DNA of 64,000 bases from Eubacteriales bacterium (GTDB lineage Bacteria > Bacillota > Clostridia > Lachnospirales > Lachnospiraceae), in the NCBI GenBank assembly GCA_030533405.1, contig JAUNJF010000005.1, positions 1-64,000 on the forward strand. Direction: 5' to 3'. Below the pieces are notes generated by a model, which was not told where the DNA came from, made no database searches, and worked only from the letters and a program-made list of their open reading frames with translations. Each line of letters begins with the position of its first letter. Positions within the stretch are counted from its first letter, which is position 1. This document shows, piece by piece, positions 1 to 64,000 of this stretch. The translations under genes and the position numbers were made by a program.

Positions 1-70
1 TATATGGACACAGGATGGATGTAGATTATATATAAATTACATCAAATTCAAATTTTGCGAGGTAATCAGT

Positions 71-166
71 ATGAGTGATAAAGATATTGTTATTAATGAT
101 ATAGATGCTGGAAAAAGTTTTAACTGGGGAAAAACATCAAAAGATTATGCTAAGTATAGTGTTTAA
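71..166 (+). pseudogene. Truncated class I SAM methyltransferase, N-terminal fragment
   Basis: This short reading frame encodes 31 residues ending in GKTSKDYAKYSV and then stops. The N-terminal pattern 'D.GK.F.WGKTSKDYAKY' matches my memory of the start of small Firmicutes class I SAM-dependent methyltransferases, in which YAKY is normally followed by RDIYP. None of the SAM-binding glycine motif or catalytic region remains, so it is a broken gene. It begins after a leader (positions 44-66) resembling the leaders of the small genes at 2400 and 5922. The frame diverges exactly at residue 30, suggesting replacement by recombination rather than gradual decay. Family identity rests on about 20 residues. 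Confidence 0.5.
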
Positions 167-199
167 TTAAAAATATGCAAATTGATTAGGAGAGATTAT

Positions 200-303
200 A
201 TGTTTATGTTGCTACCGGGTTATATGGTAGCGATTATGATTTTGAGAATACGGGCTACCGTAAATTCTGAGAATACGGGCTACCGTAAATTCCTATTTTC
301 GGT
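200..303. repeat. 25-bp tandem repeat with hairpins, ending in cassette-junction motif
   Basis: A 25-bp unit is repeated perfectly at 243-267 and 268-292. It contains the self-complementary stretch TACGGGCTACCGTA. The second copy runs directly into the recurring junction motif (ATTCCTATTTTCGG, 289-302). A related degenerate copy (ATACGGGCTATGTAG) sits in front of another junction motif near 1553. Upstream, GCTACC and GGTAGC around 211-231 add further inverted complementarity. Open frames through this stretch are probably accidental. Confidence 0.75.
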
Positions 304-325
304 GCAATTAGGAAAGGGAGACAGT

Positions 326-820
326 ATGTTAAAATTTGTTCATATATATAAGAATTACTTCTTTGGACTTTCACTAATAGGTATATTGGCTTTTGTTATT
401 CAGGAGATTCCGTATATTATTATGCCATTAGTAAAACCTGAATCAAATCCCATAATGAATATGCAAAATGAGACAAAAAGGATAGCAATTGTTCAAAACA
501 TATTTGGAATGTTATCTATGGTATTGTTAATGTTACTTGTTAGAGATGATATACCAATTTTTTCAATATCAACAGCAAAGGAAAGAATATTTTTTGCCTT
601 AACGATTTGTATGATATTGATTAATTTTATTGGATGGGCATTCTATTATACGGGACATCAATATGGGTGGTTGATTGTAATTAGCCAATTTGCAGTTGTT
701 CCGCTATATTATCTACTATTTGGATTATGGAAAGGCAATTATCCATTGGTTGGTACTGCCACTATTTTTTTTATAATTCATACTGTTAATGGGTATATGA
801 ATTTTATAGTGAAGAAATAA
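326..820 (+). CDS. Hypothetical integral membrane protein
   Basis: The 164-residue product has about four or five hydrophobic segments and a basic end (VKK), so it is probably an inner-membrane protein. I chose the ATG at 326 because AGGAAAGGGAG lies just upstream; the same frame is open from 182, but that part reads through the tandem repeat and gives an implausible sequence. I do not recognise a family. The gene is AT-rich and lies between two copies of the junction motif (289-302 and 824-844), like the other small genes here. There is no partner gene from which to infer a function. Confidence 0.7.
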   Translation: MLKFVHIYKNYFFGLSLIGILAFVIQEIPYIIMPLVKPESNPIMNMQNETKRIAIVQNIFGMLSMVLLMLLVRDDIPIFSISTAKERIFFALTICMILINFIGWAFYYTGHQYGWLIVISQFAVVPLYYLLFGLWKGNYPLVGTATIFFIIHTVNGYMNFIVKK

Positions 821-823
821 TGC

Positions 824-844
824 AAATTCTAATTATCGGAATTA
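824..844 (+). repeat. Cassette-junction motif copy
   Basis: The sequence ATTCTAATTATCGGAATTA, four bases after the preceding stop codon, matches the recurring junction motif of this region (copies also near 289, 1566, 2350, 2760, 4766, 5874 and 6309). It forms a small stem of ATTCT/GGAAT type. Confidence 0.6.
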
Positions 845-923
845 CATATATGGAGCACCGGTATGGCAAATGAAAAATTATATGGAATGCTATTCAATAA
901 TTGAGGGGAGGATATAACTTTTA

Positions 924-1523
924 ATGAATAAGATTAGCAGTGACAAATTTACCCAAGAAGAAAAAGATTATATTGAAGAGTTGAAAAAGGCGGAAATTCT
1001 AGAGTCTAAATCTAGAGATTTAAGCCCACAGGAGTATGAACTACAGATTAGACAAGTGACAAAACAAGGGGAAAAGCTATTTAAGTTCTTTTCATTTATA
1101 TGTTTTGCTGTACTTGTTTTCTTTATTTTTTGTTATATAGATGATAAGGAGGAATGTAGTTTTATGTATCCTTGGTTGTTTATCTTATGTATCGTTCTTG
1201 GCACATATATGTTCATAATAGGCCATATGTGGACACATAAGCATGATAATAAGATATATGAGTTTAAAAATGTCGCATTAAAATATAATATTGGAAGTAA
1301 TCCGAGAGGTCCAGCAATGAATTATTATTCGATTGCTGAAGTTATGCCGAATGGTACGATAAGGTATTTTAGCTGTCGAGAAGATATGAGAAAAGGTGAT
1401 GATATCTACGAAGGAAAGTTGCTTATGGCTGATATGATTCAAGAAAAAGGACAAACAGATACATTGTTTAGTATTGATAGGAAAAGTATTCGTGTTATAA
1501 AAAGAACTCGGCTTGTCGATTAG
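924..1523 (+). CDS. Hypothetical protein with two transmembrane segments
   Basis: This 199-residue protein has a charged N-terminal region of about 55 residues, two hydrophobic segments (about residues 56-72 and 82-102) and a polar C-terminal domain. It looks like a bitopic or hairpin membrane protein with both ends on one side. A strong GGGGAGG lies about 12 bases before the ATG, which is slightly far, so the start is not fully secure. I recognise no family. It is flanked by junction motifs on both sides (824 and 1566) and has no functional partner nearby. Confidence 0.7.
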   Translation: MNKISSDKFTQEEKDYIEELKKAEILESKSRDLSPQEYELQIRQVTKQGEKLFKFFSFICFAVLVFFIFCYIDDKEECSFMYPWLFILCIVLGTYMFIIGHMWTHKHDNKIYEFKNVALKYNIGSNPRGPAMNYYSIAEVMPNGTIRYFSCREDMRKGDDIYEGKLLMADMIQEKGQTDTLFSIDRKSIRVIKRTRLVD

Positions 1524-1552
1524 TTAAGTAAACAATATGATGATTTTGATAA

Positions 1553-1586
1553 TACGGGCTATGTAGATTCTAATTTTCAGAATTTT
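1553..1586 (+). repeat. Cassette-junction motif copy with upstream half-repeat
   Basis: GATTCTAATTTTCAGAATT is another copy of the junction motif, with inverted ATTCT/AGAAT arms. It is preceded by ATACGGGCTATGTAG, a diverged version of the 25-bp unit at 243-292. The downstream part GAATTTTGT matches the leader in front of the gene at 5922, as if the middle of the repeat had been deleted. Confidence 0.6.
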
Positions 1587-1627
1587 GTAATATATAGATA
1601 TATCTGTAAAACCGCATAAATACTGGA

Positions 1628-1731
1628 TGTTACGGGGAGTAACAGTGTTGTCACATTTAGTTTCTTGTGCGTTACTAGGTTGGTGTTATAAGTTTGACCT
1701 GTAAACGAAAACACCATATGAGGTGACAACA
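1628..1731 (+). other. Structured leader upstream of the XRE regulator
   Basis: Three nested or adjacent inverted repeats lie before the ribosome binding site of the gene at 1750. They are a hairpin TGTTAC/GTAACA (1628-1633 with 1639-1644), a closing stem TGTTGTCAC/GTGACAACA (1646-1654 with 1723-1731), and inside it TGGTGTT/AACACCA (1681-1687 with 1710-1716). The closing stem ends four bases before AAGGAGG (1735-1741). It could be a structured mRNA leader, a small RNA or overlapping operators for the adjacent repressor; the sequence alone does not decide. Confidence 0.5.
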
Positions 1732-1749
1732 ATTAAGGAGGTCGTTATT

Positions 1750-2322
1750 ATGACATTTGGAGAAAAATTAAAGGAAGCAAGAAAAGAGTCAGGGTTATCG
1801 CAAGAACAATTTGCAGAGAAGATGAATATATCAAGATCCGCTGTTGCAAAATGGGAAACAGATAAGGGTATGCCAGATGTTAATAATCTTAAGATTATGG
1901 CACAACTTTTAAATGTAAGTGTTGATTATCTTTTAGACGAGGATGAAAAGATTAGTTTTAATGAGATTAAGGAAGCAATTAATCTCGATGAATATGAAAA
2001 GTCTGGTAAATGCAGAGATAAAAGGGATGCGGTTTGTCTAGCAAAGAATACGGATGCAACAGCTATTTGTACATTGACTAGAAATAAGAAAATGAGCAAG
2101 ACTGAATGGTTAGTAGATTTTATTGTACAGCCAGGAGTTGTAAATGTTTTAGACCAGTTAAATGCAAATGCTAGTTTCTATTTAGTTTGCAAGAACGGAA
2201 AGCAATACTTGATTAAGGTGACTGACGAATTTATCATTACTAATGAATTGGCAGAATCTGTAGATGAAAAGAAATTTGTAATAGGAAATTATCAATATAA
2301 GAAACTATATCAGTTGATTTAG
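1750..2322 (+). CDS. XRE-family HTH transcriptional regulator
   Basis: The 190-residue product begins with a classic Cro/C1-type helix-turn-helix (about residues 4-60: GEKLKEARKESGLSQEQFAE, then SRSAVAKWETDKGMPD). The C-terminal 120 residues are not a family I know; they contain a few cysteines and may sense a ligand or partner. I chose the ATG at 1750 because AAGGAGG sits at 1735-1741. The gene is preceded by a strongly structured leader (1628-1731) that may include its own operator. No obvious co-transcribed target follows; the next gene is after another junction motif. Confidence 0.85.
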   Translation: MTFGEKLKEARKESGLSQEQFAEKMNISRSAVAKWETDKGMPDVNNLKIMAQLLNVSVDYLLDEDEKISFNEIKEAINLDEYEKSGKCRDKRDAVCLAKNTDATAICTLTRNKKMSKTEWLVDFIVQPGVVNVLDQLNANASFYLVCKNGKQYLIKVTDEFIITNELAESVDEKKFVIGNYQYKKLYQLI

Positions 2323-2349
2323 AAATTGAAACTTATTGATGAATCACTA

Positions 2350-2395
2350 GATTCCTATTTTCGGAATTAAACAAATTTGAATTTGTAGGGGTGAT
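2350..2395 (+). repeat. Cassette-junction motif plus leader, near-complete copy
   Basis: This is one of the two most complete copies. The core ATTCCTATTTTCGGAATTA (2351-2369) is followed by an A/T-rich leader (AACAAATTTGAATTTG) and an AGGGG ribosome binding site for the gene at 2400. The same order of core, leader, ribosome binding site and start codon occurs at 5874-5922 in front of an unrelated gene. Confidence 0.65.
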
Positions 2396-2399
2396 ATAA

Positions 2400-2729
2400 A
2401 TGCAAAAAAGAATGTTATTTGAAAGGTTTATGTATATTTTAGAAAATGATGATAACTATCAAGTTGATGAAACTTCCTTTTATTTCATTGACGACCCAGA
2501 GCAAAAAGAGCATATGATAGGTTGTATTCGAAAATACGACAGACCTTATTGGATAGGTTATTGTGATATACCAGATGGTTGTGAATTTTACACTGCACTG
2601 GAAATGTTGGAAGCGAAAGTTTTTAATGGCAAATCAATAAAAGAAAGATGGAATGAAATAGAATTAATAACCATTGGAGCAATAAACTATAATGAGTGGC
2701 TAGAAATGTATAATGAGAATGTAATATAG
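2400..2729 (+). CDS. Small hypothetical protein
   Basis: The product is 109 residues, soluble and acidic, with no signal peptide or membrane segment and several aromatic residues (for example YWIGYCDIPDGCEF). I do not recognise it; size and composition recall small immunity-type or uncharacterised accessory proteins, but nothing proves that. The ATG is set by TAGGGGTGAT just upstream. The leader is the conserved junction repeat, and a diverged junction motif (AAATCCCAGTTTG) follows the stop codon by about 30 bases, so the gene is bracketed like a cassette. Confidence 0.65.
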   Translation: MQKRMLFERFMYILENDDNYQVDETSFYFIDDPEQKEHMIGCIRKYDRPYWIGYCDIPDGCEFYTALEMLEAKVFNGKSIKERWNEIELITIGAINYNEWLEMYNENVI

Positions 2730-2759
2730 AGTTGAAACACAGAAAACATTCGAGAATAC

Positions 2760-2777
2760 AAATCCCAGTTTGTGATG
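2760..2777 (+). repeat. Cassette-junction motif, CCAGTTT variant
   Basis: AAATCCCAGTTTGTGATG lies 30 bases after a stop codon. The same variant (AAATCCCAGTTTGTCG) appears five bases after the stop of the dehydrogenase gene at 4766, and related forms occur at 6285 and 6309. Confidence 0.5.
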
Positions 2778-2859
2778 TAATTGTTTGGTACTTATTATAG
2801 GTTTGCAACAAAAAAGTGATTTCTCTATTTAGAAAAATCACATTAGATACTCTTGATGA

Positions 2860-3495
2860 CTATAGATTTTTAAGTATTATTTTTATGAAGTGGGTGAATG
2901 ATTCAATAAAATTAATGTCATCAATTTCAAGTTGTGCTAACTTCATAGCATCTAAATAAATATCATGGTAAAAGACACGATCGTATAAATAAACACCGTG
3001 ATAAAGAATGGTTAGATAAATGTTGAACCATTCTTTTTCATTAATATCAAGAGTTTTATTAATGACAGAGTATAAGTCAGCTACATAAATATTATTTTTT
3101 ACTTTAAAGTCAGCAAGTTTTTCAACGGAAACATTTGTTTCGATAATGGAATTCAAAATTTGGTGGTACTTAAGTAAATCAATATGCTTATAGAACGCCT
3201 GACTAAAAGTTTCAGCGATACTATCGATTGTTTGAGTATTGCTAGATAAAGTGTTACATACATCTTTTACAAAAGCTTCTTCTTTTTGTAGGTAAAGACT
3301 TAAGAAGATTTCTTCTTTAGAACTTACATATTTATATAAACCACCTCTAGCTAAATTCAACTCTTTAGAAATAACTGATAATGTAATATCATGGTAAGTT
3401 GAATGATGAAATAGATGATCTGCTACATCCATTATCTGTTGATAGCGGATGGTTTTATTTTCTTTACTTTTTGCACGTTGAAAATTGGTATCCAT
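2860..3495 (-). CDS. TetR/AcrR-family transcriptional repressor
   Basis: The 211-residue product has a TetR-type N-terminal DNA-binding domain (about residues 18-65: IMDVADHLFHHSTYHDITLS, then GGLYKYVSSKEEIF) followed by an all-helical ligand-binding domain that I cannot assign. The start is supported by TAGGAGGATT upstream on this strand. It is divergent from the iron-dependent alcohol dehydrogenase at 3616. Two 19-bp palindromes in the shared intergenic region overlap the dehydrogenase promoter and are the obvious operators. The likely role, by inference, is local repression of the dehydrogenase relieved by an aldehyde or other small molecule. Confidence 0.85.
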   Translation of the reverse strand: MDTNFQRAKSKENKTIRYQQIMDVADHLFHHSTYHDITLSVISKELNLARGGLYKYVSSKEEIFLSLYLQKEEAFVKDVCNTLSSNTQTIDSIAETFSQAFYKHIDLLKYHQILNSIIETNVSVEKLADFKVKNNIYVADLYSVINKTLDINEKEWFNIYLTILYHGVYLYDRVFYHDIYLDAMKLAQLEIDDINFIESFTHFIKIILKNL

Positions 3496-3540
3496 AAATT
3501 GAATCCTCCTACGTTATCATTATAAATGATAAAATAGGTA

Positions 3541-3569
3541 TTGACAAGAGACAATATGTCACTTATAAT
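3541..3569 (+). promoter_or_regulatory. Sigma-A-type promoter for the alcohol dehydrogenase
   Basis: TTGACA (3541-3546) and TATAAT (3564-3569) are separated by 17 bases. Both hexamers are consensus, so this should be a strong housekeeping promoter unless repressed. The spacer is almost entirely filled by a palindromic operator. Confidence 0.85.
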
Positions 3570-3600
3570 TTGAATGTAGATAAGAGACATGACGTCGCTT
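3546..3600. promoter_or_regulatory. Two 19-bp palindromic operators, likely TetR-regulator sites
   Basis: AAGAGACAATATGTCACTT (3546-3564) and AAGAGACATGACGTCGCTT (3582-3600) share the form AAGNGACR-N3-YGTCNCTT, a dyad of the size bound by TetR-type dimers. The first fills the promoter spacer and the second lies in the transcribed leader, 36 bases downstream. Their position between the regulator and the dehydrogenase supports repression of the latter. Binding itself is inferred. Confidence 0.7.
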
Positions 3601-3615
3601 AAAAAGGAGGGTTAT

Positions 3616-4761
3616 ATGGAATCATTTATTTATCAGATGCCTGTAAAGGTATATTTTGGACAGAATGGTGTTAGAGAACATTTAGCGAGTGAATTAAAAA
3701 AATATGGACCAAATATTATGCTGGCGTATGGAAAAGGAGCCATTAAAAGAATTGGCTTATATGATGAATTAGTAGAAATCTTAAAAGATTGCGGAAAGAA
3801 TATTATCGAATTATGTGATATTCCTGCTAATCCAACATATGAAAAGGTGCAAGAAGGTATCGAGCTTTATCGAGACAATCATGTTGATTTAATTATTGCA
3901 GCTGGTGGGGGATCTGTTGTTGACTGTGTTAAAGTCATTACTGCTGGAGTTTATGAAGAAAGTGATTTATGGCAGGCACAAATGGATGAAGGTAGGATTG
4001 CTGAAAAAATGGGTAATTTTGCTGTTGTCTTAACCTTATCTGGTGCCGGTGCAGAAATGGATAATTTAGGTGCCATTACAAAAGACGATGATAAGAAAAC
4101 TTTTGTGGGATCTTATGCTAAATTTGTTATTTTAGATCCAACATATATTAAAGATATCCCATTCACATCATTCATGCCAGGCGCATTTGACAGCTTAACA
4201 CATTGTATGGAAACATACTTTGGACATGGCTATAATGTATCAGATCGTATGAATGAAGGTATCATGAAAGATATTATTGCAAATATGTATGCAATGATTA
4301 ATGGAAATGATAGTTTAGAAATAAGATCAAATTTAATGTGGGATTCTTCACTCATTCAAACATTCTTGTTTAATGTTGGGAAACCGGGAGATTTCCAGGC
4401 ACATAGTATCGAAAATACTTTAGGTGCATATAGTCATGGTACACATGGAAAACAATTGGCAATTATCCAACCTGCATATTATCGTGCTGTGTATGAAAAC
4501 GAGATGGATAAGTTTGCAACTTTTGCAAGAAATGTATTTAATGTAAAAGAAGAAGACAATAAAAAAGCAGCTGATTTAGGATTAGAATGCTTAGAACAAC
4601 TAATCGATGAAGCTAAACTTCCTCGAACATTTAAGGAGGCAGGATATGAATTAACAGAAGAAGTAGCTAAAGCTGTTTCAATGAAATGTCCTATTTCTAT
4701 GAATGGGCCAAGAATGCTAACAAGAGAAGAAGTTTTTAACATGTTAATGAGATTGAGATAA
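3616..4761 (+). CDS. Iron-containing alcohol dehydrogenase (butanol-dehydrogenase-like)
   Basis: The 381-residue protein is a full-length member of the Fe-dependent alcohol dehydrogenase family that reduces aldehydes with NAD(P)H. The nucleotide-binding motif AAGGGSVVDCVK lies near residue 100, metal-ligand regions are visible as GAFDSLTHCMETYFGHG and GAYSHGTHGKQ, and the overall order matches YqhD/BdhA-type enzymes. The ATG at 3616 is chosen because AAAAAGGAGGG precedes it; an in-frame ATG at 3589 lies inside the second operator. Expression is probably controlled by the divergent TetR repressor. A CCAGTTT-type junction motif follows the stop by five bases. Confidence 0.92.
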   Translation: MESFIYQMPVKVYFGQNGVREHLASELKKYGPNIMLAYGKGAIKRIGLYDELVEILKDCGKNIIELCDIPANPTYEKVQEGIELYRDNHVDLIIAAGGGSVVDCVKVITAGVYEESDLWQAQMDEGRIAEKMGNFAVVLTLSGAGAEMDNLGAITKDDDKKTFVGSYAKFVILDPTYIKDIPFTSFMPGAFDSLTHCMETYFGHGYNVSDRMNEGIMKDIIANMYAMINGNDSLEIRSNLMWDSSLIQTFLFNVGKPGDFQAHSIENTLGAYSHGTHGKQLAIIQPAYYRAVYENEMDKFATFARNVFNVKEEDNKKAADLGLECLEQLIDEAKLPRTFKEAGYELTEEVAKAVSMKCPISMNGPRMLTREEVFNMLMRLR

Positions 4762-4765
4762 TGTC

Positions 4766-4824
4766 AAATCCCAGTTTGTCGAAACGATGTTAGACAATGA
4801 AATTGTAATTTTTCGCGCTAACAT
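4766..4824 (+). repeat. Junction motif plus nested hairpin
   Basis: AAATCCCAGTTTGTCG (4766-4781) is followed by an inverted repeat ATGTTAG/CTAACAT (4787-4793 with 4818-4824) that encloses a second small hairpin ACAAT-gaa-ATTGT (4794-4806). The outer pair lies in the order GTT...AAC, opposite to integron attC sites. No U-tract follows, so it is not a standard terminator. Confidence 0.5.
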
Positions 4825-4902
4825 AACGATTTTAATTAAAAAGGAGAAGTTAGTTGTTGTGTAAGATATAAAATTATCTTTAAAAATAACTTATGAGGAA
4901 AA

Positions 4903-5688
4903 ATGAAAAAACCTAAGATGAATAAGCCGTCTAAAAATGTAGTTCTTTTCATAATTATAGCGTTCCTTCTCCCGCTGATGATTGTTGCAACACAGAGCAG
5001 AGATTTAAATAATGCCATTGGTTTTGTCTTATACGGTATTCAAGCAGCTGCTCCTTCTATCGCAGCGATTGTTGTTTTTGCGGCAAACAAGGATTTGAGA
5101 GTATCTTTTTCTCGATTATTCCACAAAGATTATTTGACGAGAGCAATCTTTTTACCGGCGGTAATCGTTTGTGTTGTTATGATTGCAGCAAAACTGCTTT
5201 CATCCTTGATCATTGGAGAACACAACTCATTTTTTGGAGCCGTATCCTGTAAGCAATGGATTATCATCCTGTGGGCCTTTGTGGCAGAAGAACTTGGATG
5301 GAGAGGGTATCTGGAGCCTGAGCTCAATAAACTTGGTGTTAACAAACAGCTTATTCCAGGTATGGTTGGTTTGATATGGTGCTTATGGCATTATCATTAC
5401 TTCATGCAGAATAATATTGAGATACCCATAGCGTTATTTTTGATCGGATGTATTATTGAAAGTTATATCTACAGTTTTCTGATGAGATTTACAAAGAATA
5501 ATCTTATATCAGCCATGACCTTTCATTTTGCGTATAACTTAATGATCCACGTTGCGGCTATAAATCCTTCTGATAACAATGGGTGCTTAATCCCTTACGT
5601 AACAATGATGATAATAGAAGCTGTGGTATTATTTGTGTTGATATTATGGGATGTAAAAAGGAAAAACAGACAAAGCTTATGTGGATAA
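4903..5688 (+). CDS. CPBP-family intramembrane metalloprotease (CAAX-protease-like)
   Basis: The 261-residue protein has about seven or eight hydrophobic segments and the family's conserved motifs: EELGWRGYLEP near residue 128, WCLWHYHYF near 163 and FHFAYN near 207. These correspond to the glutamate and histidine metal site of the CPBP/Abi family. Bacterial members act in bacteriocin immunity, protein maturation or unknown processing, and nothing here identifies the substrate. GAGGAAAA precedes the ATG. It stands alone, downstream of a structured intergenic region and upstream of the tRNA-like/junction region. Confidence 0.88.
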   Translation: MKKPKMNKPSKNVVLFIIIAFLLPLMIVATQSRDLNNAIGFVLYGIQAAAPSIAAIVVFAANKDLRVSFSRLFHKDYLTRAIFLPAVIVCVVMIAAKLLSSLIIGEHNSFFGAVSCKQWIIILWAFVAEELGWRGYLEPELNKLGVNKQLIPGMVGLIWCLWHYHYFMQNNIEIPIALFLIGCIIESYIYSFLMRFTKNNLISAMTFHFAYNLMIHVAAINPSDNNGCLIPYVTMMIIEAVVLFVLILWDVKRKNRQSLCG

Positions 5689-5752
5689 ATGAATGAAAAG
5701 GATGATTATCGTACATTATATCGCTATATAATAGAACAAGAATCAGAAAACA

Positions 5753-5797
5753 ATTTCATAGCCAAATCTGAAAAACAGTTAGATTTGGCTATGAAAT
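5753..5797 (+). repeat. Perfect 17-bp inverted repeat
   Basis: ATTTCATAGCCAAATCT (5753-5769) and its exact complement AGATTTGGCTATGAAAT (5781-5797) flank an 11-base loop. No T-run follows, so it is weak as a terminator. It may be a transcript-end stem or a structural site next to the tRNA-like sequence. Confidence 0.65.
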
Positions 5798-5816
5798 ATA
5801 GCAAATAAAAATACAC

Positions 5817-5879
5817 ACGGACGTAGCTCAAGGGTAGAGCAGTGGCATTACTAAGGTGGCAAGATGCGGGTTCGATTCC
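5817..5879 (+). other. Truncated tRNA-like sequence (5' half plus T-loop)
   Basis: The stretch shows TA followed by a good D-arm (GCTC AAGGGTA GAGC, 5826-5840) and a T-arm beginning GCGGGTTCGATT. The anticodon stem does not pair convincingly, and the 3' half of the T-stem and the 3' acceptor strand are absent: after GATTCC the sequence becomes the junction repeat (5874-5898). It is therefore probably a decayed or split tRNA gene rather than a functional one. The break falls at the T-loop, a common integrase attachment position. Confidence 0.45.
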
Positions 5880-5915
5880 AGTTTTCGAAATTAAACAATT
5901 TAGAATTTTGTGAGG
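5874..5915 (+). repeat. Cassette-junction motif plus leader, near-complete copy
   Basis: GATTCCAGTTTTCGAAATTA (5874-5893) continues as an A/T-rich leader (AACAATTTAGAATTTTG) and TGAGG, the ribosome binding site of the gene at 5922. It is the copy that overlaps the T-loop of the tRNA-like sequence. The order is the same as at 2350-2395. Confidence 0.65.
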
Positions 5916-5921
5916 AATCGT

Positions 5922-6281
5922 ATGATCAGTCAGAGAGTAAAAAACTATATAGCTGAGCAATCCTTCTGTTCGGAATACCTTTTTAAAGACTGGGAAGGCT
6001 TTTTGAAACTCCTTTATGAAGAGGGTGGACGTATTAGTATGATTGTATGGTGGGATTATTGTACATTAGAAGAACATTATTTTTCTGTAGGAATGGGCGG
6101 CTACCATGATCCGACAAATTCGGAGTATATATATGCAGAGACTCAGTTTTTTGATGCGGAGCTGGAAACAAAAACGTATAAAGAGATTTTGGAATATATC
6201 ACGAATGTAAGAGCTTCTGGTTTTCGATACGACGACAAACATATCAGTCATGAACTTGTTCCGTCTTTTTATTTTGAATGA
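5922..6281 (+). CDS. Small hypothetical protein
   Basis: The 119-residue product is soluble and acidic, with no membrane segment or signal peptide. I do not recognise a family. The ATG at 5922 is supported by TGAGG six bases upstream; a GTG twelve bases earlier is less likely. The leader is the conserved junction repeat, and two diverged CCAGTTT motifs (6285-6296 and 6309-6321) follow the stop, so it is bracketed like the other small genes. The cysteine and tryptophan content (FCSEYLFKDWEGF near the N-terminus) is unremarkable. Confidence 0.65.
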   Translation: MISQRVKNYIAEQSFCSEYLFKDWEGFLKLLYEEGGRISMIVWWDYCTLEEHYFSVGMGGYHDPTNSEYIYAETQFFDAELETKTYKEILEYITNVRASGFRYDDKHISHELVPSFYFE

Positions 6282-6379
6282 CACCCCCCAGTTTATAGGG
6301 ATGAAAAAATTCCAGTTTACGTAACTTTGTTACGAACTTTCCTTTGTTTTCAAGCCTTTTCGGGCTTTATGATTTAAAA

Positions 6380-6445
6380 TATGTATCATTTTCCCTTGTT
6401 TTTGCCCTTGTGAATATTCCATGAGGGAAATAAGGGAAAATGCAT
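6380..6445. repeat. Cluster of AAGGGAAA-type motifs next to the integrase 3' end
   Basis: Within 60 bases there are four related motifs in both orientations: TTTTCCCTTG, TTTGCCCTTG, GAGGGAAA and AAGGGAAAA. Integrases of Tn916-like elements bind short direct repeats near the element ends, and these sit immediately after the integrase stop codon. A second cluster (ACAAGGGAAAA and TAAGGGAAA) occurs near 9657-9680. Their role as integrase arm sites or element ends is inferred. Confidence 0.4.
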
Positions 6446-6448
6446 GTG

Positions 6449-7306
6449 CTAGTTGCCATTTGCTACTTTATCAAGGAGCTTAGCGGAACTTCGCTTTGCA
6501 TCTCTGGTAGCATGGGCGTACACATTCATTGTTGTACTCACGTCAGAGTGTCCAAGTAATTCCTGAACATCCTTCGGTGGCGCTCCATTTGCTAAGAGGT
6601 TAGATGTGTAAGTGTGTCGTAATGCATGGAAATGAAAATCATCCAATCCCTCCAGTTTGTTCTTAGCTCGTCTACATGCAGACTGTATCGTTGAAGGTTG
6701 CTCTAGCGCACCGTTTTGTCTGATACAGACGAGAGAGATTTGATTGTAATCCTCTGGTGGAATCTCATTTCTATCAAGTAAGTGCCAGTCGTAGTGGATA
6801 CGTTTTTGATCTGTTACCTCTTGATAGTAATTTAGCTTATAGAGTTCTCCATACATTAACAGCTGTTTATGCTGTTCTTTTTTTGCCTTTTTTAGAATGT
6901 CGGCAAGGGTATCACAGAAATCTACAATTCGTATTTTGTTTCTCTTTGTAGTATCAAACTCAAGCTGTTGTCTGGAAGTGTTATATTTTACACTTCTACG
7001 AATGGTCATATACTGTTCTTCCAGATTAATATCGTTCCAACTGAGTGCACATACTTCTCCAAGACGAAGTCCTGTATAGTATGCAATCTGTATTGGAAGT
7101 AAAGCATCTGGATTATGCTCTTTGATATATGCCGTAAGTGTTTCAAACTGCTCATGAGTAATGACACAGTTTTCTCCTTGTTCTGCTTCGGTTTCTTCCT
7201 GTAGATGATTGTTAAAAAATGTTAAAAAAATGCCGTAATTTTTTTGAAACCATTTATAAAATTCAGACCACTTCTTAAGTGAAGGAGGTAAAGAGAACTT
7301 GACTGG
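6449..7306 (-). pseudogene. Tyrosine recombinase (integrase), 5'-truncated
   Basis: The open frame gives about 285 residues but has no convincing start codon upstream of the internal ATG at 7009. The catalytic domain is intact by eye: TGLRLGEVCAL (first Arg), HALRHTY (His-x-x-Arg), LGHSDV (His) and MNVYAHA (Tyr nucleophile). Tn916-type integrases are about 380-400 residues and carry arm-binding and core-binding domains at the N-terminus; here most of that region is missing, replaced by sequence overlapping the ribosome binding site of the divergent sigma gene at 7299. It is probably the remnant of an integrative element. Residual activity cannot be excluded but is unlikely. Confidence 0.85.
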
Positions 7307-7853
7307 TCAAAATAATAAAAATATAGATATACAATTTGATAGTACATATGAAAAAACGAATCGAAAAGTAACATTATTTTTGATTTCAAAATGCAAGAAT
7401 TTTTCTGACGTAAATGATATTTTACAGGATGTTTATTTAGAATATTATCAGATTCTAATGAAAAAAGGTTTTGGTTATATCCAGAATGAAGAAAAATTTT
7501 TGATAAGCCTATGTAAGAAAAAAATGGCTACCTATTACTCTTTTTGGGATAGGATTCCACATAAATTATCTCTAGACGAAAAAGAAGAGTTTGAAAAGGA
7601 TAGTATGTTTCAGGAGTTATGCGATGAGACAGACTTTGAGGATGTTTTTTTCAAGAAAGAAATGATAGAGGATGTAAAACAGATTTTATTGAATCAACCT
7701 GATGATATACAGAAAATATTTTATTTGTACTATACGATGGAGTTAAAAATTCCTGAGATTGCAAATTTATTAGGTATAAAAAACCAGACTGTGAAAAACA
7801 AATTATTTCGTACAAGAAAACTAATTGCTCAATTGATGAAGGATTGGAGGTAA
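7299..7853 (+). CDS. ECF-type RNA polymerase sigma factor
   Basis: The 184-residue protein has region 2-like sequence (about residues 20-65, including DVNDILQDVYLEYYQ) and a C-terminal region 4 helix-turn-helix (about 140-180: IPEIANLLGIKNQTVKNKLF, then RTRKLI). It directs RNA polymerase to promoters that cannot be read from this sequence. I chose the TTG at 7299 because AAGGAGG lies about ten bases upstream. The next gene starts five bases after its stop and is a single-pass membrane protein with an external domain, the usual arrangement of an anti-sigma factor. Together they form one of four such pairs in this window. Confidence 0.88.
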   Translation: MTGQNNKNIDIQFDSTYEKTNRKVTLFLISKCKNFSDVNDILQDVYLEYYQILMKKGFGYIQNEEKFLISLCKKKMATYYSFWDRIPHKLSLDEKEEFEKDSMFQELCDETDFEDVFFKKEMIEDVKQILLNQPDDIQKIFYLYYTMELKIPEIANLLGIKNQTVKNKLFRTRKLIAQLMKDWR

Positions 7854-7857
7854 TGTT

Positions 7858-8979
7858 ATGACGGAACAAGAGATTTATAAAGAAGCCACAAAGAGTATGG
7901 TTGTGGATTTGGAGGGAATAAAAATGAATATGCAATTTGAAAATAACAAAGAAAAAAAGAAACAGCATAGAATGAATCGTGTTGCAGCTGCAATTGTGAT
8001 TGGAATGATTGGAATGAGCTCGGTTGGAGTTTGTGCTTATGCAATTCATAACTGGAATAGTGGAATTATGGATAAGTTTCAGGTAGCGTCTAAGGATACA
8101 ATAAAGTATGAAGAAACAGGTGTTGCTCAGTTTCCAGATGAAAAAGGAGAAACGAAAAGTGTAACGGTTGACGGTGTGACAATTTCAGCAACACAGACAA
8201 TCGTGGATAATTATTATGCTTATGTTGCGTTGACCGTAACAGGATATGAGGTTGGTAATGGAATGCAACCAGAATTTTCTAGCGTTAATTGTACTTTAGA
8301 TGGAGAGCCGGTTAGTAGCACCAGTGGCTTTTATGATGGAACAATTGATGACGGAAATGGTCGTGCAATCATGGCTGATGGTTCGGAGATACCTTCTGAT
8401 GAAAACGGTTCTTTAGTTAGTTCCTATATGAGAAATGATGGAACCCTAGAATATCATATTTTGTTATATACTGATGGAACCAAGGGATACTTTATTGATA
8501 AAAACTTACATGTGGAACTTACCGATCTAGGTGTGTATGGAGAAAAGGAAGAGGTATCTGTTGATAAAACAGGGACTTGGAGTTTTGATTGGAAGCTAGA
8601 GGGGGACGATTCGTTTGAAATTGTAAAATGTAGCGATGAATTAGGAGATACTGGAGTAATTGTTACAGAATGTGAAATGTCTCCGATTACACTTCGAACA
8701 GTTTATGATGTTTCTAATATGAGAGAAAAACTATCCTTGGAGGATTCCAATATTCCACATTTGTCAGGTGTAAAATTAAAGGATGGTACAATCCTAACTT
8801 GTATTACAGGTGGGGGTATCGAAAATGCATACAAAAAGGGTATGTGTGAAGTTATATATTCTACGAATCGTATTCTTGATGTTGATGAAATAGATAGTTT
8901 ATTATTTGTCAAAGAATCTTGGGATGAAGGGGAAACATGTAATATTGATAATTTTTATGAGGTTTCAGTTGTGAAATAA
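7858..8979 (+). CDS. Membrane anti-sigma factor-like protein (DUF4179-like)
   Basis: The 373-residue protein has a short cytoplasmic segment (residues 1-40), one transmembrane helix (about 41-63: VAAAIVIGMIGMSSVGVCAY) and a large external domain with repeated 'TVDGVTISATQTIVDNYYAYV' style beta strands. This matches DUF4179 proteins paired with ECF sigma factors in Firmicutes. The likely role is to hold the upstream sigma factor at the membrane and release it on an envelope signal. GGAGG precedes the ATG, and the spacing to the sigma gene is four bases. A bidirectional terminator follows at 9037-9066. Confidence 0.8.
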   Translation: MTEQEIYKEATKSMVVDLEGIKMNMQFENNKEKKKQHRMNRVAAAIVIGMIGMSSVGVCAYAIHNWNSGIMDKFQVASKDTIKYEETGVAQFPDEKGETKSVTVDGVTISATQTIVDNYYAYVALTVTGYEVGNGMQPEFSSVNCTLDGEPVSSTSGFYDGTIDDGNGRAIMADGSEIPSDENGSLVSSYMRNDGTLEYHILLYTDGTKGYFIDKNLHVELTDLGVYGEKEEVSVDKTGTWSFDWKLEGDDSFEIVKCSDELGDTGVIVTECEMSPITLRTVYDVSNMREKLSLEDSNIPHLSGVKLKDGTILTCITGGGIENAYKKGMCEVIYSTNRILDVDEIDSLLFVKESWDEGETCNIDNFYEVSVVK

Positions 8980-9028
8980 AGTGATATATTCAACCACTGT
9001 TGAGAGGGAAGTAGATAATAGATAAAAA

Positions 9029-9076
9029 GAAAAAAAGACCATTTCACATTTTGATGTGAAGTGGTCTGCTTTTTTG
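9029..9076. terminator. Bidirectional rho-independent terminator
   Basis: GACCATTTCACAT (9037-9049) pairs with ATGTGAAGTGGTC (9054-9066) around a TTTG loop. A T-rich tract follows on the + strand (9069-9074) and an A-tract precedes it (9029-9036), serving the - strand. It ends the sigma/anti-sigma operon on one side and the candidate minus-strand RNA on the other. Confidence 0.85.
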
Positions 9077-9180
9077 CCACCACCTCATAGATTTTGATAG
9101 CATAAAGTGCAATCATTTGTATGATTTTGCAGTCGGATGTGCTACCACATTTCAAATGAAAAAATAAGATACGAGTAATA

Positions 9181-9207
9181 AGAATGCCCAGCATATAGCT
9201 GGGCATT
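9181..9207. repeat. 11-bp perfect inverted repeat within the candidate RNA
   Basis: GAATGCCCAGC and GCTGGGCATTC flank the five-base loop ATATA. No T-run follows on either strand, so it is not a simple terminator. It is the most stable hairpin of the candidate small RNA. Confidence 0.7.
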
Positions 9208-9265
9208 CCCCGTTGATGGAATATTTGGATTCAGGCATTACCCTTGCCTTCCCACGGTCATACTT

Positions 9266-9460
9266 TTATTGTATACGTTTTCTGGTTTGTGTCAATAGAA
9301 ATAAATTTTGAGAAGCAATATTGGCAGGTTCTTCTGAAATTATGTTTGAATGGCATTTTTTGCAACTCAATTCTATGGTCATATTATTTGCCAAATTCGA
9401 AATAACGGAATCAGTTTCAGGAATATACATTCCAAATATGTATTCTAAATTATTATTCAT
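9266..9460 (-). CDS. Small hypothetical protein with a CxxC pair
   Basis: The frame gives 64 residues from an ATG (9460) with GGAGG nine bases upstream; an earlier in-frame start lacks that support. It contains a single pair CKKCHS near residue 34 and no membrane segment. The 3' end overlaps the promoter of the candidate small RNA, and the last 20 residues look less protein-like, so the gene may be a truncated remnant. No family is recognised. Confidence 0.45.
   Translation of the reverse strand: MNNNLEYIFGMYIPETDSVISNLANNMTIELSCKKCHSNIISEEPANIASQNLFLLTQTRKRIQ
9268..9295 (-). promoter_or_regulatory. Consensus promoter on the minus strand
   Basis: On the minus strand TTGACA (9295-9290) and TACAAT (9273-9268) are separated by 16 bases. 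There is no sizeable gene directly downstream; transcription would run to the terminator at 9029-9066, which is why a small RNA is proposed. Confidence 0.7.
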
Positions 9461-9811
9461 AAGTATTTCCTCCAAATTAAAATAATTAGAAGCATTTCAA
9501 TCAGTTCACACTGTCATTCGTTTTTGTGATATACTGTTATTTAATTGGTTTGTCTTCGCTCCGCTTCGGTCCGCACAGAGCAGATGTCCACTGGACATCT
9601 TGTGCCCTTATTTTTTCCCTTAACAGAGTTCGTAAAACCTGATAAAAGGATATAACACAAGGGAAAACGTAAGGGAAAGTTGACTGCCTATAAATTCAGT
9701 ATTTGTAAGGGTTAGACAGGTATTTAATAATAAAATATAACAATTATTAAAACCTAAAAATTATAGGACAGTACAATTCCTATTTAATAATCTATGGAGG
9801 AGAATAGACAA
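9461..9811. other. Gene-free stretch with hairpin and AAGGGAAA motifs
   Basis: No gene is supported here. It contains a long hairpin (AGATGTCCA/TGGACATCT at 9580-9600, flanked by GCACA/TGTGC), then CCCTTA and AAGGGAAA motifs (about 9603-9680) resembling those beside the integrase. Another imperfect inverted repeat lies at 9718-9755 (AGGTATTTAATAAT with ATTATTAAAACCT). The stretch may mark the second end of a decayed element. Confidence 0.5.
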
Positions 9812-11548
9812 ATGAAAATACATAATGAAAAATTTGAAGGTATAACAGTTAATAAATTTCTTGATTGCAAACAAGATATTGATATTAATGGTGTTGATGC
9901 AGATGGTGTGACGTTAAAGAGTGTTAAGCTTTCTTACTTTGAAAATGGCTCACTTCATGTAGCCGATTCTAAAATAACAAATTCAATGATTCAGAAGTGT
10001 CAGTTCGGAAATCAGGTTACATTTGATAACATCGTCGTTGATGATTGTATTTTCGCTGAAACAAAAATAAATGATGTATACTCATTTAATAATATTGAGA
10101 TAAATAATAGCAAAAATAAGGACTGCGAGTGGAGTATGTTCAAAGCTATTGATTGTAAGATTGTTGCTAATGTGTTTGATAATCAAAAAAGTAGTTTCGT
10201 TGACATGAATAATTGTGTTCTTAAGGATTTGCAGAGTACTAATGGAACATATGATAGAATGAAGTATTGTAATTGTAAATTTACTAATGTACGTTTTGAT
10301 TCCTTGAGTATTACTGATGAATATATTTCTGATTGTGAGTTTATAGATGTGTCATATAGAAATGTTAAGTTCGATAAGTGCAAATATAGTAATGTTGATT
10401 TGTCAGAAGTTGTTTTCGAAAACTGCGAATTTGTAAATTGCGAATTTGATAACTGTAAGATGACTGATGCGCAGAAAGTTATCTTTGGCGTAGTTGTGAT
10501 GCTTGACTCAATGACTGTTGATGAGATAGCTAAAAGATTCAAAGATTATACTTCTGTTAAAAAATATAGCGAAATTCTTGAATTATCAAGCAAATTAATA
10601 GAAGAGAAATGGGATTATAGAATTACAGTTTTTGTTCTTGATGCTATGAATGAACTTAAAATGTATGAAGATGCTTTGAAATTAGCAAAAGTGAAGGAAG
10701 AACTATGCAAAAATCATATGATGGCGTGGAATCGTGCAGTTGCAAAAGCTTACTGTGGAATTGGTGAATATAAGGAATCATTTAAATATATTCTTGTAGC
10801 ATATGAATGTACAGAAAGTGAAGAATTCGATAAACATGATATTAATAGATTAGGGTATATTGTGACTGAAATAAATAACAATATTGACGATATCAAAGAA
10901 CCTGAGTTAATGGAATTGCAACTAAAGGAATCTAACAGAAGAAAAGATATAGATAGCCTTCTTCATAATATGCGCCAGGAAGAGTTGCGCCAGATGAGAG
11001 AGAAGGTTAATGAAATTAGTGAAGAAGATATTTTAAAGGGCAACTGGGAGTTAAGTACAATTCTTGATGATTTAGAGAAACATGTTGATTGTGGAAGTAC
11101 TTTGGCAGATTTTATGGAAACAGGAGCTAAATACACAGATGCTCAGCTCAAGATTTATGCACTATATATGTACGACTGGCAGGTTGCTTCTGAGGGAGGA
11201 CATATAGATTTCTACGATGCTGAAGGTGCGGTATCTTCGGTAGTTTATGATGCATTAATTATGATTGGTGCTGATGAATGTGCAGAAAATCTTAAGAAAA
11301 CATATGAGTTATTTCCAAACGGAATTGTTCCTGACGATTATATGGAAAGATCGGATGCGATTAGTGAATTAAGTGGTTTTGATGGATGGGATGAAGAAGA
11401 GTTATTTGATGATGAAGAAGAATTCGAGGAAGAAGTCTATCCATTTGAAGAGTTCGATGAGTTTTATATAAAAGAGCGAGATGAAGTTATTGAGAAGATT
11501 TACGACTATATAATTAAACATGCTTCTGAGTTTGTTATTAAGGGGTAA
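9812..11548 (+). CDS. Pentapeptide-like beta-helix plus DUF4375 protein
   Basis: The 578-residue protein starts with about 210 residues of irregular short repeats rich in N, D and C (for example VVFENCEFVNCEFDNCKMTD), resembling a right-handed beta-helix of pentapeptide-repeat type. A helical middle (about 220-350) looks TPR-like. Residues about 440-510 (TDAQLKIYALYMYDWQVAS, EGGHIDFY, IGADECAENLKKTYELFP) match the DUF4375 (DMP19-like) domain as I know it. The C-terminus is very acidic. I chose the ATG at 9812 because GGAGGAG lies at 9796-9802. Its function is unknown; the architecture suggests a protein-protein or DNA-mimic role, which is only inference. Confidence 0.75.
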   Translation: MKIHNEKFEGITVNKFLDCKQDIDINGVDADGVTLKSVKLSYFENGSLHVADSKITNSMIQKCQFGNQVTFDNIVVDDCIFAETKINDVYSFNNIEINNSKNKDCEWSMFKAIDCKIVANVFDNQKSSFVDMNNCVLKDLQSTNGTYDRMKYCNCKFTNVRFDSLSITDEYISDCEFIDVSYRNVKFDKCKYSNVDLSEVVFENCEFVNCEFDNCKMTDAQKVIFGVVVMLDSMTVDEIAKRFKDYTSVKKYSEILELSSKLIEEKWDYRITVFVLDAMNELKMYEDALKLAKVKEELCKNHMMAWNRAVAKAYCGIGEYKESFKYILVAYECTESEEFDKHDINRLGYIVTEINNNIDDIKEPELMELQLKESNRRKDIDSLLHNMRQEELRQMREKVNEISEEDILKGNWELSTILDDLEKHVDCGSTLADFMETGAKYTDAQLKIYALYMYDWQVASEGGHIDFYDAEGAVSSVVYDALIMIGADECAENLKKTYELFPNGIVPDDYMERSDAISELSGFDGWDEEELFDDEEEFEEEVYPFEEFDEFYIKERDEVIEKIYDYIIKHASEFVIKG

Positions 11549-11614
11549 TGATAAAACTAACTGCCTGTTTGATGCATAAATTGATAAAAGTAACCGCCTG
11601 TTTGATGCATAGTA
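11549..11614 (+). repeat. 33-bp tandem duplication after the stop codon
   Basis: Two near-identical 33-bp units (11549-11581 and 11582-11614) follow the stop codon directly. Each contains the identical block GCCTGTTTGATGCATA, at 11563-11578 and 11596-11611. It is not an obvious terminator. Confidence 0.8.
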
Positions 11615-12094
11615 CTTTGAATATGTAGTGTTTATATAGACATCAGATTGTATATATCTCTCTCAGTATTAAGCTGCTTGATTTATTTATTATAAAGTTA
11701 GATAAGCAGTATTTATAGAGGATTTGAATGCATTTATTATTAGTGACATAAAAACAGGGTATATATACACAGGCACTATATCTGAGTGTTATATACTGGA
11801 ATAGATTTGGGAAAATAAATTGTTTGTGCAAATTGCACAAACAATGAAATGAATTAAAATTTTTGTTGACTATATTCGCTAAAAAGAATATAATGTAAGT
11901 ATAACATATAACGAAAGGCAAAGCATTCGAAAGGGGGCTTTTTGGTTTAGTAGAAACAATCCTAAGTTGATTCGAAGTCATCAGACTTTGTAGTTATTGC
12001 TTATGCATTTCTTGTGTAGTGTATTGGAGATATACGCAGGTGAAACAAGGGATGCTTGAGATAGAAGAATAAACAAAGAAAAGGTGGGGAAAAT
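11615..12094 (+). promoter_or_regulatory. Long leader region with palindrome and strong promoter
   Basis: No protein gene is supported in this stretch. A perfect 11-bp inverted repeat (ATTGTTTGTGC/GCACAAACAAT, 11819-11845) lies 20 bases upstream of a promoter with TTGACT (11866-11871) and TATAAT (11889-11894), spacer 17. The palindrome could be an operator or a terminator for something upstream. The transcript would carry a leader of about 190 bases before the surface-protein start at 12095, with short complementary blocks (AAAGC and GGGGGCTTT around 11920-11942). Confidence 0.6.
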
Positions 12095-15000
12095 ATGAAG
12101 GGTACATTAAAGAAAATATTGTGTTTAATCATGACATTTACTATGATTCTTCCAACAATGCCAAGTTTACAGGCTAAAGCTACGGATAATGAATTAGGTC
12201 AGAAAGAATTCGTATGTGCTACCAATTTCTATGAAGATTGGGATGATGATGGATATAAGGGCATAACGATTGACGGAGAGGAGCTTGTTTGGAACAATCC
12301 GATTGTATACGCAGATTTGAATGGTGCAAATGTTTATTTTGGTGGAAAATCAGAGGATAATATTGAAAAATTTCGTTAGCAGACATAGAAGGTAAGCTTA
12401 AAGTTTCATATGCACAGAAAAGAACATTTGAAAATCCAGAGGATGAGGAAACAGAAAATACGAAATATAATCCAATAAATAATTATGAAGAATATATTAG
12501 CTTGCGTCAGGCAAGTTGGACAGAATGGGGCAATGAAGATCATCCTGATATTAATCATCCAATAGATAATGTAACAGCGCTTGATTTCTATAAAGTGGGT
12601 TACTATAAATTAGAATTAGAAGGATATAAGAGTGCTGTAATTATAGAGGTGGATTATCCTGCTTTTGCGTTTTATAAAGAGCCTGTTGTTTCAGAGAAGA
12701 ATTTTCTTAGAGGTAGTTACGAGTACGATGCAGACGTAACAGAACTTAAATTGTATGGTATCGTGTCTGCACCTGATGGGGTGACTAGAACTTATGACAT
12801 AGCTTCAGTGGATAATATTAATTCATATGAGGAACAGGAATCAGGTTCCAATATCTATAAGCTGACAATTAATACAGAATCTCTTGATGATGAGGCTGAA
12901 ATCAAGATTAATGGAAGGATTAATAATACATATGAAGATTCAAGCACAGATGATTGGGAATGTCCTGTTAGCTTAAATCTAATTAGACGAATCAAACGCG
13001 GAATTAATATTGGAGAGCTTGAAGATGAAAATAATCCATCTCTTTATAAAGTGGATGATAATGGTTTCTTAGTCGAGGCTACAGATGATGATTATTCATT
13101 AAAATATGATCGAGAAAATAAGAAAATAACGCTTAATAATTTTGTTTATGAGTCTGAAGGTGATGATCCTACCATTAGTTTATGGGATGACCAAGTTGGA
13201 GCATTGAATGAAAAACCACTAACATTGGAGCTTATTGGCACAAACTCTATTACATCAAAAAATAGTCAGGCGCTTTTTATTGGTAGTGATTTTACTATTA
13301 CTGGAAGTGGTACACTTAACGCAAAATCCGAAGGGAAAGTAAGTGAGGGCGAAGAAGGACCATGGGCTCCTAGTGCTATATTTGTAAATGGTCAGTTGAA
13401 AAATTACGCTGTCATAAATCTTGAATCAAACGCGGAATTTGATTTAGAAGCGTGGAGTAATTTTGTGGCTAAGTGTAGTGAGGACGACGATCAAACATAT
13501 CAGATTATAAATAAAGCTACCATTACAGGTAGGGTTGGACTAGGTGATTATATAGGAAATGGTTTGGTATCATCTGATACGACCTATGTTCGAGATAATC
13601 AGCATGATTATTTAGGAATTGCTTATTACTATACAGAAGATGATTTTTATCCAAATAACATATGTACATTGGACAATACAGAAGATAATTGGCGTCGAAT
13701 TGGAAAATATGATGCAGATGGAAATCCACGTCCAAGTCATATTTGGTACCAGTATTATTATGTGAATGAGTATGGCGGTTGGTTAACAGAAGATTTTAAT
13801 GAACCTCAAATGTTTTTGTTGTATCCAGAAGATTATGGAATTGCTGGACCTGAATCGTTATTGAAGGATAAGGATATCCTTAGCGTGGGAGATGGACGGA
13901 ATCATACCATATCGAATGTAGATTTATATTGCCTTTTGGTTAATAATGGAAATGTGACTTTAAATGGAAATGTTATATCAGATTTAACGGTTAGTGCAGT
14001 AGCTCAGCGTGGAGATGCTAATGAAGAGGGCTTTGCTGCGTATAGGAGAGATGAGCAAGGTAATATCCTATGGCTTTATGAGAGTAGCCCAGATGCGATG
14101 GTTACTGTAAACGGAGATGTGGGTTTATTAAGCTTGTATGATAGCTATAAGGGTAGTGTTGATATCCAAGGAAATGTAAGTACCGTATGTAAATATGATG
14201 ATATAAATGTTAAGGATTATGAGGCTCCTGACGAAATATGGTATTCATCTCTTGCCAATCCAGGACTTGTAATTGATAAGGGAAACTTTACTGATAAGGT
14301 CAAATTACTAGATGGTTTTGCTGGATATATGGTATACGATACAGAGGATTTCTATGTATTGACTCAAAAGGGAGAAGACGATAATGTAACGCAAGGTACT
14401 TGCGCTCCAGTAGATGGACAAGAACTTGTTTTTGATGTATCAAGAAAAAATGGAGTGGATGATAGTACGTATCCTTGTATCAAAGGTGCACTCACATCCA
14501 TCACAAATAAGGTTAAAAATGCAATGTCAAATAAGAAAAAGAATCCAGTTGTAATGGATATTGCATTAATTCATAGTAATAGTGAAAAAATTGAGCCTAC
14601 AGCTACAGTAGACATTTCTATGGATGGCATTAAAGGATTTTCAAAACCGGCTCTGTATCACATTCGAGATGATGGTGTGATTGAAAAGTTATTTGCATAT
14701 TCTGGTGAGGGTGCTTTTGGCGGAACCATAGAATGTAAGACTGATTCATTCTCAACATATTTCGTAGCTGAAAATCAGGATCTATTAGTGGATAACATTA
14801 ATACAACACCAGGTGGCGATTCTAGTGGCGGAGCTGGTGGTTCAGGAGCTGGTGGTGGAAATGGTGGCGCTGAGCCAGAAAAACCAGCTGTATGTCAGCA
14901 TAAAAATATTGTAAAAGTAGAAGAAGTACCAGCAACCTGTAAGGTAGAGGGTATGAAAGAACATTATGTGTGTGCAGACTGTGACAAGTGGTTTAGCGAT

Positions 15001-16251
15001 GATGCAGGTAAGTCAGAGATTAAGGATAAAGACAATCTCAAGATCGAGAAATCAAAAGAACATAAACCAGCAAAAGAACCAGTAAAGGAAAATGAGAAAA
15101 AAGCAACCTGTACGGAAAAAGGTTCTTATGATGAAGTAATCAAATGTGAAATCTGTGAGGCAGAGATTAGCAGAGAAACAAAAGAAACAGAGATGTTAAA
15201 GCATGAAGTAACAGCGATTGCTGCAAAGGAAGCTACCTGTGTAGAGGAAGGATGTAAGGATCATTTCTTCTGTGCAAACTGTGGTAAATATTATGCAGAT
15301 GCAGAGGGTAAGACAGAAATCAGCAAGGAGTCTGTTGTGTTTGCAAAGACAGAGCACAAAAAAGTGATGGATGAAGATGTTGCGCCAACCTGTGAGAAGG
15401 ATGGTAAGAAGGGCGGAAGTCACTGTGAGATATGTAAGGAAGTATTAGATGCGCCAGAGACGATAAAGGCAGCTGGACATATCTTTGATGCAGGTAAAGT
15501 TACAAAGCAGCCAACAGCAACAGCGACAGGTGTGAAGACATTTACATGTACTGTATGTGGAAAGACCAAGACAGAAAGTATTCCTGTAATAGGAAAGGTT
15601 CAGGTTGGTAATGAAGTGAAAGATGAAAAGACTGGTAACAGTTTTGAAGTAACCAATACATCTAAGAAGACAGTAGAGTATACAGGAACAACTGATAAGA
15701 AGGCGACAACAGTCATGATTCCTGCAACTGTTGAAATCGGCGGTGTATCTTATAAGGTCACGAAGATTGAAGACGGTGCATTCAAGAACAACAAAAAACT
15801 TAAAAAAATAACTGTTGGAGAAAATGTTACAACCATCGGAAAGAATGCATTTAAGAACTGTTCTTCCCTTGTAAAGATTACAATTCCGACAAAGACCAAG
15901 AAAATTGGAGATGGAGCATTTGAGGGATGTAAAAAACTTAAGACGGTATCGATTGGAAAGAACACTTCAAGCATTGGAGATAATGCATTTAAGAACTGTG
16001 AATCACTTACAAAAATTACAATCCCGAACAAGGTAAATAGCGTTGGAGCAAGTGCGTTCTATGGATGTAAGAAATTAAAGACTATCACAATCAGCTCGAC
16101 AAAGCTTACATCGAAGAATGTTGATAAGAACGCATTCAAGGGTGTAAAGAGCGGAACGGTGATTAAGGTTCCAAAGAGAAAGCTTGCAGCATATAAGAAG
16201 CTGTTTGTAAAGAAGGGACTTAGTAAGAAAGTTACAATCAAAGGAGAATAA
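12095..16251 (+). pseudogene. Large secreted BspA-type repeat protein, frameshifted
   Basis: A signal peptide (residues 1-29, KGTLKKILCLIMTFTMILP) opens a 94-residue frame that stops at 12379. The protein resumes in the -1 frame after the A run at 12366-12370: the new frame reads ISLADIEGKLKVSYAQ and is open to 16251, giving about 1385 residues in total. Later regions include beta-rich domains, a Gly-rich linker (14815-14875), repeated cysteine-pair modules (for example ATCKVEGMKEHYVCADCDKW) and BspA-like leucine-rich repeats at the C-terminus (GAFKNNKKLKKITVGENVTT). Such proteins are cell-surface or adhesion factors. The break could be a real mutation, phase variation or a base error. AAGGTGGGG precedes the ATG. 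Confidence 0.8.
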
Positions 16252-16277
16252 AATCCTAAATAAAGTATATGGAATGA

Positions 16278-16310
16278 AAATCGTAGCAGTTTTTGGCTGC
16301 TGCGATTTTT
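16278..16310 (+). terminator. Terminator of the surface-protein gene
   Basis: AAATCGTAGCAG pairs with CTGCTGCGATTT (one mismatch or wobble) around a short loop and is followed by T residues. It lies 26 bases after the stop codon at 16251. Confidence 0.8.
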
Positions 16311-16412
16311 ATGATATTAACAAATAGAATAGTTTGATAAATATCCTGTTTTGGTATTAATAAGAAAATTTGCATTCTTTATATGATATCTATATTAATA
16401 ATATGTGAAGGT

Positions 16413-16450
16413 AAAAATCAGTTCTGCGAAATGCAGAACTGATTTTTTTA
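16413..16450 (+). terminator. Second terminator-like hairpin
   Basis: AATCAGTTCTGC (16416-16427) pairs perfectly with GCAGAACTGATT (16433-16444) around GAAAT and is followed by a T-run. No gene ends just before it, so it may be left from a deleted gene or an attenuator. Confidence 0.75.
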
Positions 16451-16451
16451 T

Positions 16452-16658
16452 TTGCCTTTGTTTTATGATGCCTTGTTAGACAAAGCGAGTTATATTTATG
16501 CATCTTCTAATAAGTCAATTGCGACTGTATCTAAGACAGGCGTGATTAAAGCGAAGAAGAAGGGAACATGTACAGTTTATGTATATGCTCGTAATGGATA
16601 TGCTAAAACAATTAAGGTTATTGTAAATAAGCCTTTAAACGAATTTTTATTAAAATAA
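16452..16658 (+). pseudogene. C-terminal fragment of a Big_2 (bacterial Ig-like group 2) protein
   Basis: The 68-codon frame contains the C-terminal strands of a BIG2 domain (YASSNKSIATVSKTGVIKAK, then KKGTCTVYVYARNG). There is no signal peptide, no domain start and no ribosome binding site, and the frame begins inside the T-run of a terminator. It is best read as the tail of a lost surface protein. A terminator follows directly, as for a true gene 3' end. The Big_2 domain also occurs at the N-terminus of the secreted protein at 23665. Confidence 0.65.
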
Positions 16659-16660
16659 AG

Positions 16661-16703
16661 CAATCCCGATGGAGTTGATAATTCTGTCGGGATTGTTTTT
16701 TTT
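16661..16703 (+). terminator. Rho-independent terminator
   Basis: CAATCCCGA (16661-16669) pairs with TCGGGATTG (16687-16695), followed by a run of eight T residues. It closes the Big_2 fragment. Confidence 0.85.
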
Positions 16704-16784
16704 ATGGGAATAAACCACGGGGACGGGGTTATGGGATGATTTGTTTTTACTTTAATCTCTCCTTTTGTGGTGATGTTTCCGTGC

Positions 16785-17960
16785 TTATATATAGCGTTCT
16801 AGGTATTCTTTTAGTTCTTTCTTGTTATTGACACCTACATTTTCACATAATCGTTCAATTTTACGTTTGACGGTTTGTTGTGAAACTCCCAGTTTCTCCG
16901 CAATATGGGTATTAGTCAAGCCCATTATAACAGCATGAATGTAAGGCACATTAGCGTCAGTGAGCAATGAAACCACAGAGTGTTCGGTTATAGAGTTAAA
17001 AAAGGATACGAAATTTGTCTTGTATTTCTCTGATAGTTCTGTGCAATGTTTCTGAAAATTCTTTGGATATTCTTGCAGGATTGGAGAAAGAATGTGGGTA
17101 TTATAGTGGTAATATGTGATCAGCGGAAAATAAAGCTTATTTTCATAAGCAATTTGAATTGCAAATCTTGCATGTTTTTCTGCGTCAGCCATATTTTGAC
17201 GTAATGAGTATATTCCTAACAAATAGAGGTGTATCATTTCTACAGCAATGATAGCACTGGTAGTTTGTAGAAATCGAAGAAGCAATTCCAGCATAGAAGT
17301 ATCTGCGGCATTAGGCTCTATTATTTCTTTTGTTAGTTGAGTATATCCAATTAGCAGGCACAACAAAGGCAGACACTGATCGTTAACATCTGTATTGTAA
17401 ACATCGTTATTTGCAACAGAAACCATGGTCTCAACATAGGTATTTAATAAATCGAAGATGAGTGATAAATCATCCTGGTGTGGAAAATCCTTAGATAGAA
17501 GCATTTGAAGGCGCAGATAGATTTTGAGAAAATTCTCAGGTTTGTTTAGGGTGATGCAACAAATCCCATAAATACACAGGCCACCAATCTCTGTAACAAT
17601 GTCATCAGGCGCTTGTAGAACAGGCTCTAATATTGGATAGACATCTTCAAAGCGACATTCATAAGTGGCTGTTTCTGCTAGCAGAAGGCGTTTCTGTTGT
17701 TCGGAGAGCTGATCTTCTTTGATATAGCTCCAATCTGGGCGAAAATGATACAATGGGAATGAGAAATTGTCAGTTTCTTTTTTCGCAGATTTGGAATGGT
17801 TAGGTTTGAGCTCTGCAGGCTTGGTAGCGCTAGCTGGAATTAGCCAACTTTTGCCGAGTCGATGTGCACCAGGAATACGTCCTTCATTTGCTAGAACGGT
17901 AATGCGTGTAGTGGAGATTCCCCATTTTTCAGATGCTTCTTTTGTTGTGATATATTCCAT
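16785..17960 (-). CDS. Transcriptional regulator with two HTH domains
   Basis: The 391-residue protein has an N-terminal MerR/excisionase-like helix-turn-helix (residues 1-50: EYITTKEASEKWGISTTRIT, then GAHRLGKSWLIP), a helical middle of about 270 residues that may sense a ligand, and a C-terminal LuxR/GerE-type HTH (about 345-390: GLTNTHIAEKLGVSQQTVKR). A protein with both types is unusual. The ATG at 17960 is supported by AGAAAGGACAT; the frame extends 35 residues further upstream without an appropriate start. It is divergent from the GGDEF gene. The role is probably transcription control of an unknown set. Confidence 0.85.
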   Translation of the reverse strand: MEYITTKEASEKWGISTTRITVLANEGRIPGAHRLGKSWLIPASATKPAELKPNHSKSAKKETDNFSFPLYHFRPDWSYIKEDQLSEQQKRLLLAETATYECRFEDVYPILEPVLQAPDDIVTEIGGLCIYGICCITLNKPENFLKIYLRLQMLLSKDFPHQDDLSLIFDLLNTYVETMVSVANNDVYNTDVNDQCLPLLCLLIGYTQLTKEIIEPNAADTSMLELLLRFLQTTSAIIAVEMIHLYLLGIYSLRQNMADAEKHARFAIQIAYENKLYFPLITYYHYNTHILSPILQEYPKNFQKHCTELSEKYKTNFVSFFNSITEHSVVSLLTDANVPYIHAVIMGLTNTHIAEKLGVSQQTVKRKIERLCENVGVNNKKELKEYLERYI

Positions 17961-18263
17961 ATGTATGTCCTTTCTTTCTGTTATGAATGCATAATAGTAC
18001 GAAAGGCTAGAAAATGCAACTTTTTTCTGAAAAAAATAGAGTAAAATCGGCCAATAATTGACCAATTATGGAATAAAATGAGGTCTTTGTGTATCTTGTG
18101 TGGTAATGTGAGAGGTGGCATAATTATGTTATATGGTTATACACTTTTATAGATTTTAAAGAGTGTTTCGAAAGATATGTGTGGTGGAGAGAAAACATTT
18201 ATCTTACAGATAATAAACTTATTAAGAGCATTATTTTATAGGATAGAAAGAGGTGGTATGCCT
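17961..18263. other. Divergent intergenic region
   Basis: This 300-base AT-rich stretch separates the double-HTH regulator from the GGDEF gene and should hold promoters for both. I cannot name a hexamer pair with confidence. The only notable feature is weak dyad symmetry ACACT...AGTGT around 18141-18166. Confidence 0.4.
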
Positions 18264-19997
18264 ATGGAAAGTAAATTTACACTTGAAGATTCTTTGCAAT
18301 TACTAGCAAATAATTATCACAAAATTTTGAGAATTAATTTGACTGAGGATTCGCATACAGAATTAAAAATGTATGAAACTGAGAAAAATGTTCAAAAGGG
18401 ATATTCTGAAAAAATATCGGTATGGCTGAAACAGTTTGCTATGACAGGGCAGGTGGATCCAAAAGACTGTGATTCATATCTGAAGTTCACGGATATAGAG
18501 AATATCAGATCCCATTTTGAGCAAAGTGATGAGAGAATGCGATTTCGTTATCGTAGAAAAACGAATAATGAATTTAGATGGGTTGTAATGGAGATTATGA
18601 AATCATCTGAGTATCGAGATGACAAGCAGATTGTTATTTTGTATATTCAGGATGTGCATGATGCATATGTCAAAGAACTTGAACATAATAAAGAACTTGA
18701 ATTCTATTGTAATTATGATACTATGACTGGTCTTGCAAACTTTTATTCCTATCGTTCGTTTTGTAATTCTTTTTCAACAAGTTTGTGTGAAAAGCCGGTT
18801 GGAGTAATGTTTGGAGATTTGAATCGACTGAAATATGTAAACGATACGGAAGGACATGAGGCTGGTAATCATTATATTCAAACATTTGCAGAGAGATTAA
18901 AGAAAGCTTTTTGGGATTGGAACTGTTATCGTGTAAGTGGTGATGAATTTATTGTAGTATATTCTGGAGAGGATGAGGATTCATTTAATCAGAGAGTGAA
19001 AGCATTTGATGAATTAATTAAGGCGGACAATATTCCTACTGCTGCGATTGGATATTCATTTGGAATTACCGAAGAGATCGAAAAAGTTACAACGGTAGCA
19101 GAGCAGATGATGTATGCAGATAAACAGAAGTTTTATAAGAAGTTCCCTAAGTTTAAGCGATCCATTGCTGAACAAAGCTTCAAAAAAGAGATGGATACAT
19201 TAGTGAAGGTTCTGACAGATTCGTATGAGGCTCTTTTATTGCTGGATCTTGAATTAGATGAATATCGTATTATGAAAAAGAGTGAAACAAGCATTTCTGA
19301 AAATGAAGAAGAGAGAGGCGTGTATTCACTGAGAAATAAATATTTTACAAGAACCTATGTCGCAAGTGAATTTCAGAATCTGCGAGAGGAAGTAGGTTCA
19401 ATCGAGAATTTGAAGAAAAGATTGCTAGAGGAAGATCATATATCCTGTGCATATCAGTTGATTAATGGTGAGTGGAGAGAGGCTGTTTTCTGGAGAATGG
19501 AGCTTGCAGCAGGTGAGGTTTCCAAGGTTATATATTATTCTCAGGATTTGGATACAGCGATGGCAAAGCGAATGGAACAGCGACAGGAAATTACAGATGA
19601 GTTCCAGATGATTGCAGGACTTCGCGATGAATATAGTATGATTGGATTAATTGATCTTGAGACAGAGCGTGTTCATATGAAGGATGTTTTCTCTCAGGAA
19701 CTTAAAGCGTTCAAAGAGGTTGAAGATATAGCATTTGAGGAAGGCAATGATATTATGGCTAATAGTGTTATTGTACCTGAGGAAAGAGAAGAATTTATCC
19801 AGAATCATCAATTAGAAAGAATTATAGAGGAACTAAATCATAAAGAATTGTTATCCTATTTCCATCATGTGCTACGTGATGACGGAAGTAGAGCTTGTTA
19901 TCGATTTAATTTCTGTTATGAGCAAAATAACAGAACAAAAATAGTGCTTGCAATTAAGGATATTAGCGATATTGTAGAATGGGCACATGGCAAATAA
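18264..19997 (+). CDS. Diguanylate cyclase-like protein (GGDEF)
   Basis: The 577-residue soluble protein has a PAS-like N-terminal part (to about residue 150), a GGDEF domain (about 155-300) and a C-terminal region that may be a second PAS-like sensor. The active-site motif is SGDEF (residues 225-229), with the Mg/GTP-binding DLNRLKYVND upstream; SGDEF is functional in many cyclases, so it probably makes c-di-GMP from two GTP. There is no membrane segment. I chose the ATG at 18264 because GAGGTGG lies seven bases before it; the frame is open further upstream. A pilin-like protein and a PilZ protein follow on the same strand. Confidence 0.85.
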   Translation: MESKFTLEDSLQLLANNYHKILRINLTEDSHTELKMYETEKNVQKGYSEKISVWLKQFAMTGQVDPKDCDSYLKFTDIENIRSHFEQSDERMRFRYRRKTNNEFRWVVMEIMKSSEYRDDKQIVILYIQDVHDAYVKELEHNKELEFYCNYDTMTGLANFYSYRSFCNSFSTSLCEKPVGVMFGDLNRLKYVNDTEGHEAGNHYIQTFAERLKKAFWDWNCYRVSGDEFIVVYSGEDEDSFNQRVKAFDELIKADNIPTAAIGYSFGITEEIEKVTTVAEQMMYADKQKFYKKFPKFKRSIAEQSFKKEMDTLVKVLTDSYEALLLLDLELDEYRIMKKSETSISENEEERGVYSLRNKYFTRTYVASEFQNLREEVGSIENLKKRLLEEDHISCAYQLINGEWREAVFWRMELAAGEVSKVIYYSQDLDTAMAKRMEQRQEITDEFQMIAGLRDEYSMIGLIDLETERVHMKDVFSQELKAFKEVEDIAFEEGNDIMANSVIVPEEREEFIQNHQLERIIEELNHKELLSYFHHVLRDDGSRACYRFNFCYEQNNRTKIVLAIKDISDIVEWAHGK

Positions 19998-20094
19998 TAT
20001 ATGCTTGATTAAAATATTTGTATTATAGGAGGCATTTTCTGATAACTACGATAGGCTGGTAGGGGAGCATTTTCGCTATTTAGGAGTGATTCAT

Positions 20095-20712
20095 ATGAGT
20101 AAAAAAAATGTAAAGCGTAATAAAGGTTTTACGCTTGTTGAATTAATAGTCGTGTTGGTAATATTAGCAATACTTGCAGCTATTCTTGTACCAGCACTTT
20201 TGGGGTATATTGACAGGGCAAAACAGGAAAAAAGTGTTCGTAAGGTACATGATATACAGGTTGCTTCGACTTCGGCGTTAGTAGAGTATTATGGTATTTA
20301 TAAAGATAAAGTGAGCAAAAAATTTACACCAAAGAATTATACGGTTAATGGTCGTACAGTTAGAGGTTATAGTGTTACGAATTTTACTTTTGCGAAATTA
20401 CAGGACAAAAATTCTTCTGGAAATGATTGCTCGGATGCGGTTGCTAAGAGAATATTACAGTATTTAGAAAGTAATAAGGATACAAAGGAGAAGGAATATA
20501 CATTTAAGAAATATGATAGTGCGACATATGGAAAATCGGCATCAGAGATAGCAAATGCAGGGGCAGAAGGATTGATTATTTTGTTTGGAGAAGATTACAA
20601 ATTGAGCGTGATACAATATTCGGATTTGGATGGATATTTATATACTTATGATGCTCAATCTGGTGAAATCGATGTCCAAAAAAATGGATCATTTGTTGCT
20701 ACAGGTAAATAG
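20095..20712 (+). CDS. Type IV pilin-like protein (prepilin)
   Basis: The 205-residue protein starts with KRNKG followed by FTLVELIVVLVILAILAAIL, the type III signal sequence of prepilins, cleaved after the glycine by a prepilin peptidase. The phenylalanine at mature position 1 and the glutamate at position 5 are present. The rest is a globular C-terminal domain. The ATG is set by AGGAG. No pilus assembly genes (PilB, PilC, PilD) are visible in this window, so it depends on a locus elsewhere or is a minor pseudopilin. It is followed by a PilZ protein, which fits c-di-GMP control of pili or surface attachment. Confidence 0.85.
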   Translation: MSKKNVKRNKGFTLVELIVVLVILAILAAILVPALLGYIDRAKQEKSVRKVHDIQVASTSALVEYYGIYKDKVSKKFTPKNYTVNGRTVRGYSVTNFTFAKLQDKNSSGNDCSDAVAKRILQYLESNKDTKEKEYTFKKYDSATYGKSASEIANAGAEGLIILFGEDYKLSVIQYSDLDGYLYTYDAQSGEIDVQKNGSFVATGK

Positions 20713-20743
20713 GTTTTATGTTGCTTTTGTAAAGGGGTATCTT

Positions 20744-21445
20744 ATGAGATTAACTGGATTATTAGAAAATCAAAGATTAACAATTCAATTATTGTGGGGA
20801 GAGCAAAAAATAGAATTCTTTTCAAACGTAATTGAAAAAGACGATTCGGTAGTGTATGTGAGTCCATATCTTCATAATGGAAGCGAGCTAGACCTGAATG
20901 TTGTTCAGGGAAAAGGAGTAATATGTAATATATTTACAAATGATCCTTCAACAAAACATCGTATTTCATGGAAAAATATTGAGCTTACAACTGTGATTCG
21001 TAATGATAAAATGGTGTATTGCCTTAGAACAAATGGATATAATCATATTGCCAAGCATGATGATAGAAGAATGCATGATAGACTAATCGTTCAGGTAAAA
21101 GCAAAAGTGTTCGATGGCCAATCAAACGAAGGTGTGGATATAATTGTGTATGATATTAGTGATATCGGTATATCCTTTTATGCACCAAAAAACTTTATAC
21201 CGAATACTCGTCAGCTAAAAATATTTTTTTCAGAGATAATCGATGAAAAAAAGTTTGATGTAAATGTGGAATGTACTATTGCCAGGACGACAAATAAAGC
21301 AGGAAATCAATTTGTTGGATGTAGGATTACAAAAGAGAATAAAGATTATCAATTGTATGGTTTTATGAAGCGTTTGGGTGCTAAGAATAAAAACAGAATA
21401 TCAATATCAAAACCCAAAGATGATGATTTGTCGGAAAATTCCTAA
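20744..21445 (+). CDS. PilZ-domain c-di-GMP receptor (YcgR-like)
   Basis: The 233-residue product has an N-terminal YcgR-like domain and a C-terminal PilZ domain. The RxxxR motif region (RRMHDR, about residues 110-115) and the DxSxxG motif (DISDIG, about 140) are both present, so it should bind c-di-GMP. The ATG at 20744 has AAGGGG upstream; the longer frame overlaps the pilin gene and is less likely. The C-terminus is basic and then acidic. As a receptor it probably links c-di-GMP to motility, surface behaviour or the neighbouring pilin, which is inference. Confidence 0.85.
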   Translation: MRLTGLLENQRLTIQLLWGEQKIEFFSNVIEKDDSVVYVSPYLHNGSELDLNVVQGKGVICNIFTNDPSTKHRISWKNIELTTVIRNDKMVYCLRTNGYNHIAKHDDRRMHDRLIVQVKAKVFDGQSNEGVDIIVYDISDIGISFYAPKNFIPNTRQLKIFFSEIIDEKKFDVNVECTIARTTNKAGNQFVGCRITKENKDYQLYGFMKRLGAKNKNRISISKPKDDDLSENS

Positions 21446-21491
21446 ATGATTAGGGGTTATAGAAAACGAGGATTGAACCGATACAAGCAGT

Positions 21492-21526
21492 CCCCCACCT
21501 CTAAGTCGTAGAGACGTAGGTGGGGG
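21492..21526 (+). repeat. GC-rich hairpin after the PilZ gene
   Basis: CCCCCACCT (21492-21500) pairs exactly with AGGTGGGGG (21518-21526); a weaker inner pairing of TCTA with TAGA lies in the loop. It resembles the terminal hairpins of IS200/IS605-type elements as much as a terminator, and the T-run after it is poor. The second half of the intergenic region (to 21742) holds a normal terminator at 21645-21678. Confidence 0.5.
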
Positions 21527-21644
21527 TATGGGGGATGTTTTTGGGTGATACAATTAAATGAGATAAAATCGCATTTTACTGTATGGACATATATATGAAA
21601 ATATGTTAAGTTTAAATTAGTATTAGGCGAAAGGCTTGAACCAC

Positions 21645-21678
21645 GCTTGTTAGGGAAAATTCTTAGCAAGCTTTTTTT
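21645..21678 (+). terminator. Terminator or leader attenuator upstream of the histidine kinase
   Basis: GCTTGTTAG (21645-21653) pairs with CTTAGCAAGC (21662-21671) and is followed by a T-run. It lies 65 bases before the kinase start, so it may end the upstream transcript or act as a leader attenuator. Confidence 0.65.
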
Positions 21679-21742
21679 ATATATAAAAATTGGGGATGTT
21701 TATAATTATTAATTACGAAATCTTATAGAAGGGGTTTTTATT

Positions 21743-23575
21743 ATGAAAAATAAGAAAAGCGATATAACTACAAAGCAGATAGTGGAGAGGTTAAATATAA
21801 AGAATCTTCTTAATGTGAAGCAGTTGGATTTCGATTTAGAAATTGCAAATTCAGCAATTGCAATGTTTGGAGCTTATATTGTTTCTATTATAACAACAAT
21901 ATCCATGCTAATAGTACAGCCAGGTGAGTTCCTTACAATTTCTTCTGTGTACCCTACAATTGCAATGCCCTTTTTCTTTTTGTTTTTTGATATTTTATTT
22001 AAAGATATTGATTCCGTTATTGCAAGGAATTTATGCGTTATCTTTATGATATCTATAGGCCCAGAAGTTTACTTTTTAACAGGTAGCTTAGGGCTAGGTG
22101 CAATATGGATGATTTTTACATATATCTTTACTATTACAGGGATAAAGACAAGAATTAGCAAGTTTTATATAATTCTTGAATCCATAGTATATACCATAAG
22201 TATAGTTCTTGGTTTAAATGGCAAAGTCCCAATTACCCATATAAGTGATGCTAAAATTATTGCATTAACAATAACTGGTTTATTACAAGTGTCCTTTTTT
22301 ACGATCTTTGTTATTTCGTTTCAGGACAGAATCCTTAGAAAGGTTATAACAGATTTATCATCGGCTAAAGAAGATTTGACTGCATATTCTGAAGAATTAA
22401 TCGCTCAGAATAGGGAAATTCAAGAGATTAACATGACATTAGCAAACACAAAGGATGAACTTCAGGAATCCCTCGAAAAGCAAAGGGTGTTTTCTGCTGC
22501 AATGCATCATGAACTTAGAAACCCATTAAATGGAATAATGGGTGCCACGCAGGTATTGCTAAATGATTCTAATATATCAGAGGAACAATCAAAAATTATC
22601 AGGATCGCAAATACTTCGGCCACTTCACTTCTTGGAATCGTAAATGATTTGCTTGATTACTCCAAGGTTGAAGCAGGGAAATTTGAAATCCACATTGATA
22701 AAATAAGTTTATCTGCAATAAAAGAAAAACTGATTGACACATTCAGAATTCCTACATGGGAAAAAGGACTAGCGCTGGAGATTACAATGGAAGAAAACTG
22801 TCCTGATGTAATCAAAACAGACGGTGGAAGAATTTACCAGATACTTGTTAACTTTATTTCAAACTCTGTAAAATACACGAAGTCTGGTTTTGTAAAAGCT
22901 AATATTTCGATTGAAAACAATATTCTTCATCTTTGTGTAAAAGACTCCGGAGAAGGCATTAGTGATGAAGCTAAAAAGGTACTCTTTATTCCTTATACAA
23001 GAATTAATGAGGAAAAGCATGGCTTAATTCAAGGCACTGGTCTTGGTTTATACATTGTTAAGTCAATTGTTACTGCACTAAATGGTAATATTAATGTAGA
23101 AAGTGAAGTTGGAAAAGGCTCAACGTTCCTTGTTGACATTCCTATTGAAGTTTGTGAGGAGGAAAACAAAGAGGATAGCTCATCAAACAAAATAAGTAAT
23201 ACGATCCATGATTTTTCAAACACAAAGATTTTAAGTGTAGACGATTCCAAGATTAATCTTCATATTTTTAGAAGTCTTCTAGAAAAAACAGGGGCAAAAG
23301 TTGATTGTAGACAAAGCGGAAAAGATGCTCTTGCGCTTTTGCGTGAACAAGATGATTATGATTTAATCTTTTTAGATCATTTGATGCCAGAAATGGACGG
23401 TGTTGAGTTATATAAAGAGATACGAAAACTCGGGATTACTGTACCTATCTTTATCTTAACAGCGAATGCTGATAAGTCATATGAGGATTTATATAGAGAA
23501 ACAGGATTTACTGCTAAACTAGATAAACCTGTTCAAGTTCAAGAACTATATAGTCTAATAGAGAAGTATGTATAG
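21743..23575 (+). CDS. Hybrid sensor histidine kinase with C-terminal receiver
   Basis: The 610-residue protein has six or seven transmembrane helices (about residues 34-200), a coiled linker, a HisKA domain with the phosphorylated His in HHELRNPL (about residue 256), a HATPase domain (NFISNSVKYT, GSTFLVDIP) and a receiver domain (about 490-610) with the acceptor Asp in FLDHLMPEMDG (about 545). It is membrane-bound and passes phosphate from His to its own Asp. No DNA-binding output domain or adjacent response regulator exists, so the partner is unknown. GAAGGGG precedes the ATG. Confidence 0.9.
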   Translation: MKNKKSDITTKQIVERLNIKNLLNVKQLDFDLEIANSAIAMFGAYIVSIITTISMLIVQPGEFLTISSVYPTIAMPFFFLFFDILFKDIDSVIARNLCVIFMISIGPEVYFLTGSLGLGAIWMIFTYIFTITGIKTRISKFYIILESIVYTISIVLGLNGKVPITHISDAKIIALTITGLLQVSFFTIFVISFQDRILRKVITDLSSAKEDLTAYSEELIAQNREIQEINMTLANTKDELQESLEKQRVFSAAMHHELRNPLNGIMGATQVLLNDSNISEEQSKIIRIANTSATSLLGIVNDLLDYSKVEAGKFEIHIDKISLSAIKEKLIDTFRIPTWEKGLALEITMEENCPDVIKTDGGRIYQILVNFISNSVKYTKSGFVKANISIENNILHLCVKDSGEGISDEAKKVLFIPYTRINEEKHGLIQGTGLGLYIVKSIVTALNGNINVESEVGKGSTFLVDIPIEVCEEENKEDSSSNKISNTIHDFSNTKILSVDDSKINLHIFRSLLEKTGAKVDCRQSGKDALALLREQDDYDLIFLDHLMPEMDGVELYKEIRKLGITVPIFILTANADKSYEDLYRETGFTAKLDKPVQVQELYSLIEKYV

Positions 23576-23664
23576 ATATATTTTATAAACCATCAAATGA
23601 GAAAGAAAAGAATACAGACTATCTAGATAGATTTTAATGAAATGATAAAAATGGAGTGGTGGTA

Positions 23665-24930
23665 ATGAAAAAGAAAGTTTGTGTGTTATTTTGTTTCGTG
23701 GCGTTGGCGTTGTTTTTTGCACAGTCACAGGTAGAAGCAGCTACACTAAACAAGAAAAAGGTGGAATTATCTGTTGGAAAAACAGCAACATTAACCTTGA
23801 AAAATGCGAATGGTACTGTTAAATGGACATCAGGAAATAGTAAAATTTGTAAGGTTAAAAATGGTAAGTTAACGGCTGTTGCACCAGGCAAAACAACAAT
23901 TAAAGCAAAATATAAGAAGAATGTATATAAGTGCAATGTTGTTGTTTCAAAATCAGGGGCAAAGGTTCATTTTATTGATGTAGGGCAGGGAAATGCAACA
24001 TTGATTCAGGTGAACAATAAAAATGTATTGATTGATACTGGAAAAGAAAGTGAGTATCAGAAGCTGTCAGGTTACTTTAAATCATTAAACATTAAAAAGA
24101 TTGATATTATGATTATTAGTCATTATGATGAAGATCATATGGGCAGTTCAGAGAGAATATTTGATGATTTTAGTGTGGATGCGGTGTATACAAGTAAATA
24201 TGCAAAAGAGAAGGATACGAGAGCATATAAGGATTTTATGAAGGGCTTGGATAAGCATGCATTAAGTCTTAAATATTTAAAAGGTGGTGACAAGGTATCT
24301 TTAGGAAGTAATGCATGTATTGATATTTTAGGACCATTAGGGGAATCTGATAATGATAATGACAGCTCAGTTGTGACGAAATTTACATATTATAATAATG
24401 CATATTTGGTGTGTGGGGACATTTCCGCTTCTGTAGAGAATGCGATTCTACAAAAATACAATGTTTCGGCAGATGTATTTTTAGCAAATCATCATGGTTC
24501 TGCATATTCCAATGCGATATTGTTTGTAAAGAAAGTGAATCCGCAGTATTCAATTTTTTCTGTTGGCGCGGATAATTCGTATGGGCATCCTGATAGTACG
24601 ATATACAAAAGAATTACTACATTAACAAGTAAAAGGGTATATCGAACAGATGAGGATGGAACGATAATTATTTCATCAGATGGGGATAATTTATCAGTAA
24701 AGACAAAGAAGACATCTACGCAGGATAACAGTACGACAGAACAACAAACAACAGAGCAGCCAACACAAACGTTACAAAAGATAATTGGAAACATTAATTC
24801 CAAGGTTTATCATGTAGAGAGTTGCGGAAGCCTTCCTTATGAAAAAAACAGAGTATATTTTAATTCGTGGGAAGAAGCCGAGCGTAATGGATATAGAGCT
24901 TGTGGCAATTGTAAAGGTGGTAAACAGTAA
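23665..24930 (+). CDS. Secreted MBL-fold hydrolase (ComEC-like) with Big_2 and Ada-like ends
   Basis: The 421-residue protein carries a signal peptide (residues 1-26), a Big_2-like domain (about 27-95), a metallo-beta-lactamase domain like the C-terminal part of ComEC (about 99-350: FIDVGQGNATLIQ, SHYDEDHMG, NHHGSAY), a Thr/Gln linker and a C-terminal Ada metal-binding-like module (VESCGSLPYEKN, RACGNC). It should act outside the cell, possibly as a nuclease or phosphodiesterase. I set the ATG at 23665 because GGAGTGGTGG precedes it. It stands between the kinase and an ECF operon and has its own terminator. Confidence 0.85.
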   Translation: MKKKVCVLFCFVALALFFAQSQVEAATLNKKKVELSVGKTATLTLKNANGTVKWTSGNSKICKVKNGKLTAVAPGKTTIKAKYKKNVYKCNVVVSKSGAKVHFIDVGQGNATLIQVNNKNVLIDTGKESEYQKLSGYFKSLNIKKIDIMIISHYDEDHMGSSERIFDDFSVDAVYTSKYAKEKDTRAYKDFMKGLDKHALSLKYLKGGDKVSLGSNACIDILGPLGESDNDNDSSVVTKFTYYNNAYLVCGDISASVENAILQKYNVSADVFLANHHGSAYSNAILFVKKVNPQYSIFSVGADNSYGHPDSTIYKRITTLTSKRVYRTDEDGTIIISSDGDNLSVKTKKTSTQDNSTTEQQTTEQPTQTLQKIIGNINSKVYHVESCGSLPYEKNRVYFNSWEEAERNGYRACGNCKGGKQ

Positions 24931-24968
24931 AGAAAATCGATTCTCAAGCGTTTAGAATGAGAAGAAAG

Positions 24969-25012
24969 CAATATGGAGAATTAAAAAAAAATTGTCCATA
25001 TTGTTTTTTTTT
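24969..25012 (+). terminator. Rho-independent terminator
   Basis: CAATATGG (24969-24976) pairs with CCATATTG (24996-25003) and is followed by nine T residues. It ends the MBL-fold gene. Confidence 0.85.
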
Positions 25013-25072
25013 CCTACTTATTAAGTGTAGGGCCCATACAACAAAGTAATTGAAAAGGGGATAAGCATTAAG

Positions 25073-25621
25073 GTGAATGATAAAGAAATAATCAATTTGT
25101 ATGTTGATCGCTTGGAAAGTGCAATTGTAATGACAGACGAAAAATACGGTAATTATTTAAATCGTGTCATATACAACATTTTGCGCAGTGAATCAGATAC
25201 AGAAGAAATTAAAAATGACACGTACATGGGAGCATGGAATGCTATCCCACCGACAATACCCAAAAGTCTCAAATATTTTTTAGTGAAAATTGCAAGAAAT
25301 CTATCATTAGATCGGTTGGAATACATAACAGCAGGAAAACGTAAGTCGATAATTGTTGAGATTGATGACGCCATCCCGGACACATGTAATACTCCAGAGG
25401 AAGCATGGGAGTTAAAAGAGGTAGGCATGGCAGTAAATGATTTTTTAGGTACGATAGACCAGAAGACCTGTGCAGTATTTTTGGCAAGATATTATTATGG
25501 ATATTCTATATCTGATTTGGCCAAAAGATATGGAATGACGCAGAGACAAGTAAAGTATACATTACAAAAAACAAGAGACAAATTACGCATTTATTTGAAA
25601 AAGGAAGGTGTAGTTTTATGA
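25073..25621 (+). CDS. ECF-type RNA polymerase sigma factor
   Basis: The 182-residue protein has sigma region 2 (about residues 20-70, SDTEEIKNDTYMGAWNA) and region 4 (about 125-175, YSISDLAKRYGMTQRQVKYT). The GTG start has AAAAGGGG about twelve bases upstream; no better start is seen. Its stop codon overlaps the start of the next gene by four bases (ATGA), so the two are translationally coupled. The partner is a membrane protein that is probably its anti-sigma factor. It is the second of four such pairs in this window. Confidence 0.88.
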   Translation: MNDKEIINLYVDRLESAIVMTDEKYGNYLNRVIYNILRSESDTEEIKNDTYMGAWNAIPPTIPKSLKYFLVKIARNLSLDRLEYITAGKRKSIIVEIDDAIPDTCNTPEEAWELKEVGMAVNDFLGTIDQKTCAVFLARYYYGYSISDLAKRYGMTQRQVKYTLQKTRDKLRIYLKKEGVVL

Positions 25622-26661
25622 AAAAGGGTAAAGATTTATTAAAATCATTTGAATACATAGATGATGAATATTTGGATTTAGTGGAGGAAATGACAGTGAA
25701 GAAAAACAAAGTATGGTGGAAAAGTGGAATGGCCGCAGCGATTTGTTTTGGTGTGTTATCATCTGCATCAGCAGTGGCATTTGCAGCTAATTTATTTGGC
25801 GTAAAAGATTTAGTAATCTCTACAGAGAAGAAGGAAAGTGTAAATGCTACGATTGAGGATAAAGAAAATGCAAGCGAAGGTGAACATACGGAGACAGTAA
25901 TCGCAGCTGACGGAAGTGAAGTTAGTTGTACATATGAAATCAGCGGAGAGGATGAGAAAACACCTGTTGATACGAATGCTACAGTTGACCTTATCAGTTT
26001 GGCGGGATTTAGAGATTCTTCTGAAGCAAAGGCATTGAAAGAGTGGTATGCATTTTGTGATACGTATGATGTAGATGGTAAAATTCGTGACGAACACAAT
26101 TACGATGAGCCAGATACATGGGGAGAAGATGTAAAATTGTATGGTGTCTACTCTGATGAAATGGCTGAAAAACTTCGTGAAATTGCAGGAAAATATCAGC
26201 TAAAGCTTCATACAAAAACGGATACAATATCGTATGATCAGTTTGATTCATTTTTCGGAGGGAAGTTGCTTCCGGAAGGAACAGAGTGTTTTGGTGCATA
26301 TTATTATGAGGATGGCTCCATTACATTTGATGCAGATTATTGTGATGCAGATGAGAGTTTGATTGACTATCAATTGAGCAGACGTGCAAAGGGAACATTT
26401 GATGAAACATATCTTGCAATTGGCAATTCTGAAGAATATGTGCAAGAGCAATATAAAACCAAAGATGGAAGCAATGTCATTTTGGCACTCTCGGATTCTA
26501 AAGGAATGATAATTATGGATTCCGAAAAGTATTTTACGATTATAAATATTATGTCGGAAGATTATGGTAAATATGAGGGAGAGAAGTTTATCAAAGAAGA
26601 ATTTACAATGGATAAATTAAAGGCATTTGCGGATACATTTAATTTGGAATTATTGAAGTAA
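25618..26661 (+). CDS. Membrane protein, probable anti-sigma factor
   Basis: The 347-residue protein has a cytoplasmic segment of about 38 residues, one transmembrane helix (about 39-60: MAAAICFGVLSSASAVAFAA) and a large acidic outside domain. I do not recognise the external domain as a named family. The start overlaps the sigma gene by four bases, and a single-pass protein in that position is the usual anti-sigma arrangement, so the role is inferred from context. Two 20-bp repeats follow the gene (26666-26716). Confidence 0.7.
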   Translation: MKKGKDLLKSFEYIDDEYLDLVEEMTVKKNKVWWKSGMAAAICFGVLSSASAVAFAANLFGVKDLVISTEKKESVNATIEDKENASEGEHTETVIAADGSEVSCTYEISGEDEKTPVDTNATVDLISLAGFRDSSEAKALKEWYAFCDTYDVDGKIRDEHNYDEPDTWGEDVKLYGVYSDEMAEKLREIAGKYQLKLHTKTDTISYDQFDSFFGGKLLPEGTECFGAYYYEDGSITFDADYCDADESLIDYQLSRRAKGTFDETYLAIGNSEEYVQEQYKTKDGSNVILALSDSKGMIIMDSEKYFTIINIMSEDYGKYEGEKFIKEEFTMDKLKAFADTFNLELLK

Positions 26662-26665
26662 AATG

Positions 26666-26716
26666 TTAAGAAATTCTGAATAGTTTGAGTTGAATATTAA
26701 GAAATTCTGAATAGTT
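26666..26716 (+). repeat. 20-bp direct repeat pair after the anti-sigma gene
   Basis: TTAAGAAATTCTGAATAGTT occurs exactly at 26666-26685 and 26697-26716, 31 bases apart from start to start. It contains the inverted half AGAAATTCT. It could be a local duplication or two binding sites just upstream of the lipoprotein promoter. Confidence 0.75.
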
Positions 26717-26727
26717 GGAACGGGTTA

Positions 26728-26756
26728 TTGTACTATGCCAATAGTTGTGATAGAAT
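26728..26756 (+). promoter_or_regulatory. Candidate promoter for the lipoprotein gene
   Basis: TTGTAC (26728-26733) and TAGAAT (26751-26756) lie 17 bases apart, about 95 bases before the ribosome binding site. Both match sigma-A hexamers at four or five positions. The adjacent direct repeats could bind a regulator. Confidence 0.5.
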
Positions 26757-26851
26757 CACTGACTGTGTAAAATAATGTTTTTTGATTGTTAGAAAATCAT
26801 GGATATGAAGGCGGATGCCGAATCATATTATTTCAGTCGGAGGTAATAAAA

Positions 26852-27640
26852 ATGAAAGTAAAAAACATTTTATTGGTATGTAGTTTAGCAGTGGCAACAG
26901 CGTTAAGTGGTTGTGGTGCTTCGACATCGGGTGAAACAGCTGAGAATGCTGAAACAACAACAGCGCAAGAAGTAGTACAGGAAACCACGCAGGAAAAAAC
27001 AACGGAAGAGGTTGTGCAGGATGATACACAGGAGACAACAGAGGTAGTAGTTTCACAGGAAGATGTACAACAAGTAGGTGAAGCGGGAGTGTCACAAGAT
27101 GACGTAAAAGCAAAAGCGCTTCTTGCTTATCAGGGAATTTTAAAAGCAGCACCTGCTATCGAAGGCGTGCATGATGAACTGTCAGATGCTGGTTTTGGTT
27201 ATGATGAAAATATGGAAAAATTTGGAAATCATTTTGATTGCTTTGCGATTGCAGATATCAACCAGGATGGTGTGCCAGAATTAATTGCACAATCAATCGT
27301 GAATTTCCGATGGGCGCCAGTATTTATTTATACATATGCAGATGGAAATGCAGTATTATTGAAAGACCCATTAGATGCTGGAGCACATGGTACATTTGAA
27401 CAGAATAGTAGTGCAAATGGTGCTTATTTCACATATATTTGCGGAGATCATCATATTCATAGTGTATGGCGTGGAACCAATCCAATGAATGAAGAAGTTG
27501 AAGAGAGCAGTGTTTGCGTATTAGATGGAACAACTTTGACAACCGTAGATTGTACAGTTGGCGAAGGTGGAAATACAACGTATATTTCAGATCGCTTAAT
27601 GTCAAATGTTGCGGCAAATGTGGATGCAATTACGCAGTAA
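26852..27640 (+). CDS. Lipoprotein with acidic linker and calcium-binding-like motif
   Basis: The 262-residue product has a lipoprotein signal (residues 1-20) with lipobox ALSGC, a Thr/Glu/Val-rich linker (about 21-85) and a C-terminal domain containing DINQDGVPELI, which resembles a DxNxDG calcium-binding loop of FG-GAP/dockerin type. It is therefore an extracellular lipid-anchored protein. A related architecture occurs in the lipoprotein at 43455 (DISGDGVPELL). GGAGGTAAT precedes the ATG. The function is unknown. Confidence 0.8.
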   Translation: MKVKNILLVCSLAVATALSGCGASTSGETAENAETTTAQEVVQETTQEKTTEEVVQDDTQETTEVVVSQEDVQQVGEAGVSQDDVKAKALLAYQGILKAAPAIEGVHDELSDAGFGYDENMEKFGNHFDCFAIADINQDGVPELIAQSIVNFRWAPVFIYTYADGNAVLLKDPLDAGAHGTFEQNSSANGAYFTYICGDHHIHSVWRGTNPMNEEVEESSVCVLDGTTLTTVDCTVGEGGNTTYISDRLMSNVAANVDAITQ

Positions 27641-27660
27641 GTAAAATATAAGAGATGAAA

Positions 27661-27690
27661 AGGCAGAACAGTTTGGTTCTGTCTTTTTTT
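27661..27690 (+). terminator. Rho-independent terminator
   Basis: CAGAAC (27664-27669) pairs with GTTCTG (27676-27681), followed by a T-run. It follows the lipoprotein stop by about 20 bases. Confidence 0.75.
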
Positions 27691-27799
27691 ATGGGAAATT
27701 CCTCGGATTTCCTGTGGGTCTCGCCCACAAGGCCCGAGACAATATCCGAATAACTGTTGTTTTGTGACGAAAGCGATTAGCACGCTTTGTTTTGGAATA

Positions 27800-27828
27800 T
27801 TGTGACAAAAGATGGATTGTGATAAAAT
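27800..27828 (+). promoter_or_regulatory. Candidate promoter for the GGDEF-EAL gene
   Basis: TTGTGA (27800-27805) and TAAAAT (27823-27828) are 17 bases apart and about 50 bases upstream of GGGGGAG. Confidence 0.5.
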
Positions 27829-27890
27829 AGTAGATAGTGGAAATGGCATTATAAGATTATTGAAAAAATAGTTTTTTGGGGGAGATACAT

Positions 27891-29876
27891 ATGAAAAAGA
27901 GTAAGAAAAAACGTATAAAAAAACTAAAGAGAATACATATTTTACCGCATATTATTTTGTTGATGATATTTGTTACATTTTTTTCCGGTGTTACCATAGC
28001 GCTTGCGGAATTGTTCTTTGCATTTTTGTTAGAAAGTCATTTGGATGATTCCTATCAGCGTGCACAGGCATTTGCAGATTTAGTAGAAGAACAGAATAAA
28101 GGAACGGATGAGATTACTGATGTAGTGATTGACGAGTGGGGTGTAGAGGATTATGGAATTTATGACAATACTGAAAAAAGGTTTGTGATTTTGCCAAAGC
28201 GGGAAATCGATATGGATAGCTTTGTAACATATGATTTTAATGACCGTACTGTATATTTTGATTTCGTTGATGAGAGCGAATTTGAATTTCTCTTAGATGA
28301 AGATGTGAATATTAATTCTTTACAGATGTACAAGTTTTTGAATACTTCGGATTTGTTGCTATCTATAGGTGTGGGAAACATGAATGCAGAATTGGTTCGG
28401 TTTCATGCATGGATTGACCAGCCAATAAAAGAAGGAAAATATAGTGTTTATTACAGTTCGGATATTGTCCTAAAAACAAGGGATCTGATGCTTATTTTGG
28501 CATTTGTTGTGATGATGGGAATCGTGGTTTCTGTGCCATTGCTTCTTTATATTATCACATTAATTATTAGCATTTTTGGACAGAGAAAATCTGCCAAATT
28601 GTTATTTTATGATGCTGTTACTGGTGGTAAAAACTGGCTGGATTTTGAGGGCAGAGCAGAACAGATTCTTAAGAGAAATAAGCGTGGCAAACGTCGTTAT
28701 GTAATGGTGAGTCTGCGTATGGAACGATATCAAAGCTATTGTGCGTGCTATGGCGCGTTAGAGGGTGAGAAAGTTATTGAACAGATGAACCGGATGCTTC
28801 AAAAGACGGTGAAGAAGAGAAAAGAGCTGTTTGCCAGATATGCGGAGGCGGAGTTTGGATTGTTACTTTTGATGGAAGAACCAGCACAGGTTACAGAGCG
28901 AATGGAACTGATTCGGAATCATTTGGTTGATATGATGAAGCCTCGTAAAATTGATTTTAATGTGGGAATTTGTGAAGCTGTTTTCGGAAATCAGATAGAT
29001 GAACTATATAGCAATTCCAGTCTTGCAAGAAAAAATATTGCGCCAGGTAGTGCAGAGAAAGTGGTTTGGTTTAATGAAAAGTTAAAGGAAGAACAGTTGT
29101 GGGAGCGTTATGTCGAGGAAAATATGGAGGCTGCTTTGGAAAAAGGTGAACTACATGTATATTTACAGCCAAAATACCATGCAAAGACAAAACGTCTCGG
29201 AGGTGCAGAAGCGCTGATTCGTTGGATTAGTCCGACAGAAGGATTTATTGGTCCAGGCAGATTCATTCCAATTTTTGAAAAAAATGGATTTATTACAAAA
29301 ATTGATGACTTTATGCTAAGCAGTGTGGCGAAATTACAGGCAAAATGGGCGCAGGAGGGATGCAATGTTGTACCGATTTCTGTTAACATTTCCCGTGCGC
29401 ATTTTACACAGGAGGACTTGGCAGAGCATATTTGTCAAATTGTGGAATCATCAGGTGCACCTAAGGAATTGATTGAACTGGAATTAACAGAGAGCGCCTT
29501 TTTTGAGGATAAGGATATGCTGATTCATACCGTTGAGAAATTAAAGAAAATGGGATTTTCTGTTTCGATGGATGATTTTGGAGCGGGATATTCCTCTCTT
29601 AATTCACTAAAGGATTTACAGTTGGATGTGCTTAAGATTGATGCAGATTTCTTCCGTGGAAGAGAAGAAAATGAAGAAAGAGGTTCCTTGATTGTATCAG
29701 AGACCATTCATTTGGCACAAAATCTTGGTATGACGACTGTGGCAGAGGGTATTGAAAGTGCTGAGCAGGTGGAATTTTTGGCGGAAAGTGGATGTGATTT
29801 GATTCAGGGATTTTATTTTGCAAAGCCAATGCCAATTGCCGATTATGAGAAAAAGATGGAAGAGGATAGACAATGA
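27891..29876 (+). CDS. Membrane GGDEF-EAL protein, probable c-di-GMP phosphodiesterase
   Basis: The 661-residue protein has two transmembrane segments (about residues 17-42 and 196-222) around an extracellular sensor, a degenerate GGDEF domain (motif AEAEF, so probably no cyclase activity) and an EAL domain (about 410-655). The EAL domain keeps AEALIRW, ELTES, DDFGAGYSS and AEGIE, so it should hydrolyse c-di-GMP. The ATG at 27891 has GGGGGAG upstream. The next gene overlaps its end by four bases. Confidence 0.88.
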   Translation: MKKSKKKRIKKLKRIHILPHIILLMIFVTFFSGVTIALAELFFAFLLESHLDDSYQRAQAFADLVEEQNKGTDEITDVVIDEWGVEDYGIYDNTEKRFVILPKREIDMDSFVTYDFNDRTVYFDFVDESEFEFLLDEDVNINSLQMYKFLNTSDLLLSIGVGNMNAELVRFHAWIDQPIKEGKYSVYYSSDIVLKTRDLMLILAFVVMMGIVVSVPLLLYIITLIISIFGQRKSAKLLFYDAVTGGKNWLDFEGRAEQILKRNKRGKRRYVMVSLRMERYQSYCACYGALEGEKVIEQMNRMLQKTVKKRKELFARYAEAEFGLLLLMEEPAQVTERMELIRNHLVDMMKPRKIDFNVGICEAVFGNQIDELYSNSSLARKNIAPGSAEKVVWFNEKLKEEQLWERYVEENMEAALEKGELHVYLQPKYHAKTKRLGGAEALIRWISPTEGFIGPGRFIPIFEKNGFITKIDDFMLSSVAKLQAKWAQEGCNVVPISVNISRAHFTQEDLAEHICQIVESSGAPKELIELELTESAFFEDKDMLIHTVEKLKKMGFSVSMDDFGAGYSSLNSLKDLQLDVLKIDADFFRGREENEERGSLIVSETIHLAQNLGMTTVAEGIESAEQVEFLAESGCDLIQGFYFAKPMPIADYEKKMEEDRQ

Positions 29877-30283
29877 GAAAAATTAATTCGATTCATTTTG
29901 GTGGAAAGATGATATTGGTAGGAATATTGCTTGCAGTATTGTTACCTGTTGTCATGTGGCTTGTGACGGATACATTTTCCTGGCTATATGCGATTCCTGG
30001 CGGTATTGTGCTAGTTGTCTTTTTTGTTCTTTTTGCGATTGAAATGAGGCAGGATAACGGAAAAATACCTTATTATCAGAAGCATTTAAAGGATACAATA
30101 CCTTTTGATCCGCAGAAACAAACGCCAGTGATTCGAGCTTCCATTTGCACAGGGGAGAAGGTTGCTGGTTTTAAGGATAAGAAAACGGGACATTTTGTTG
30201 AGGTGATGATGATTCGAAATGAAGAAGAACAGAGGCGATTTATGCAAATATATGGAATAGAGCAGATTTCTACAGAATATTAA
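29873..30283 (+). CDS. Small membrane protein coupled to the EAL gene
   Basis: The 136-residue product has two transmembrane segments (about residues 12-32 and 36-56) and a polar C-terminal tail. It overlaps the preceding gene by four bases (ATGA), so it is probably made with it. I do not recognise a family. A role with the adjacent phosphodiesterase is inferred only from position. Confidence 0.7.
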   Translation: MRKINSIHFGGKMILVGILLAVLLPVVMWLVTDTFSWLYAIPGGIVLVVFFVLFAIEMRQDNGKIPYYQKHLKDTIPFDPQKQTPVIRASICTGEKVAGFKDKKTGHFVEVMMIRNEEEQRRFMQIYGIEQISTEY

Positions 30284-30458
30284 AGTTAATGCTTGTTTTT
30301 TCGTATCATGCGCAGTAGTAAATTATGCAAAAAATTATTATATTAGGTCATTATAATAGTGTGATGAATTAATAAAATATGTTATAATTTAAACAAATAT
30401 ATGTGTGTGGAGAAGAGATGTAAAGGTAAGGAATATATACGGAAAGAGGGGATTTTGT

Positions 30459-32432
30459 ATGAAGCAAAAGAAAGAAAAGGTAGCATCGATTAAGCTGAAC
30501 ATGGTGAATGTTTTTGGAAAGATTTTTTTGTTGACGACGATTCTAATTGCAGTAATAATAGGGGCTATTTCGACGTATCTGATTATAACCAAAAGTAATG
30601 GTTTTATGAATTCATCAGCAACATCGGTTGTGCAGGGGGCATCTGGATGGTTTAATGAGCAAATTGGAAGAGTGAATATTATTGCGCAATCACTGGCATA
30701 TGAGGATTATGTAGGAAAAAGATTTAATGAATCAGAAGCATTTTTGGCTGACTGTATAAAAGAAAATCAAGCTGCATATGCATATTATTATGGATTAAAC
30801 GATGATAAATGTGTATTTAGTGATGGATGGGAAGTTCCGGCAGATTACAAGGCGACAGAAAGAGACTGGTATCCTGAAGCATTTGCAAATCCAGATAAAG
30901 CTGTTGTGTCGGCTGCATATGTTGATGCTGATACAGGTAGAATTGTTGTTACGATTTCAAAAGCAATCGTAAAAGATGGTAATCCAATTGGTGTTTTCGC
31001 AGCAGACTTTTTTGTTGATGATTTGATTGATATGACGAACGCAATGTCGACTAATTCGGCTTTTGCAATTTTGATAGATAAGGATGGAACGTTACTTACA
31101 CATAAGAATCATAGTTTGATTCCATCGGCAGATGATAATGGGGAAATGGTTGCAACCAATTATAAAGATATTGGAATTCCAGAAAAGCTGATCCATTCAG
31201 ATAAAAGAGAGAAAGCATTGAAGGATTACATATATGTTTCTGAGTATATTGAGAATGCAGATGTGACAGTAGTCTACGCAACAAACATATTTAGTTATTT
31301 TGGAGGCTTGATTATCTTTTATGTTATTAGTATTGTTTTGATTGGATGTATCTATTTTGTGATGACAAAGAAAGTTAGTAAGGTATTAGCAGATTCATTT
31401 GAACCATTAGAAAAAGTATCACAGGTGTGTGAAAACATGAAAAATGGTAAATTGGATTACGATAAAGTATATGAATCGTCTGATGAAATTGGTTTGCTTT
31501 GTTCAGCAATTGAGGAATCAAATGCTTCTATTAAGGGATATATAGAAGATATTTCAAAGAAACTGGAGTTGATGGCAGTTGGTGACTTAACTGTTGAAGT
31601 TTCTAATGATTATAAAGGAGATTTTGCACCACTTAAGGAATCTATTAATCATATCATTACTTCGATGAAGCAAGCAATTAGTATTATATCGAATTCTGCA
31701 GAAGCTGTTTATGACTCTGCACATAGTGTACAGGGTGGTGCAAATTCATTGGCTGATGATGTTGAACATGTTATGCATATTATGAGTGTTATTGAATCCT
31801 CTATTGATGAAATTCAGAATAATTTTGGAGAAAGCATCAATGTTGTTGAGGCTGCGAGAAATCTTTCGCAAGATGCAAATACTTATTTGAAAGAGGGAAG
31901 AGAATCTTTGACGAATCTTGTGGGTGCAATGAATGAAATTACTGAGAAATCAAGCGCAATTTCGGAGATTATCGATATAATTAATAATATTGCCGCACAG
32001 ACAAATATGTTGGCATTAAATGCATCCATTGAGGCAGCTAGAGCTGGTGAGGCAGGAAAAGGATTTGCGGTTGTAGCAGACTCGGTAAGAGAGCTTGCAG
32101 AACAAACGACAGCAGCGGCAGCAAGCACAACCTCGTTAATTGCAGAATCAGATAATTCGGTTAGGAAGGGAAACCAATTGGCGATTGTAACTTCCGAAAA
32201 GATAGAACAGCTTGTAACCATTACCAACACAGTAAATGATAAGATTCAAAGTATATCGTCTTTCATTAGTGAAGAAGAGAAAGCGGTTAGAAATGTGAAA
32301 GAAGCTGTAGCGAACATGGAAGAATTTACAACGAATACGCAGGCAACTTCTCAAGAATGTGTTGCGATGTCTGATGTTTTAAATGAACAGGCAACGCAGA
32401 TGCAAAATGCTGTAAAAAACTTTCAAATTTAA
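30459..32432 (+). CDS. Methyl-accepting chemotaxis protein
   Basis: The 657-residue receptor has a transmembrane helix near residue 30, a double-Cache extracellular domain (about 50-270, with [20 protein letters not shown]), a second helix (about 285-305), a HAMP domain and a signalling coiled coil with the conserved hairpin tip ([20 protein letters not shown]). It reports a small ligand to CheA/CheW, which are not in this window. The ATG at 30459 has AAGAGGGGA upstream; the longer frame is less likely. Only 22 bases separate it from the EAL gene that follows. Confidence 0.92.
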
Positions 32433-32453
32433 TGAAAAGATGGAGATTTACAT

Positions 32454-33158
32454 ATGATATATTACGAAGATTTACCTTTGGCTCCAGATATCTTAAAGGC
32501 ATTGTCAGAATTACAAATTAATTATGTATTTCAGCCGATATTCTTTCCGGATGGAAAAACAATTTATGCGCATGAAGCGTTGATGCGTCCGTTGGGGTCA
32601 ACTGTAACGGAACTGATTGAGGAATATACGGAGAAAGGACAGTTGCATATTTTAGAGGTTGCGACATTTTGGGGTGCAACACAGGCATATTTCTTGCGTG
32701 GATATAAGGAGAAGTTATCGGTGAATTCTTTTCCGTGTGAATGTTTTTCGGAAAGTGAAGCAAAGGCATATATTGACTATTTTGGTAATGAGAAGAGCAT
32801 TTTGATGATTGAGATGTTAGAGTATCCGGTGTTTTCATTAGATAAATCAATTCGGAAAAAAGAAGTTGCAGAGGTTGGTAATTCTATTTTGGCTTTGGAT
32901 GACTTTGGTGTTGGGTTTAATGATATGAACAAAGTGAAACTGTTGGACCCGCATGTTGTAAAACTGGATCGTTCGTTATTATCAGGAATTGATCAGAATG
33001 ATGACAAGAAAAAGAATTGCAAAGAGATGATAGATGCAATGCATGATATGGGCAAGTTAGTTGTTGCGGAAGGTGTAGAGACAAAAGAAGAATTTGATTA
33101 TCTTGTATCCATTGGTGCGGATTTATTCCAGGGATATTATCTGGCACGACCAGCGTAG
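32454..33158 (+). CDS. Stand-alone EAL phosphodiesterase
   Basis: The 234-residue protein is only an EAL domain. The motifs EALMR (about residue 41), SVNSF, IEMLE, DDFGVGF and AEGVE are present, so it should cleave c-di-GMP to pGpG, though activity is inferred. The DDFGVGF loop has Gly/Phe in place of the more usual GAGYSS. It follows the chemoreceptor by 22 bases and may share its transcript, suggesting a link between chemosensing and c-di-GMP. Confidence 0.82.
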   Translation: MIYYEDLPLAPDILKALSELQINYVFQPIFFPDGKTIYAHEALMRPLGSTVTELIEEYTEKGQLHILEVATFWGATQAYFLRGYKEKLSVNSFPCECFSESEAKAYIDYFGNEKSILMIEMLEYPVFSLDKSIRKKEVAEVGNSILALDDFGVGFNDMNKVKLLDPHVVKLDRSLLSGIDQNDDKKKNCKEMIDAMHDMGKLVVAEGVETKEEFDYLVSIGADLFQGYYLARPA

Positions 33159-33187
33159 AAAACAAAGATTTCGAAAGACATAATTTT

Positions 33188-33224
33188 GGGCTTGTAGTAT
33201 TTAAAATACTACAAGCCCATTTTT
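33188..33224. terminator. Strong bidirectional terminator between convergent genes
   Basis: GGGCTTGTAGTATTT (33188-33202) pairs perfectly with AAATACTACAAGCCC (33204-33218) and is followed by T residues. It separates the EAL gene from the minus-strand GH43 gene. Confidence 0.88.
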
Positions 33225-33270
33225 AGATGATTTCATTATTCCATAAGGAATGCAATCTCGATTCTATTAT

Positions 33271-34728
33271 CTATTCGCATTGCATTTCCTTTTCCGTAAG
33301 AAATGAAAAACGATCAAATGCTGCAATGACGCCATCTTTCTCTGAGAGAAATTCAAAGTAAACGGCATGTTTTCCGATTACACCAGTTATAAGTGCTGCT
33401 TTTTTCTCGAATTCATTTTCAGCAAAATCAAGTGTTGAAACAATGCGACCACGATAGGAGTCGATACGAACGTTGACCTTAAGTGCTTTATGTTCTCCAA
33501 GAACAACGGTTACCCCCATCGGTGTGTTCGTTCCGAATTGTAGATAACGGAAGCCAACAGTTGTACCAGAAGATAAATCCACAACAGGAGTGGAAATATC
33601 ATCACGCTGTTCATAGCCAGGCTTTACATAGGCGCGTGTTTTACTGCCGTAGATATGACAAGCATAGCCTGCGGAAATCCAGTGATAAGCATCAAGACCA
33701 TTGATATGTGGTCCCTGTGAGGTCATTTCAACAGGACCTGCAGATACTGGTTCTCCATTTAAATATTTGATATCACCAATATATAGTTTTTCGTCTGCGC
33801 CCATTGCAACGTCAATTGGTTCCAACATTGCCTGACGAGAGAATTCGTTTACGCCTGTTTGACGATGGTAGAATACATACCATTTTCCATTCACTTCCAT
33901 AATAGAACCGTGGTTGTTTCCCCACTGATAGGTCATGGTTCCACATCCTTCTGCATCGCGTAGGATTTCACCACCGTTGAAACTAAAGTCACCGCCATCA
34001 TGAAATGGACCAAATGGAGAATCGCTAAAGCGGTAAGAAAGGAAACCATTATTTGGTGTGTAAACACCAAGTTCCGGGATTGGCTTTTCATAACGTTTAG
34101 AATAAATATATACATATTTGCCCATTACTTTACGTGGGCTGGATGCTTCAAAGAAAGCATCAATTAACGAAATATGACCGTCATCGGTTGGATCCCACGG
34201 ACAGGTAGAATGACCAAGTGGATTGGATACGAGGGTATCTTCCTTAATGGTTGCCATGTCATCTTCAAGCTCCGCGATGTAACAAGGTGCAGCACAACCT
34301 CCCCAGTAAGCATAAGCTTTGCCGTCGTCGTCTACTAAAACGCCTGGATCAAATCCCAATTTGGTTTCTACAGGATTTTCAAATGGTCCCCATGGTGTCT
34401 TGGAACTTGCGACAACAACTAAACTTCCTTTACATTCTGCGGCATACATGTAATAAGTATCGCCTTTTTTTACAACATCTGGCGCATAGAGAATAGAATC
34501 ATAATGTGTCTCGTATGCAACACCATGGCAGGTCCAGTTCGTTAAGTCATCGACAGGAGCAGACCATACTACATAATTGCGACCACAATACTGTGTGATC
34601 TCGATATCGTGAGAACCATACACATAAACACGTTTTTCTCCATCGTGCTCAAAAACACGTGGCTCGCCATCTGGAACATGCTCCCATAATGGCATATATG
34701 GGTTGGCACCTTTTATATAATCTTTCAT
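33271..34728 (-). CDS. Glycoside hydrolase family 43 enzyme
   Basis: The 485-residue protein has no signal peptide and is probably intracellular. Its five-bladed propeller (about residues 1-320) shows family landmarks: GFDPGVLVDDDGKAYAYWGG around residue 125, FFEASSPRKV with the likely acid Glu, and NHGSIMEVNGKWYVFYHR. A CBM6-like domain follows (about 340-480). Such enzymes remove arabinose or xylose side units from arabinoxylan fragments; the exact substrate cannot be fixed. The ATG at 34728 has GGAGG upstream. A stand-alone gene, it fits with the xylanase at 44890. Confidence 0.88.
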   Translation of the reverse strand: MKDYIKGANPYMPLWEHVPDGEPRVFEHDGEKRVYVYGSHDIEITQYCGRNYVVWSAPVDDLTNWTCHGVAYETHYDSILYAPDVVKKGDTYYMYAAECKGSLVVVASSKTPWGPFENPVETKLGFDPGVLVDDDGKAYAYWGGCAAPCYIAELEDDMATIKEDTLVSNPLGHSTCPWDPTDDGHISLIDAFFEASSPRKVMGKYVYIYSKRYEKPIPELGVYTPNNGFLSYRFSDSPFGPFHDGGDFSFNGGEILRDAEGCGTMTYQWGNNHGSIMEVNGKWYVFYHRQTGVNEFSRQAMLEPIDVAMGADEKLYIGDIKYLNGEPVSAGPVEMTSQGPHINGLDAYHWISAGYACHIYGSKTRAYVKPGYEQRDDISTPVVDLSSGTTVGFRYLQFGTNTPMGVTVVLGEHKALKVNVRIDSYRGRIVSTLDFAENEFEKKAALITGVIGKHAVYFEFLSEKDGVIAAFDRFSFLTEKEMQCE

Positions 34729-34904
34729 CAATGTCCTCCTTGTTTCATTCGAATTTGTTTTTTAACCACTAATTGAAGTAGAGATTTTTCTGAATAAGAT
34801 AAATTAAATATAGCATTGGAACAAAAATATCGCAATACTTTCCGCTGTTTCCTACGAATGAAAATATGGCATGGGTATGTATGAATTGATTAGAAAAACT
34901 TATG

Positions 34905-34933
34905 TTGTTGCTTGGTGTCGGCTATGGTATTAT
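34905..34933 (+). promoter_or_regulatory. Candidate promoter for the MBL/MATE operon
   Basis: TTGTTG (34905-34910) and TATTAT (34928-34933) are 17 bases apart, about 80 bases upstream of the MBL-fold start. The match to consensus is only moderate. The rest of this intergenic region is AT-rich with nothing clear. Confidence 0.35.
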
Positions 34934-35013
34934 AGGGTAAAAAGACAATAAGATAAGGGTGGATTGAGAAAAGCATTCGCTTGTAAAATGGAAAAGCTGA
35001 TTTGTAAGATTGG

Positions 35014-35826
35014 ATGTATGGAAATATGGTAACAGAATTGAAATATTCAAATACAAATACATATTTAATCAAAGGTGAGGATGGTTACCTTTTGTTTGAT
35101 ACAGGATGGGCAGGTACTTTTCCAATGTTTTGTAAAGCATTGGGTGAGTTGCATGTTGCAGCACAGGATATAAAATATATTATAATATCGCATTTTCATC
35201 CGGATCATATGGGGATTGCGCAAAATATTGCCAACCTTGGTGCGACCATTGTTGTGTTGGATGTCCAGCAGGATTATATACATGCAGCAGATGTTATTTT
35301 TGAAAAGGATCATAAGGTGGAATTTCTTTCCATACAGGAAGCAGCTGTTTTGATGGTGCCGATTGCAGAAAGTCGCGATTTTTTGGGAAAGATAGGTGTG
35401 CAGGGGGAAGTCATGCATACGCCAGGTCATAGTGAGGATAGCATTTCTCTTGTTCTGGATCAGGGAATGGTGTTTGTTGGCGATTTAAATCCTTTATATG
35501 AGTTGGAGTTGCACAAGGGTACCGTTATTGATGAGAGCTGGCAACATATATTAGCACATAATCCGGCAAAGGTTTATTATGGGCACGCAAAAACAGCAGA
35601 TTTGCATGAGCTAGTGTTGGAAGCGAATTCGGTAGAGCAAAAAGAACTGTATACTTTGGTAAAACAAATAATGAAGTATATTGATAAAGGGAAACCATTA
35701 GCCTGGATACAGGGAAAGACAGGTGCAAATGCGGAATTTGTTGAAGATGTTGCGAGAATGTATTTAACCCATCAAAATGTAGGAGTACAGGGTATTCTTG
35801 ATCGTATAGAAATCAAAGGAAAGTGA
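35014..35826 (+). CDS. MBL-fold metallohydrolase
   Basis: The 270-residue protein has the metallo-beta-lactamase metal-binding motif SHFHPDHMG (about residues 65-73), a later HTPGHS (about 130) and GDLNP, as in glyoxalase-II-like hydrolases. It is cytoplasmic. The start is uncertain between residues 1 and 5 because the ribosome binding site is weak. The MATE transporter follows eight bases after the stop, so they are likely co-transcribed. The substrate is unknown. Confidence 0.85.
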   Translation: MYGNMVTELKYSNTNTYLIKGEDGYLLFDTGWAGTFPMFCKALGELHVAAQDIKYIIISHFHPDHMGIAQNIANLGATIVVLDVQQDYIHAADVIFEKDHKVEFLSIQEAAVLMVPIAESRDFLGKIGVQGEVMHTPGHSEDSISLVLDQGMVFVGDLNPLYELELHKGTVIDESWQHILAHNPAKVYYGHAKTADLHELVLEANSVEQKELYTLVKQIMKYIDKGKPLAWIQGKTGANAEFVEDVARMYLTHQNVGVQGILDRIEIKGK

Positions 35827-35833
35827 GAGTATC

Positions 35834-37198
35834 ATGAATCAGGCACAGGAAAAACAATTTGAAAAGATGACGAAGCAACCAGTACCAAAGTTGCTTTTGA
35901 GATTATCGATTCCGACAATCTTAAGTATGATGGTTACAAATATATATAATATTGCGGACACTGCATTTGTGGGAATGTTAGGAACAAGTCAAAGCGGTGC
36001 AACTGGTATCGTATTTGGATTTATGGCAATTCTGCAGGCTGTTGCATTTATGTGTGGACAGGGTGCAGGAAGTATTATGTCTCGAAAACTAGGTGAAAAG
36101 AATATCAAAGAGGCAACGGAATATACTTCTACAGGATTTTTCTTATCATTTGGTATAGGTGTTTTGATGGGAATTGGTACCTTGGTGTTTATGAATCCGT
36201 TGTTAAGAATTTTGGGAAGCACGGAAACGATTGCACCATATGCAAAAATATACGTGTCATATATTGCAATTGCGGCTCCGTTTTTTACGTCGAGTCTAAC
36301 CATGAACAATTTGCTTCGATATGAGGGGAAGGCAAAGCTCGGTACAGTTGGTATGATGACTGGTGCAATTTTAAATATTGGAATCGATGCAATATTGATG
36401 CTTGGGTTGAAAATGGGAATTGCGGGTGCAGGAATTGCCACAGCAACGGCACAGTTTATCAGTTTTTGTATATTACTATATATGTTCCTTTCTGGGAAAA
36501 CACAGACAAAGATTGGAATTCAGTATTTTTCAAGAGATGTTATGGTTATATGGAATGTTATAGCGATTGGATTCCCGAGCTTGTTAAGACAGGGATTGAA
36601 TAGTGTTGCAACGATGTTGCTGAACCGCTGTGCTGGATTGTATGGAGATGCTGCGGTTTCTGCAATGAGCTGTGTATCAAGAATTGGCTTCTTTTCCATG
36701 GCAATTGCAATTGGAATTGGACAGGGATTTCAACCAATTAGTAGCTTCAATTTAGGAGCGGGAAAGAAAGAGCGTGTGCGTAAAGCATTTTGGACTGCAT
36801 TCTGGGGCGAGGAATGTGTGTTGTTTGTATTAGCAATTCCGATGATTATTTTTGCGGCACCATTGATTCAGAGCTTACGTGATGATGCACAGGTAATTGA
36901 AATCGGTGTGCGTGCATTGAGACTGATATGTATTAGCCAGTTATTTGTTCCGCTAACGATGATGGTTGAGATGGGATTTCAGAGTATGGGAGAAAAGGCA
37001 ATGGCAAGTTTTTGTTCCAGTCTACGAAGTGGCGTATTATTTATTCCTACCTTGTTGATTTTTGCAAAGATAAGAGGACTTTCGGGCGTACAGGAAGCAC
37101 AACCGCTTTCTATAGTCTTATCCTTTGTAGTTGGTATCTTTTTATGTAGAATATACTTAAGTCGGTTGCAAGTTGATTCGATTGCTGTAGAAAAATAA
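35834..37198 (+). CDS. MATE-family multidrug or metabolite efflux transporter
   Basis: The 454-residue protein has about twelve hydrophobic helices and MATE signature regions (LSIPTILSMMVTNIYNIADT, GQGFQPISSFNLGAGKK). It would use a sodium or proton gradient to export cationic drugs or metabolites. It follows the MBL-fold hydrolase gene by eight bases. A terminator lies nine bases downstream. No regulator is adjacent. Confidence 0.92.
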   Translation: MNQAQEKQFEKMTKQPVPKLLLRLSIPTILSMMVTNIYNIADTAFVGMLGTSQSGATGIVFGFMAILQAVAFMCGQGAGSIMSRKLGEKNIKEATEYTSTGFFLSFGIGVLMGIGTLVFMNPLLRILGSTETIAPYAKIYVSYIAIAAPFFTSSLTMNNLLRYEGKAKLGTVGMMTGAILNIGIDAILMLGLKMGIAGAGIATATAQFISFCILLYMFLSGKTQTKIGIQYFSRDVMVIWNVIAIGFPSLLRQGLNSVATMLLNRCAGLYGDAAVSAMSCVSRIGFFSMAIAIGIGQGFQPISSFNLGAGKKERVRKAFWTAFWGEECVLFVLAIPMIIFAAPLIQSLRDDAQVIEIGVRALRLICISQLFVPLTMMVEMGFQSMGEKAMASFCSSLRSGVLFIPTLLIFAKIRGLSGVQEAQPLSIVLSFVVGIFLCRIYLSRLQVDSIAVEK

Positions 37199-37206
37199 TA
37201 AATGGG

Positions 37207-37239
37207 GGCTCTGTTTCAAACAGAGCCTTAAATTTTTTT
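37207..37239 (+). terminator. Rho-independent terminator
   Basis: GGCTCTGTTT pairs with AAACAGAGCC around one base and is followed by TTAAATTTTTTT. It ends the MBL/MATE operon. Confidence 0.85.
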
Positions 37240-37338
37240 CGAACTTTTTTTCAGGTTGTTACCATATATAGGTGAAGGACGAAATGAGGCCGAATAAATC
37301 CTTAATAATAACACATGTGCGATGATAGGAAGTAAAGT

Positions 37339-37863
37339 ATGACGATTCAGGAAATAGAGCAAAGCATTAATCTATATGGGAAAAATATATATTCGTTTTG
37401 TTTGCAGTTGACAACCAATCAAGAAACTGCTGATGAATTATATCAAGAGACTTGGTTAATGGCGTGTAAAAATGCTGAAAAGATGAATGCCAACGAAAAT
37501 GTAAAAAGTTATTTAATGTCAGTTGCAATTCACTTATGGAAAAATCAAAAACGTAAATTCGCTTGGAGAAAGCGAATCGCACCGACGGAGGAGTTTTTTG
37601 AGGAAACAGGTGAAGTCATTGAATCACAGGTACGAGATGGATTAGAAGTGTATTTAGAACAGGAAACGCAATCTGTCGTTCGTAAAGCGGTAGGAAAACT
37701 GAGTGAAAAATATAGAATTCCCATATTACTGTGCTACATGGAGGAGATGTCTCTTGCGGATATTTCGAAAACAATGGGTATTCCGTTGGGTACAGTAAAA
37801 AGTAGATTGAATTATGCAAGAAAACGTTTGGAACAAGAATTGGAGGAGTATAGATATGAATAA
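37339..37863 (+). CDS. ECF-type RNA polymerase sigma factor
   Basis: The 174-residue protein has region 2 (about residues 10-75: SFCLQLTTNQETADELYQET) and region 4 (about 125-170: MSLADISKTMGIPLGTVKSR). It overlaps the next gene's start by eight bases. The pair looks like a sigma/anti-sigma operon, one of four in the window. AGGAAGTAAAGT precedes the ATG. Confidence 0.9.
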   Translation: MTIQEIEQSINLYGKNIYSFCLQLTTNQETADELYQETWLMACKNAEKMNANENVKSYLMSVAIHLWKNQKRKFAWRKRIAPTEEFFEETGEVIESQVRDGLEVYLEQETQSVVRKAVGKLSEKYRIPILLCYMEEMSLADISKTMGIPLGTVKSRLNYARKRLEQELEEYRYE

Positions 37864-39100
37864 AAAAATAGATGAAATGTTATATCGTTCTCTAAAACCA
37901 GACCAGGAGCCGAGTGAAGCGTTGAATCGTCGGATTCTACAGGAATGGTCGAAGGAGGAACAAAAAATGTCACATTTTAATTATAAGAAAAAGGTAGCAG
38001 CAATTGCAGTAGTAAGTGCAATGGCACTAGGAGGTGTTACAACATATGCAGCATATCATTTTATGAAACCTGCACAGGTAGCGCAGGTTGTTACAGAAAA
38101 TGATGCGCTTGTAAAAGCGTTTGAAAGTGAAGATGCCATTTTAATAGATGAAACGCAAAGTAGTAACGGGTATAACATTACAATGCTTGGTCTTGTATCT
38201 GGAGATCATTTGAAATTGTATGTTCCAGAGAAAACAAAAGATGAGGTAAATGAGTCACATACCTATGTAGCAGTTGCAATTTCGAAAAGAGATGGAAGTG
38301 CAATGGAAAACAAAAACTTTTGCGTTTCACCGTTGATTCATGGGGAATCTATTATGGATGTCAATGCAGCGACAATGATGGAAACTATGATGTGGTTTGA
38401 ACAAAATGGTATCGTTTATGAGTTGATTGAATGCGATAATTTGGAGATTTTTGCAGATCGTGGTGTGCAATTAGGGGTTGTAGAAAACTTCGGAGATGAA
38501 ACATCTGCATTCGAGATGAATGAGAAAAATGGTGTGTATGAAAAATCGGGGCGATATAAAGGAACAAGTGCATTGTTTACATTACCATTTGATGTTGCGA
38601 AGGCGGATCCAGAGAAAGCAAAAAAATATTTGGTTGGCTTAAGTCAAAAGGATGACGAAGAGATGGTGGAAACACAGGTACAAGGTGAGGAACAACCATT
38701 TGTGAGTGTTGATGTTGGTGAACATGATGAAAAAGAAGTAGATGCTTTATATGAGAAAGCCAAAGCATTCGTGGATACTGTGACGGCAGAGAATATTGAT
38801 GAATATTTTGATGCTGACCCACAAAGGGTTGTGACTGCAACTCCTGATGCAGAAGGATGGGTTGATTTTGGAACTGTAATAGTAGATGGTGATACGTGGG
38901 ATTGCGGAAGAGCGAAAGAAGAAGTTTGGTTACCAGAAGGGGTGGATTTTAATATATATTCTATTGCGTTGGGAATCGGTGAGAATGCGTTAGATTTATC
39001 TGGATTACAGATCTGTGTCATTGAAAAAAATAAGGATGGAAGCCTGACACAAACAACATATAGGGCAAAACCAGATTTGTCAGCAAAAGTTAAACTTTGA
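37856..39100 (+). CDS. Anti-sigma factor-like membrane protein (DUF4179-like)
   Basis: The 414-residue protein has a cytoplasmic segment (residues 1-43), one transmembrane helix (about 44-64) and a large external domain with an acidic C-terminal half. The layout matches the membrane protein paired with the sigma factor at 7299. The ATG at 37856 is set by GGAGGAG; the upstream part of the frame overlaps the sigma gene. It probably restrains the upstream sigma factor. A terminator follows. Confidence 0.75.
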   Translation: MNKKIDEMLYRSLKPDQEPSEALNRRILQEWSKEEQKMSHFNYKKKVAAIAVVSAMALGGVTTYAAYHFMKPAQVAQVVTENDALVKAFESEDAILIDETQSSNGYNITMLGLVSGDHLKLYVPEKTKDEVNESHTYVAVAISKRDGSAMENKNFCVSPLIHGESIMDVNAATMMETMMWFEQNGIVYELIECDNLEIFADRGVQLGVVENFGDETSAFEMNEKNGVYEKSGRYKGTSALFTLPFDVAKADPEKAKKYLVGLSQKDDEEMVETQVQGEEQPFVSVDVGEHDEKEVDALYEKAKAFVDTVTAENIDEYFDADPQRVVTATPDAEGWVDFGTVIVDGDTWDCGRAKEEVWLPEGVDFNIYSIALGIGENALDLSGLQICVIEKNKDGSLTQTTYRAKPDLSAKVKL

Positions 39101-39138
39101 AAAACGATTTTGTGAATGCCAGCATGCATGATATAAAA

Positions 39139-39176
39139 ACAACTGCCACCTCCGATTGAGGTGGCAGTTGTTTTTT
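39139..39176. terminator. Bidirectional terminator between convergent genes
   Basis: AACTGCCACCTC (39141-39152) pairs with GAGGTGGCAGTT (39158-39169), with a T-run on the right and an A-run on the left. It serves both the anti-sigma gene and the minus-strand LRR gene. Confidence 0.88.
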
Positions 39177-40557
39177 AATATTGTTCAACCCATTTTTGAA
39201 TTTGAATCGTGATTTCCTGATTTCCCTTATGAAGGGTAACGTATCCAGAATTTTTTGAGGTAAGCTGAAAGGTTCGCGTTGCAATATTTGTTTTAATGCC
39301 ATAGCCTTTGCCATAAAGGATGTAACCAGGTTTTAAGATATTATTTAAATGTAGTGTTATATTTTTTTTGTATTTTTCGTAATCCCAACGTATTGTAAGA
39401 TATTTCGCCTGCGTTAAATCAATATTTTTCAGCTTAGAATTTGTAACCCCGAGTACAGCAAGCTTTTTCTTGGAAGTGTCGCTAAGTAATACGGTATGAA
39501 CTGCTGTGTATGATAGATTGAGGCGTTCAAATTTTTTTAATTTCTTTAAATTCATAGTACCCTTAAATTTGGTATGGCCAATATCTAAACATTCTAAATT
39601 CGGAATTTGTGAAAAATTCAAGGAAGAAACTTTTGTTTTGTTTAAATCAATACGAGTCAGTTTTTTGTTATTCTTTAAGATTAATTTTTTGAGACCACTT
39701 CCGCCAGCACGAAGATATTCCAGTTTTTTAAAATTCGATAAATCCAAGCTTTTGATAGGGTCTTTGTAGATTGCAAGTTCTTCAATTTTGTTTGGAAGCT
39801 TTAAAGAGGTTAGCTTTTGGTTTTCGTATAAACGAGCCGTTGCCACATTTTTCATACCGGTAATATTTACAGATGTTAAATTTTTATTTTGGTATAATGC
39901 TAAAAAATGAACCTTTTTAAGTGGGCAAGTTACTTGAAGAGATTCCAAAGCCAGATTATGTAAGTAAATATTTTCAAGGTTTGGACAAGCTTCCCAATCT
40001 GTGATTGTCTTTACGGAACAATTGACAAGTTCAAAGGTTTTGAGATTGGTTAATCCTTTTAAGGAAAAGCTTTTTTGCTTGAGTCCGTGAATATAAAGGG
40101 TTTCCAAATTGGTTGCATTAGACAACCCAGAAATGGAGGTTACGGTTTTATATTTCAGTTTTCCGTTATAGGTTTTGATGTAAAAGGTATTTACATTCGG
40201 TATGTTCAGATGAAGATTGGGTGCTTCTTCGCCGAGAACCATATTTAAGTATTGGACGGATGGATTATCCAATGTGAAATCGGATGCATTGATTTTGACT
40301 AGATCCAAACGTTCCAAAGAAGTAAGAAGCTCGAATCCTTTTCCGTTTTTTATTTCAGCAACATTTAAACTGGTAATATATTCTGTGTCAATCATATCAT
40401 CCTGATCCTTATAGGAAGATAAGGAATTGCGTAGATTGGGGTCAGGAAAATTGGTTTTATCCAATTTTACTGTGTTAGCCTGTGCTGTGATTGCGGTTGG
40501 AATAAAAAGAAATGTTGCAAAAAAGCAAAGTATTAAAAAATATAGCGTTTTTTTCAT
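39175..40557 (-). CDS. Secreted leucine-rich-repeat protein
   Basis: The 460-residue protein has a signal peptide (residues 1-26, MKKTLYFLILCFFATFLFIP) and then irregular LRRs of about 21-24 residues (for example LSGLSNATNLETLYIHGLKQ and LERLDLVKINAS). It ends with a beta-strand-rich tail that may interact with the wall. It is exported and probably binds or adheres; the function is unknown. AAAGGAGATC precedes the ATG at 40557; a longer frame (26 residues) is unlikely. Confidence 0.8.
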   Translation of the reverse strand: MKKTLYFLILCFFATFLFIPTAITAQANTVKLDKTNFPDPNLRNSLSSYKDQDDMIDTEYITSLNVAEIKNGKGFELLTSLERLDLVKINASDFTLDNPSVQYLNMVLGEEAPNLHLNIPNVNTFYIKTYNGKLKYKTVTSISGLSNATNLETLYIHGLKQKSFSLKGLTNLKTFELVNCSVKTITDWEACPNLENIYLHNLALESLQVTCPLKKVHFLALYQNKNLTSVNITGMKNVATARLYENQKLTSLKLPNKIEELAIYKDPIKSLDLSNFKKLEYLRAGGSGLKKLILKNNKKLTRIDLNKTKVSSLNFSQIPNLECLDIGHTKFKGTMNLKKLKKFERLNLSYTAVHTVLLSDTSKKKLAVLGVTNSKLKNIDLTQAKYLTIRWDYEKYKKNITLHLNNILKPGYILYGKGYGIKTNIATRTFQLTSKNSGYVTLHKGNQEITIQIQKWVEQY

Positions 40558-40795
40558 AGGGATCTCCTTTCGAGTATGGTTTCTTTTGGAACTATATAGC
40601 TTTATTATAGCGCATAAATGAATTTTGCGATACATTCCTTTTTAGGCTATAATAAAATAGGTGATTACAAAACTCAATTTAGGTGGTTGAAAGTTGTACA
40701 ATCACCTAATAAAATTTAATTAAAAATAATTTATATTTTTGTAACGTTCTCTGCAAATCGGTTGTTAAACATATAAGAAAGTGAGGTGAAAAAGA

Positions 40796-41317
40796 TTGGA
40801 TGCAACGAAGCAAGGTGGAACGGATGGGAAAATGGATATGGAATATATTTACCATCAGTATTCACTTCCACTAAAAAAATACATATACAGTATGTGTCAT
40901 GATTCTGATTTATCGGATGATATTGTCTCGGAAACATTTTATAGAGCGATTAAAAATATTGATTCATTTTACGGCGGTAATATGTTTACATGGCTTTGTA
41001 CAATTGCAAAGCATACATATTTCAATTATACAAAGAAAAAGGAAACACAAAATGTTTCTTTGGAAGAGTCACAACAGGTTGAACCAGTCAGCACAGAACA
41101 GATTGAGGATGCTGTGATTCAAAAAGAGAGAAGTATGGATTTGTATAAAGCAATGCAATATTTGGAAAGTCAGGAACGAGATGTTGTTTATTTACGAACC
41201 TTTGCAGAATTGTCATTTAAAGAAATTGGAGAGGTTGTCGGTAAAAGTGAAAATTGGGCAAGAGTCACATACTTTCGATGTAAAGAAAAACTGAAAAGGA
41301 GAATGTCAAATGCGTGA
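40796..41317 (+). CDS. ECF-type RNA polymerase sigma factor
   Basis: The 173-residue protein has region 2 (about residues 15-80: IYHQYSLPLKKYIYSMCHDS) and region 4 (about 120-165: LSFKEIGEVVGKSENWARVT). The TTG start at 40796 has GAGGTGA upstream. It overlaps the zinc-finger anti-sigma gene by eight bases. The pair is the clearest sigma/anti-sigma operon of the four. Confidence 0.9.
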   Translation: MDATKQGGTDGKMDMEYIYHQYSLPLKKYIYSMCHDSDLSDDIVSETFYRAIKNIDSFYGGNMFTWLCTIAKHTYFNYTKKKETQNVSLEESQQVEPVSTEQIEDAVIQKERSMDLYKAMQYLESQERDVVYLRTFAELSFKEIGEVVGKSENWARVTYFRCKEKLKRRMSNA

Positions 41318-42062
41318 AAATTGTAATATTATAAGAGATTTATTTCCGTCTTATGTAGATGGGTTATGTTCGTCAGACAGTAAAAAGTGTATTGAGGAGC
41401 ACGTGAAAGCATGTCCGGAGTGTAGAGAGATTCTGGATGCGATGCAGGAAACATGGGCGACGGAGGAGATTGGTGAAAAGCATGGAACGGATGCAGCCGG
41501 TCTTACAGTGGATGAGCAAAAAATTATAGAAGAAGTGAATATGAAATTTAAGAGAGATTTACGCAAAAAAAGAATACAGTATGGTTGTGTCGTGTTGCTG
41601 ATTGTGTTGTTATTTGGGGCTATGGTGTTGCCGATTAAGAATATACCAAAGGATAAGATTTTCTTTTACTATATGACATTCAAGATTGGTGATCATTTAG
41701 ATGGAACACCAATGGCGTGGAGCGAGATTTCGCATGATGAAAATGACGTATGTTATATGAATGATGATGTGGATATAGATCAGGCAACATTTTATAAATT
41801 TGAGAATCCCGTATATGCGAAATATAATATTTATATGGAAGAAAATTGGCTTAAGAGTCATGAATATCTTGCGTTTGCTGAAGTGGATTCTGTATATCCG
41901 ATTAAAAAGTATACGTATCATATAGAAGAGGTGGATGGCTCAAATGAGGTTGTTTTTGATAAAGTAAAAACATCCTGGTATGAGAAAAATAATAATATTA
42001 GTCATGTGGAATCTTTTTTGATTCCTGAAAAAATTGGGTATTGTTCAGATGAAATAGAATAA
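41310..42062 (+). CDS. Zinc-finger (zf-HC2) anti-sigma factor
   Basis: The 250-residue protein starts with a cytoplasmic ZAS-type zinc-binding domain: an upstream Cys (about residue 5) and HVKACPEC (about 29-36) supply HxxxCxxC ligands. One transmembrane helix follows (about 94-112: GCVVLLIVLLFGAMVLPI) and then an external domain. It should sequester the sigma factor encoded just upstream, releasing it on an envelope or redox signal. The start overlaps the sigma gene by eight bases. Confidence 0.88.
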   Translation: MRENCNIIRDLFPSYVDGLCSSDSKKCIEEHVKACPECREILDAMQETWATEEIGEKHGTDAAGLTVDEQKIIEEVNMKFKRDLRKKRIQYGCVVLLIVLLFGAMVLPIKNIPKDKIFFYYMTFKIGDHLDGTPMAWSEISHDENDVCYMNDDVDIDQATFYKFENPVYAKYNIYMEENWLKSHEYLAFAEVDSVYPIKKYTYHIEEVDGSNEVVFDKVKTSWYEKNNNISHVESFLIPEKIGYCSDEIE

Positions 42063-42251
42063 ACTTTAAAATTGTATCAGTCCATATGCAAAAAAACGTA
42101 GAAATTAGTTTATATTAACAAAAAGATGTGGTAAAATATAAGCAATATTTGGGGAAATTACGTTTGAAACGGTATAAGTAGTTTTATACCAGTTAAATCC
42201 GTGGAAAAACGATGCTTATATCAATTGTGAGTTTAAAGGTGAGGGTTGCAT

Positions 42252-43358
42252 ATGGATTCAAGAAAACGAAGTATTTTAATGGTAGATGATGTCAAATTGA
42301 ATCATGTGACAGCAAGAGCTGTATTAGAGGATACATATGAATTGTTTGAGGCATATTCTGGTGCAGAAGCATTGGAAGTATTAAAGAATGTGATTCCAGA
42401 TTTGATTTTATTAGATGTTATTATGCCAGAGATGAATGGAATGGAGTTAGTGCAGATTCTGAAGAATACGCCAGCGTATCGGAATATTCCTGTTATTTTT
42501 TTGACGGCGGATACAAGCGCTGAGGCAGAAGTGGAAGGATTTAATCTTGGTATCGCAGATTATATTACCAAGCCATTTGTGGCGCCAGTTATGAAAAAGC
42601 GAATTGAGAATCAGATTGCACTGGCCGAATATGAGAAGGATTTGGAGGCTAAGGTTGAGCAGAAGGTTGCAGAGATGGAGCAAATGTATGACTTGATTAC
42701 TGTAAGCTTTGCTGGACTGGTAGAGTCAAGAGATGGTGTGACTGGTGGACATTTGAAGAATACATCGATTTATTTTTCGGCATTTATCGGTCATTTGAAA
42801 ACATTACCAAGGTATCGGGCAGAGTTACCACCATCTTTGGTTAAGAAAGCCTGTCGAAGTGCACCATTACATGATATTGGTAAGATTGCGATTAAGGATG
42901 CTGTCCTTCAAAAACCGGCATCACTTTCGGAAGATGAGTTTTCCATGATGAAGATGCATGCAGTGATTGGTGGAGACATTTTCGATTACTTAAAGGATCG
43001 TATTCCAGATAAGGAGTTTGCAGAGGTTGCTGGACAAATGGCAAAATATCACCATGAGCGCTGGGATGGTTCGGGCTATCCAGAAGGAAAGAAGGGGGTA
43101 GAGATTCCTTTTGTGGCAAGAGTCATGAGTATTGTGGATGTGTATGATGCGTTGACATCGAAGCGACCGTATAAGGAACCATTTTCGCATGAAGATACGA
43201 TGGAATTGATTCGAAAGGGAAGTGGCACACAGTTTGATCCAGAGCTTGTAGAACAGTTTGTGCGAATCGGTAATGTGATTAAAGAATGCTTATTTTCGAA
43301 GGGTCAAATGATAGAAGAGAAACAGTATTACTCTGTTAAATCGGATTTGTTTGACTAA
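42252..43358 (+). CDS. Response regulator with HD-GYP phosphodiesterase domain
   Basis: The 368-residue protein has a receiver domain (residues 8-120; phospho-acceptor Asp 55 in LILLDVIMPEMNG), a coiled linker and an HD-GYP domain (about 145-350). The HD motif (LHDIGK, His 207/Asp 208) and HHERWDGSGYP are intact, so it should hydrolyse c-di-GMP to GMP when phosphorylated. AAGGTGAGGG precedes the ATG at 42252. No kinase is adjacent, so it is an orphan regulator. Confidence 0.92.
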   Translation: MDSRKRSILMVDDVKLNHVTARAVLEDTYELFEAYSGAEALEVLKNVIPDLILLDVIMPEMNGMELVQILKNTPAYRNIPVIFLTADTSAEAEVEGFNLGIADYITKPFVAPVMKKRIENQIALAEYEKDLEAKVEQKVAEMEQMYDLITVSFAGLVESRDGVTGGHLKNTSIYFSAFIGHLKTLPRYRAELPPSLVKKACRSAPLHDIGKIAIKDAVLQKPASLSEDEFSMMKMHAVIGGDIFDYLKDRIPDKEFAEVAGQMAKYHHERWDGSGYPEGKKGVEIPFVARVMSIVDVYDALTSKRPYKEPFSHEDTMELIRKGSGTQFDPELVEQFVRIGNVIKECLFSKGQMIEEKQYYSVKSDLFD

Positions 43359-43378
43359 TATATGATTTAGAAGACAAA

Positions 43379-43418
43379 GAAGCGAAAGTTGAGTATATGA
43401 CTTTCGCTTCTTTTCTTG
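43379..43418 (+). terminator. Rho-independent terminator
   Basis: GAAGCGAAAGT (43379-43389) pairs with ACTTTCGCTTC (43400-43410), followed by T residues. It ends the REC-HD-GYP gene. Confidence 0.85.
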
Positions 43419-43454
43419 CTTTATAGAAGAAAACACGCAGAGGAGGCGTACGGT

Positions 43455-44648
43455 ATGAGAAAGAAAATGCGAATGATGGGTCTGATTGCAGTTTATGTAG
43501 CTGCGTTATGTGGATGTAATAAGAAAATAGAATCCGATGTGACGGAGGTAACGACACAGATTGTTACAGAAGAAGCAAGCGAAGAAAAGACAGAAGAGAC
43601 GCAGATAACAACAGAGCAGGAAGAGACGAATGTGCCAGTAGAGGAAAAAGACTATAACGCAATATATAAAAGAGTATTGGATCAGTACTATGCGCTTATT
43701 TTGAGCAATCCAGAGGATTTTGATTGTGAAGTGGGAGAGCTTGGCGTTGTTGAGGCGGTTATGGGAAAGGATATCAACGAAGCACTTGGCAGTGTGGGAT
43801 ATGCAATAGAGGATATCAGCGGAGATGGAGTTCCGGAACTGTTAGTGGGTGAAATCGAGAAGATGGATGGCGATATGGGATATGGAAGTCTGATTGATGC
43901 CATATATACCTGCGTTGAGGATGCACCTGTTTTGGTTGCAGATGGACATTCCAGAAGTCAGTTTTTTGCAATGGATACTGGAAGCTTTTATTATTTAGGA
44001 TCCAATGGCGCCATGTATACATTGTTTGGACAAAGCGACATTATACCAGATGGTACAGCTTTAAAGTGCAAGGATTTCTATTTTACCTATGAAAAAGATG
44101 ATACATTTACAGAGATTGGCTATTATTATAACCAGATTGGAATCAGTGACAAAGAACAATCAGAGGAGTTGAATATATCCGAGGCAGAGTTTTGGAAACT
44201 TGAGGAGGATTTGGAGAGTCAAATTAAGCAGATTGCGATGACACCATTTTCTATGTATGCAGATTCGGAAGAAAATGTACAGGCAACGGGTGTTTCCGTT
44301 CAGTGGGCACGGGATATTATGGATACAATATCCGAATATGATGAGTTTGTAGATGGTGATGCACAGACAAAAATTGTCATTTCTACAGACAAAACAGTTA
44401 CAGAGGTTAAGGTACTTGCGCTACAATTTGAGGATGCAGATGAAGAAGGTAATATTTCATTTGCAAAAACGCAGTTGTATGAGCAAAAACAGCTAACCAA
44501 GGAGCGTCCATTGGTGATTGGTGTAACCTTTGTGGGTGATATTCCGAATTATGGGATTTCGTATGTAGATGAATCCGGTAACACCCAGACATTTGCAATT
44601 CAGGAAAGTGGAATGGATGGGTCGCTGATGTTGGTGGAATTCAAGTGA
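43455..44648 (+). CDS. Lipoprotein with Glu/Thr-rich linker and calcium-binding-like motif
   Basis: The 397-residue product has a lipoprotein signal with lipobox ALCGC, an acidic linker (about residues 22-60) and a large external domain with DISGDGVPELL (about 125), resembling an EF-hand-like calcium loop. It is lipid-anchored outside the membrane. Its architecture matches the lipoprotein at 26852, so the two are probably paralogues. The ATG at 43455 has AGAGGAGGCG upstream. Function unknown. Confidence 0.8.
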   Translation: MRKKMRMMGLIAVYVAALCGCNKKIESDVTEVTTQIVTEEASEEKTEETQITTEQEETNVPVEEKDYNAIYKRVLDQYYALILSNPEDFDCEVGELGVVEAVMGKDINEALGSVGYAIEDISGDGVPELLVGEIEKMDGDMGYGSLIDAIYTCVEDAPVLVADGHSRSQFFAMDTGSFYYLGSNGAMYTLFGQSDIIPDGTALKCKDFYFTYEKDDTFTEIGYYYNQIGISDKEQSEELNISEAEFWKLEEDLESQIKQIAMTPFSMYADSEENVQATGVSVQWARDIMDTISEYDEFVDGDAQTKIVISTDKTVTEVKVLALQFEDADEEGNISFAKTQLYEQKQLTKERPLVIGVTFVGDIPNYGISYVDESGNTQTFAIQESGMDGSLMLVEFK

Positions 44649-44842
44649 AATATGTTGTAAAAATTGTTACATGAATGTTAAATTATTGCTGACCTTGTGG
44701 TAAAAATGCAATATAAAAAAAGTGGTAAAAATGAATGTATTAGTAAAAATGAATATAAAGATTTTAAATTATTGCGAAAATGTAACCAAATGTAACAAAT
44801 TGACAACTTTTAAAATGGAATATAGCAAGATTTAAGTTTCGA
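44649..44842 (+). promoter_or_regulatory. AT-rich promoter region of the xylanase gene
   Basis: This region includes TTGACA at 44800-44805 with a weak -10 (TATAGC, 44821-44826, spacer 15) and several GTAACA/TGTTAC-like blocks (44660-44800) that could be ECF -35 elements. The GTAAAAATG block also recurs. I cannot choose the true start site. Confidence 0.35.
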
Positions 44843-44843
44843 A

Positions 44844-44882
44844 GCCCCCTTTTACATGATAGTATTCACGTTGAAAGGGGGC
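44844..44882 (+). promoter_or_regulatory. Hairpin sequestering the xylanase ribosome binding site
   Basis: GCCCCCTTT (44844-44852) is exactly complementary to AAAGGGGGC (44874-44882). The latter contains the Shine-Dalgarno sequence GGGGG eight bases before the GTG start at 44890. In the mRNA the ribosome binding site would be hidden in a 9-bp stem, so translation may be controlled, for example by folding, a protein or temperature. The pairing is clear; the regulation is inferred. Confidence 0.6.
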
Positions 44883-44889
44883 ATTAAAA

Positions 44890-47169
44890 GTGCAAAGAAA
44901 ACTATTAGCAATGCTGTTGTCATTTGTGCTCTGCGTACAGGTTCTTGTACCATCCATGAAAGCAGAAGCTGCACAGACCATTTATGACAACAAAGTTGGA
45001 ACACAAGACGGCTATAATTACGAATTGTGGAAAGACTATGGAACAACAAGCATGACACTGGATGGTTGGGGAAACTTCAGTTGTCAATGGAGTAACATTG
45101 GTAATGCGTTATTCCGTAAGGGTGTTAAATTTGATAGCACCAAGACGTACCAGCAGATTGGTAACATTTCTTGCAATTATGGTTGTGACTTCAGACCAAA
45201 CGGCAATTCTTACCTCTGCGTTTATGGTTGGATGACGGATCCACTTGTGGAGTATTACATCGTAGAGAGTTGGGGCGATTGGAGACCGCCTGGAGCATCA
45301 TCATCAAAGGGAACGATTACCGTTGATGGCGGTACATATGAAGTATACGAAACAACAAGAGTGAATCAGCCATCGATTCAGGGTGACACAACATTCCAGC
45401 AGTATTGGAGTGTACGTACTTCTAAGAAGACAAGCGGCACTATTTCAGTAAGCGAGCATTTCAAAGCATGGGAACGCATGGGTATGAAGTGTGGTAAGCT
45501 TTATGAGGCAGCATTGAATGTTGAAGGTTACAAGAGTAGCGGTTCAGCAAATGTTTACAAGAATGAATTTACAGTAGGTGGAAGCAGCAGTTCAGGTAAT
45601 TCTGGCTCAACTGGTAACACTGGTAATTCATCTGGAAGTGTTGTTGACAGTGGAAAAGGCTTGAAGGTAGAATGTGAAAAGATGACTGTAAGTGGTCAGT
45701 ATGCAGGAACAATCGATTCGCCATTTGATGGTGTGGCGTTATATGCAAATGATGAGTCTTGCAGCTTTACACAGAATTTTGACAGTGATACACACAGCTT
45801 TACATTAAAGGGCTGTTCAAATAATTCAAATATGGCGAAGGTTGATTTGATTATCGGTGGAGAGAACAAAGGAACCTTCTATTATGGGGATGAGTATCCA
45901 GCAGAGTATACCATTGAAAATGTAAAACACAAGACAGGAAAGCAGAAAGTGGAACTGGTTGTGAACAGTGATGATGGTACTTGGGATGCCTATACAGATT
46001 TCTTATTTATTAGTGGAATTTCAGATGGTACAACAGGAGAAGGTAATAACGGAGGAAATTCTAACAACGGTAATACTGGTAATACAGGTAACACTGGAAA
46101 TGCTGGTAATACAACACAGGATAGCAATGTGACAAAGACAGAATGTGAGAAGATGACAATCGGTGGCAAGTATGCAGGAAGTATCAATTCTCCATTTGAT
46201 GGTGTTGCATTATATGCAAATGATGATGTATGTAGCTATAATCAGTATTTTGCATATGACACACATGATTTCACTTTAAGAGGATGTTCAAATAACTCAA
46301 ATATGGCAAGAGTAGATTTGATCATTGGTGGTGAAAACAAGGGTACATTCTACTTTGGAGATGAATATCCAGCAGAGTATACGATTGAGAATGTAAAACA
46401 TAAGACTGGAGACCAGAAGGTACAATTGATTGTAAATAGCGATGATGGCAATTGGGATGCTTATGTTGACTATTTATTAATTGGTTCTGGGTTGGCTGCA
46501 GGAACTGGAACATCAAATGGTAACGCTTCGAGTGGTAATAAGCCAAGTGCAAACACCAAATTAGTAGCATTGACATTTGATGACGGTCCATCACCAACTA
46601 CAACAAATCAGGTACTTGATATCCTTGAGAAATACAACGTACCAGGTACATTCTTCTTGATTGGTAAACAGGTAACACCTGATACAAGAGAGATTATGGA
46701 GAGACAGTTAAGTCTTGGATGTGAGTTGGGAAGCCACTCTTATACACATGAAGATATGAGTATGATGAGCGCAAATGATGTACGTAATCAGATGACATGG
46801 ACATCTTCCGCAATCAAGAATACTGTAAATTATGATGTGAAGTTCTTTAGACCTCCATATCTTGCAGTAAGCAATACCATGTATCAAAATATCGACTTGG
46901 ATTTCATCCAGGGTATTGATAGTGGTGATTGGCAGTCGAATGTATCTGCAAATGAGCGTGCAAACAATGTATTAAAAAATGTGAAGGATGGTTCTATTAT
47001 TTTAATGCATGACTTTGAAGGCAACAATAATACAGTACAGGCATTGCCTACAATCATTGAAGGTCTTCAAAAACAGGGATATACATTGGTTACTGTAAGT
47101 GAATTATTCAAACAAAAAGGTGTAAATCCTGGTGTAGAATATAAGATTTGGTCAAATGTTCTTGAATAA
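44890..47169 (+). CDS. Multidomain xylanase: GH11, two CBM36-like modules, CE4 deacetylase
   Basis: The 759-residue protein has a signal peptide (residues 1-28), a GH11 catalytic domain (about 35-230; nucleophile Glu 121 in [12 protein letters not shown] and acid/base Glu 212 in ALNVEGY), two near-identical CBM36-like modules (about 260-376 and 417-535) separated by Ser/Gly/Asn linkers, and a NodB/CE4 domain (about 558-735: LTFDDGP, GSHSYTH, RPPY). It should cut xylan and remove acetyl groups outside the cell. The same combination is known from rumen Butyrivibrio/Pseudobutyrivibrio. The GTG start follows GGGGG. Confidence 0.92.
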
Positions 47170-47255
47170 GAAAGTGTATGTGTCAAATTTTCATAATGCT
47201 TGGTAAGTATTCATATACAAATTAGCATTCTTATGATACAATACACTTGTATACG

Positions 47256-47286
47256 AGGCTGTCGCACAATCAGTATGCGGCAGCCT
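47256..47286 (+). terminator. Hairpin between the xylanase and the small hypothetical gene
   Basis: AGGCTGTCGCA (47256-47266) pairs with TGCGGCAGCCT (47276-47286), with one wobble. No T-run follows, so it may be a weak terminator or mRNA-stability stem. Confidence 0.5.
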
Positions 47287-47349
47287 TAATGACTTTAAAA
47301 AGTATATGTGCATTACCTGGCATTTATATATCATAGGAGGAGATTACGT

Positions 47350-47667
47350 ATGTTAGAGAGAAAACCGGCAGAATGGGATTATAGAACGTTACCAAACAAG
47401 CTGTTAGAATTATGTAAGAATGTAGGAGATATGGAGCAGATTGGTACAGGTTATTATACCGATAGTGAATCAGAAATGTTGATTATATTGGCGTATTTGA
47501 ATTATGGGGAGCGTACCAACATTACAGAGTCCATGATTGAACAGATTAATCAGGCAGTGAAAAAGGTAAAATATAGTCAATTAGGCGCAGATGATTTGGG
47601 ATGGGGAATGACAGAAGAATCAGATAATAATCAAGGCACCGGCTTAGGATTGGGATTAAATATATAA
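47350..47667 (+). CDS. Small hypothetical cytoplasmic protein
   Basis: The 105-residue product is soluble, with no membrane or signal sequence, and ends in a Gly/Leu-rich tail (GTGLGLGLNI). I do not recognise it. GGAGGAG at 47337-47343 sets the ATG at 47350. A terminator follows directly, and the gene stands alone. Confidence 0.7.
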   Translation: MLERKPAEWDYRTLPNKLLELCKNVGDMEQIGTGYYTDSESEMLIILAYLNYGERTNITESMIEQINQAVKKVKYSQLGADDLGWGMTEESDNNQGTGLGLGLNI

Positions 47668-47675
47668 AAACGTAC

Positions 47676-47715
47676 GGCTATTTCTTAAAAAATGATGAAG
47701 AAATAGCCTTTTTTT
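47676..47715 (+). terminator. Rho-independent terminator
   Basis: GGCTATTTCTT (47676-47686) pairs with AAGAAATAGCC (47698-47708), followed by a T-run. Confidence 0.85.
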
Positions 47716-47774
47716 GTAATATATGGTAATATAGAAATAGTTGCAAATTTTTATGATTCTACAGGGAGAAACTT

Positions 47775-48542
47775 ATGGATATAGAATGTTTGAAAGTAAG
47801 AAAATCGATATTCGGTGAGGGGACGCCAAAGATTTGTGTACCAATTGCGGAGCGAACGGAAGAAGATATTTTACGACAGGCGAATTGTATAGCGGATTCT
47901 AGCGCTGACTGTGTAGAATTTAGAGTGGATTGGTATGAGAATCATCAGGATATCGAAAAGGTATTGGATGTGGTTAAAAAAGTTCGGGAAATCATCGGTG
48001 ATCAGGTGTTATTGTTTACATTTCGAAGTGAGAGAGAAGGCGGAGAGGCTGCAATCACGGTAGAGGATTATATGGAGTTATGTAAACAAGTGTGCAAGAG
48101 TGGATGGATTGATTTGTTAGATGTGGAAGCGTTTAGGGAAGTTGGGTTGTTAAAGAAGCTTTGTGATATGGCACATTCTTATCATGTGTATGTGGTAGCA
48201 AGTAATCACGACTTTAAAAAGACACCAAACGAAGAAGAGATGGCAAGAAGACTTATATATATGAATGATATGGGAGCAGATATTCCGAAGTTGGCAGTTA
48301 TGCCACAACAGGAACGTGATGTATTGAATCTTTTGAGTGCAACTGTTCGTTATTACGAAAGCGGTGGAAAAAAGCCAGTGATTACCATGTCCATGGGAAG
48401 TTTAGGTGGTGTAACACGTGTAATAGGAGAGGTGTTTGGATCCACGCTTACATTTGCGACGTTAGGAAAGGCGTCAGCACCAGGGCAGATGGAGCTAGAA
48501 ACAGTTGATGAGGTCATGAAGCGCATACATCAAAGTTTGTAG
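47775..48542 (+). CDS. aroD: 3-dehydroquinate dehydratase, type I
   Basis: The 255-residue enzyme converts 3-dehydroquinate to 3-dehydroshikimate in the shikimate pathway through a Schiff base. The catalytic His lies in SNHDF (about residue 143) and the Schiff-base Lys in IPKLAVMP (about 170); the N-terminal KICVPI strand and EFRVDW motif are also typical. Length matches the family. GGGAG precedes the ATG. No other aro genes are adjacent, so it is a stand-alone copy. Confidence 0.95.
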   Translation: MDIECLKVRKSIFGEGTPKICVPIAERTEEDILRQANCIADSSADCVEFRVDWYENHQDIEKVLDVVKKVREIIGDQVLLFTFRSEREGGEAAITVEDYMELCKQVCKSGWIDLLDVEAFREVGLLKKLCDMAHSYHVYVVASNHDFKKTPNEEEMARRLIYMNDMGADIPKLAVMPQQERDVLNLLSATVRYYESGGKKPVITMSMGSLGGVTRVIGEVFGSTLTFATLGKASAPGQMELETVDEVMKRIHQSL

Positions 48543-48589
48543 GAATAATGCATTTAGATAGAATCTAGGAGAAAGTCAGGGAGATAGTA

Positions 48590-49594
48590 ATGGAAACAAG
48601 TGGAAAGAAGAAAATATCAATTGGAAGAATCATTGGAGATATCTTAGAATTTATTTGGACATTATTTAAATTGGCAGTGATTGTAAGTGTTGTTACAATT
48701 GTTGTTGGATTTTTGTTGTCACGTACGATGATGATTCGAGGCAGAAATGGAGAGCGTCAGGCAACAAAGAATATGAAGGCATCTTCAGTTGTATTGACCA
48801 ATAAGAGTCAGGAAGATGAAAATGTAAAGGCATGGTTGAAAAAGGCAAAGCGCCAAAAAGTTACGATGACAGCAGATGATGGATATGTTTTGGTATCTAG
48901 AAAAATTGTTACAGATAAAAAGAGTGACAAATGGGTGGTTGTATTACACGGTTATAATGGCAGCATGCAGGATATTTATGATATTGCAATGCATTACAGT
49001 AAAGAAGGTTATAACATTTTAATGCCAGATATGAGAGCCTGTGGCGAGAGTGAAGGTTCCTTTTTAGGTATGGGTTGGTTGGATCGTTTGGATTTGATCA
49101 ATTGGATTGATGTTATTTTGGAAGAAAATCCGTCCGCACAGATTGTTGTACATGGTGTGGATATTGGTGGTGAGGCTGCTGTTATGATGACAGGAGAGTC
49201 TCTTAAGAGCTCGGTGAAGGCGGTTGTTGCTGAGGGTGCTTATTCTTCCGTATGGGATGTGATGCGTCAGGAATATGAGATTCGATTTGAAGGAAAGCCA
49301 GTATTTCCATTTTTACATATGATGAATCCAGTTACAAAAGTGTGGGGTGGTTACATGTTGACTGAGGCAGATGCAATCAAGCAGGTACAGAAATCGAATG
49401 TCCCAATTTTGCTGATTCATGGAGCAAAGGATACATATTCTACTACAGATATGATGAGTCGTTTTGATACAGCGATTGCATCGCAACATCAGATTGTTGA
49501 ACTTAGTACTGCTATGCATGAGGATGGTAGATATGCTGAGCCAGAGACATATTATAAGAAAACATTTGAGTTTGTAAATTCCTATGTAAAATAA
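48590..49594 (+). CDS. Alpha/beta hydrolase, membrane-anchored, with altered nucleophile
   Basis: The 334-residue protein has an N-terminal transmembrane helix (about residues 20-42) and an alpha/beta-hydrolase domain with VLHGYNGSMQD and GESEGSF. At the nucleophile elbow it reads HGVDIGGEA, so Asp 191 stands where Ser is expected. The acid region HGAKDTY and the histidine MHEDGRY are present. The Asp could act as the nucleophile, as in dehalogenases, or the enzyme may be inactive. It is the third gene in a close run and precedes the dNTPase by 24 bases. GGGAGATAGT precedes the ATG. Confidence 0.8.
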   Translation: METSGKKKISIGRIIGDILEFIWTLFKLAVIVSVVTIVVGFLLSRTMMIRGRNGERQATKNMKASSVVLTNKSQEDENVKAWLKKAKRQKVTMTADDGYVLVSRKIVTDKKSDKWVVVLHGYNGSMQDIYDIAMHYSKEGYNILMPDMRACGESEGSFLGMGWLDRLDLINWIDVILEENPSAQIVVHGVDIGGEAAVMMTGESLKSSVKAVVAEGAYSSVWDVMRQEYEIRFEGKPVFPFLHMMNPVTKVWGGYMLTEADAIKQVQKSNVPILLIHGAKDTYSTTDMMSRFDTAIASQHQIVELSTAMHEDGRYAEPETYYKKTFEFVNSYVK

Positions 49595-49618
49595 AGAATT
49601 AAAGGAAGTTGTAAGGCA

Positions 49619-50845
49619 ATGGAGCAACCAAAAAAGAAATATTTTGATCTGTCACAGGAATTACAGGAACGGATTATGGCGGATCGGGAACAGGGAAAGG
49701 TCAATCCCTATCGCACAAGGGATGAGGATGCAATTCGAAGAAAGCAGGATTGGGATCGAAACAAGCTATTGCGTCCTGCATATATCAGAGACGTTGAGAA
49801 GATTATGCATTGTCCGTATTATAATCGATATGCAGACAAGACACAGGTTTTTTCCTTTTATAAGAATGATGACATTACAAGAAGAGCATTGCATGTTCAG
49901 CTCGTATCGCGTATTGCGAGAAATATTGGTTCCTTATTGGGATTAAATGTTGACCTGATTGAGGCAATTGCATTGGGACATGATATCGGTCATACCCCAT
50001 TTGGTCATGCAGGAGAGCGCTATTTAAATGAGTGTTTGAGAGAACATACGGGACGGTATTTTAATCATAATGTACATAGCGTTCGTGTGTTAGATGGAAT
50101 ATTACAGCGAAATGTGAGCTTGCAGACATTAGACGGTATTTTGTGTCATAATGGCGAATTTGCGATGCAGGAATACAGACCTACACAAATGGGTGATTTT
50201 TGCAAGTTTGATGCAAAGTTTGAAGAGTGTTATGTCAACCAGGATGCGATTGGAAAGCTGGTTCCGTATACATTAGAAGCTTGTGTAGTTCGTATTTGCG
50301 ATATGATTGCGTATTTAGGCAAAGATCGTCAGGATGCAAAACGTGCCAATCTGATTATAGAAGATCGGATTTTTGATGAGCAGGCTTTTGGTAAGAGTAA
50401 TCCGGAGATTATTAATAATTTAATTGTCAATATTGTGGAAAATAGCTACGGAAAAGACTGTATTTTATTAGATGAAGAGTACTATAAGGCAATTAAGGCA
50501 ACGAAGAAAGAAAACTACGAAAAGATTTACTTCAATGAATCGATTGACAGATTGTATGAAGAGAAGATTCGACCAATGATTCATCAGGTATATGAGCGAT
50601 TGTTGTCAGATCTCAAACAACATAACGACAAATCTGTGATTTTTAGACATCATATTGATTTTCTCAACGAGGATAATGCTTTTTATGGTGTAGATAATTA
50701 TTTGGAAGTCACAGAAGAGAATCAGATTGTCGTGGATTTTATTGCAAGTATGACGGATGATTATTTTGTAGATTTGTATGAATATTTGTTCCCAAAGAGT
50801 TCACAGCAGATTCGGTATGTGTCATATTTTGATGGTATAGATTGA
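49619..50845 (+). CDS. dNTP triphosphohydrolase, dGTPase family (HD domain)
   Basis: The 408-residue protein has a metal-dependent HD phosphohydrolase core with GHDIGHTPFGHAGE (about residue 121), as in Dgt enzymes that release triphosphate from dNTPs. The usual upstream RTRxxHS motif is replaced by ITRRALHVQLVSRIA, so the H of the His-Asp metal site is in ALHVQ. It follows the alpha/beta hydrolase closely. Its start has GGAAG upstream and lies 24 bases after the previous stop. The preferred substrate cannot be told from sequence. Confidence 0.85.
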   Translation: MEQPKKKYFDLSQELQERIMADREQGKVNPYRTRDEDAIRRKQDWDRNKLLRPAYIRDVEKIMHCPYYNRYADKTQVFSFYKNDDITRRALHVQLVSRIARNIGSLLGLNVDLIEAIALGHDIGHTPFGHAGERYLNECLREHTGRYFNHNVHSVRVLDGILQRNVSLQTLDGILCHNGEFAMQEYRPTQMGDFCKFDAKFEECYVNQDAIGKLVPYTLEACVVRICDMIAYLGKDRQDAKRANLIIEDRIFDEQAFGKSNPEIINNLIVNIVENSYGKDCILLDEEYYKAIKATKKENYEKIYFNESIDRLYEEKIRPMIHQVYERLLSDLKQHNDKSVIFRHHIDFLNEDNAFYGVDNYLEVTEENQIVVDFIASMTDDYFVDLYEYLFPKSSQQIRYVSYFDGID

Positions 50846-50941
50846 TGAAAGAATGTGCTTGGTTTGGAAAATGTGACGATATAAACGTGAAAATGGGTAA
50901 AAAATGGGTAAACACGTAAAGGTGTCTATGTGGAGGAAGAT

Positions 50942-52099
50942 ATGAACAAGAAAGAAATTAATGAAATAAAGAAGCAGTTTACGCCAGAACATTGTACGAT
51001 TACAAGAATTTGTGGTTGTTATGTGGATGGTGAAAAGAATAAAAAGACAGAGCTGGCACAGACCTTTTTGACGCTGACAGAGGAGGAAAATTTTAAGTAT
51101 TTTACAATTTTTCGTTCTACACTTTCTGGTACATTGGGAAAAAACATGTTGAATATGGAGTTCCCGATGGAACAGGAGCAGGAAGGTGGAACGCAGGAAT
51201 TTTTGTTACGCTTAAAGAATTCCAAGCTAGAAGATGCAGCTTTGGTGGAAGAATTTTATGATAAAGTAATTGCTACATATGATTTTCCAGAGAATTATTA
51301 CATTATTTTGATTTATGGTGTGTACGATGTGCCGGGACTTACTTCGGATGGTATTGAAAATGAAGATGCTTCGGATTATGTGTATGATTATGTGCTATGT
51401 AGTCTGTGTCCGGTAAAATTAACAGAGGCGGGTCTTTGTTATAACGAAAAGACAAATAATATTGAAAATCGTATTCGTGACTGGGTTGTTGGAAATCCAA
51501 ATCATGGATTTTTATTCCCTGCATTTAATGATCGTGCGACCGATATTCATGGATTATTATACTATACAAAGAATTCAGAGAAGATGCAGGAAGCTTTTAT
51601 TGATGCAACATTAGGCTGCGGTGCTCCGTTGTCTTACAAGACGCAGCAGGAAACATTTCAGGATATTATTGAGAACACCTTAGGTGAGCATTGTGATTTT
51701 GAGACGATTAAGACGATTCATGAGAATTTGAATGAATATGTAGAGGTCAGAAAAGATGCGCCAGAGCCACCAGTACTTGATAAAATGGATGTAAAAAAGC
51801 TGTTAGAGGATAGTGGTGTAAAGGCTGATGTGATTGAGAGCTTTGATACGGCATTTGACAGTATTGTTAGTGAGGAAGAGAAACCGAAGTTTTCTGCTAC
51901 GAATGTGGCAAGTACCAGAAGTTTTGATATTAAAATGCCGGATGTCGTTGTAAAGGTAAAACCAGAACGAACAGATTTGGTAGAAACCAGAGTCATAGAT
52001 GGTAGACAGTATCTGATGATTGAAATCAACGATAGTGTGGAAGTGAATGGAATTAATGTGCATCATGTGAATATGGAAACAGGCGAAATAATCGAATAA
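50942..52099 (+). CDS. DUF4317 domain protein
   Basis: The 385-residue protein matches the DUF4317 family of Clostridia and Lachnospiraceae (N-terminal [20 protein letters not shown], then RICGCYVD). It is cytoplasmic with no membrane segment or obvious catalytic motif. The ATG at 50942 is supported by GGAGGAAG. It sits between the dNTPase and DUF815/DUF4080 genes, an arrangement common in the group as I recall, but no function is established. Confidence 0.8.
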
Positions 52100-52113
52100 A
52101 AAGAGGTGTAACA

Positions 52114-53499
52114 ATGTATAAGCAGATTTCAAAATTAATTGTATATCGTGATTTGGGAGAGGATAGCATTTTAATGCGTCTTTCTGCTATTTTTGAAGAT
52201 TTTGACTGGTATAAGGAAAATGTATTAGGCAGTTCTTCTGCGTTTAGCGCATCCAAATTAGAAGAGTTAAAGGATAAGAAGCATATCAGTAAAGAAAGTC
52301 TGATTACACGCGTATATGCGGAAATCAAGCGTTTGCTGGATTTGGCAACGGATTACGGATTCAATGATAATTTATGGCATAATTATCTGACATTTGTGTT
52401 GATGACCAATGAGAATTCGTTTACGTTGACAAGTGAAAAGGTTGGTGCCAATGAGGGTAGCGTGAATCATTTTGCAAAGAATGATTTTAAAATCTTTCGG
52501 AATTTGTTCAATTATAATTTCTATGAGATTGAAAAAGAATTGTCAATTGATTGTTTTTCGACTATTTCGAATTACACAGCTATTGTCAAAAAAGAGCGAA
52601 TGTACAACTATAATGTGTCTGTAAAGGTGCAGGAATTGTCTAAACGATTGGAAAAATGTGATAATGAGAATGATTTTTTTGTGACGGTTACTAAGTTTTA
52701 TGCAGATTACGGCGTTGGAATGTTTGGACTCAACAAAGCCTTTCGTATTAGGAATTTAGCGGCTTGTGAGGGTGTTGATATCTATCCGATTAACAACACA
52801 GAAAATGTGATGCTCGATGATTTGGTTGGTTATGAGATTCAAAAGAAGAAATTGATTGATAATACGAAGGCATTTGTGGAAGGTAGACCTGCAAACAATG
52901 TGTTACTGTTTGGTGATTCAGGTACTGGTAAGTCAACCTGTATTAAAGCCATTATCAATGAGTACTATGATCAAGGCTTGCGTATGATTGAAATCTATAA
53001 GCACCAGTTTAAGGATTTGTCGACTGTCATTTCGATGGTCAAGAATCGTAATTATCGCTTTATCATTTATATGGATGATTTATCCTTTGAAGAATTTGAG
53101 ATTGAGTATAAGTTTTTAAAAGCAGTAATTGAGGGTGGTGTGGAGACCAAACCGGATAATGTGTTGATTTATGCAACATCGAATCGTCGTCATTTGATTA
53201 AAGAAACATGGAATGATCGAAATGATGTTGAGGTAACCAATGGAATGCATCGTTCTGATACGATGCAGGAGAAATTGTCATTGGTAAACCGTTTTGGTGT
53301 GACAATCAGTTTTTCAAAACCGAGTCAAAAAGAATATTTCCATATTGTCACAGAGTTGGCAAAGCGAAATCCGTCCATTCATTTGACAGAAGAGCAATTA
53401 TGTGCGGAAGCAAACAAATGGGAATTGTCGCATGGTGGCATATCAGGAAGAACAGCACAGCAGTTTATTAATTATTTGGCAGGACAAGAGCTTGTATAA
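52114..53499 (+). CDS. AAA+ ATPase, DUF815 family
   Basis: The 461-residue protein has a helical N-terminal half and a C-terminal AAA+ module with Walker [10 protein letters not shown] (about 267-275) and Walker [11 protein letters not shown] (about 310-320). The sensor sequence [11 protein letters not shown] follows. DUF815 ATPases are of unknown function and are usually cytoplasmic. It starts 14 bases after DUF4317 and ends 11 bases before the DUF4080 gene, so the three form an operon. GAGGTGTAAC precedes the ATG. Confidence 0.88.
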
Positions 53500-53510
53500 G
53501 AGGTGATTTT

Positions 53511-55367
53511 ATGAAGGTTGTATTGGCGGCTTTAAATGCAAAATATGTACACTCTAATTTGGCAGTATACGATATTGAAGCGTATACAAAAAAACACTGG
53601 GCTGATGAACAGGATCAGTATGAGGAGTCTCTTGATCTTGTTGTTAGAGAATACACAATTAATCATAATTTGGATATGATTTTACAATCTTTATATCAGG
53701 AGAAGGCAGCGGTGGTTGCCTTTTCTTGTTATATATGGAATATACAGGAAATTCTTACCATTGCAAAAGAACTGTATAAGGTTGCACCGAAAACCAGAAT
53801 ATGGCTTGGTGGTCCTGAGGTAAGCTATGATAGCGAAAATCGATTAGCTGAACATCCTTTTGTGGAAGGAATCATGCAGGGCGAGGGCGAAGCTACCTTT
53901 TATGAATTGATTACGAAATGGGCAGGGCAGAATCAGCCTTGTTATGATTCGGTTTGTGGAATTGTTTTTCGAAAAGCAGATGGGACGATTTGTCAAAATC
54001 CAGTAAGACCGCTCATGTCGTTGGATGAAATTCCATTTATCTATGAGGATTTAACGAAATTTGAGAATAAGATACTTTATTATGAGACAAGCCGTGGTTG
54101 CCCATTTTCTTGTAGCTATTGCTTGTCGTCGATTGATAAAAGTGTGCGGTTTCGAAGCCTTTCTCTTGTTGAGAAAGAACTGGAGTTTTTCTTAAAGAAT
54201 AAAGTGTCACAAGTTAAGTTCATTGATAGAACCTTCAACTGTAAGAGAGAACATTCGCTGGCAATTTGGAATTACCTAATGGAACACGATAATGGTGTGA
54301 CAAATTTTCACTTTGAGGTGGCTGCAGATTTGATTGGAGAAGAGGAAATTGCAGTGTTTGAAAAGATGAGACCAGGATTGATTCAATTAGAGATTGGCTT
54401 GCAATCTACCAATCCAGAGACAATCAAAGAGATTCGCAGAGTGATGGATGTTGATAAGTTAAAGGAGACATTATTAAAAATACGTAGCTTTCGAAATATT
54501 CACCAGCATTTGGATTTGATTGCAGGTCTGCCATATGAAAATTATATCACATTTATTAAATCATTTAATCAAGCATATGAGATGAAGCCAGATCAGTTGC
54601 AGTTGGGATTTTTAAAGGTTTTAAAGGGTTCCTATATGGGTGAGCAGGTAAAGAATTATGAACTGCAATATCAGGATACCCAGCCATATGAGGTATTGAG
54701 TACAAAGTGGATTTCATATGACGAGATTTTACAGCTAAAGCAGGTAGAAGAAATGGTGGAGGTGTATTATAACAGTGCGCAGTTTGAACATGTGTTGGAA
54801 TATTTGGTTCCAATGTTTGAACATCCGTATGCATTTTATGAGGCGCTTGGGAAATATTATGCAGAGAATGATTTGTTTGGAATCGGATTTAAACGTGAGG
54901 CAAGATATGAGGCGATACGTATTTTTATGCATAAATGGTTTGAAAAAAGTGATGAAAAGAATGATAATGTTCAGAAAAATATAAAATGTGAGGTTTTGGA
55001 TGCACTTTTAACCTATGATTATTATTTGAGAGAGAATGCAAAAAGTCGTCCGAGTTGGTCAAAAGAAGAACCAATTGACAAAAAACAGTATCAGGATTTC
55101 TTTCGGAATGCTGGTAATGAAGAAATTGTTTTGCAAAAGGATGGATATGATTCGAAGGTTGCAGCACGTATTATGCACATAGAACCGATTGTAAAAGAGG
55201 CTATAAAATGGATTGCACCGAATTCGAAAGAGGTTTTCGAAATCGATGCAAACACAGGAAAGAATAAATTTGAGAAAGCGAATAAAATAATATATTGTTT
55301 GTTTGATTACGAACAACGTAATCCTTTATCAAAAGAAGCAAAGGTTTATTTTGCTTCAACATTATAG
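53511..55367 (+). CDS. B12-binding-type radical SAM protein (DUF4080)
   Basis: The 618-residue protein has an N-terminal B12-binding-like fold (about residues 1-150), a radical SAM core with CPFSCSYC (Cys 197, 201 and 204), which binds a 4Fe-4S cluster, and a C-terminal DUF4080 part. It probably methylates or rearranges an unknown substrate. It follows the DUF815 gene by 11 bases, and its 3' end overlaps the convergent GH113 gene by 22 bases. GAGGTGATTTT precedes the ATG. Confidence 0.9.
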   Translation: MKVVLAALNAKYVHSNLAVYDIEAYTKKHWADEQDQYEESLDLVVREYTINHNLDMILQSLYQEKAAVVAFSCYIWNIQEILTIAKELYKVAPKTRIWLGGPEVSYDSENRLAEHPFVEGIMQGEGEATFYELITKWAGQNQPCYDSVCGIVFRKADGTICQNPVRPLMSLDEIPFIYEDLTKFENKILYYETSRGCPFSCSYCLSSIDKSVRFRSLSLVEKELEFFLKNKVSQVKFIDRTFNCKREHSLAIWNYLMEHDNGVTNFHFEVAADLIGEEEIAVFEKMRPGLIQLEIGLQSTNPETIKEIRRVMDVDKLKETLLKIRSFRNIHQHLDLIAGLPYENYITFIKSFNQAYEMKPDQLQLGFLKVLKGSYMGEQVKNYELQYQDTQPYEVLSTKWISYDEILQLKQVEEMVEVYYNSAQFEHVLEYLVPMFEHPYAFYEALGKYYAENDLFGIGFKREARYEAIRIFMHKWFEKSDEKNDNVQKNIKCEVLDALLTYDYYLRENAKSRPSWSKEEPIDKKQYQDFFRNAGNEEIVLQKDGYDSKVAARIMHIEPIVKEAIKWIAPNSKEVFEIDANTGKNKFEKANKIIYCLFDYEQRNPLSKEAKVYFASTL

Positions 55368-56320
55368 CGATTGTAAAAGTCGTGTATGACTTGCTCGCTT
55401 AATTTGTTATAGATTTCATAGTCGCATCGGGTGCTTAGCGCATTCGGTGCGTATAATTTATCTGTCCAAGACCAAATTGCCCATCCACCAACCCAGTCCC
55501 TTTGGGTACATGCTTCAAACATATCCTGATACCAGGCAGCCTGACATTCCATGTTGAATTCTGGTGGAATACGCCAATCGTTTGGTACGAGCTCGGATCC
55601 TGTTACAGACATACATCCTATTTCGGCAAATAGGAATGGTTTGTCAAACTTTTTTACAACGGGCTCAATTCGATTTAACTGGTTTTCCCAATCGTGAATA
55701 GGGTAGTAACCACTGGAACTGATAAAATCGACACAGTCCCACCAACTGACATTATGCTCCTGATATTTGTCTGTGTTATAGGATACAGGTCCCTTGTAAT
55801 CTTTTCGGATTTCAGCAATTAATTGTCTCCATTCGTCGGCACGTCGTTCTGCCATAACCATTTCACAACCTGCAATTAACATGGTACAGCCTGTTTCCTG
55901 TGCAATTTCTCCATAGTGACACTGGAAGGTTGCGTAGGAATCAAACCAGTTACACCATTTTGGTTCACAGGGAACATCCTCGTCAAAAAAATTTACGTGC
56001 GCACGCCACATACCATTTTTACAGTTGACGGTTGGCTTGAGTCCGACCATTAATCCGAGAGATTGTGCATAGTCAATCATATCTTTTAATTCATCGTCGG
56101 AAATGGTTGCAAGTGAAGAAAAATCAATTGCTTCTGAGTTGGGAGTATCCATTAATCCATTGGTTGTAAAAATGACCAGATTGGCATTTGTGCGTTCCTT
56201 CATTTGTAAAAGACTGTCTTTTGCACGTTTGGATGTAAAACTACCACTAGGACAAAATGGTGCAAAATTTATGCCACATATTTTTTTATAAGGAACAATG
56301 GATGAAATAGATGTACTCAT
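55346..56320 (-). CDS. Glycoside hydrolase family 113-like beta-mannanase
   Basis: The 324-residue protein has no signal peptide. Family landmarks are IAGCEMVM (about residue 150, acid/base Glu), FAEIGCMS (about 230, nucleophile Glu) and a TIM-barrel ending in GWAIWSWTDKLYAPN. GH113 enzymes cut beta-mannan or manno-oligosaccharides. AGGAGG precedes the ATG. It is divergent from an AraC regulator, which probably controls it, and overlaps the DUF4080 gene by 22 bases at its 3' end. Confidence 0.85.
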   Translation of the reverse strand: MSTSISSIVPYKKICGINFAPFCPSGSFTSKRAKDSLLQMKERTNANLVIFTTNGLMDTPNSEAIDFSSLATISDDELKDMIDYAQSLGLMVGLKPTVNCKNGMWRAHVNFFDEDVPCEPKWCNWFDSYATFQCHYGEIAQETGCTMLIAGCEMVMAERRADEWRQLIAEIRKDYKGPVSYNTDKYQEHNVSWWDCVDFISSSGYYPIHDWENQLNRIEPVVKKFDKPFLFAEIGCMSVTGSELVPNDWRIPPEFNMECQAAWYQDMFEACTQRDWVGGWAIWSWTDKLYAPNALSTRCDYEIYNKLSEQVIHDFYNRYNVEAK

Positions 56321-56459
56321 ATGGACCTCCTAAATATATAATCTACTGTTTCACCAACTGAAATTACAATAGCATTTTAAAAAGTATTCTGATATAATAA
56401 ATATATATTTTTAGTTGTAAAAACCTATTTTTTGAGATTGGTTTGAAGGATGTTTAATT
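56321..56459. promoter_or_regulatory. Divergent control region of the GH113 and AraC genes
   Basis: This 139-base AT-rich region must contain both promoters. A perfect TATAAT lies near 56392-56397 on the + strand, but no good -35 fits it. No palindrome stands out. Confidence 0.4.
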
Positions 56460-57371
56460 ATGAATGCATTGTTTGAGTATATGGATCGATTGAATGCACC
56501 GTATGAATGCTTTGAAATGGGAGATTACTCTTCATGGTTTCCGGTTCATTCGCATTGGCATTACTATATGGAAATTATATATATTGTAAGAGGAAATGCA
56601 ATGATGACCTGTGATGACAAATCGTTTGTGGCGCGAGTTGGCGATTTGGTTTTGGTGTTGCCACATCAAATTCATTCCATTTATGCAGTTTCGCATGAGC
56701 CGTTCAGTTGTTTGGTTATGAAATTTGATGTGAGCCAGTTATCACCTGCAATAGGACAGACGGCAGGTGCGATGAGTGGTGTGCATTTTAACTCTTTGTT
56801 TCGTGTGGCAAGGGACAATCCAAACGCAAAATTATGGTTCCACGAGGAGGAATTAGAGAATTTCCCAGTGGAACGCATTTTTCGGTATTCGATACAGGAA
56901 TTGCAGGCACAGGAGTATGGATGTCGAACGATGGTACAATCCTGTGTAAGTCAGTTGCTCACGTTTATTTTGCGTTGTTGGCGCAGAGACGGGTTTGATA
57001 CAGACCAGTCTTTTGCTCTGCGTACGGAAGCAGAGAGCATTTATTCTATTACAGAGTATATTGATGGGCATATTCAGGAAAATGTAAAAGTAGAAGATTT
57101 GGCGAAGATGTGTAATATGAGTTATTCATACTTTGCTAAGGTGTTTCGTGAGGTTTATGGACAATCCTGCAAAAAATATATTGAATTTGTTCGTTTGTGT
57201 AAGGCAGAGGATTTGTTGTTGTTTACGAATTTAGACCTTAACTATATTAGTCAGGAGACAGGATTTGCGGATTGTAGTCACTTTATCAAGGCGTTTAAAG
57301 AAAAATATGGACAGACGCCAAAGCAATATCGTATGCAAAATTCAAAAGGTGCTTCTGTATTGCAAGAATGA
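56460..57371 (+). CDS. AraC-family transcriptional regulator with cupin domain
   Basis: The 303-residue protein has an N-terminal cupin-type ligand-binding domain (HSHWHYYMEIIYIVRG near residue 30, then VGDLVLVLPHQIHS) and two C-terminal HTH motifs typical of AraC (VEDLAKMCNMSYSYFAKVFR and LNYISQETGFADCSHFIKAF). It would bind a sugar and activate the divergent GH113 gene. AAGGATG precedes the ATG. Confidence 0.9.
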   Translation: MNALFEYMDRLNAPYECFEMGDYSSWFPVHSHWHYYMEIIYIVRGNAMMTCDDKSFVARVGDLVLVLPHQIHSIYAVSHEPFSCLVMKFDVSQLSPAIGQTAGAMSGVHFNSLFRVARDNPNAKLWFHEEELENFPVERIFRYSIQELQAQEYGCRTMVQSCVSQLLTFILRCWRRDGFDTDQSFALRTEAESIYSITEYIDGHIQENVKVEDLAKMCNMSYSYFAKVFREVYGQSCKKYIEFVRLCKAEDLLLFTNLDLNYISQETGFADCSHFIKAFKEKYGQTPKQYRMQNSKGASVLQE

Positions 57372-57386
57372 TGGAGTGAGAGTATA

Positions 57387-58478
57387 ATGGGAACTATGTA
57401 TGGGGAAAGGAAAACGAGCATGAGAAATCGTAAAATTGTATTACTGATTGATGCAGAGAATACCAGCGCTCGATATGCAAAAAGAATCGTTGATTATCTG
57501 GAAAAACGTGGCGATATTATTTGTGCAAGAATCTATGGTGATTTTATCAATAATGTGAGCGTTAAAGGTTGGAATAGTGTTGCGATTGAATATGAGATGG
57601 AGCAAAAGCAACAATTGACTACAAGTTCGGGAAAGAATTCATCGGATATCGCATTGGTAATTGATGCAATGGATTTGTTATATCAAAAGAATATTGATAC
57701 GCTTTGTATTGTGACATCGGATGGTGATTTTACAGGTTTGGTAAAGCGTATTCGTGAAGATGGTATCGAGGTAATTGGAATTGGTAAGACAGACGCATCG
57801 AAGCGTTTGGAAAAGGTATGTGATCAATATTTGGATTTCGAGGAATTAGCAGAGAAAAAACAAACATTGACAAAACCGGATTTGACACAGAAAAAAACGC
57901 AGGTAAAGGAAAAGAAAGACAACAAATCATTCAATGGAGATAAAAAACAAAAAACAGCTGCAAACCCTGTGATTGATCGGGAGAAACTTGGTGATATCAA
58001 AACGATTATTCACGAATTGATTCAACAGGAAGAAAAAAATGGTAAGCGTGCAGAATTAGGCGGTATCAAAAGTCAAATTCAGCTCAAATATCCTGATTTT
58101 AGGGAAAGAGATTATGGATATAAAACGATACGCGAATTTATTGATAAAGAAACAAAATTTGATGTGGTAATTGAAGGAAGACATACCTATGTTGTTCCGG
58201 AAAAGAAAGTGAATGTCAACAAGTCATTTACAGAAAAGACTGATAAAAAGAATGTGGTTCCACAGTCAAATCACCGAAAATATAACAAGTATTACAAGCA
58301 ATATCAGCCTAATGCTAATGCTGACGGGAATGCTAAAGGGATTCTGGAAAGTAATACACGTGTGCAAGAAGAAAGTCAGCGCGCTTTGGAAAAAGACTAT
58401 TCTGGTCCGGCAGTGAAACCTCGAAAGAAAATGGGATTTTCATTTAATGGATTAAAGAAGAAAAATAAAGAACAATAA
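57387..58478 (+). CDS. NYN-domain protein with OST-HTH/LOTUS-like domain
   Basis: The 363-residue protein has a NYN (PIN-like, LabA/DUF88) domain at the N-terminus (about residues 14-155; acidic residues in VLLIDAENTS, ALVIDAMDLL and TSDGDFTG) and, after a basic linker, a LOTUS/OST-HTH-like domain (about 200-270). Such proteins bind or cleave RNA; nuclease activity is inferred. The N-terminal 11 residues before RNRKIV are uncertain, and an ATG at 57420 is possible. The C-terminal tail is low-complexity and basic. It lies 15 bases downstream of the AraC gene. Confidence 0.85.
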   Translation: MGTMYGERKTSMRNRKIVLLIDAENTSARYAKRIVDYLEKRGDIICARIYGDFINNVSVKGWNSVAIEYEMEQKQQLTTSSGKNSSDIALVIDAMDLLYQKNIDTLCIVTSDGDFTGLVKRIREDGIEVIGIGKTDASKRLEKVCDQYLDFEELAEKKQTLTKPDLTQKKTQVKEKKDNKSFNGDKKQKTAANPVIDREKLGDIKTIIHELIQQEEKNGKRAELGGIKSQIQLKYPDFRERDYGYKTIREFIDKETKFDVVIEGRHTYVVPEKKVNVNKSFTEKTDKKNVVPQSNHRKYNKYYKQYQPNANADGNAKGILESNTRVQEESQRALEKDYSGPAVKPRKKMGFSFNGLKKKNKEQ

Positions 58479-58493
58479 GAAAAGGAGAATATT

Positions 58494-58904
58494 ATGAAAA
58501 AGTTTTTGGAAGAGTTTAAGACATTTGCATTAAAAGGAAATGTAATGGATATGGCGATTGGTGTTATCATCGGTGGCGCATTTTCAGGAATTGTTACATC
58601 GTTGACAGACAATGTGATTAATCCGATTATTGCCTGTATTGGTGGAACAGATGTACAGGGTAAAATTCATTTGATTGGTGATAATTATATTGATTATGGT
58701 GCATTTATTTCATCTATTATTAATTTTATCATCATGGCATTTATCATTTTTTCGATGCTTAAGGCAATCAATAAGCTTATGGCAGTTGGTAAAAAGCCAG
58801 AAGAAACTGCAGCACCAACAACAAAGGTATGCCCATTCTGTAAGAGTGAAATTGCATTGGATGCTACAAGATGTCCGCATTGTACATCTGAACTTGAGAA
58901 ATAA
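58494..58904 (+). CDS. mscL: Large-conductance mechanosensitive channel with zinc ribbon tail
   Basis: The 136-residue protein has the MscL N-terminal segment (EEFKTFALKGNVMDMAIGVI), two transmembrane helices (about residues 15-45 and 70-95) and a C-terminal zinc ribbon with CPFCKSEI and CPHCTSEL (about 112-132). It opens under membrane tension to release solutes on osmotic downshock. The zinc ribbon replaces the usual helical bundle and occurs in some Firmicutes MscL. AAAAGGAGAAT precedes the ATG, and it is 15 bases after the NYN gene. Confidence 0.95.
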   Translation: MKKFLEEFKTFALKGNVMDMAIGVIIGGAFSGIVTSLTDNVINPIIACIGGTDVQGKIHLIGDNYIDYGAFISSIINFIIMAFIIFSMLKAINKLMAVGKKPEETAAPTTKVCPFCKSEIALDATRCPHCTSELEK

Positions 58905-58941
58905 TCTTGCTGTTACATATTAATTTAGGAGTGAAAAAGTC

Positions 58942-59607
58942 ATGTATCAGACTGTATTGTTGGATTTAGATGGAACCTTGACGGATTCTGGAGAAGGTAT
59001 ATTTAATTGTGTGGAATATGCTTTGGAGAAATTTGGAATCAAGGTGGAAAACCGTGAAAGTTTAAGACGATTTGTTGGTCCGCCCCTTATGAAGTCGTTT
59101 CAGACATATTATGCGTTTTCGGACGAACAGGCTGCAGAAGCTGTGAAATATTACCGAGAGCGGTATCGTGATGTAGGGCTGTTTGAAAATGTTGTGTATG
59201 ATGGAATCGTGGAGATGTTGCGGGAACTTTCTGAAAAAGGAATGGATTTGATTGTAGCGACATCGAAGCCAGAGACATTTACCTTACGGATTATGGATCA
59301 TTTTGATTTGGCAAAGTATTTTACCTTGATTGTTGGAAGTGATGATGAGAAGGGAAGAAATACTAAGGGAAAAGTGATTGCACATGCGCTTACAACATAT
59401 GCAAAACAAAAGGATATTTCGCTTGAGAAGGCAAAAGAACAGGCGATTATGGTTGGTGATCGTCATCACGATGTAGATGGTGCCAAGGAAAATGGAATAG
59501 AGACCGTTGGTATTTTGTGGGGATACGGTGACAGAGAAGAACTTGTTTCGGCGGGTGCGAAATATATTGCAGAACTACCGGAAAAAGTGGTGGAGATTTT
59601 GAATTGA
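58942..59607 (+). CDS. HAD-family phosphatase, phosphoglycolate-phosphatase-like
   Basis: The 221-residue protein has the HAD motifs DLDGTLTDSG (residues 7-16), TSKPE (about 112) and MVGDRHHDVDGA (about 170). It is a soluble phosphatase of the GPH/PgmB-like group; the substrate is not determined by sequence. GGAGTG precedes the ATG. It follows mscL and precedes a small hypothetical gene on the same strand. Confidence 0.9.
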   Translation: MYQTVLLDLDGTLTDSGEGIFNCVEYALEKFGIKVENRESLRRFVGPPLMKSFQTYYAFSDEQAAEAVKYYRERYRDVGLFENVVYDGIVEMLRELSEKGMDLIVATSKPETFTLRIMDHFDLAKYFTLIVGSDDEKGRNTKGKVIAHALTTYAKQKDISLEKAKEQAIMVGDRHHDVDGAKENGIETVGILWGYGDREELVSAGAKYIAELPEKVVEILN

Positions 59608-59680
59608 TGTGTGAGGATGGAAAGTACGTTGATTAGAATTGTAAAAACATACGGAATGAAGCTAGAAGGAGAATGAAGTT

Positions 59681-59911
59681 ATGATGAATCCAGCTGCGAT
59701 GATGAAGATTATGAAAGCGAAGGGGGTTTTTGAACAAAATCATCCAAAGTTTATCGCATTTTTAAGGGCAGTGTTTGCCAGCAAGATAGAGGAAGGAACC
59801 ATTATCGAAATCAAGGTACAAAAGCCTGGTGAAGATCCATTGGTTACGAATATCAAGGTGAAACAGTCGGATCTTGAATTGGTAGATGAATTGAAGAATC
59901 TTTCTATGTAA
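59681..59911 (+). CDS. Small conserved-looking hypothetical protein
   Basis: The 76-residue product has an amphipathic N-terminal helix (MMNPAAMMKIMKAKG) and a short beta-rich part. I recognise it only as the type of small protein common in Lachnospiraceae, with no known function. GAAGGAGAATG precedes the ATG. A terminator follows. Confidence 0.7.
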   Translation: MMNPAAMMKIMKAKGVFEQNHPKFIAFLRAVFASKIEEGTIIEIKVQKPGEDPLVTNIKVKQSDLELVDELKNLSM

Positions 59912-59934
59912 GATATAGAATAGAAGGCATGAAA

Positions 59935-59984
59935 ACATTGTGTATTCTTTGAAGATATCAAAGAATACGCAATGTTTTTTTTTG
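59935..59984 (+). terminator. Rho-independent terminator
   Basis: A long stem pairs ACATTGTGTATTCTTTGA (59935-59952) with TCAAAGAATACGCAATGT (59958-59975), followed by a T-run. It separates the small gene from the ArsR operon. Confidence 0.88.
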
Positions 59985-60032
59985 GTTGTTCTAAGTAAAT
60001 GATTGATTTTATAAATAATAAATAAAAATATA

Positions 60033-60069
60033 TTGACAAATACATAACATATGAATATAATTACATATG
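60033..60069 (+). promoter_or_regulatory. Promoter with ArsR-type operator
   Basis: TTGACA (60033-60038) and TATAAT (60056-60061) have a 17-base spacer. Inverted CATATG copies (60048-60053 and 60064-60069) flank the -10 element, as for SmtB/CzrA-type repressors. The ArsR regulator gene lies directly downstream, so autoregulation by metal is likely. Confidence 0.75.
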
Positions 60070-60106
60070 TAAATATGAATAAATGATGAAAGAGGAGGTG
60101 TGAAGT

Positions 60107-60469
60107 ATGGCGAATAATGAAATGAATGGTAATGGCGATTTTTTGGCAGCGCATGAGGATGTGGTAAAGCGTGTGTTGCAAAGCCAGCCAGCTGAGGAAG
60201 TATTATATGACTTGGCAGAATTGTTCAAGGTGTTTGGTGATTCTACAAGAATTCGTATTTTATATGCGTTGATAGAAAGTGAATTGTGTGTAGGTGATAT
60301 TGCATTGATGTTGAACTTAGGACAATCCGCAGTGAGTCATCAGTTGAAATTATTAAAGGATGCGAAGCTGGTGAAGTTCAGACGAGAAGGAAAAGTTATT
60401 TTTTATGCATTGAATGATGATCATGTGCGTACCATTTTAAATATGGGAATGGAACATATTGAAGAGTGA
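60107..60469 (+). CDS. ArsR/SmtB-family metal-responsive repressor
   Basis: The 120-residue protein has a winged HTH (about residues 50-110: LCVGDIALMLNLGQSAVSHQ). The C-terminal helix DDHVRTILNMGMEHIEE holds Asp/His residues like the alpha5 zinc site of CzrA/SmtB, and ELCVGD has a Cys near the alpha3 site. It would repress the operon until zinc, cadmium or a similar metal binds. GAGGAGGTG precedes the ATG. Confidence 0.88.
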   Translation: MANNEMNGNGDFLAAHEDVVKRVLQSQPAEEVLYDLAELFKVFGDSTRIRILYALIESELCVGDIALMLNLGQSAVSHQLKLLKDAKLVKFRREGKVIFYALNDDHVRTILNMGMEHIEE

Positions 60470-60505
60470 AATTATCTAAATTACATATTTTAGGAGGATG
60501 ATATT

Positions 60506-60727
60506 ATGAAGAAGACATATAACGTAGAAGTGGATTGTGCCAATTGTGCTGCAAAGATGGAGGAGGCTACAAAAGCGGTAGCTGGTGTAAAAGATGCAAC
60601 ACTTAGTTTTATGACATTGAAGTTAAAGGTTGAATTTGAAGATGGAGCAGATGTGAATACTGTTATGCAGGAAGTGATAAAGGAATGTAAAAAGATTGAG
60701 CCTGACTGCGAAATCTTTTTGAAGTAA
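60506..60727 (+). CDS. Heavy-metal-associated (HMA) domain protein
   Basis: The 73-residue product is a single HMA fold with the metal-binding DCANCA motif (about residues 10-15) and the beta-alpha-beta layout of metallochaperones. It probably carries metal to the P-type ATPase encoded 62 bases downstream. TAGGAGGATG precedes the ATG. It forms an operon with the ArsR regulator. Confidence 0.88.
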   Translation: MKKTYNVEVDCANCAAKMEEATKAVAGVKDATLSFMTLKLKVEFEDGADVNTVMQEVIKECKKIEPDCEIFLK

Positions 60728-60789
60728 GAGGAACACGAATGATTTGTGAAGCAAAGCAGGTGTTCGTACATAGTTATGAGGGAGTGAGG

Positions 60790-62673
60790 ATGATGACACC
60801 AAAGCAGAAAAAGACATTGTATCGAATTATAATTACCACTGTGTTATTGGTTGCGGTTTCAATTGTAGAGTCACAATGTGGATTGCCAATTTGGGTGGTT
60901 GCAATATTATATTTGATTCCGTATTTTATTATTGGAAATGACATTTTGAAAAAAGCATGGAAGGGAATCAGGAATCGTCAGGTTTTTGATGAGAATTTTC
61001 TGATGGCAGTTGCTACAGTAGGTGCGCTGTTGCTTTGTGAATTCCGTGAGAGTGTTGCGGTTATGCTTTTTTATCAAATTGGAGAGCTGTTTCAGGCGTG
61101 TGCTGTTGGAAAAAGTCGTCGTAATATTGCAGCATTAATGGATATTCGACCAGATTATGCAAATGTCATGGTGGATGGTAAATTAGAACAGGTTGATCCA
61201 GATGATGTTGAAATTGGAACGGAGATTATTGTGAATCCTGGAGAGCGTGTCCCAATTGACGGTATCATTGTGGAAGGAAACACAACCCTCGATACAAGTG
61301 CATTGACTGGTGAAAGTGTTCCTAGAAAAGCGGAAACTGGAGCAGAAGTCATCAGTGGTTGTATTAATATGTCAGGTGTGATCAAAATACAGACAACCAA
61401 GGAATTTGGAGATTCTACTGTATCGAAGATTTTAGATTTGGTAGAGAATTCTAGTATGAAAAAATCTCGCTCAGAGAACTTTATTACAAAGTTTGCAAAA
61501 TACTATACGCCAGCAGTATGTTATGCAGCGTTGGCATTAGCGGTGTTACCGCCGATTGTGAATTTGATTTTAGGAAATGGGGCACAGTGGGGTGTTTGGA
61601 TTATTCGAGCACTTACATTCCTGGTTATTAGTTGTCCATGTGCATTGGTTATTTCCATTCCACTTAGTTTTTTTGGTGGAATAGGATGTGCATCGAAACA
61701 TGGTGTTTTAATTAAGGGTTCTAATTATTTGGAGACACTTGCTGACACAAAATATGTTGTGTTTGATAAAACAGGAACATTGACGAAAGGTGTATTTGAA
61801 GTAAACCATGTATATCCAGAAGATGGATTTGAAGAAGCACAATTGTTGTTTTATGCAGCGCATGCAGAGAGTGGTTCCAGCCATCCGATTAGCGTGAGTC
61901 TAAAACGAGCATATCATGAGGATATTGCATATGAGAAAGTCAGTGGCGTAGAAGAGATTGCAGGACACGGTGTACAGGCGATTGTAGATGGTGTGAAGGT
62001 AGCAGCGGGAAATGCAAAGCTTATGAAGAAAAATGGTTGCACCATCACAAAAGAATACGATGAGGGAACAGTTGTTTATATCGCAGTGGATGGAAAATAT
62101 GCAGGTTGTGTAACCATTGCGGATGTTGTAAAGGATACCTCAAAGCAGGCAATTAAGATATTGAAACAAAATGGAATTCGTAAGACAGTAATGCTTACTG
62201 GTGATACGAAAAAAACTGCGGAGCAGGTAGCGGCAGAACTTGGAATTGATATTGTAAAGAGTGAATTGTTACCAGCAGATAAGGTGTCTGAGGTAGAGAA
62301 CTTATTGGCAAGCAAAGCCGATAAAGAAAAGCTTGCGTTTGTTGGTGACGGAATCAACGATGCACCAGTGCTTTCTAGAGCAGATATCGGAATTGCGATG
62401 GGAGGTCTAGGATCTGATGCTGCAATTGAAGCTGCAGATTTGGTTTTGATGGATGATGATCCAGCTAAAATTGGACTTGCCATGAAGATTTCAAGAAAAA
62501 CACTTCGAATTGTAAAGCAGAATATTGCGATTGCATTGGTAATTAAAGCAGTTTGTTTGATTCTGGGTGCAGTTGGTATTGCGAATATGTGGCTTGCGAT
62601 TTTTGCAGATGTAGGTGTTATGGTGTTAGCCGTATTAAATGCAACAAGAGCATTACGTATATCGAATCAATAA
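60790..62673 (+). CDS. Heavy-metal P-type ATPase (P1B, Zn/Cd-like)
   Basis: The 627-residue protein has TGES (about residue 175), the membrane metal motif CPC (Cys 282 and 284 in SCPCALVIS), the phosphorylated Asp (326 in DKTGTLT), and GDGINDAP (about 515). It exports a soft divalent metal using ATP. It lacks an N-terminal metal-binding domain; the separate HMA protein at 60506 may replace it. The start is ATG at 60790 or 60793, set by GGGAGTGAGG. It is the last gene of the ArsR operon. Confidence 0.92.
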   Translation: MMTPKQKKTLYRIIITTVLLVAVSIVESQCGLPIWVVAILYLIPYFIIGNDILKKAWKGIRNRQVFDENFLMAVATVGALLLCEFRESVAVMLFYQIGELFQACAVGKSRRNIAALMDIRPDYANVMVDGKLEQVDPDDVEIGTEIIVNPGERVPIDGIIVEGNTTLDTSALTGESVPRKAETGAEVISGCINMSGVIKIQTTKEFGDSTVSKILDLVENSSMKKSRSENFITKFAKYYTPAVCYAALALAVLPPIVNLILGNGAQWGVWIIRALTFLVISCPCALVISIPLSFFGGIGCASKHGVLIKGSNYLETLADTKYVVFDKTGTLTKGVFEVNHVYPEDGFEEAQLLFYAAHAESGSSHPISVSLKRAYHEDIAYEKVSGVEEIAGHGVQAIVDGVKVAAGNAKLMKKNGCTITKEYDEGTVVYIAVDGKYAGCVTIADVVKDTSKQAIKILKQNGIRKTVMLTGDTKKTAEQVAAELGIDIVKSELLPADKVSEVENLLASKADKEKLAFVGDGINDAPVLSRADIGIAMGGLGSDAAIEAADLVLMDDDPAKIGLAMKISRKTLRIVKQNIAIALVIKAVCLILGAVGIANMWLAIFADVGVMVLAVLNATRALRISNQ

Positions 62674-62686
62674 AATATGGATGAAT

Positions 62687-62721
62687 AAAGGTGATGTGCA
62701 TACTCTGCACATCACCTTTTG
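62687..62721 (+). terminator. Rho-independent terminator
   Basis: AAAGGTGATGTGCA (62687-62700) pairs with TGCACATCACCTTT (62706-62719) and is followed by TTGG. The T-run is short. It ends the metal operon; the NUDIX ribosome binding site lies directly after. Confidence 0.75.
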
Positions 62722-62733
62722 GTAGGAGGAAAT

Positions 62734-63234
62734 ATGAAAAGTAATCTAACGACACTTTGTTATATTGAAAAGGATAATCAGTATCTGATGATGCATCGTG
62801 TAAAAAAGAAAAAAGATATTAATAAAGATAAATGGATTGGTGTAGGTGGTCATTTTGAAGCAGATGAAACGCCAGAAGAGTGTTTGCTGAGAGAGGTGCG
62901 AGAGGAAACGGGGTTGCGGCTTATCAGTTGGCGACTTCGTGGAATTATTACATTTATTTCGGATCAGTGGCAAACGGAATATATGTTTTTATATACTGCG
63001 GATGCATTTGAAGGAACATTATCAACCGATGAAAAAGGGATTGCATTTGATTGTGAAGAAGGTAAACTGGAATGGGTAGATAAAGCTGATGTATATGATT
63101 TACCAATATGGGAGGGAGATAAAATTTTCTTTCGATTATTAGAGACAAGAGATACTGTTTTTTCATTAAAAATTAAATATCAGGGTGATTGTCTTGTTGA
63201 AGCTGTATTAGATGGAAAAACGTACGAGGGTTAG
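62734..63234 (+). CDS. NUDIX hydrolase, probable 8-oxo-dGTP diphosphatase
   Basis: The 166-residue protein contains a Nudix box starting GGHFEADETPEECLLREVRE (about residues 37-56), then ETGL, satisfying the G-x5-E-x7-RE-U-x-EE-x-GU pattern. It probably removes oxidised nucleotides such as 8-oxo-dGTP, a MutT-like role. TAGGAGGAAAT precedes the ATG at 62734. Confidence 0.9.
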   Translation: MKSNLTTLCYIEKDNQYLMMHRVKKKKDINKDKWIGVGGHFEADETPEECLLREVREETGLRLISWRLRGIITFISDQWQTEYMFLYTADAFEGTLSTDEKGIAFDCEEGKLEWVDKADVYDLPIWEGDKIFFRLLETRDTVFSLKIKYQGDCLVEAVLDGKTYEG

Positions 63235-63274
63235 TGGATATGGTGACTGGAAGGGAAGATATATAAATGAAAAA

Positions 63275-63340
63275 GGGCTGTCGCATTGGTAATATGTACT
63301 CTGAATCATAGGTGCATATGAATGCGACAGCTCTTATTTT
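63275..63340. terminator. Bidirectional terminator between convergent genes
   Basis: GGGCTGTCGCATT (63275-63287) pairs with AATGCGACAGCTC (63321-63333) with one G-T wobble, around a loop with further weak pairing. T-runs occur on the minus-strand side (CCCTTTTTC) and weakly on the plus side. It serves the NUDIX gene and the GH13 gene. Confidence 0.75.
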
Positions 63341-63385
63341 ACTTTATACGAAAGCTTTTTGTACTTGTGCAAGTATGGATTGTGA

Positions 63386-64000
63386 TTAACGGAAGCTCTT
63401 TACCCAGTTGATTAAGGAGTCATGATACACATTGTCCATAACATCTTTTCGCATCTGATCAGTGATTGGTCCGTTCTTTTCCATGATGGCAAGAATGGCT
63501 TCCTGTAATCCGGCGATTTTACCTTTTTCAAATGCAAGCTGTTCCTGATCAAATGTGGTTTGAACTGTTGTATCAGCTACTTGTTCTACAATAGGTTCAG
63601 GTTCTGCTACTGCTTCGGCAGGTTCACTTGTTGCTTCGATCATAGCTTCTGATACAGTTTCTTCTACTGTTTCAGGTGTTGAAACTACAATGTTTTCTGT
63701 GACAGTTTCAGGTGTTGCTTCTGCACATGTGACTTCCATGCTCGTGTTTTCAGAAGCATTGGAGGTTTCATTTGCCACGCATGTTGTATCCAGATTGCAT
63801 GGAAGCCAGATGTCGCCACTGTTTGCTTTCACATTTACACAAATGGTACCATTGTTGACAGATACCTTTTCACCAGAAAGCGCACCGACATATTCGGCAA
63901 CATTTCCAGCTGGCAATGTCATTGTATAATCACTGTCGTCATTATTGACCGTGATTACAATGCTGTCGCCATTGTGATTTCTTGAAAATGCGTATTGGCG
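63386..64000 (-). CDS. GH13 amylase-type enzyme, 3' part, with acidic tail
   Basis: The frame is open to the window edge, so the 5' part is missing. The first visible residues (RQYAFSRNHNGDSIVITVNN, then SGEKVSVNNG and DIWLP) match the C-terminal beta-sandwich that follows the (beta/alpha)8 barrel of GH13 amylases and neopullulanases. After residue about 75 of the visible part there is a long Glu/Thr/Ala/Val-rich segment and a final helical piece ending LINWVKSFR, which is unusual for GH13. The barrel lies outside, so the exact activity cannot be judged. Confidence 0.7.
   Translation of the reverse strand, partial: RQYAFSRNHNGDSIVITVNNDDSDYTMTLPAGNVAEYVGALSGEKVSVNNGTICVNVKANSGDIWLPCNLDTTCVANETSNASENTSMEVTCAEATPETVTENIVVSTPETVEETVSEAMIEATSEPAEAVAEPEPIVEQVADTTVQTTFDQEQLAFEKGKIAGLQEAILAIMEKNGPITDQMRKDVMDNVYHDSLINWVKSFR

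Follow-up and report, generated by a model that had tools for sequence, protein, structure and literature searches.

Positions 1–6330 of the window (the whole stretch of DNA that was analysed, 64,000 nt, from a gut bacterium of the Lachnospiraceae whose genome is 95.8% complete) hold rows of small unrelated genes with a short recurring DNA site at each join. The best explanation of the whole, which we favour with fair though not strong confidence, is that this region is part of a gene-cassette array whose members have been moved as units, with crossover in or beside the recurring site, the core AAATTCYWRTTT. It looks like a gene-swapping system of the integron kind without the integron machinery. 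Judged from alignments, cassettes in the compared stretches are exchangeable between genomes, since shared stretches of 95–99% identity have different neighbours and the ends of homology cluster at the core. We read the region as a mobile gene-cassette array in which this exchange is seen and whose recombinase would work in trans.

Junction cores and cassettes of the window

Nine sites within 1–6330 match the core consensus with variation and score 15.6–21.2 bits by a weight matrix whose seeds included eight of the nine. Eight had been predicted near 289, 824, 1566, 2350, 2760, 4766, 5874 and 6309, and all are present; the ninth was added at 43. The features are as follows, with the cores placed by the matrix.

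43–61, plus: junction core 1 (CAAATTCAAATTTTGCGAG; matrix score 19.1), 5′ end of the cassette with the truncated gene
71–166, plus: 31-aa ORF, the remaining beginning of a truncated gene, methyltransferase-like by its likeness, by eye, to the ORF at L230:12944
240–291, plus: pre-core element m1a (TTTTGAGAATACGGGCTACCGTAAATT), a tandem 25-bp unit
286–304, plus: junction core 2; G242 homology begins at 287
286–822, plus: cassette with a 164-aa protein gene (326–820); 95% identity to G242 contig C47 over 287–834
823–841, plus: junction core 3; G242 homology stops at 834
823–1563, plus: cassette with a 199-aa protein gene (924–1523)
1544–1563, plus: pre-core element m1a
1564–1582, plus: junction core 4; G063 homology begins at 1563
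1564–2347, plus: cassette with an HTH_3 regulator gene (1750–2322); 98% identity to G063 contig C37 over 1563–2336
2348–2366, plus: junction core 5, then leader AAACAAATTTGAATTTG
2348–2758, plus: cassette with a 109-aa protein gene (2400–2729)
2759–2777, plus: junction core 6
2759–4764, no single strand: two-gene unit, TetR regulator (2860–3495, minus) and iron alcohol dehydrogenase (3616–4761, plus)
4765–4783, plus: junction core 7; a 94-bp alignment from 4760 has 68% identity at C71
4765–5871, plus: cassette with an Rce1-like membrane protease gene (4903–5688)
5824–5882, plus: tRNA-like fragment without acceptor stem, extending into core 8 (16.1 bits against Rfam tRNA, whose gathering score of 29 it does not reach; E=1)
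5872–5890, plus: junction core 8, then leader AAACAATTTAGAATTTTG
5872–6305, plus: cassette with a 119-aa protein gene (5922–6281)
6306–6324, plus: junction core 9, the last of the array
6449–7306, minus: tyrosine integrase remnant, a single open frame 285 codons long whose first start codon is at 7009

The truncated gene and the tyrosine integrase remnant at the array end, both described in the original prediction, were thus found again with the junction sites. The remnant, whose N-terminal end is shorter than in a 432-aa relative from G393, lies beside the array and is probably not a member of it. Small inverted arms had been described at each site and were not recovered: the complement of the core matched within 30 nt upstream no better than after upstream sequences were swapped (n=37, P=0.19). 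A common leader, AAACAAATTTGAATTTG then AGG, is present after the cores at 2348 and 5872, that is, at two of the nine only; related leaders occur at C56, C88, G062 and G242.

Concentration of the core in arrays

Six further places in the same genome (contigs C14, C20, C56, C71, C84 and C88) carry small, mostly co-oriented genes with the same core, which with the window (contig C18) makes seven arrays. The literal 19-mer proposed originally matches perfectly at 2351 alone. With up to three mismatches it has 4 matches in the whole window against 0.10 expected, three in the array (826, 2351 and 5875) and the fourth at 55619. The matrix is weak by itself at a low threshold: above 9 bits it gave 140 matches over all loci fetched from the genome itself against 81–91 in three shuffles. 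At 14 bits, the intergenic DNA of the seven arrays held 32 cores in 9.6 kb, and control intergenic DNA from the window's genome a single one in 26.5 kb (3.3 against 0.04 per kb). A matrix built from the eight window sites alone and used at 13 bits had 10 matches in the other arrays, over 8.5 kb between genes, and a single match in the 26.5 kb of control (1.2 against 0.04 per kb). Both contrasts are partly circular because the array contigs were picked by core or pre-core pattern. The motif is therefore rare in non-array intergenic DNA of this genome, and not equally frequent between ordinary genes.

Shared cassettes and ends of homology

The genomes compared are drafts. Besides the two stretches of the window listed above, C20:66–771 matches G242:C47 (99% identity) and C20:758–891 matches G061:C57 up to the contig end (95%). 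On G242:C39, C20:768–2717 (96%) runs straight into C20:8502–9478 (96%), although 5.8 kb separate the two in the window's own genome. C84:8541–8966 matches G139:C3 (89%) and C84:8707–9665 matches G265:C11 (95%). The shared window stretches and three C20 cassettes thus stand at 95–99% identity among other neighbours elsewhere, and in G242 in another order as well. As the check proposed beforehand had anticipated, copies flank different genes in different genomes, for example in G242 and G063; nor is the order fixed, since it differs in G242, the one genome with several shared cassettes.

Homology ends inside a core in 10 of 25 cases against 0.44 expected (maximum of 5 in 20,000 random draws), and for intergenic ends in 9 of 17 against 1.67 expected (maximum of 8 in 20,000 draws). 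Sixteen of the 25 ends lie within 30 nt of a core. Counting against the cassette reading, fifteen fall outside the core window, and nine of these are more than 30 nt off: both C88 ends, four on C84 (8991, 9613, 8707 and 8966) and all but one of the four from G393. Homology of the window's HTH cassette ends at its 3′ side ∼12 nt short of the core, where the pre-core element is unlike in G000 and G063.

Such ends could also arise with no dedicated recombinase, by RecA-dependent and illegitimate recombination at repeated junctions, the core being a chance meeting place of similar DNA. We regard this as the most serious alternative, if a distinctly less probable one. Strings of esaG in S. aureus are reportedly recombined homologously, and longer repeats are present here (m1a of 25–45 bp, the CCCAGYTTGTCGAGCTGG type). 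Illegitimate recombination also acts, because the hydrolase cassette in G242 starts near its ATG, beyond the core, and C14:46491–46700 matches three separated C84 stretches joined together, as if DNA had been deleted at a short repeat present by chance. Against this, the stretch common to swapped junctions is ∼12 imperfect bp, short for RecA, and the flanking sequence is unrelated at several ends.

Position of the core relative to genes

The core might instead serve the expression of small accessory genes, as a conserved element of regulation or of the mRNA (promoter, leader or stability element). Core and gene would then be selected as a unit and moved by ordinary transfer, which would account for the matching ends. 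Its placement often suits this: among the 36 listed cores the next start codon is 33–37 nt downstream in 11, and 27 of the 32 array cores found at 14 bits share the orientation of the nearest gene. Yet the start codon can be as near as 28 nt or as far as at least 186 nt, and 12 of the 36 overlap the upstream stop codon or stand within 5 nt of it. Sigma-70-like sites are not in excess in 1–6400 (35 against 38.1 in shuffles). Upstream cassettes too are shared as far as the core (C20:771, C20:2717 and C18:834), which a leader alone does not explain. We consider a purely regulatory role unlikely.

Recombinase genes and cargo

A search of the window's genome for tyrosine recombinases gave eight matches. 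The only array-adjoining gene was the remnant at 6449, at one of seven arrays, four of which (C18, C20, C56 and C71) are cut by contig ends. The original interpretation of cassettes bounded by junctions other than attC is supported; its tie to one integrase family is not, as none of the recombinase groups is common to the nine genomes compared (a comparison that left out three G242 and three G393 matches without locus, several genomes being incomplete). The widest groups are of the Xer type: an Xer-like group of 346–368 aa in seven of the nine (absent from the window's own genome and G063) and XerD in six (absent from G060, G063 and G393). A phage-type group occurs in the window's genome, G063 and G242. 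A search for dif near the terminus of G393, a genome in one contig, gave nothing convincing.

We infer that a site-specific recombinase cuts in the core. A tyrosine recombinase whose gene lies elsewhere would be the likeliest, and it may be a housekeeping Xer protein. In pdif modules, short sites around small gene modules are used by XerC/XerD in trans. By eye, the core partly resembles one arm of the Firmicutes dif consensus, and most cores, likewise by eye, lack the second arm, unlike pdif modules.

A Pfam scan of 50 proteins placed two at or above a SUKH cut-off (SUKH_5, 84.8 bits, at C71; SMI1_KNR4, 26.3 bits, at C84), with weaker matches to SUKH, Imm30 and DMP19. On C71 a clear and a weak SUKH-type gene are adjacent, and elsewhere such genes are single. 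Most of the cargo was not recognised as immunity-type; the cargo as a whole comprises immunity-type (SUKH, Imm30), detoxifying, acetyltransferase-like and regulatory genes and genes without assigned role. The short genes are co-oriented apart from cases such as the window's TetR gene.

It is rather improbable that these are rAID-type arrays whose tyrosine recombinase was lost or lies in a gap. The co-oriented short genes, some of them SUKH-type, and a conserved intergenic motif agree with the published description in the parts cited here (PMC12247911), and the four arrays running to a contig end leave room for such a gap. In those parts, however, rAID arrays are known from Bacteroidales with the recombinase upstream of the array, whereas here seven arrays have no adjoining tyrosine recombinase save one downstream remnant, and much of the cargo is not immunity-type.

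Distribution of the core

The core is frequent in G242 (6 in 2.1 kb of intergenic DNA; background loci of relatives had 2 in 25.0 kb) and recurs in G139. A family-wide junction model searched against 397 genomes at a cut-off of 0.01, where ∼4 chance matches are expected, found 13 matches in the window's genome, two in G242 (best E 1.8e-6) and one weak match in each of 12 further genomes (E 5e-4 to 9e-3). Against the cassette reading, seven loci of same-genus relatives held no core in their 8.6 kb of intergenic DNA, and the pre-core pattern had no more matches in such relatives than its reversed control. The core pattern with up to two mismatches occurs in 7 of 26 same-genus genomes, the window's own included; by eye, the contexts outside the window's genome were not junction-like.

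Other carriers were rejected. For plasmids, 1–6400 had no match and C20:1–8000 one distant CAT match; for phages there were two short distant matches only. Nine stretches with the pre-core pattern in viral contigs were unrelated by eye, and two further junction patterns had no matches there. A scan found no tRNA in the window, C14, C20, C56, C71 or C88 that could anchor an island. The C84 array starts after a tRNA cluster, and the tRNA-like fragment of the window stands just before core 8.

The matching contigs of G242 and G063 might really come from strains of the window's species, through misbinning or misassembly. G242:C39 and C47 are small (7.9 and 5.7 kb), largely arrays, and could be misbinned. 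We give this little credence, as G139:C3 (219 kb), G265:C11 (443 kb) and the single-contig G393 share cassettes at 85–95% identity, and even if it were so, the order would differ between strains. A degraded integron (CALIN) is very improbable, even though the small genes are unrelated, mostly point the same way and have a common junction element: no RYYYAAC...GTTRRRY pair was found in 42 junctions at 35–160 nt spacing (0.16 expected by chance), their folding is ordinary (mean z −0.65, six below −2), and none of seven recombinases tested (five of the eight from the window's genome and one each from G060 and G063) reached the integron-integrase cut-offs (TIGR02249, 265; NF011946, 435), the best TIGR02249 score being 138 for a XerD, so that integron attC sites are rejected, in line with the mismatch originally stated.

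Proposed exchange and comparison with known systems

Under the cassette reading, a cassette would comprise a core, a short leader with a ribosome-binding site, a small gene (occasionally two), a stop codon and a short tail up to the next core. Cassettes would be gained, lost and reordered as units by crossover in or beside the core, both inside single genera of Lachnospiraceae and across them. One genome holds several arrays at different places. The arrays may serve as a common pool of accessory genes, because the cargo spans immunity-type, detoxifying, acetyltransferase-like and regulatory genes. More tentatively, and somewhat short of even confidence, we propose that Lachnospiraceae have their own integron-independent exchange, in which the core, as a short double-strand site, is cut by a recombinase in trans, perhaps housekeeping Xer. 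Any array in any array-bearing species could then take up, lose or reorder one-gene cassettes from a pool common to genera in the herbivore gut. If these bacteria do have another cassette system, it would explain the origin of their rapidly changing blocks of genes for immunity, detoxification and resistance-like functions, and would supply a short site for searches and a means of testing for the missing recombinase. No such system was found for Lachnospiraceae in a literature search that covered few subscription journals.

The nearest known kinds are polyimmunity loci and rAID arrays, followed by integrons. In the cited portions of a survey in which Firmicutes make up 22% of the genomes, integrons are near absent from the phylum, with one complete integron and few CALINs (PMC9024848). 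Integrons and CALINs, as described there and in the parts drawn on from PMC8618304, share with our arrays mobile gene cassettes, shuffled order and similar kinds of cargo; the present arrays differ in having no tested integrase above cut-offs, no attC boxes and no unusual folding. The likeness to rAID arrays lies in the features given above, the motif being shared in its presence, by description; phylum, cargo and the lack of an array-linked tyrosine recombinase set our arrays apart. Polyimmunity loci, in the sections cited from Zhang et al. 2012 (PMC3482391), are strain-variable tandems of small immunity genes, several beside XerC/D-type recombinase genes, for which recombination was suggested. 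Tandem small genes and gene content differing between strains or genomes are common to both. In contrast to those loci, of which that account usually has one, the present genome has seven arrays, which carry much besides immunity genes, have no intact recombinase next to them and share a defined core with an excess of crossovers. If the reading is right, polyimmunity and rAID arrays would gain a link to a defined mechanism of exchange.

Recurring core at the junctions of small genes

The window covers the first 64 kb (1-64000) of C18, a 137-kb contig belonging to a draft assembly of 3.15 Mb, 94 contigs and 95.8% completeness. The original prediction had claimed a recurring junction repeat between small genes, and nine variant sites of this core were found in 1-6330:

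43, 286, 823, 1564, 2348, 2759, 4765, 5872, 6306: core variants (window 1-6330)
6449-7306: tyrosine integrase remnant, single open frame of 285 codons
C14, C18, C20, C56, C71, C84, C88: contigs with the seven core arrays of this genome

Four of the seven arrays (C18, C20, C56 and C71) reach a contig end. Since the window array starts at one, it may continue upstream. Array genes were mostly co-oriented, the window's TetR/alcohol dehydrogenase pair being one exception.

A weight matrix of the core gave 37 cores in the seven arrays at 11 bits or more. C20:8072, inside a gene, was omitted from the core listing, while C14:7558 was retained though also inside a gene (n=36). After the first base, the consensus was A(35) A(30) A(35) T(36) T(28)/C(8) C(34) C/T(31) A/T(35) A/G(36) T(33) T(34) T(34). 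The core overlapped the upstream stop codon or sat within 5 nt of it in 12 of 36 cases, and the next start codon lay 33-37 nt beyond it in 11 of 36. A longer repeat before the core, TTTTGAnAATACGGGCTACCGT, was present at many of this genome's junctions; its model matched 13 times. At window 5824-5882, a tRNA-like fragment without acceptor stem continues directly into core 8; its Rfam score was only 16.1 bits. The 3′ ends of two arrays, one in the window's genome and the other in Candidatus Colinaster equi (fetched loci L012 5136-5172 and L060 3042-3080), have in common an element in which TCGATAGACAG is flanked by complementary arms; it is a possible array terminus.

Enrichment and distribution of the core

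At 14 bits, array intergenic DNA (9.6 kb) contained 32 sites and control intergenic DNA from the same genome (26.5 kb) a single one. Because the arrays themselves had been picked by the core motif, a matrix built from the eight window sites gives the fairer figure: at 13 bits on the other contigs, 10 sites in 8.5 kb of array intergenic DNA versus one in 26.5 kb of control, with some circularity left because these contigs were reached via the core or pre-core pattern. At a loose threshold (>9 bits), all own loci gave 140 matches versus 81-91 in three shuffles.

Genome G242 had six cores in 2.1 kb of intergenic DNA versus two in 25.0 kb in background loci of relatives. Loci of G060-G063 had 11 cores in 15.4 kb intergenic, and those of G139, G265 and G393 five in 9.9 kb. 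No core was detected in seven loci (8.6 kb) of same-genus genomes. The core therefore spans genera and is not a genus trait. In G139, one cassette 5′ end occurred in two copies agreeing from AAATTC onward, with a leader absent from the window's arrays. Leaders and pre-core elements seem to be characteristic of each genome.

Cassettes shared between genomes

The original prediction of a gene-cassette array held up: shared units were found beside different neighbours in G061, G063 and G242, with altered order in G242. Window 1563-2336 matched G063:C37:6948-7720 at 98% identity in a DNA search; the G063 copy has another core at its left and a different pre-core element at its right junction. Window 287-834 matched G242:C47 at 95%, standing there between genes for proteins of 372 and 176 aa. 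The chloramphenicol acetyltransferase cassette (C20:66-771, 99%) also lies on G242:C47; in the window's genome the two are on different contigs. C20:768-2717 and C20:8502-9478 adjoin in G242:C39 (96%) and are separated by 5.8 kb in the window's genome. C20:758-891 matched G061:C57 (95%) behind a different upstream gene, the match running to the contig end. The exact pattern TTTTGANAATACGGGCTANNGTA occurred in four genome-collection records (three horse-faeces MAGs and Candidatus Colinaster equi) with differing neighbouring genes.

Binning error is conceivable for the short G242 contigs. Transfer between genera is supported by long contigs: a DUF4279 cassette in G139:C3 (219 kb, 89%), where the match begins in the core, and C84:8707-9665 in G265:C11 (443 kb, 95%). 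Among 397 sampled family genomes, the C20 array was matched in 48 (E ≤ 1e-20) and the C84 array in 14, both counts including the window's genome; most of these matches were gene homologues at 64-80% identity.

Ends of homology

Eight stretches, chosen because searches had given close matches, were compared, and 13 alignments were kept (at least 85% identity, E ≤ 1e-20; weaker ones were discarded without count). Removing one end at a contig end from 26 left 25. Ten of these fell at -3 to +17 of a core, where random positions in the same arrays gave 0.44 expected and never more than five in 20,000 draws; 16 lay within 30 nt. Because genes are natural units, the test was rerun on intergenic ends only: 9 of 17 were in the core (1.67 expected, maximum eight in 20,000 draws). 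In letter alignments, the common sequence of upstream cassettes ran up to AAATTC.NATTT, and that of downstream cassettes began at AAATTC. Independent genomes lend good support to cassette exchange at or near the short core. The remaining nine ends lay more than 30 nt away (both C88 ends, C84:8991, 9613, 8707 and 8966, plus three of the four from G393), and illegitimate recombination is visible in parallel with cassette exchange.

At L055 9491-9700 (C14, about 46491-46700), three stretches that are apart in array C84 stand side by side, as would result from deletion of the intervening genes.

Cassette cargo

Pfam identified chloramphenicol acetyltransferase in the C20 array and, as further cargo, an aminoglycoside acetyltransferase-like protein, GNATs, NUDIX, transglutaminase, alpha/beta hydrolases, SUKH and Imm30 immunity-type proteins, a deaminase, DUF4279 and DUF6678. 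One 616-aa cassette protein contained a GGDEF domain. The Pfam scan gave no family for many array proteins. Contig C20 also carries a GA-cis RNA (Rfam RF02987, L052 15802-15893, 76.8 bits).

A 65% relative of the window's 164-aa cassette gene is a lone extra gene on an IMG/VR contig (L315 4001-4498), flanked by small genes of phage type and a long ORF that resembles, by eye, a tape-measure gene. Phages may thus be another vehicle for a cassette gene, as a passenger.

Recombinase candidates

Tyrosine recombinase matches numbered 8 in the window's genome, 1, 6, 6 and 3 in G060-G063, 13 in G242, 4 in G265, 7 in G139 and 12 in G393. None of seven recombinases scored passed the integron-integrase cut-off. 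Grouping at 38% identity gave no group common to all nine genomes; an Xer-like group occurred in seven, XerD in six and other groups in at most three. The predicted integrase remnant at the array end is present at 6449-7306, its closest compared relative being a 432-aa G393 protein (62%), but it accompanies one array only. A recombinase acting in trans is inferred. In both G061 and G062, a member of the Xer-like group has a ttcA-like gene next to it. An Xer enzyme is a candidate for the cassette recombinase, not a finding.

A stand-alone 307-aa Xer-like recombinase on C5 (L143 3080-11392) adjoins a 1158-aa ORF and has relatives in G139 and G393 (62-63%). On G061:C5, three tyrosine recombinase genes in a row (L094, L097, L104) are possibly a recombinase trio. 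The sign of GC skew flips at an Xer-like gene in L310 (G393 1306000-1311000), so the G393 terminus and dif are probably there; no dif site was recognised in this locus.

Comparison with known systems

An integron was rejected: as the original prediction of a mismatch with attC had it, no RYYYAAC...GTTRRRY pair occurred in 42 junctions, folding of the junctions was ordinary, and the arrays failed the tests of integron membership. Integrons are described as extremely rare in Firmicutes in the account of PMC9024848. One-gene units are exchanged in integron arrays as in the present ones. Polyimmunity loci, as described in PMC3482391, vary between strains, and several adjoin XerC/D-type recombinase genes. 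For the rAID arrays of Bacteroidales, PMC12247911 gives as defining features a tyrosine recombinase, short genes in one orientation and conserved motifs between the genes. Polyimmunity loci, rAID and integron arrays have their overall plan in common with the present arrays, which differ from these known systems in the missing recombinase, the mapped core, the cargo and the arrays per genome.
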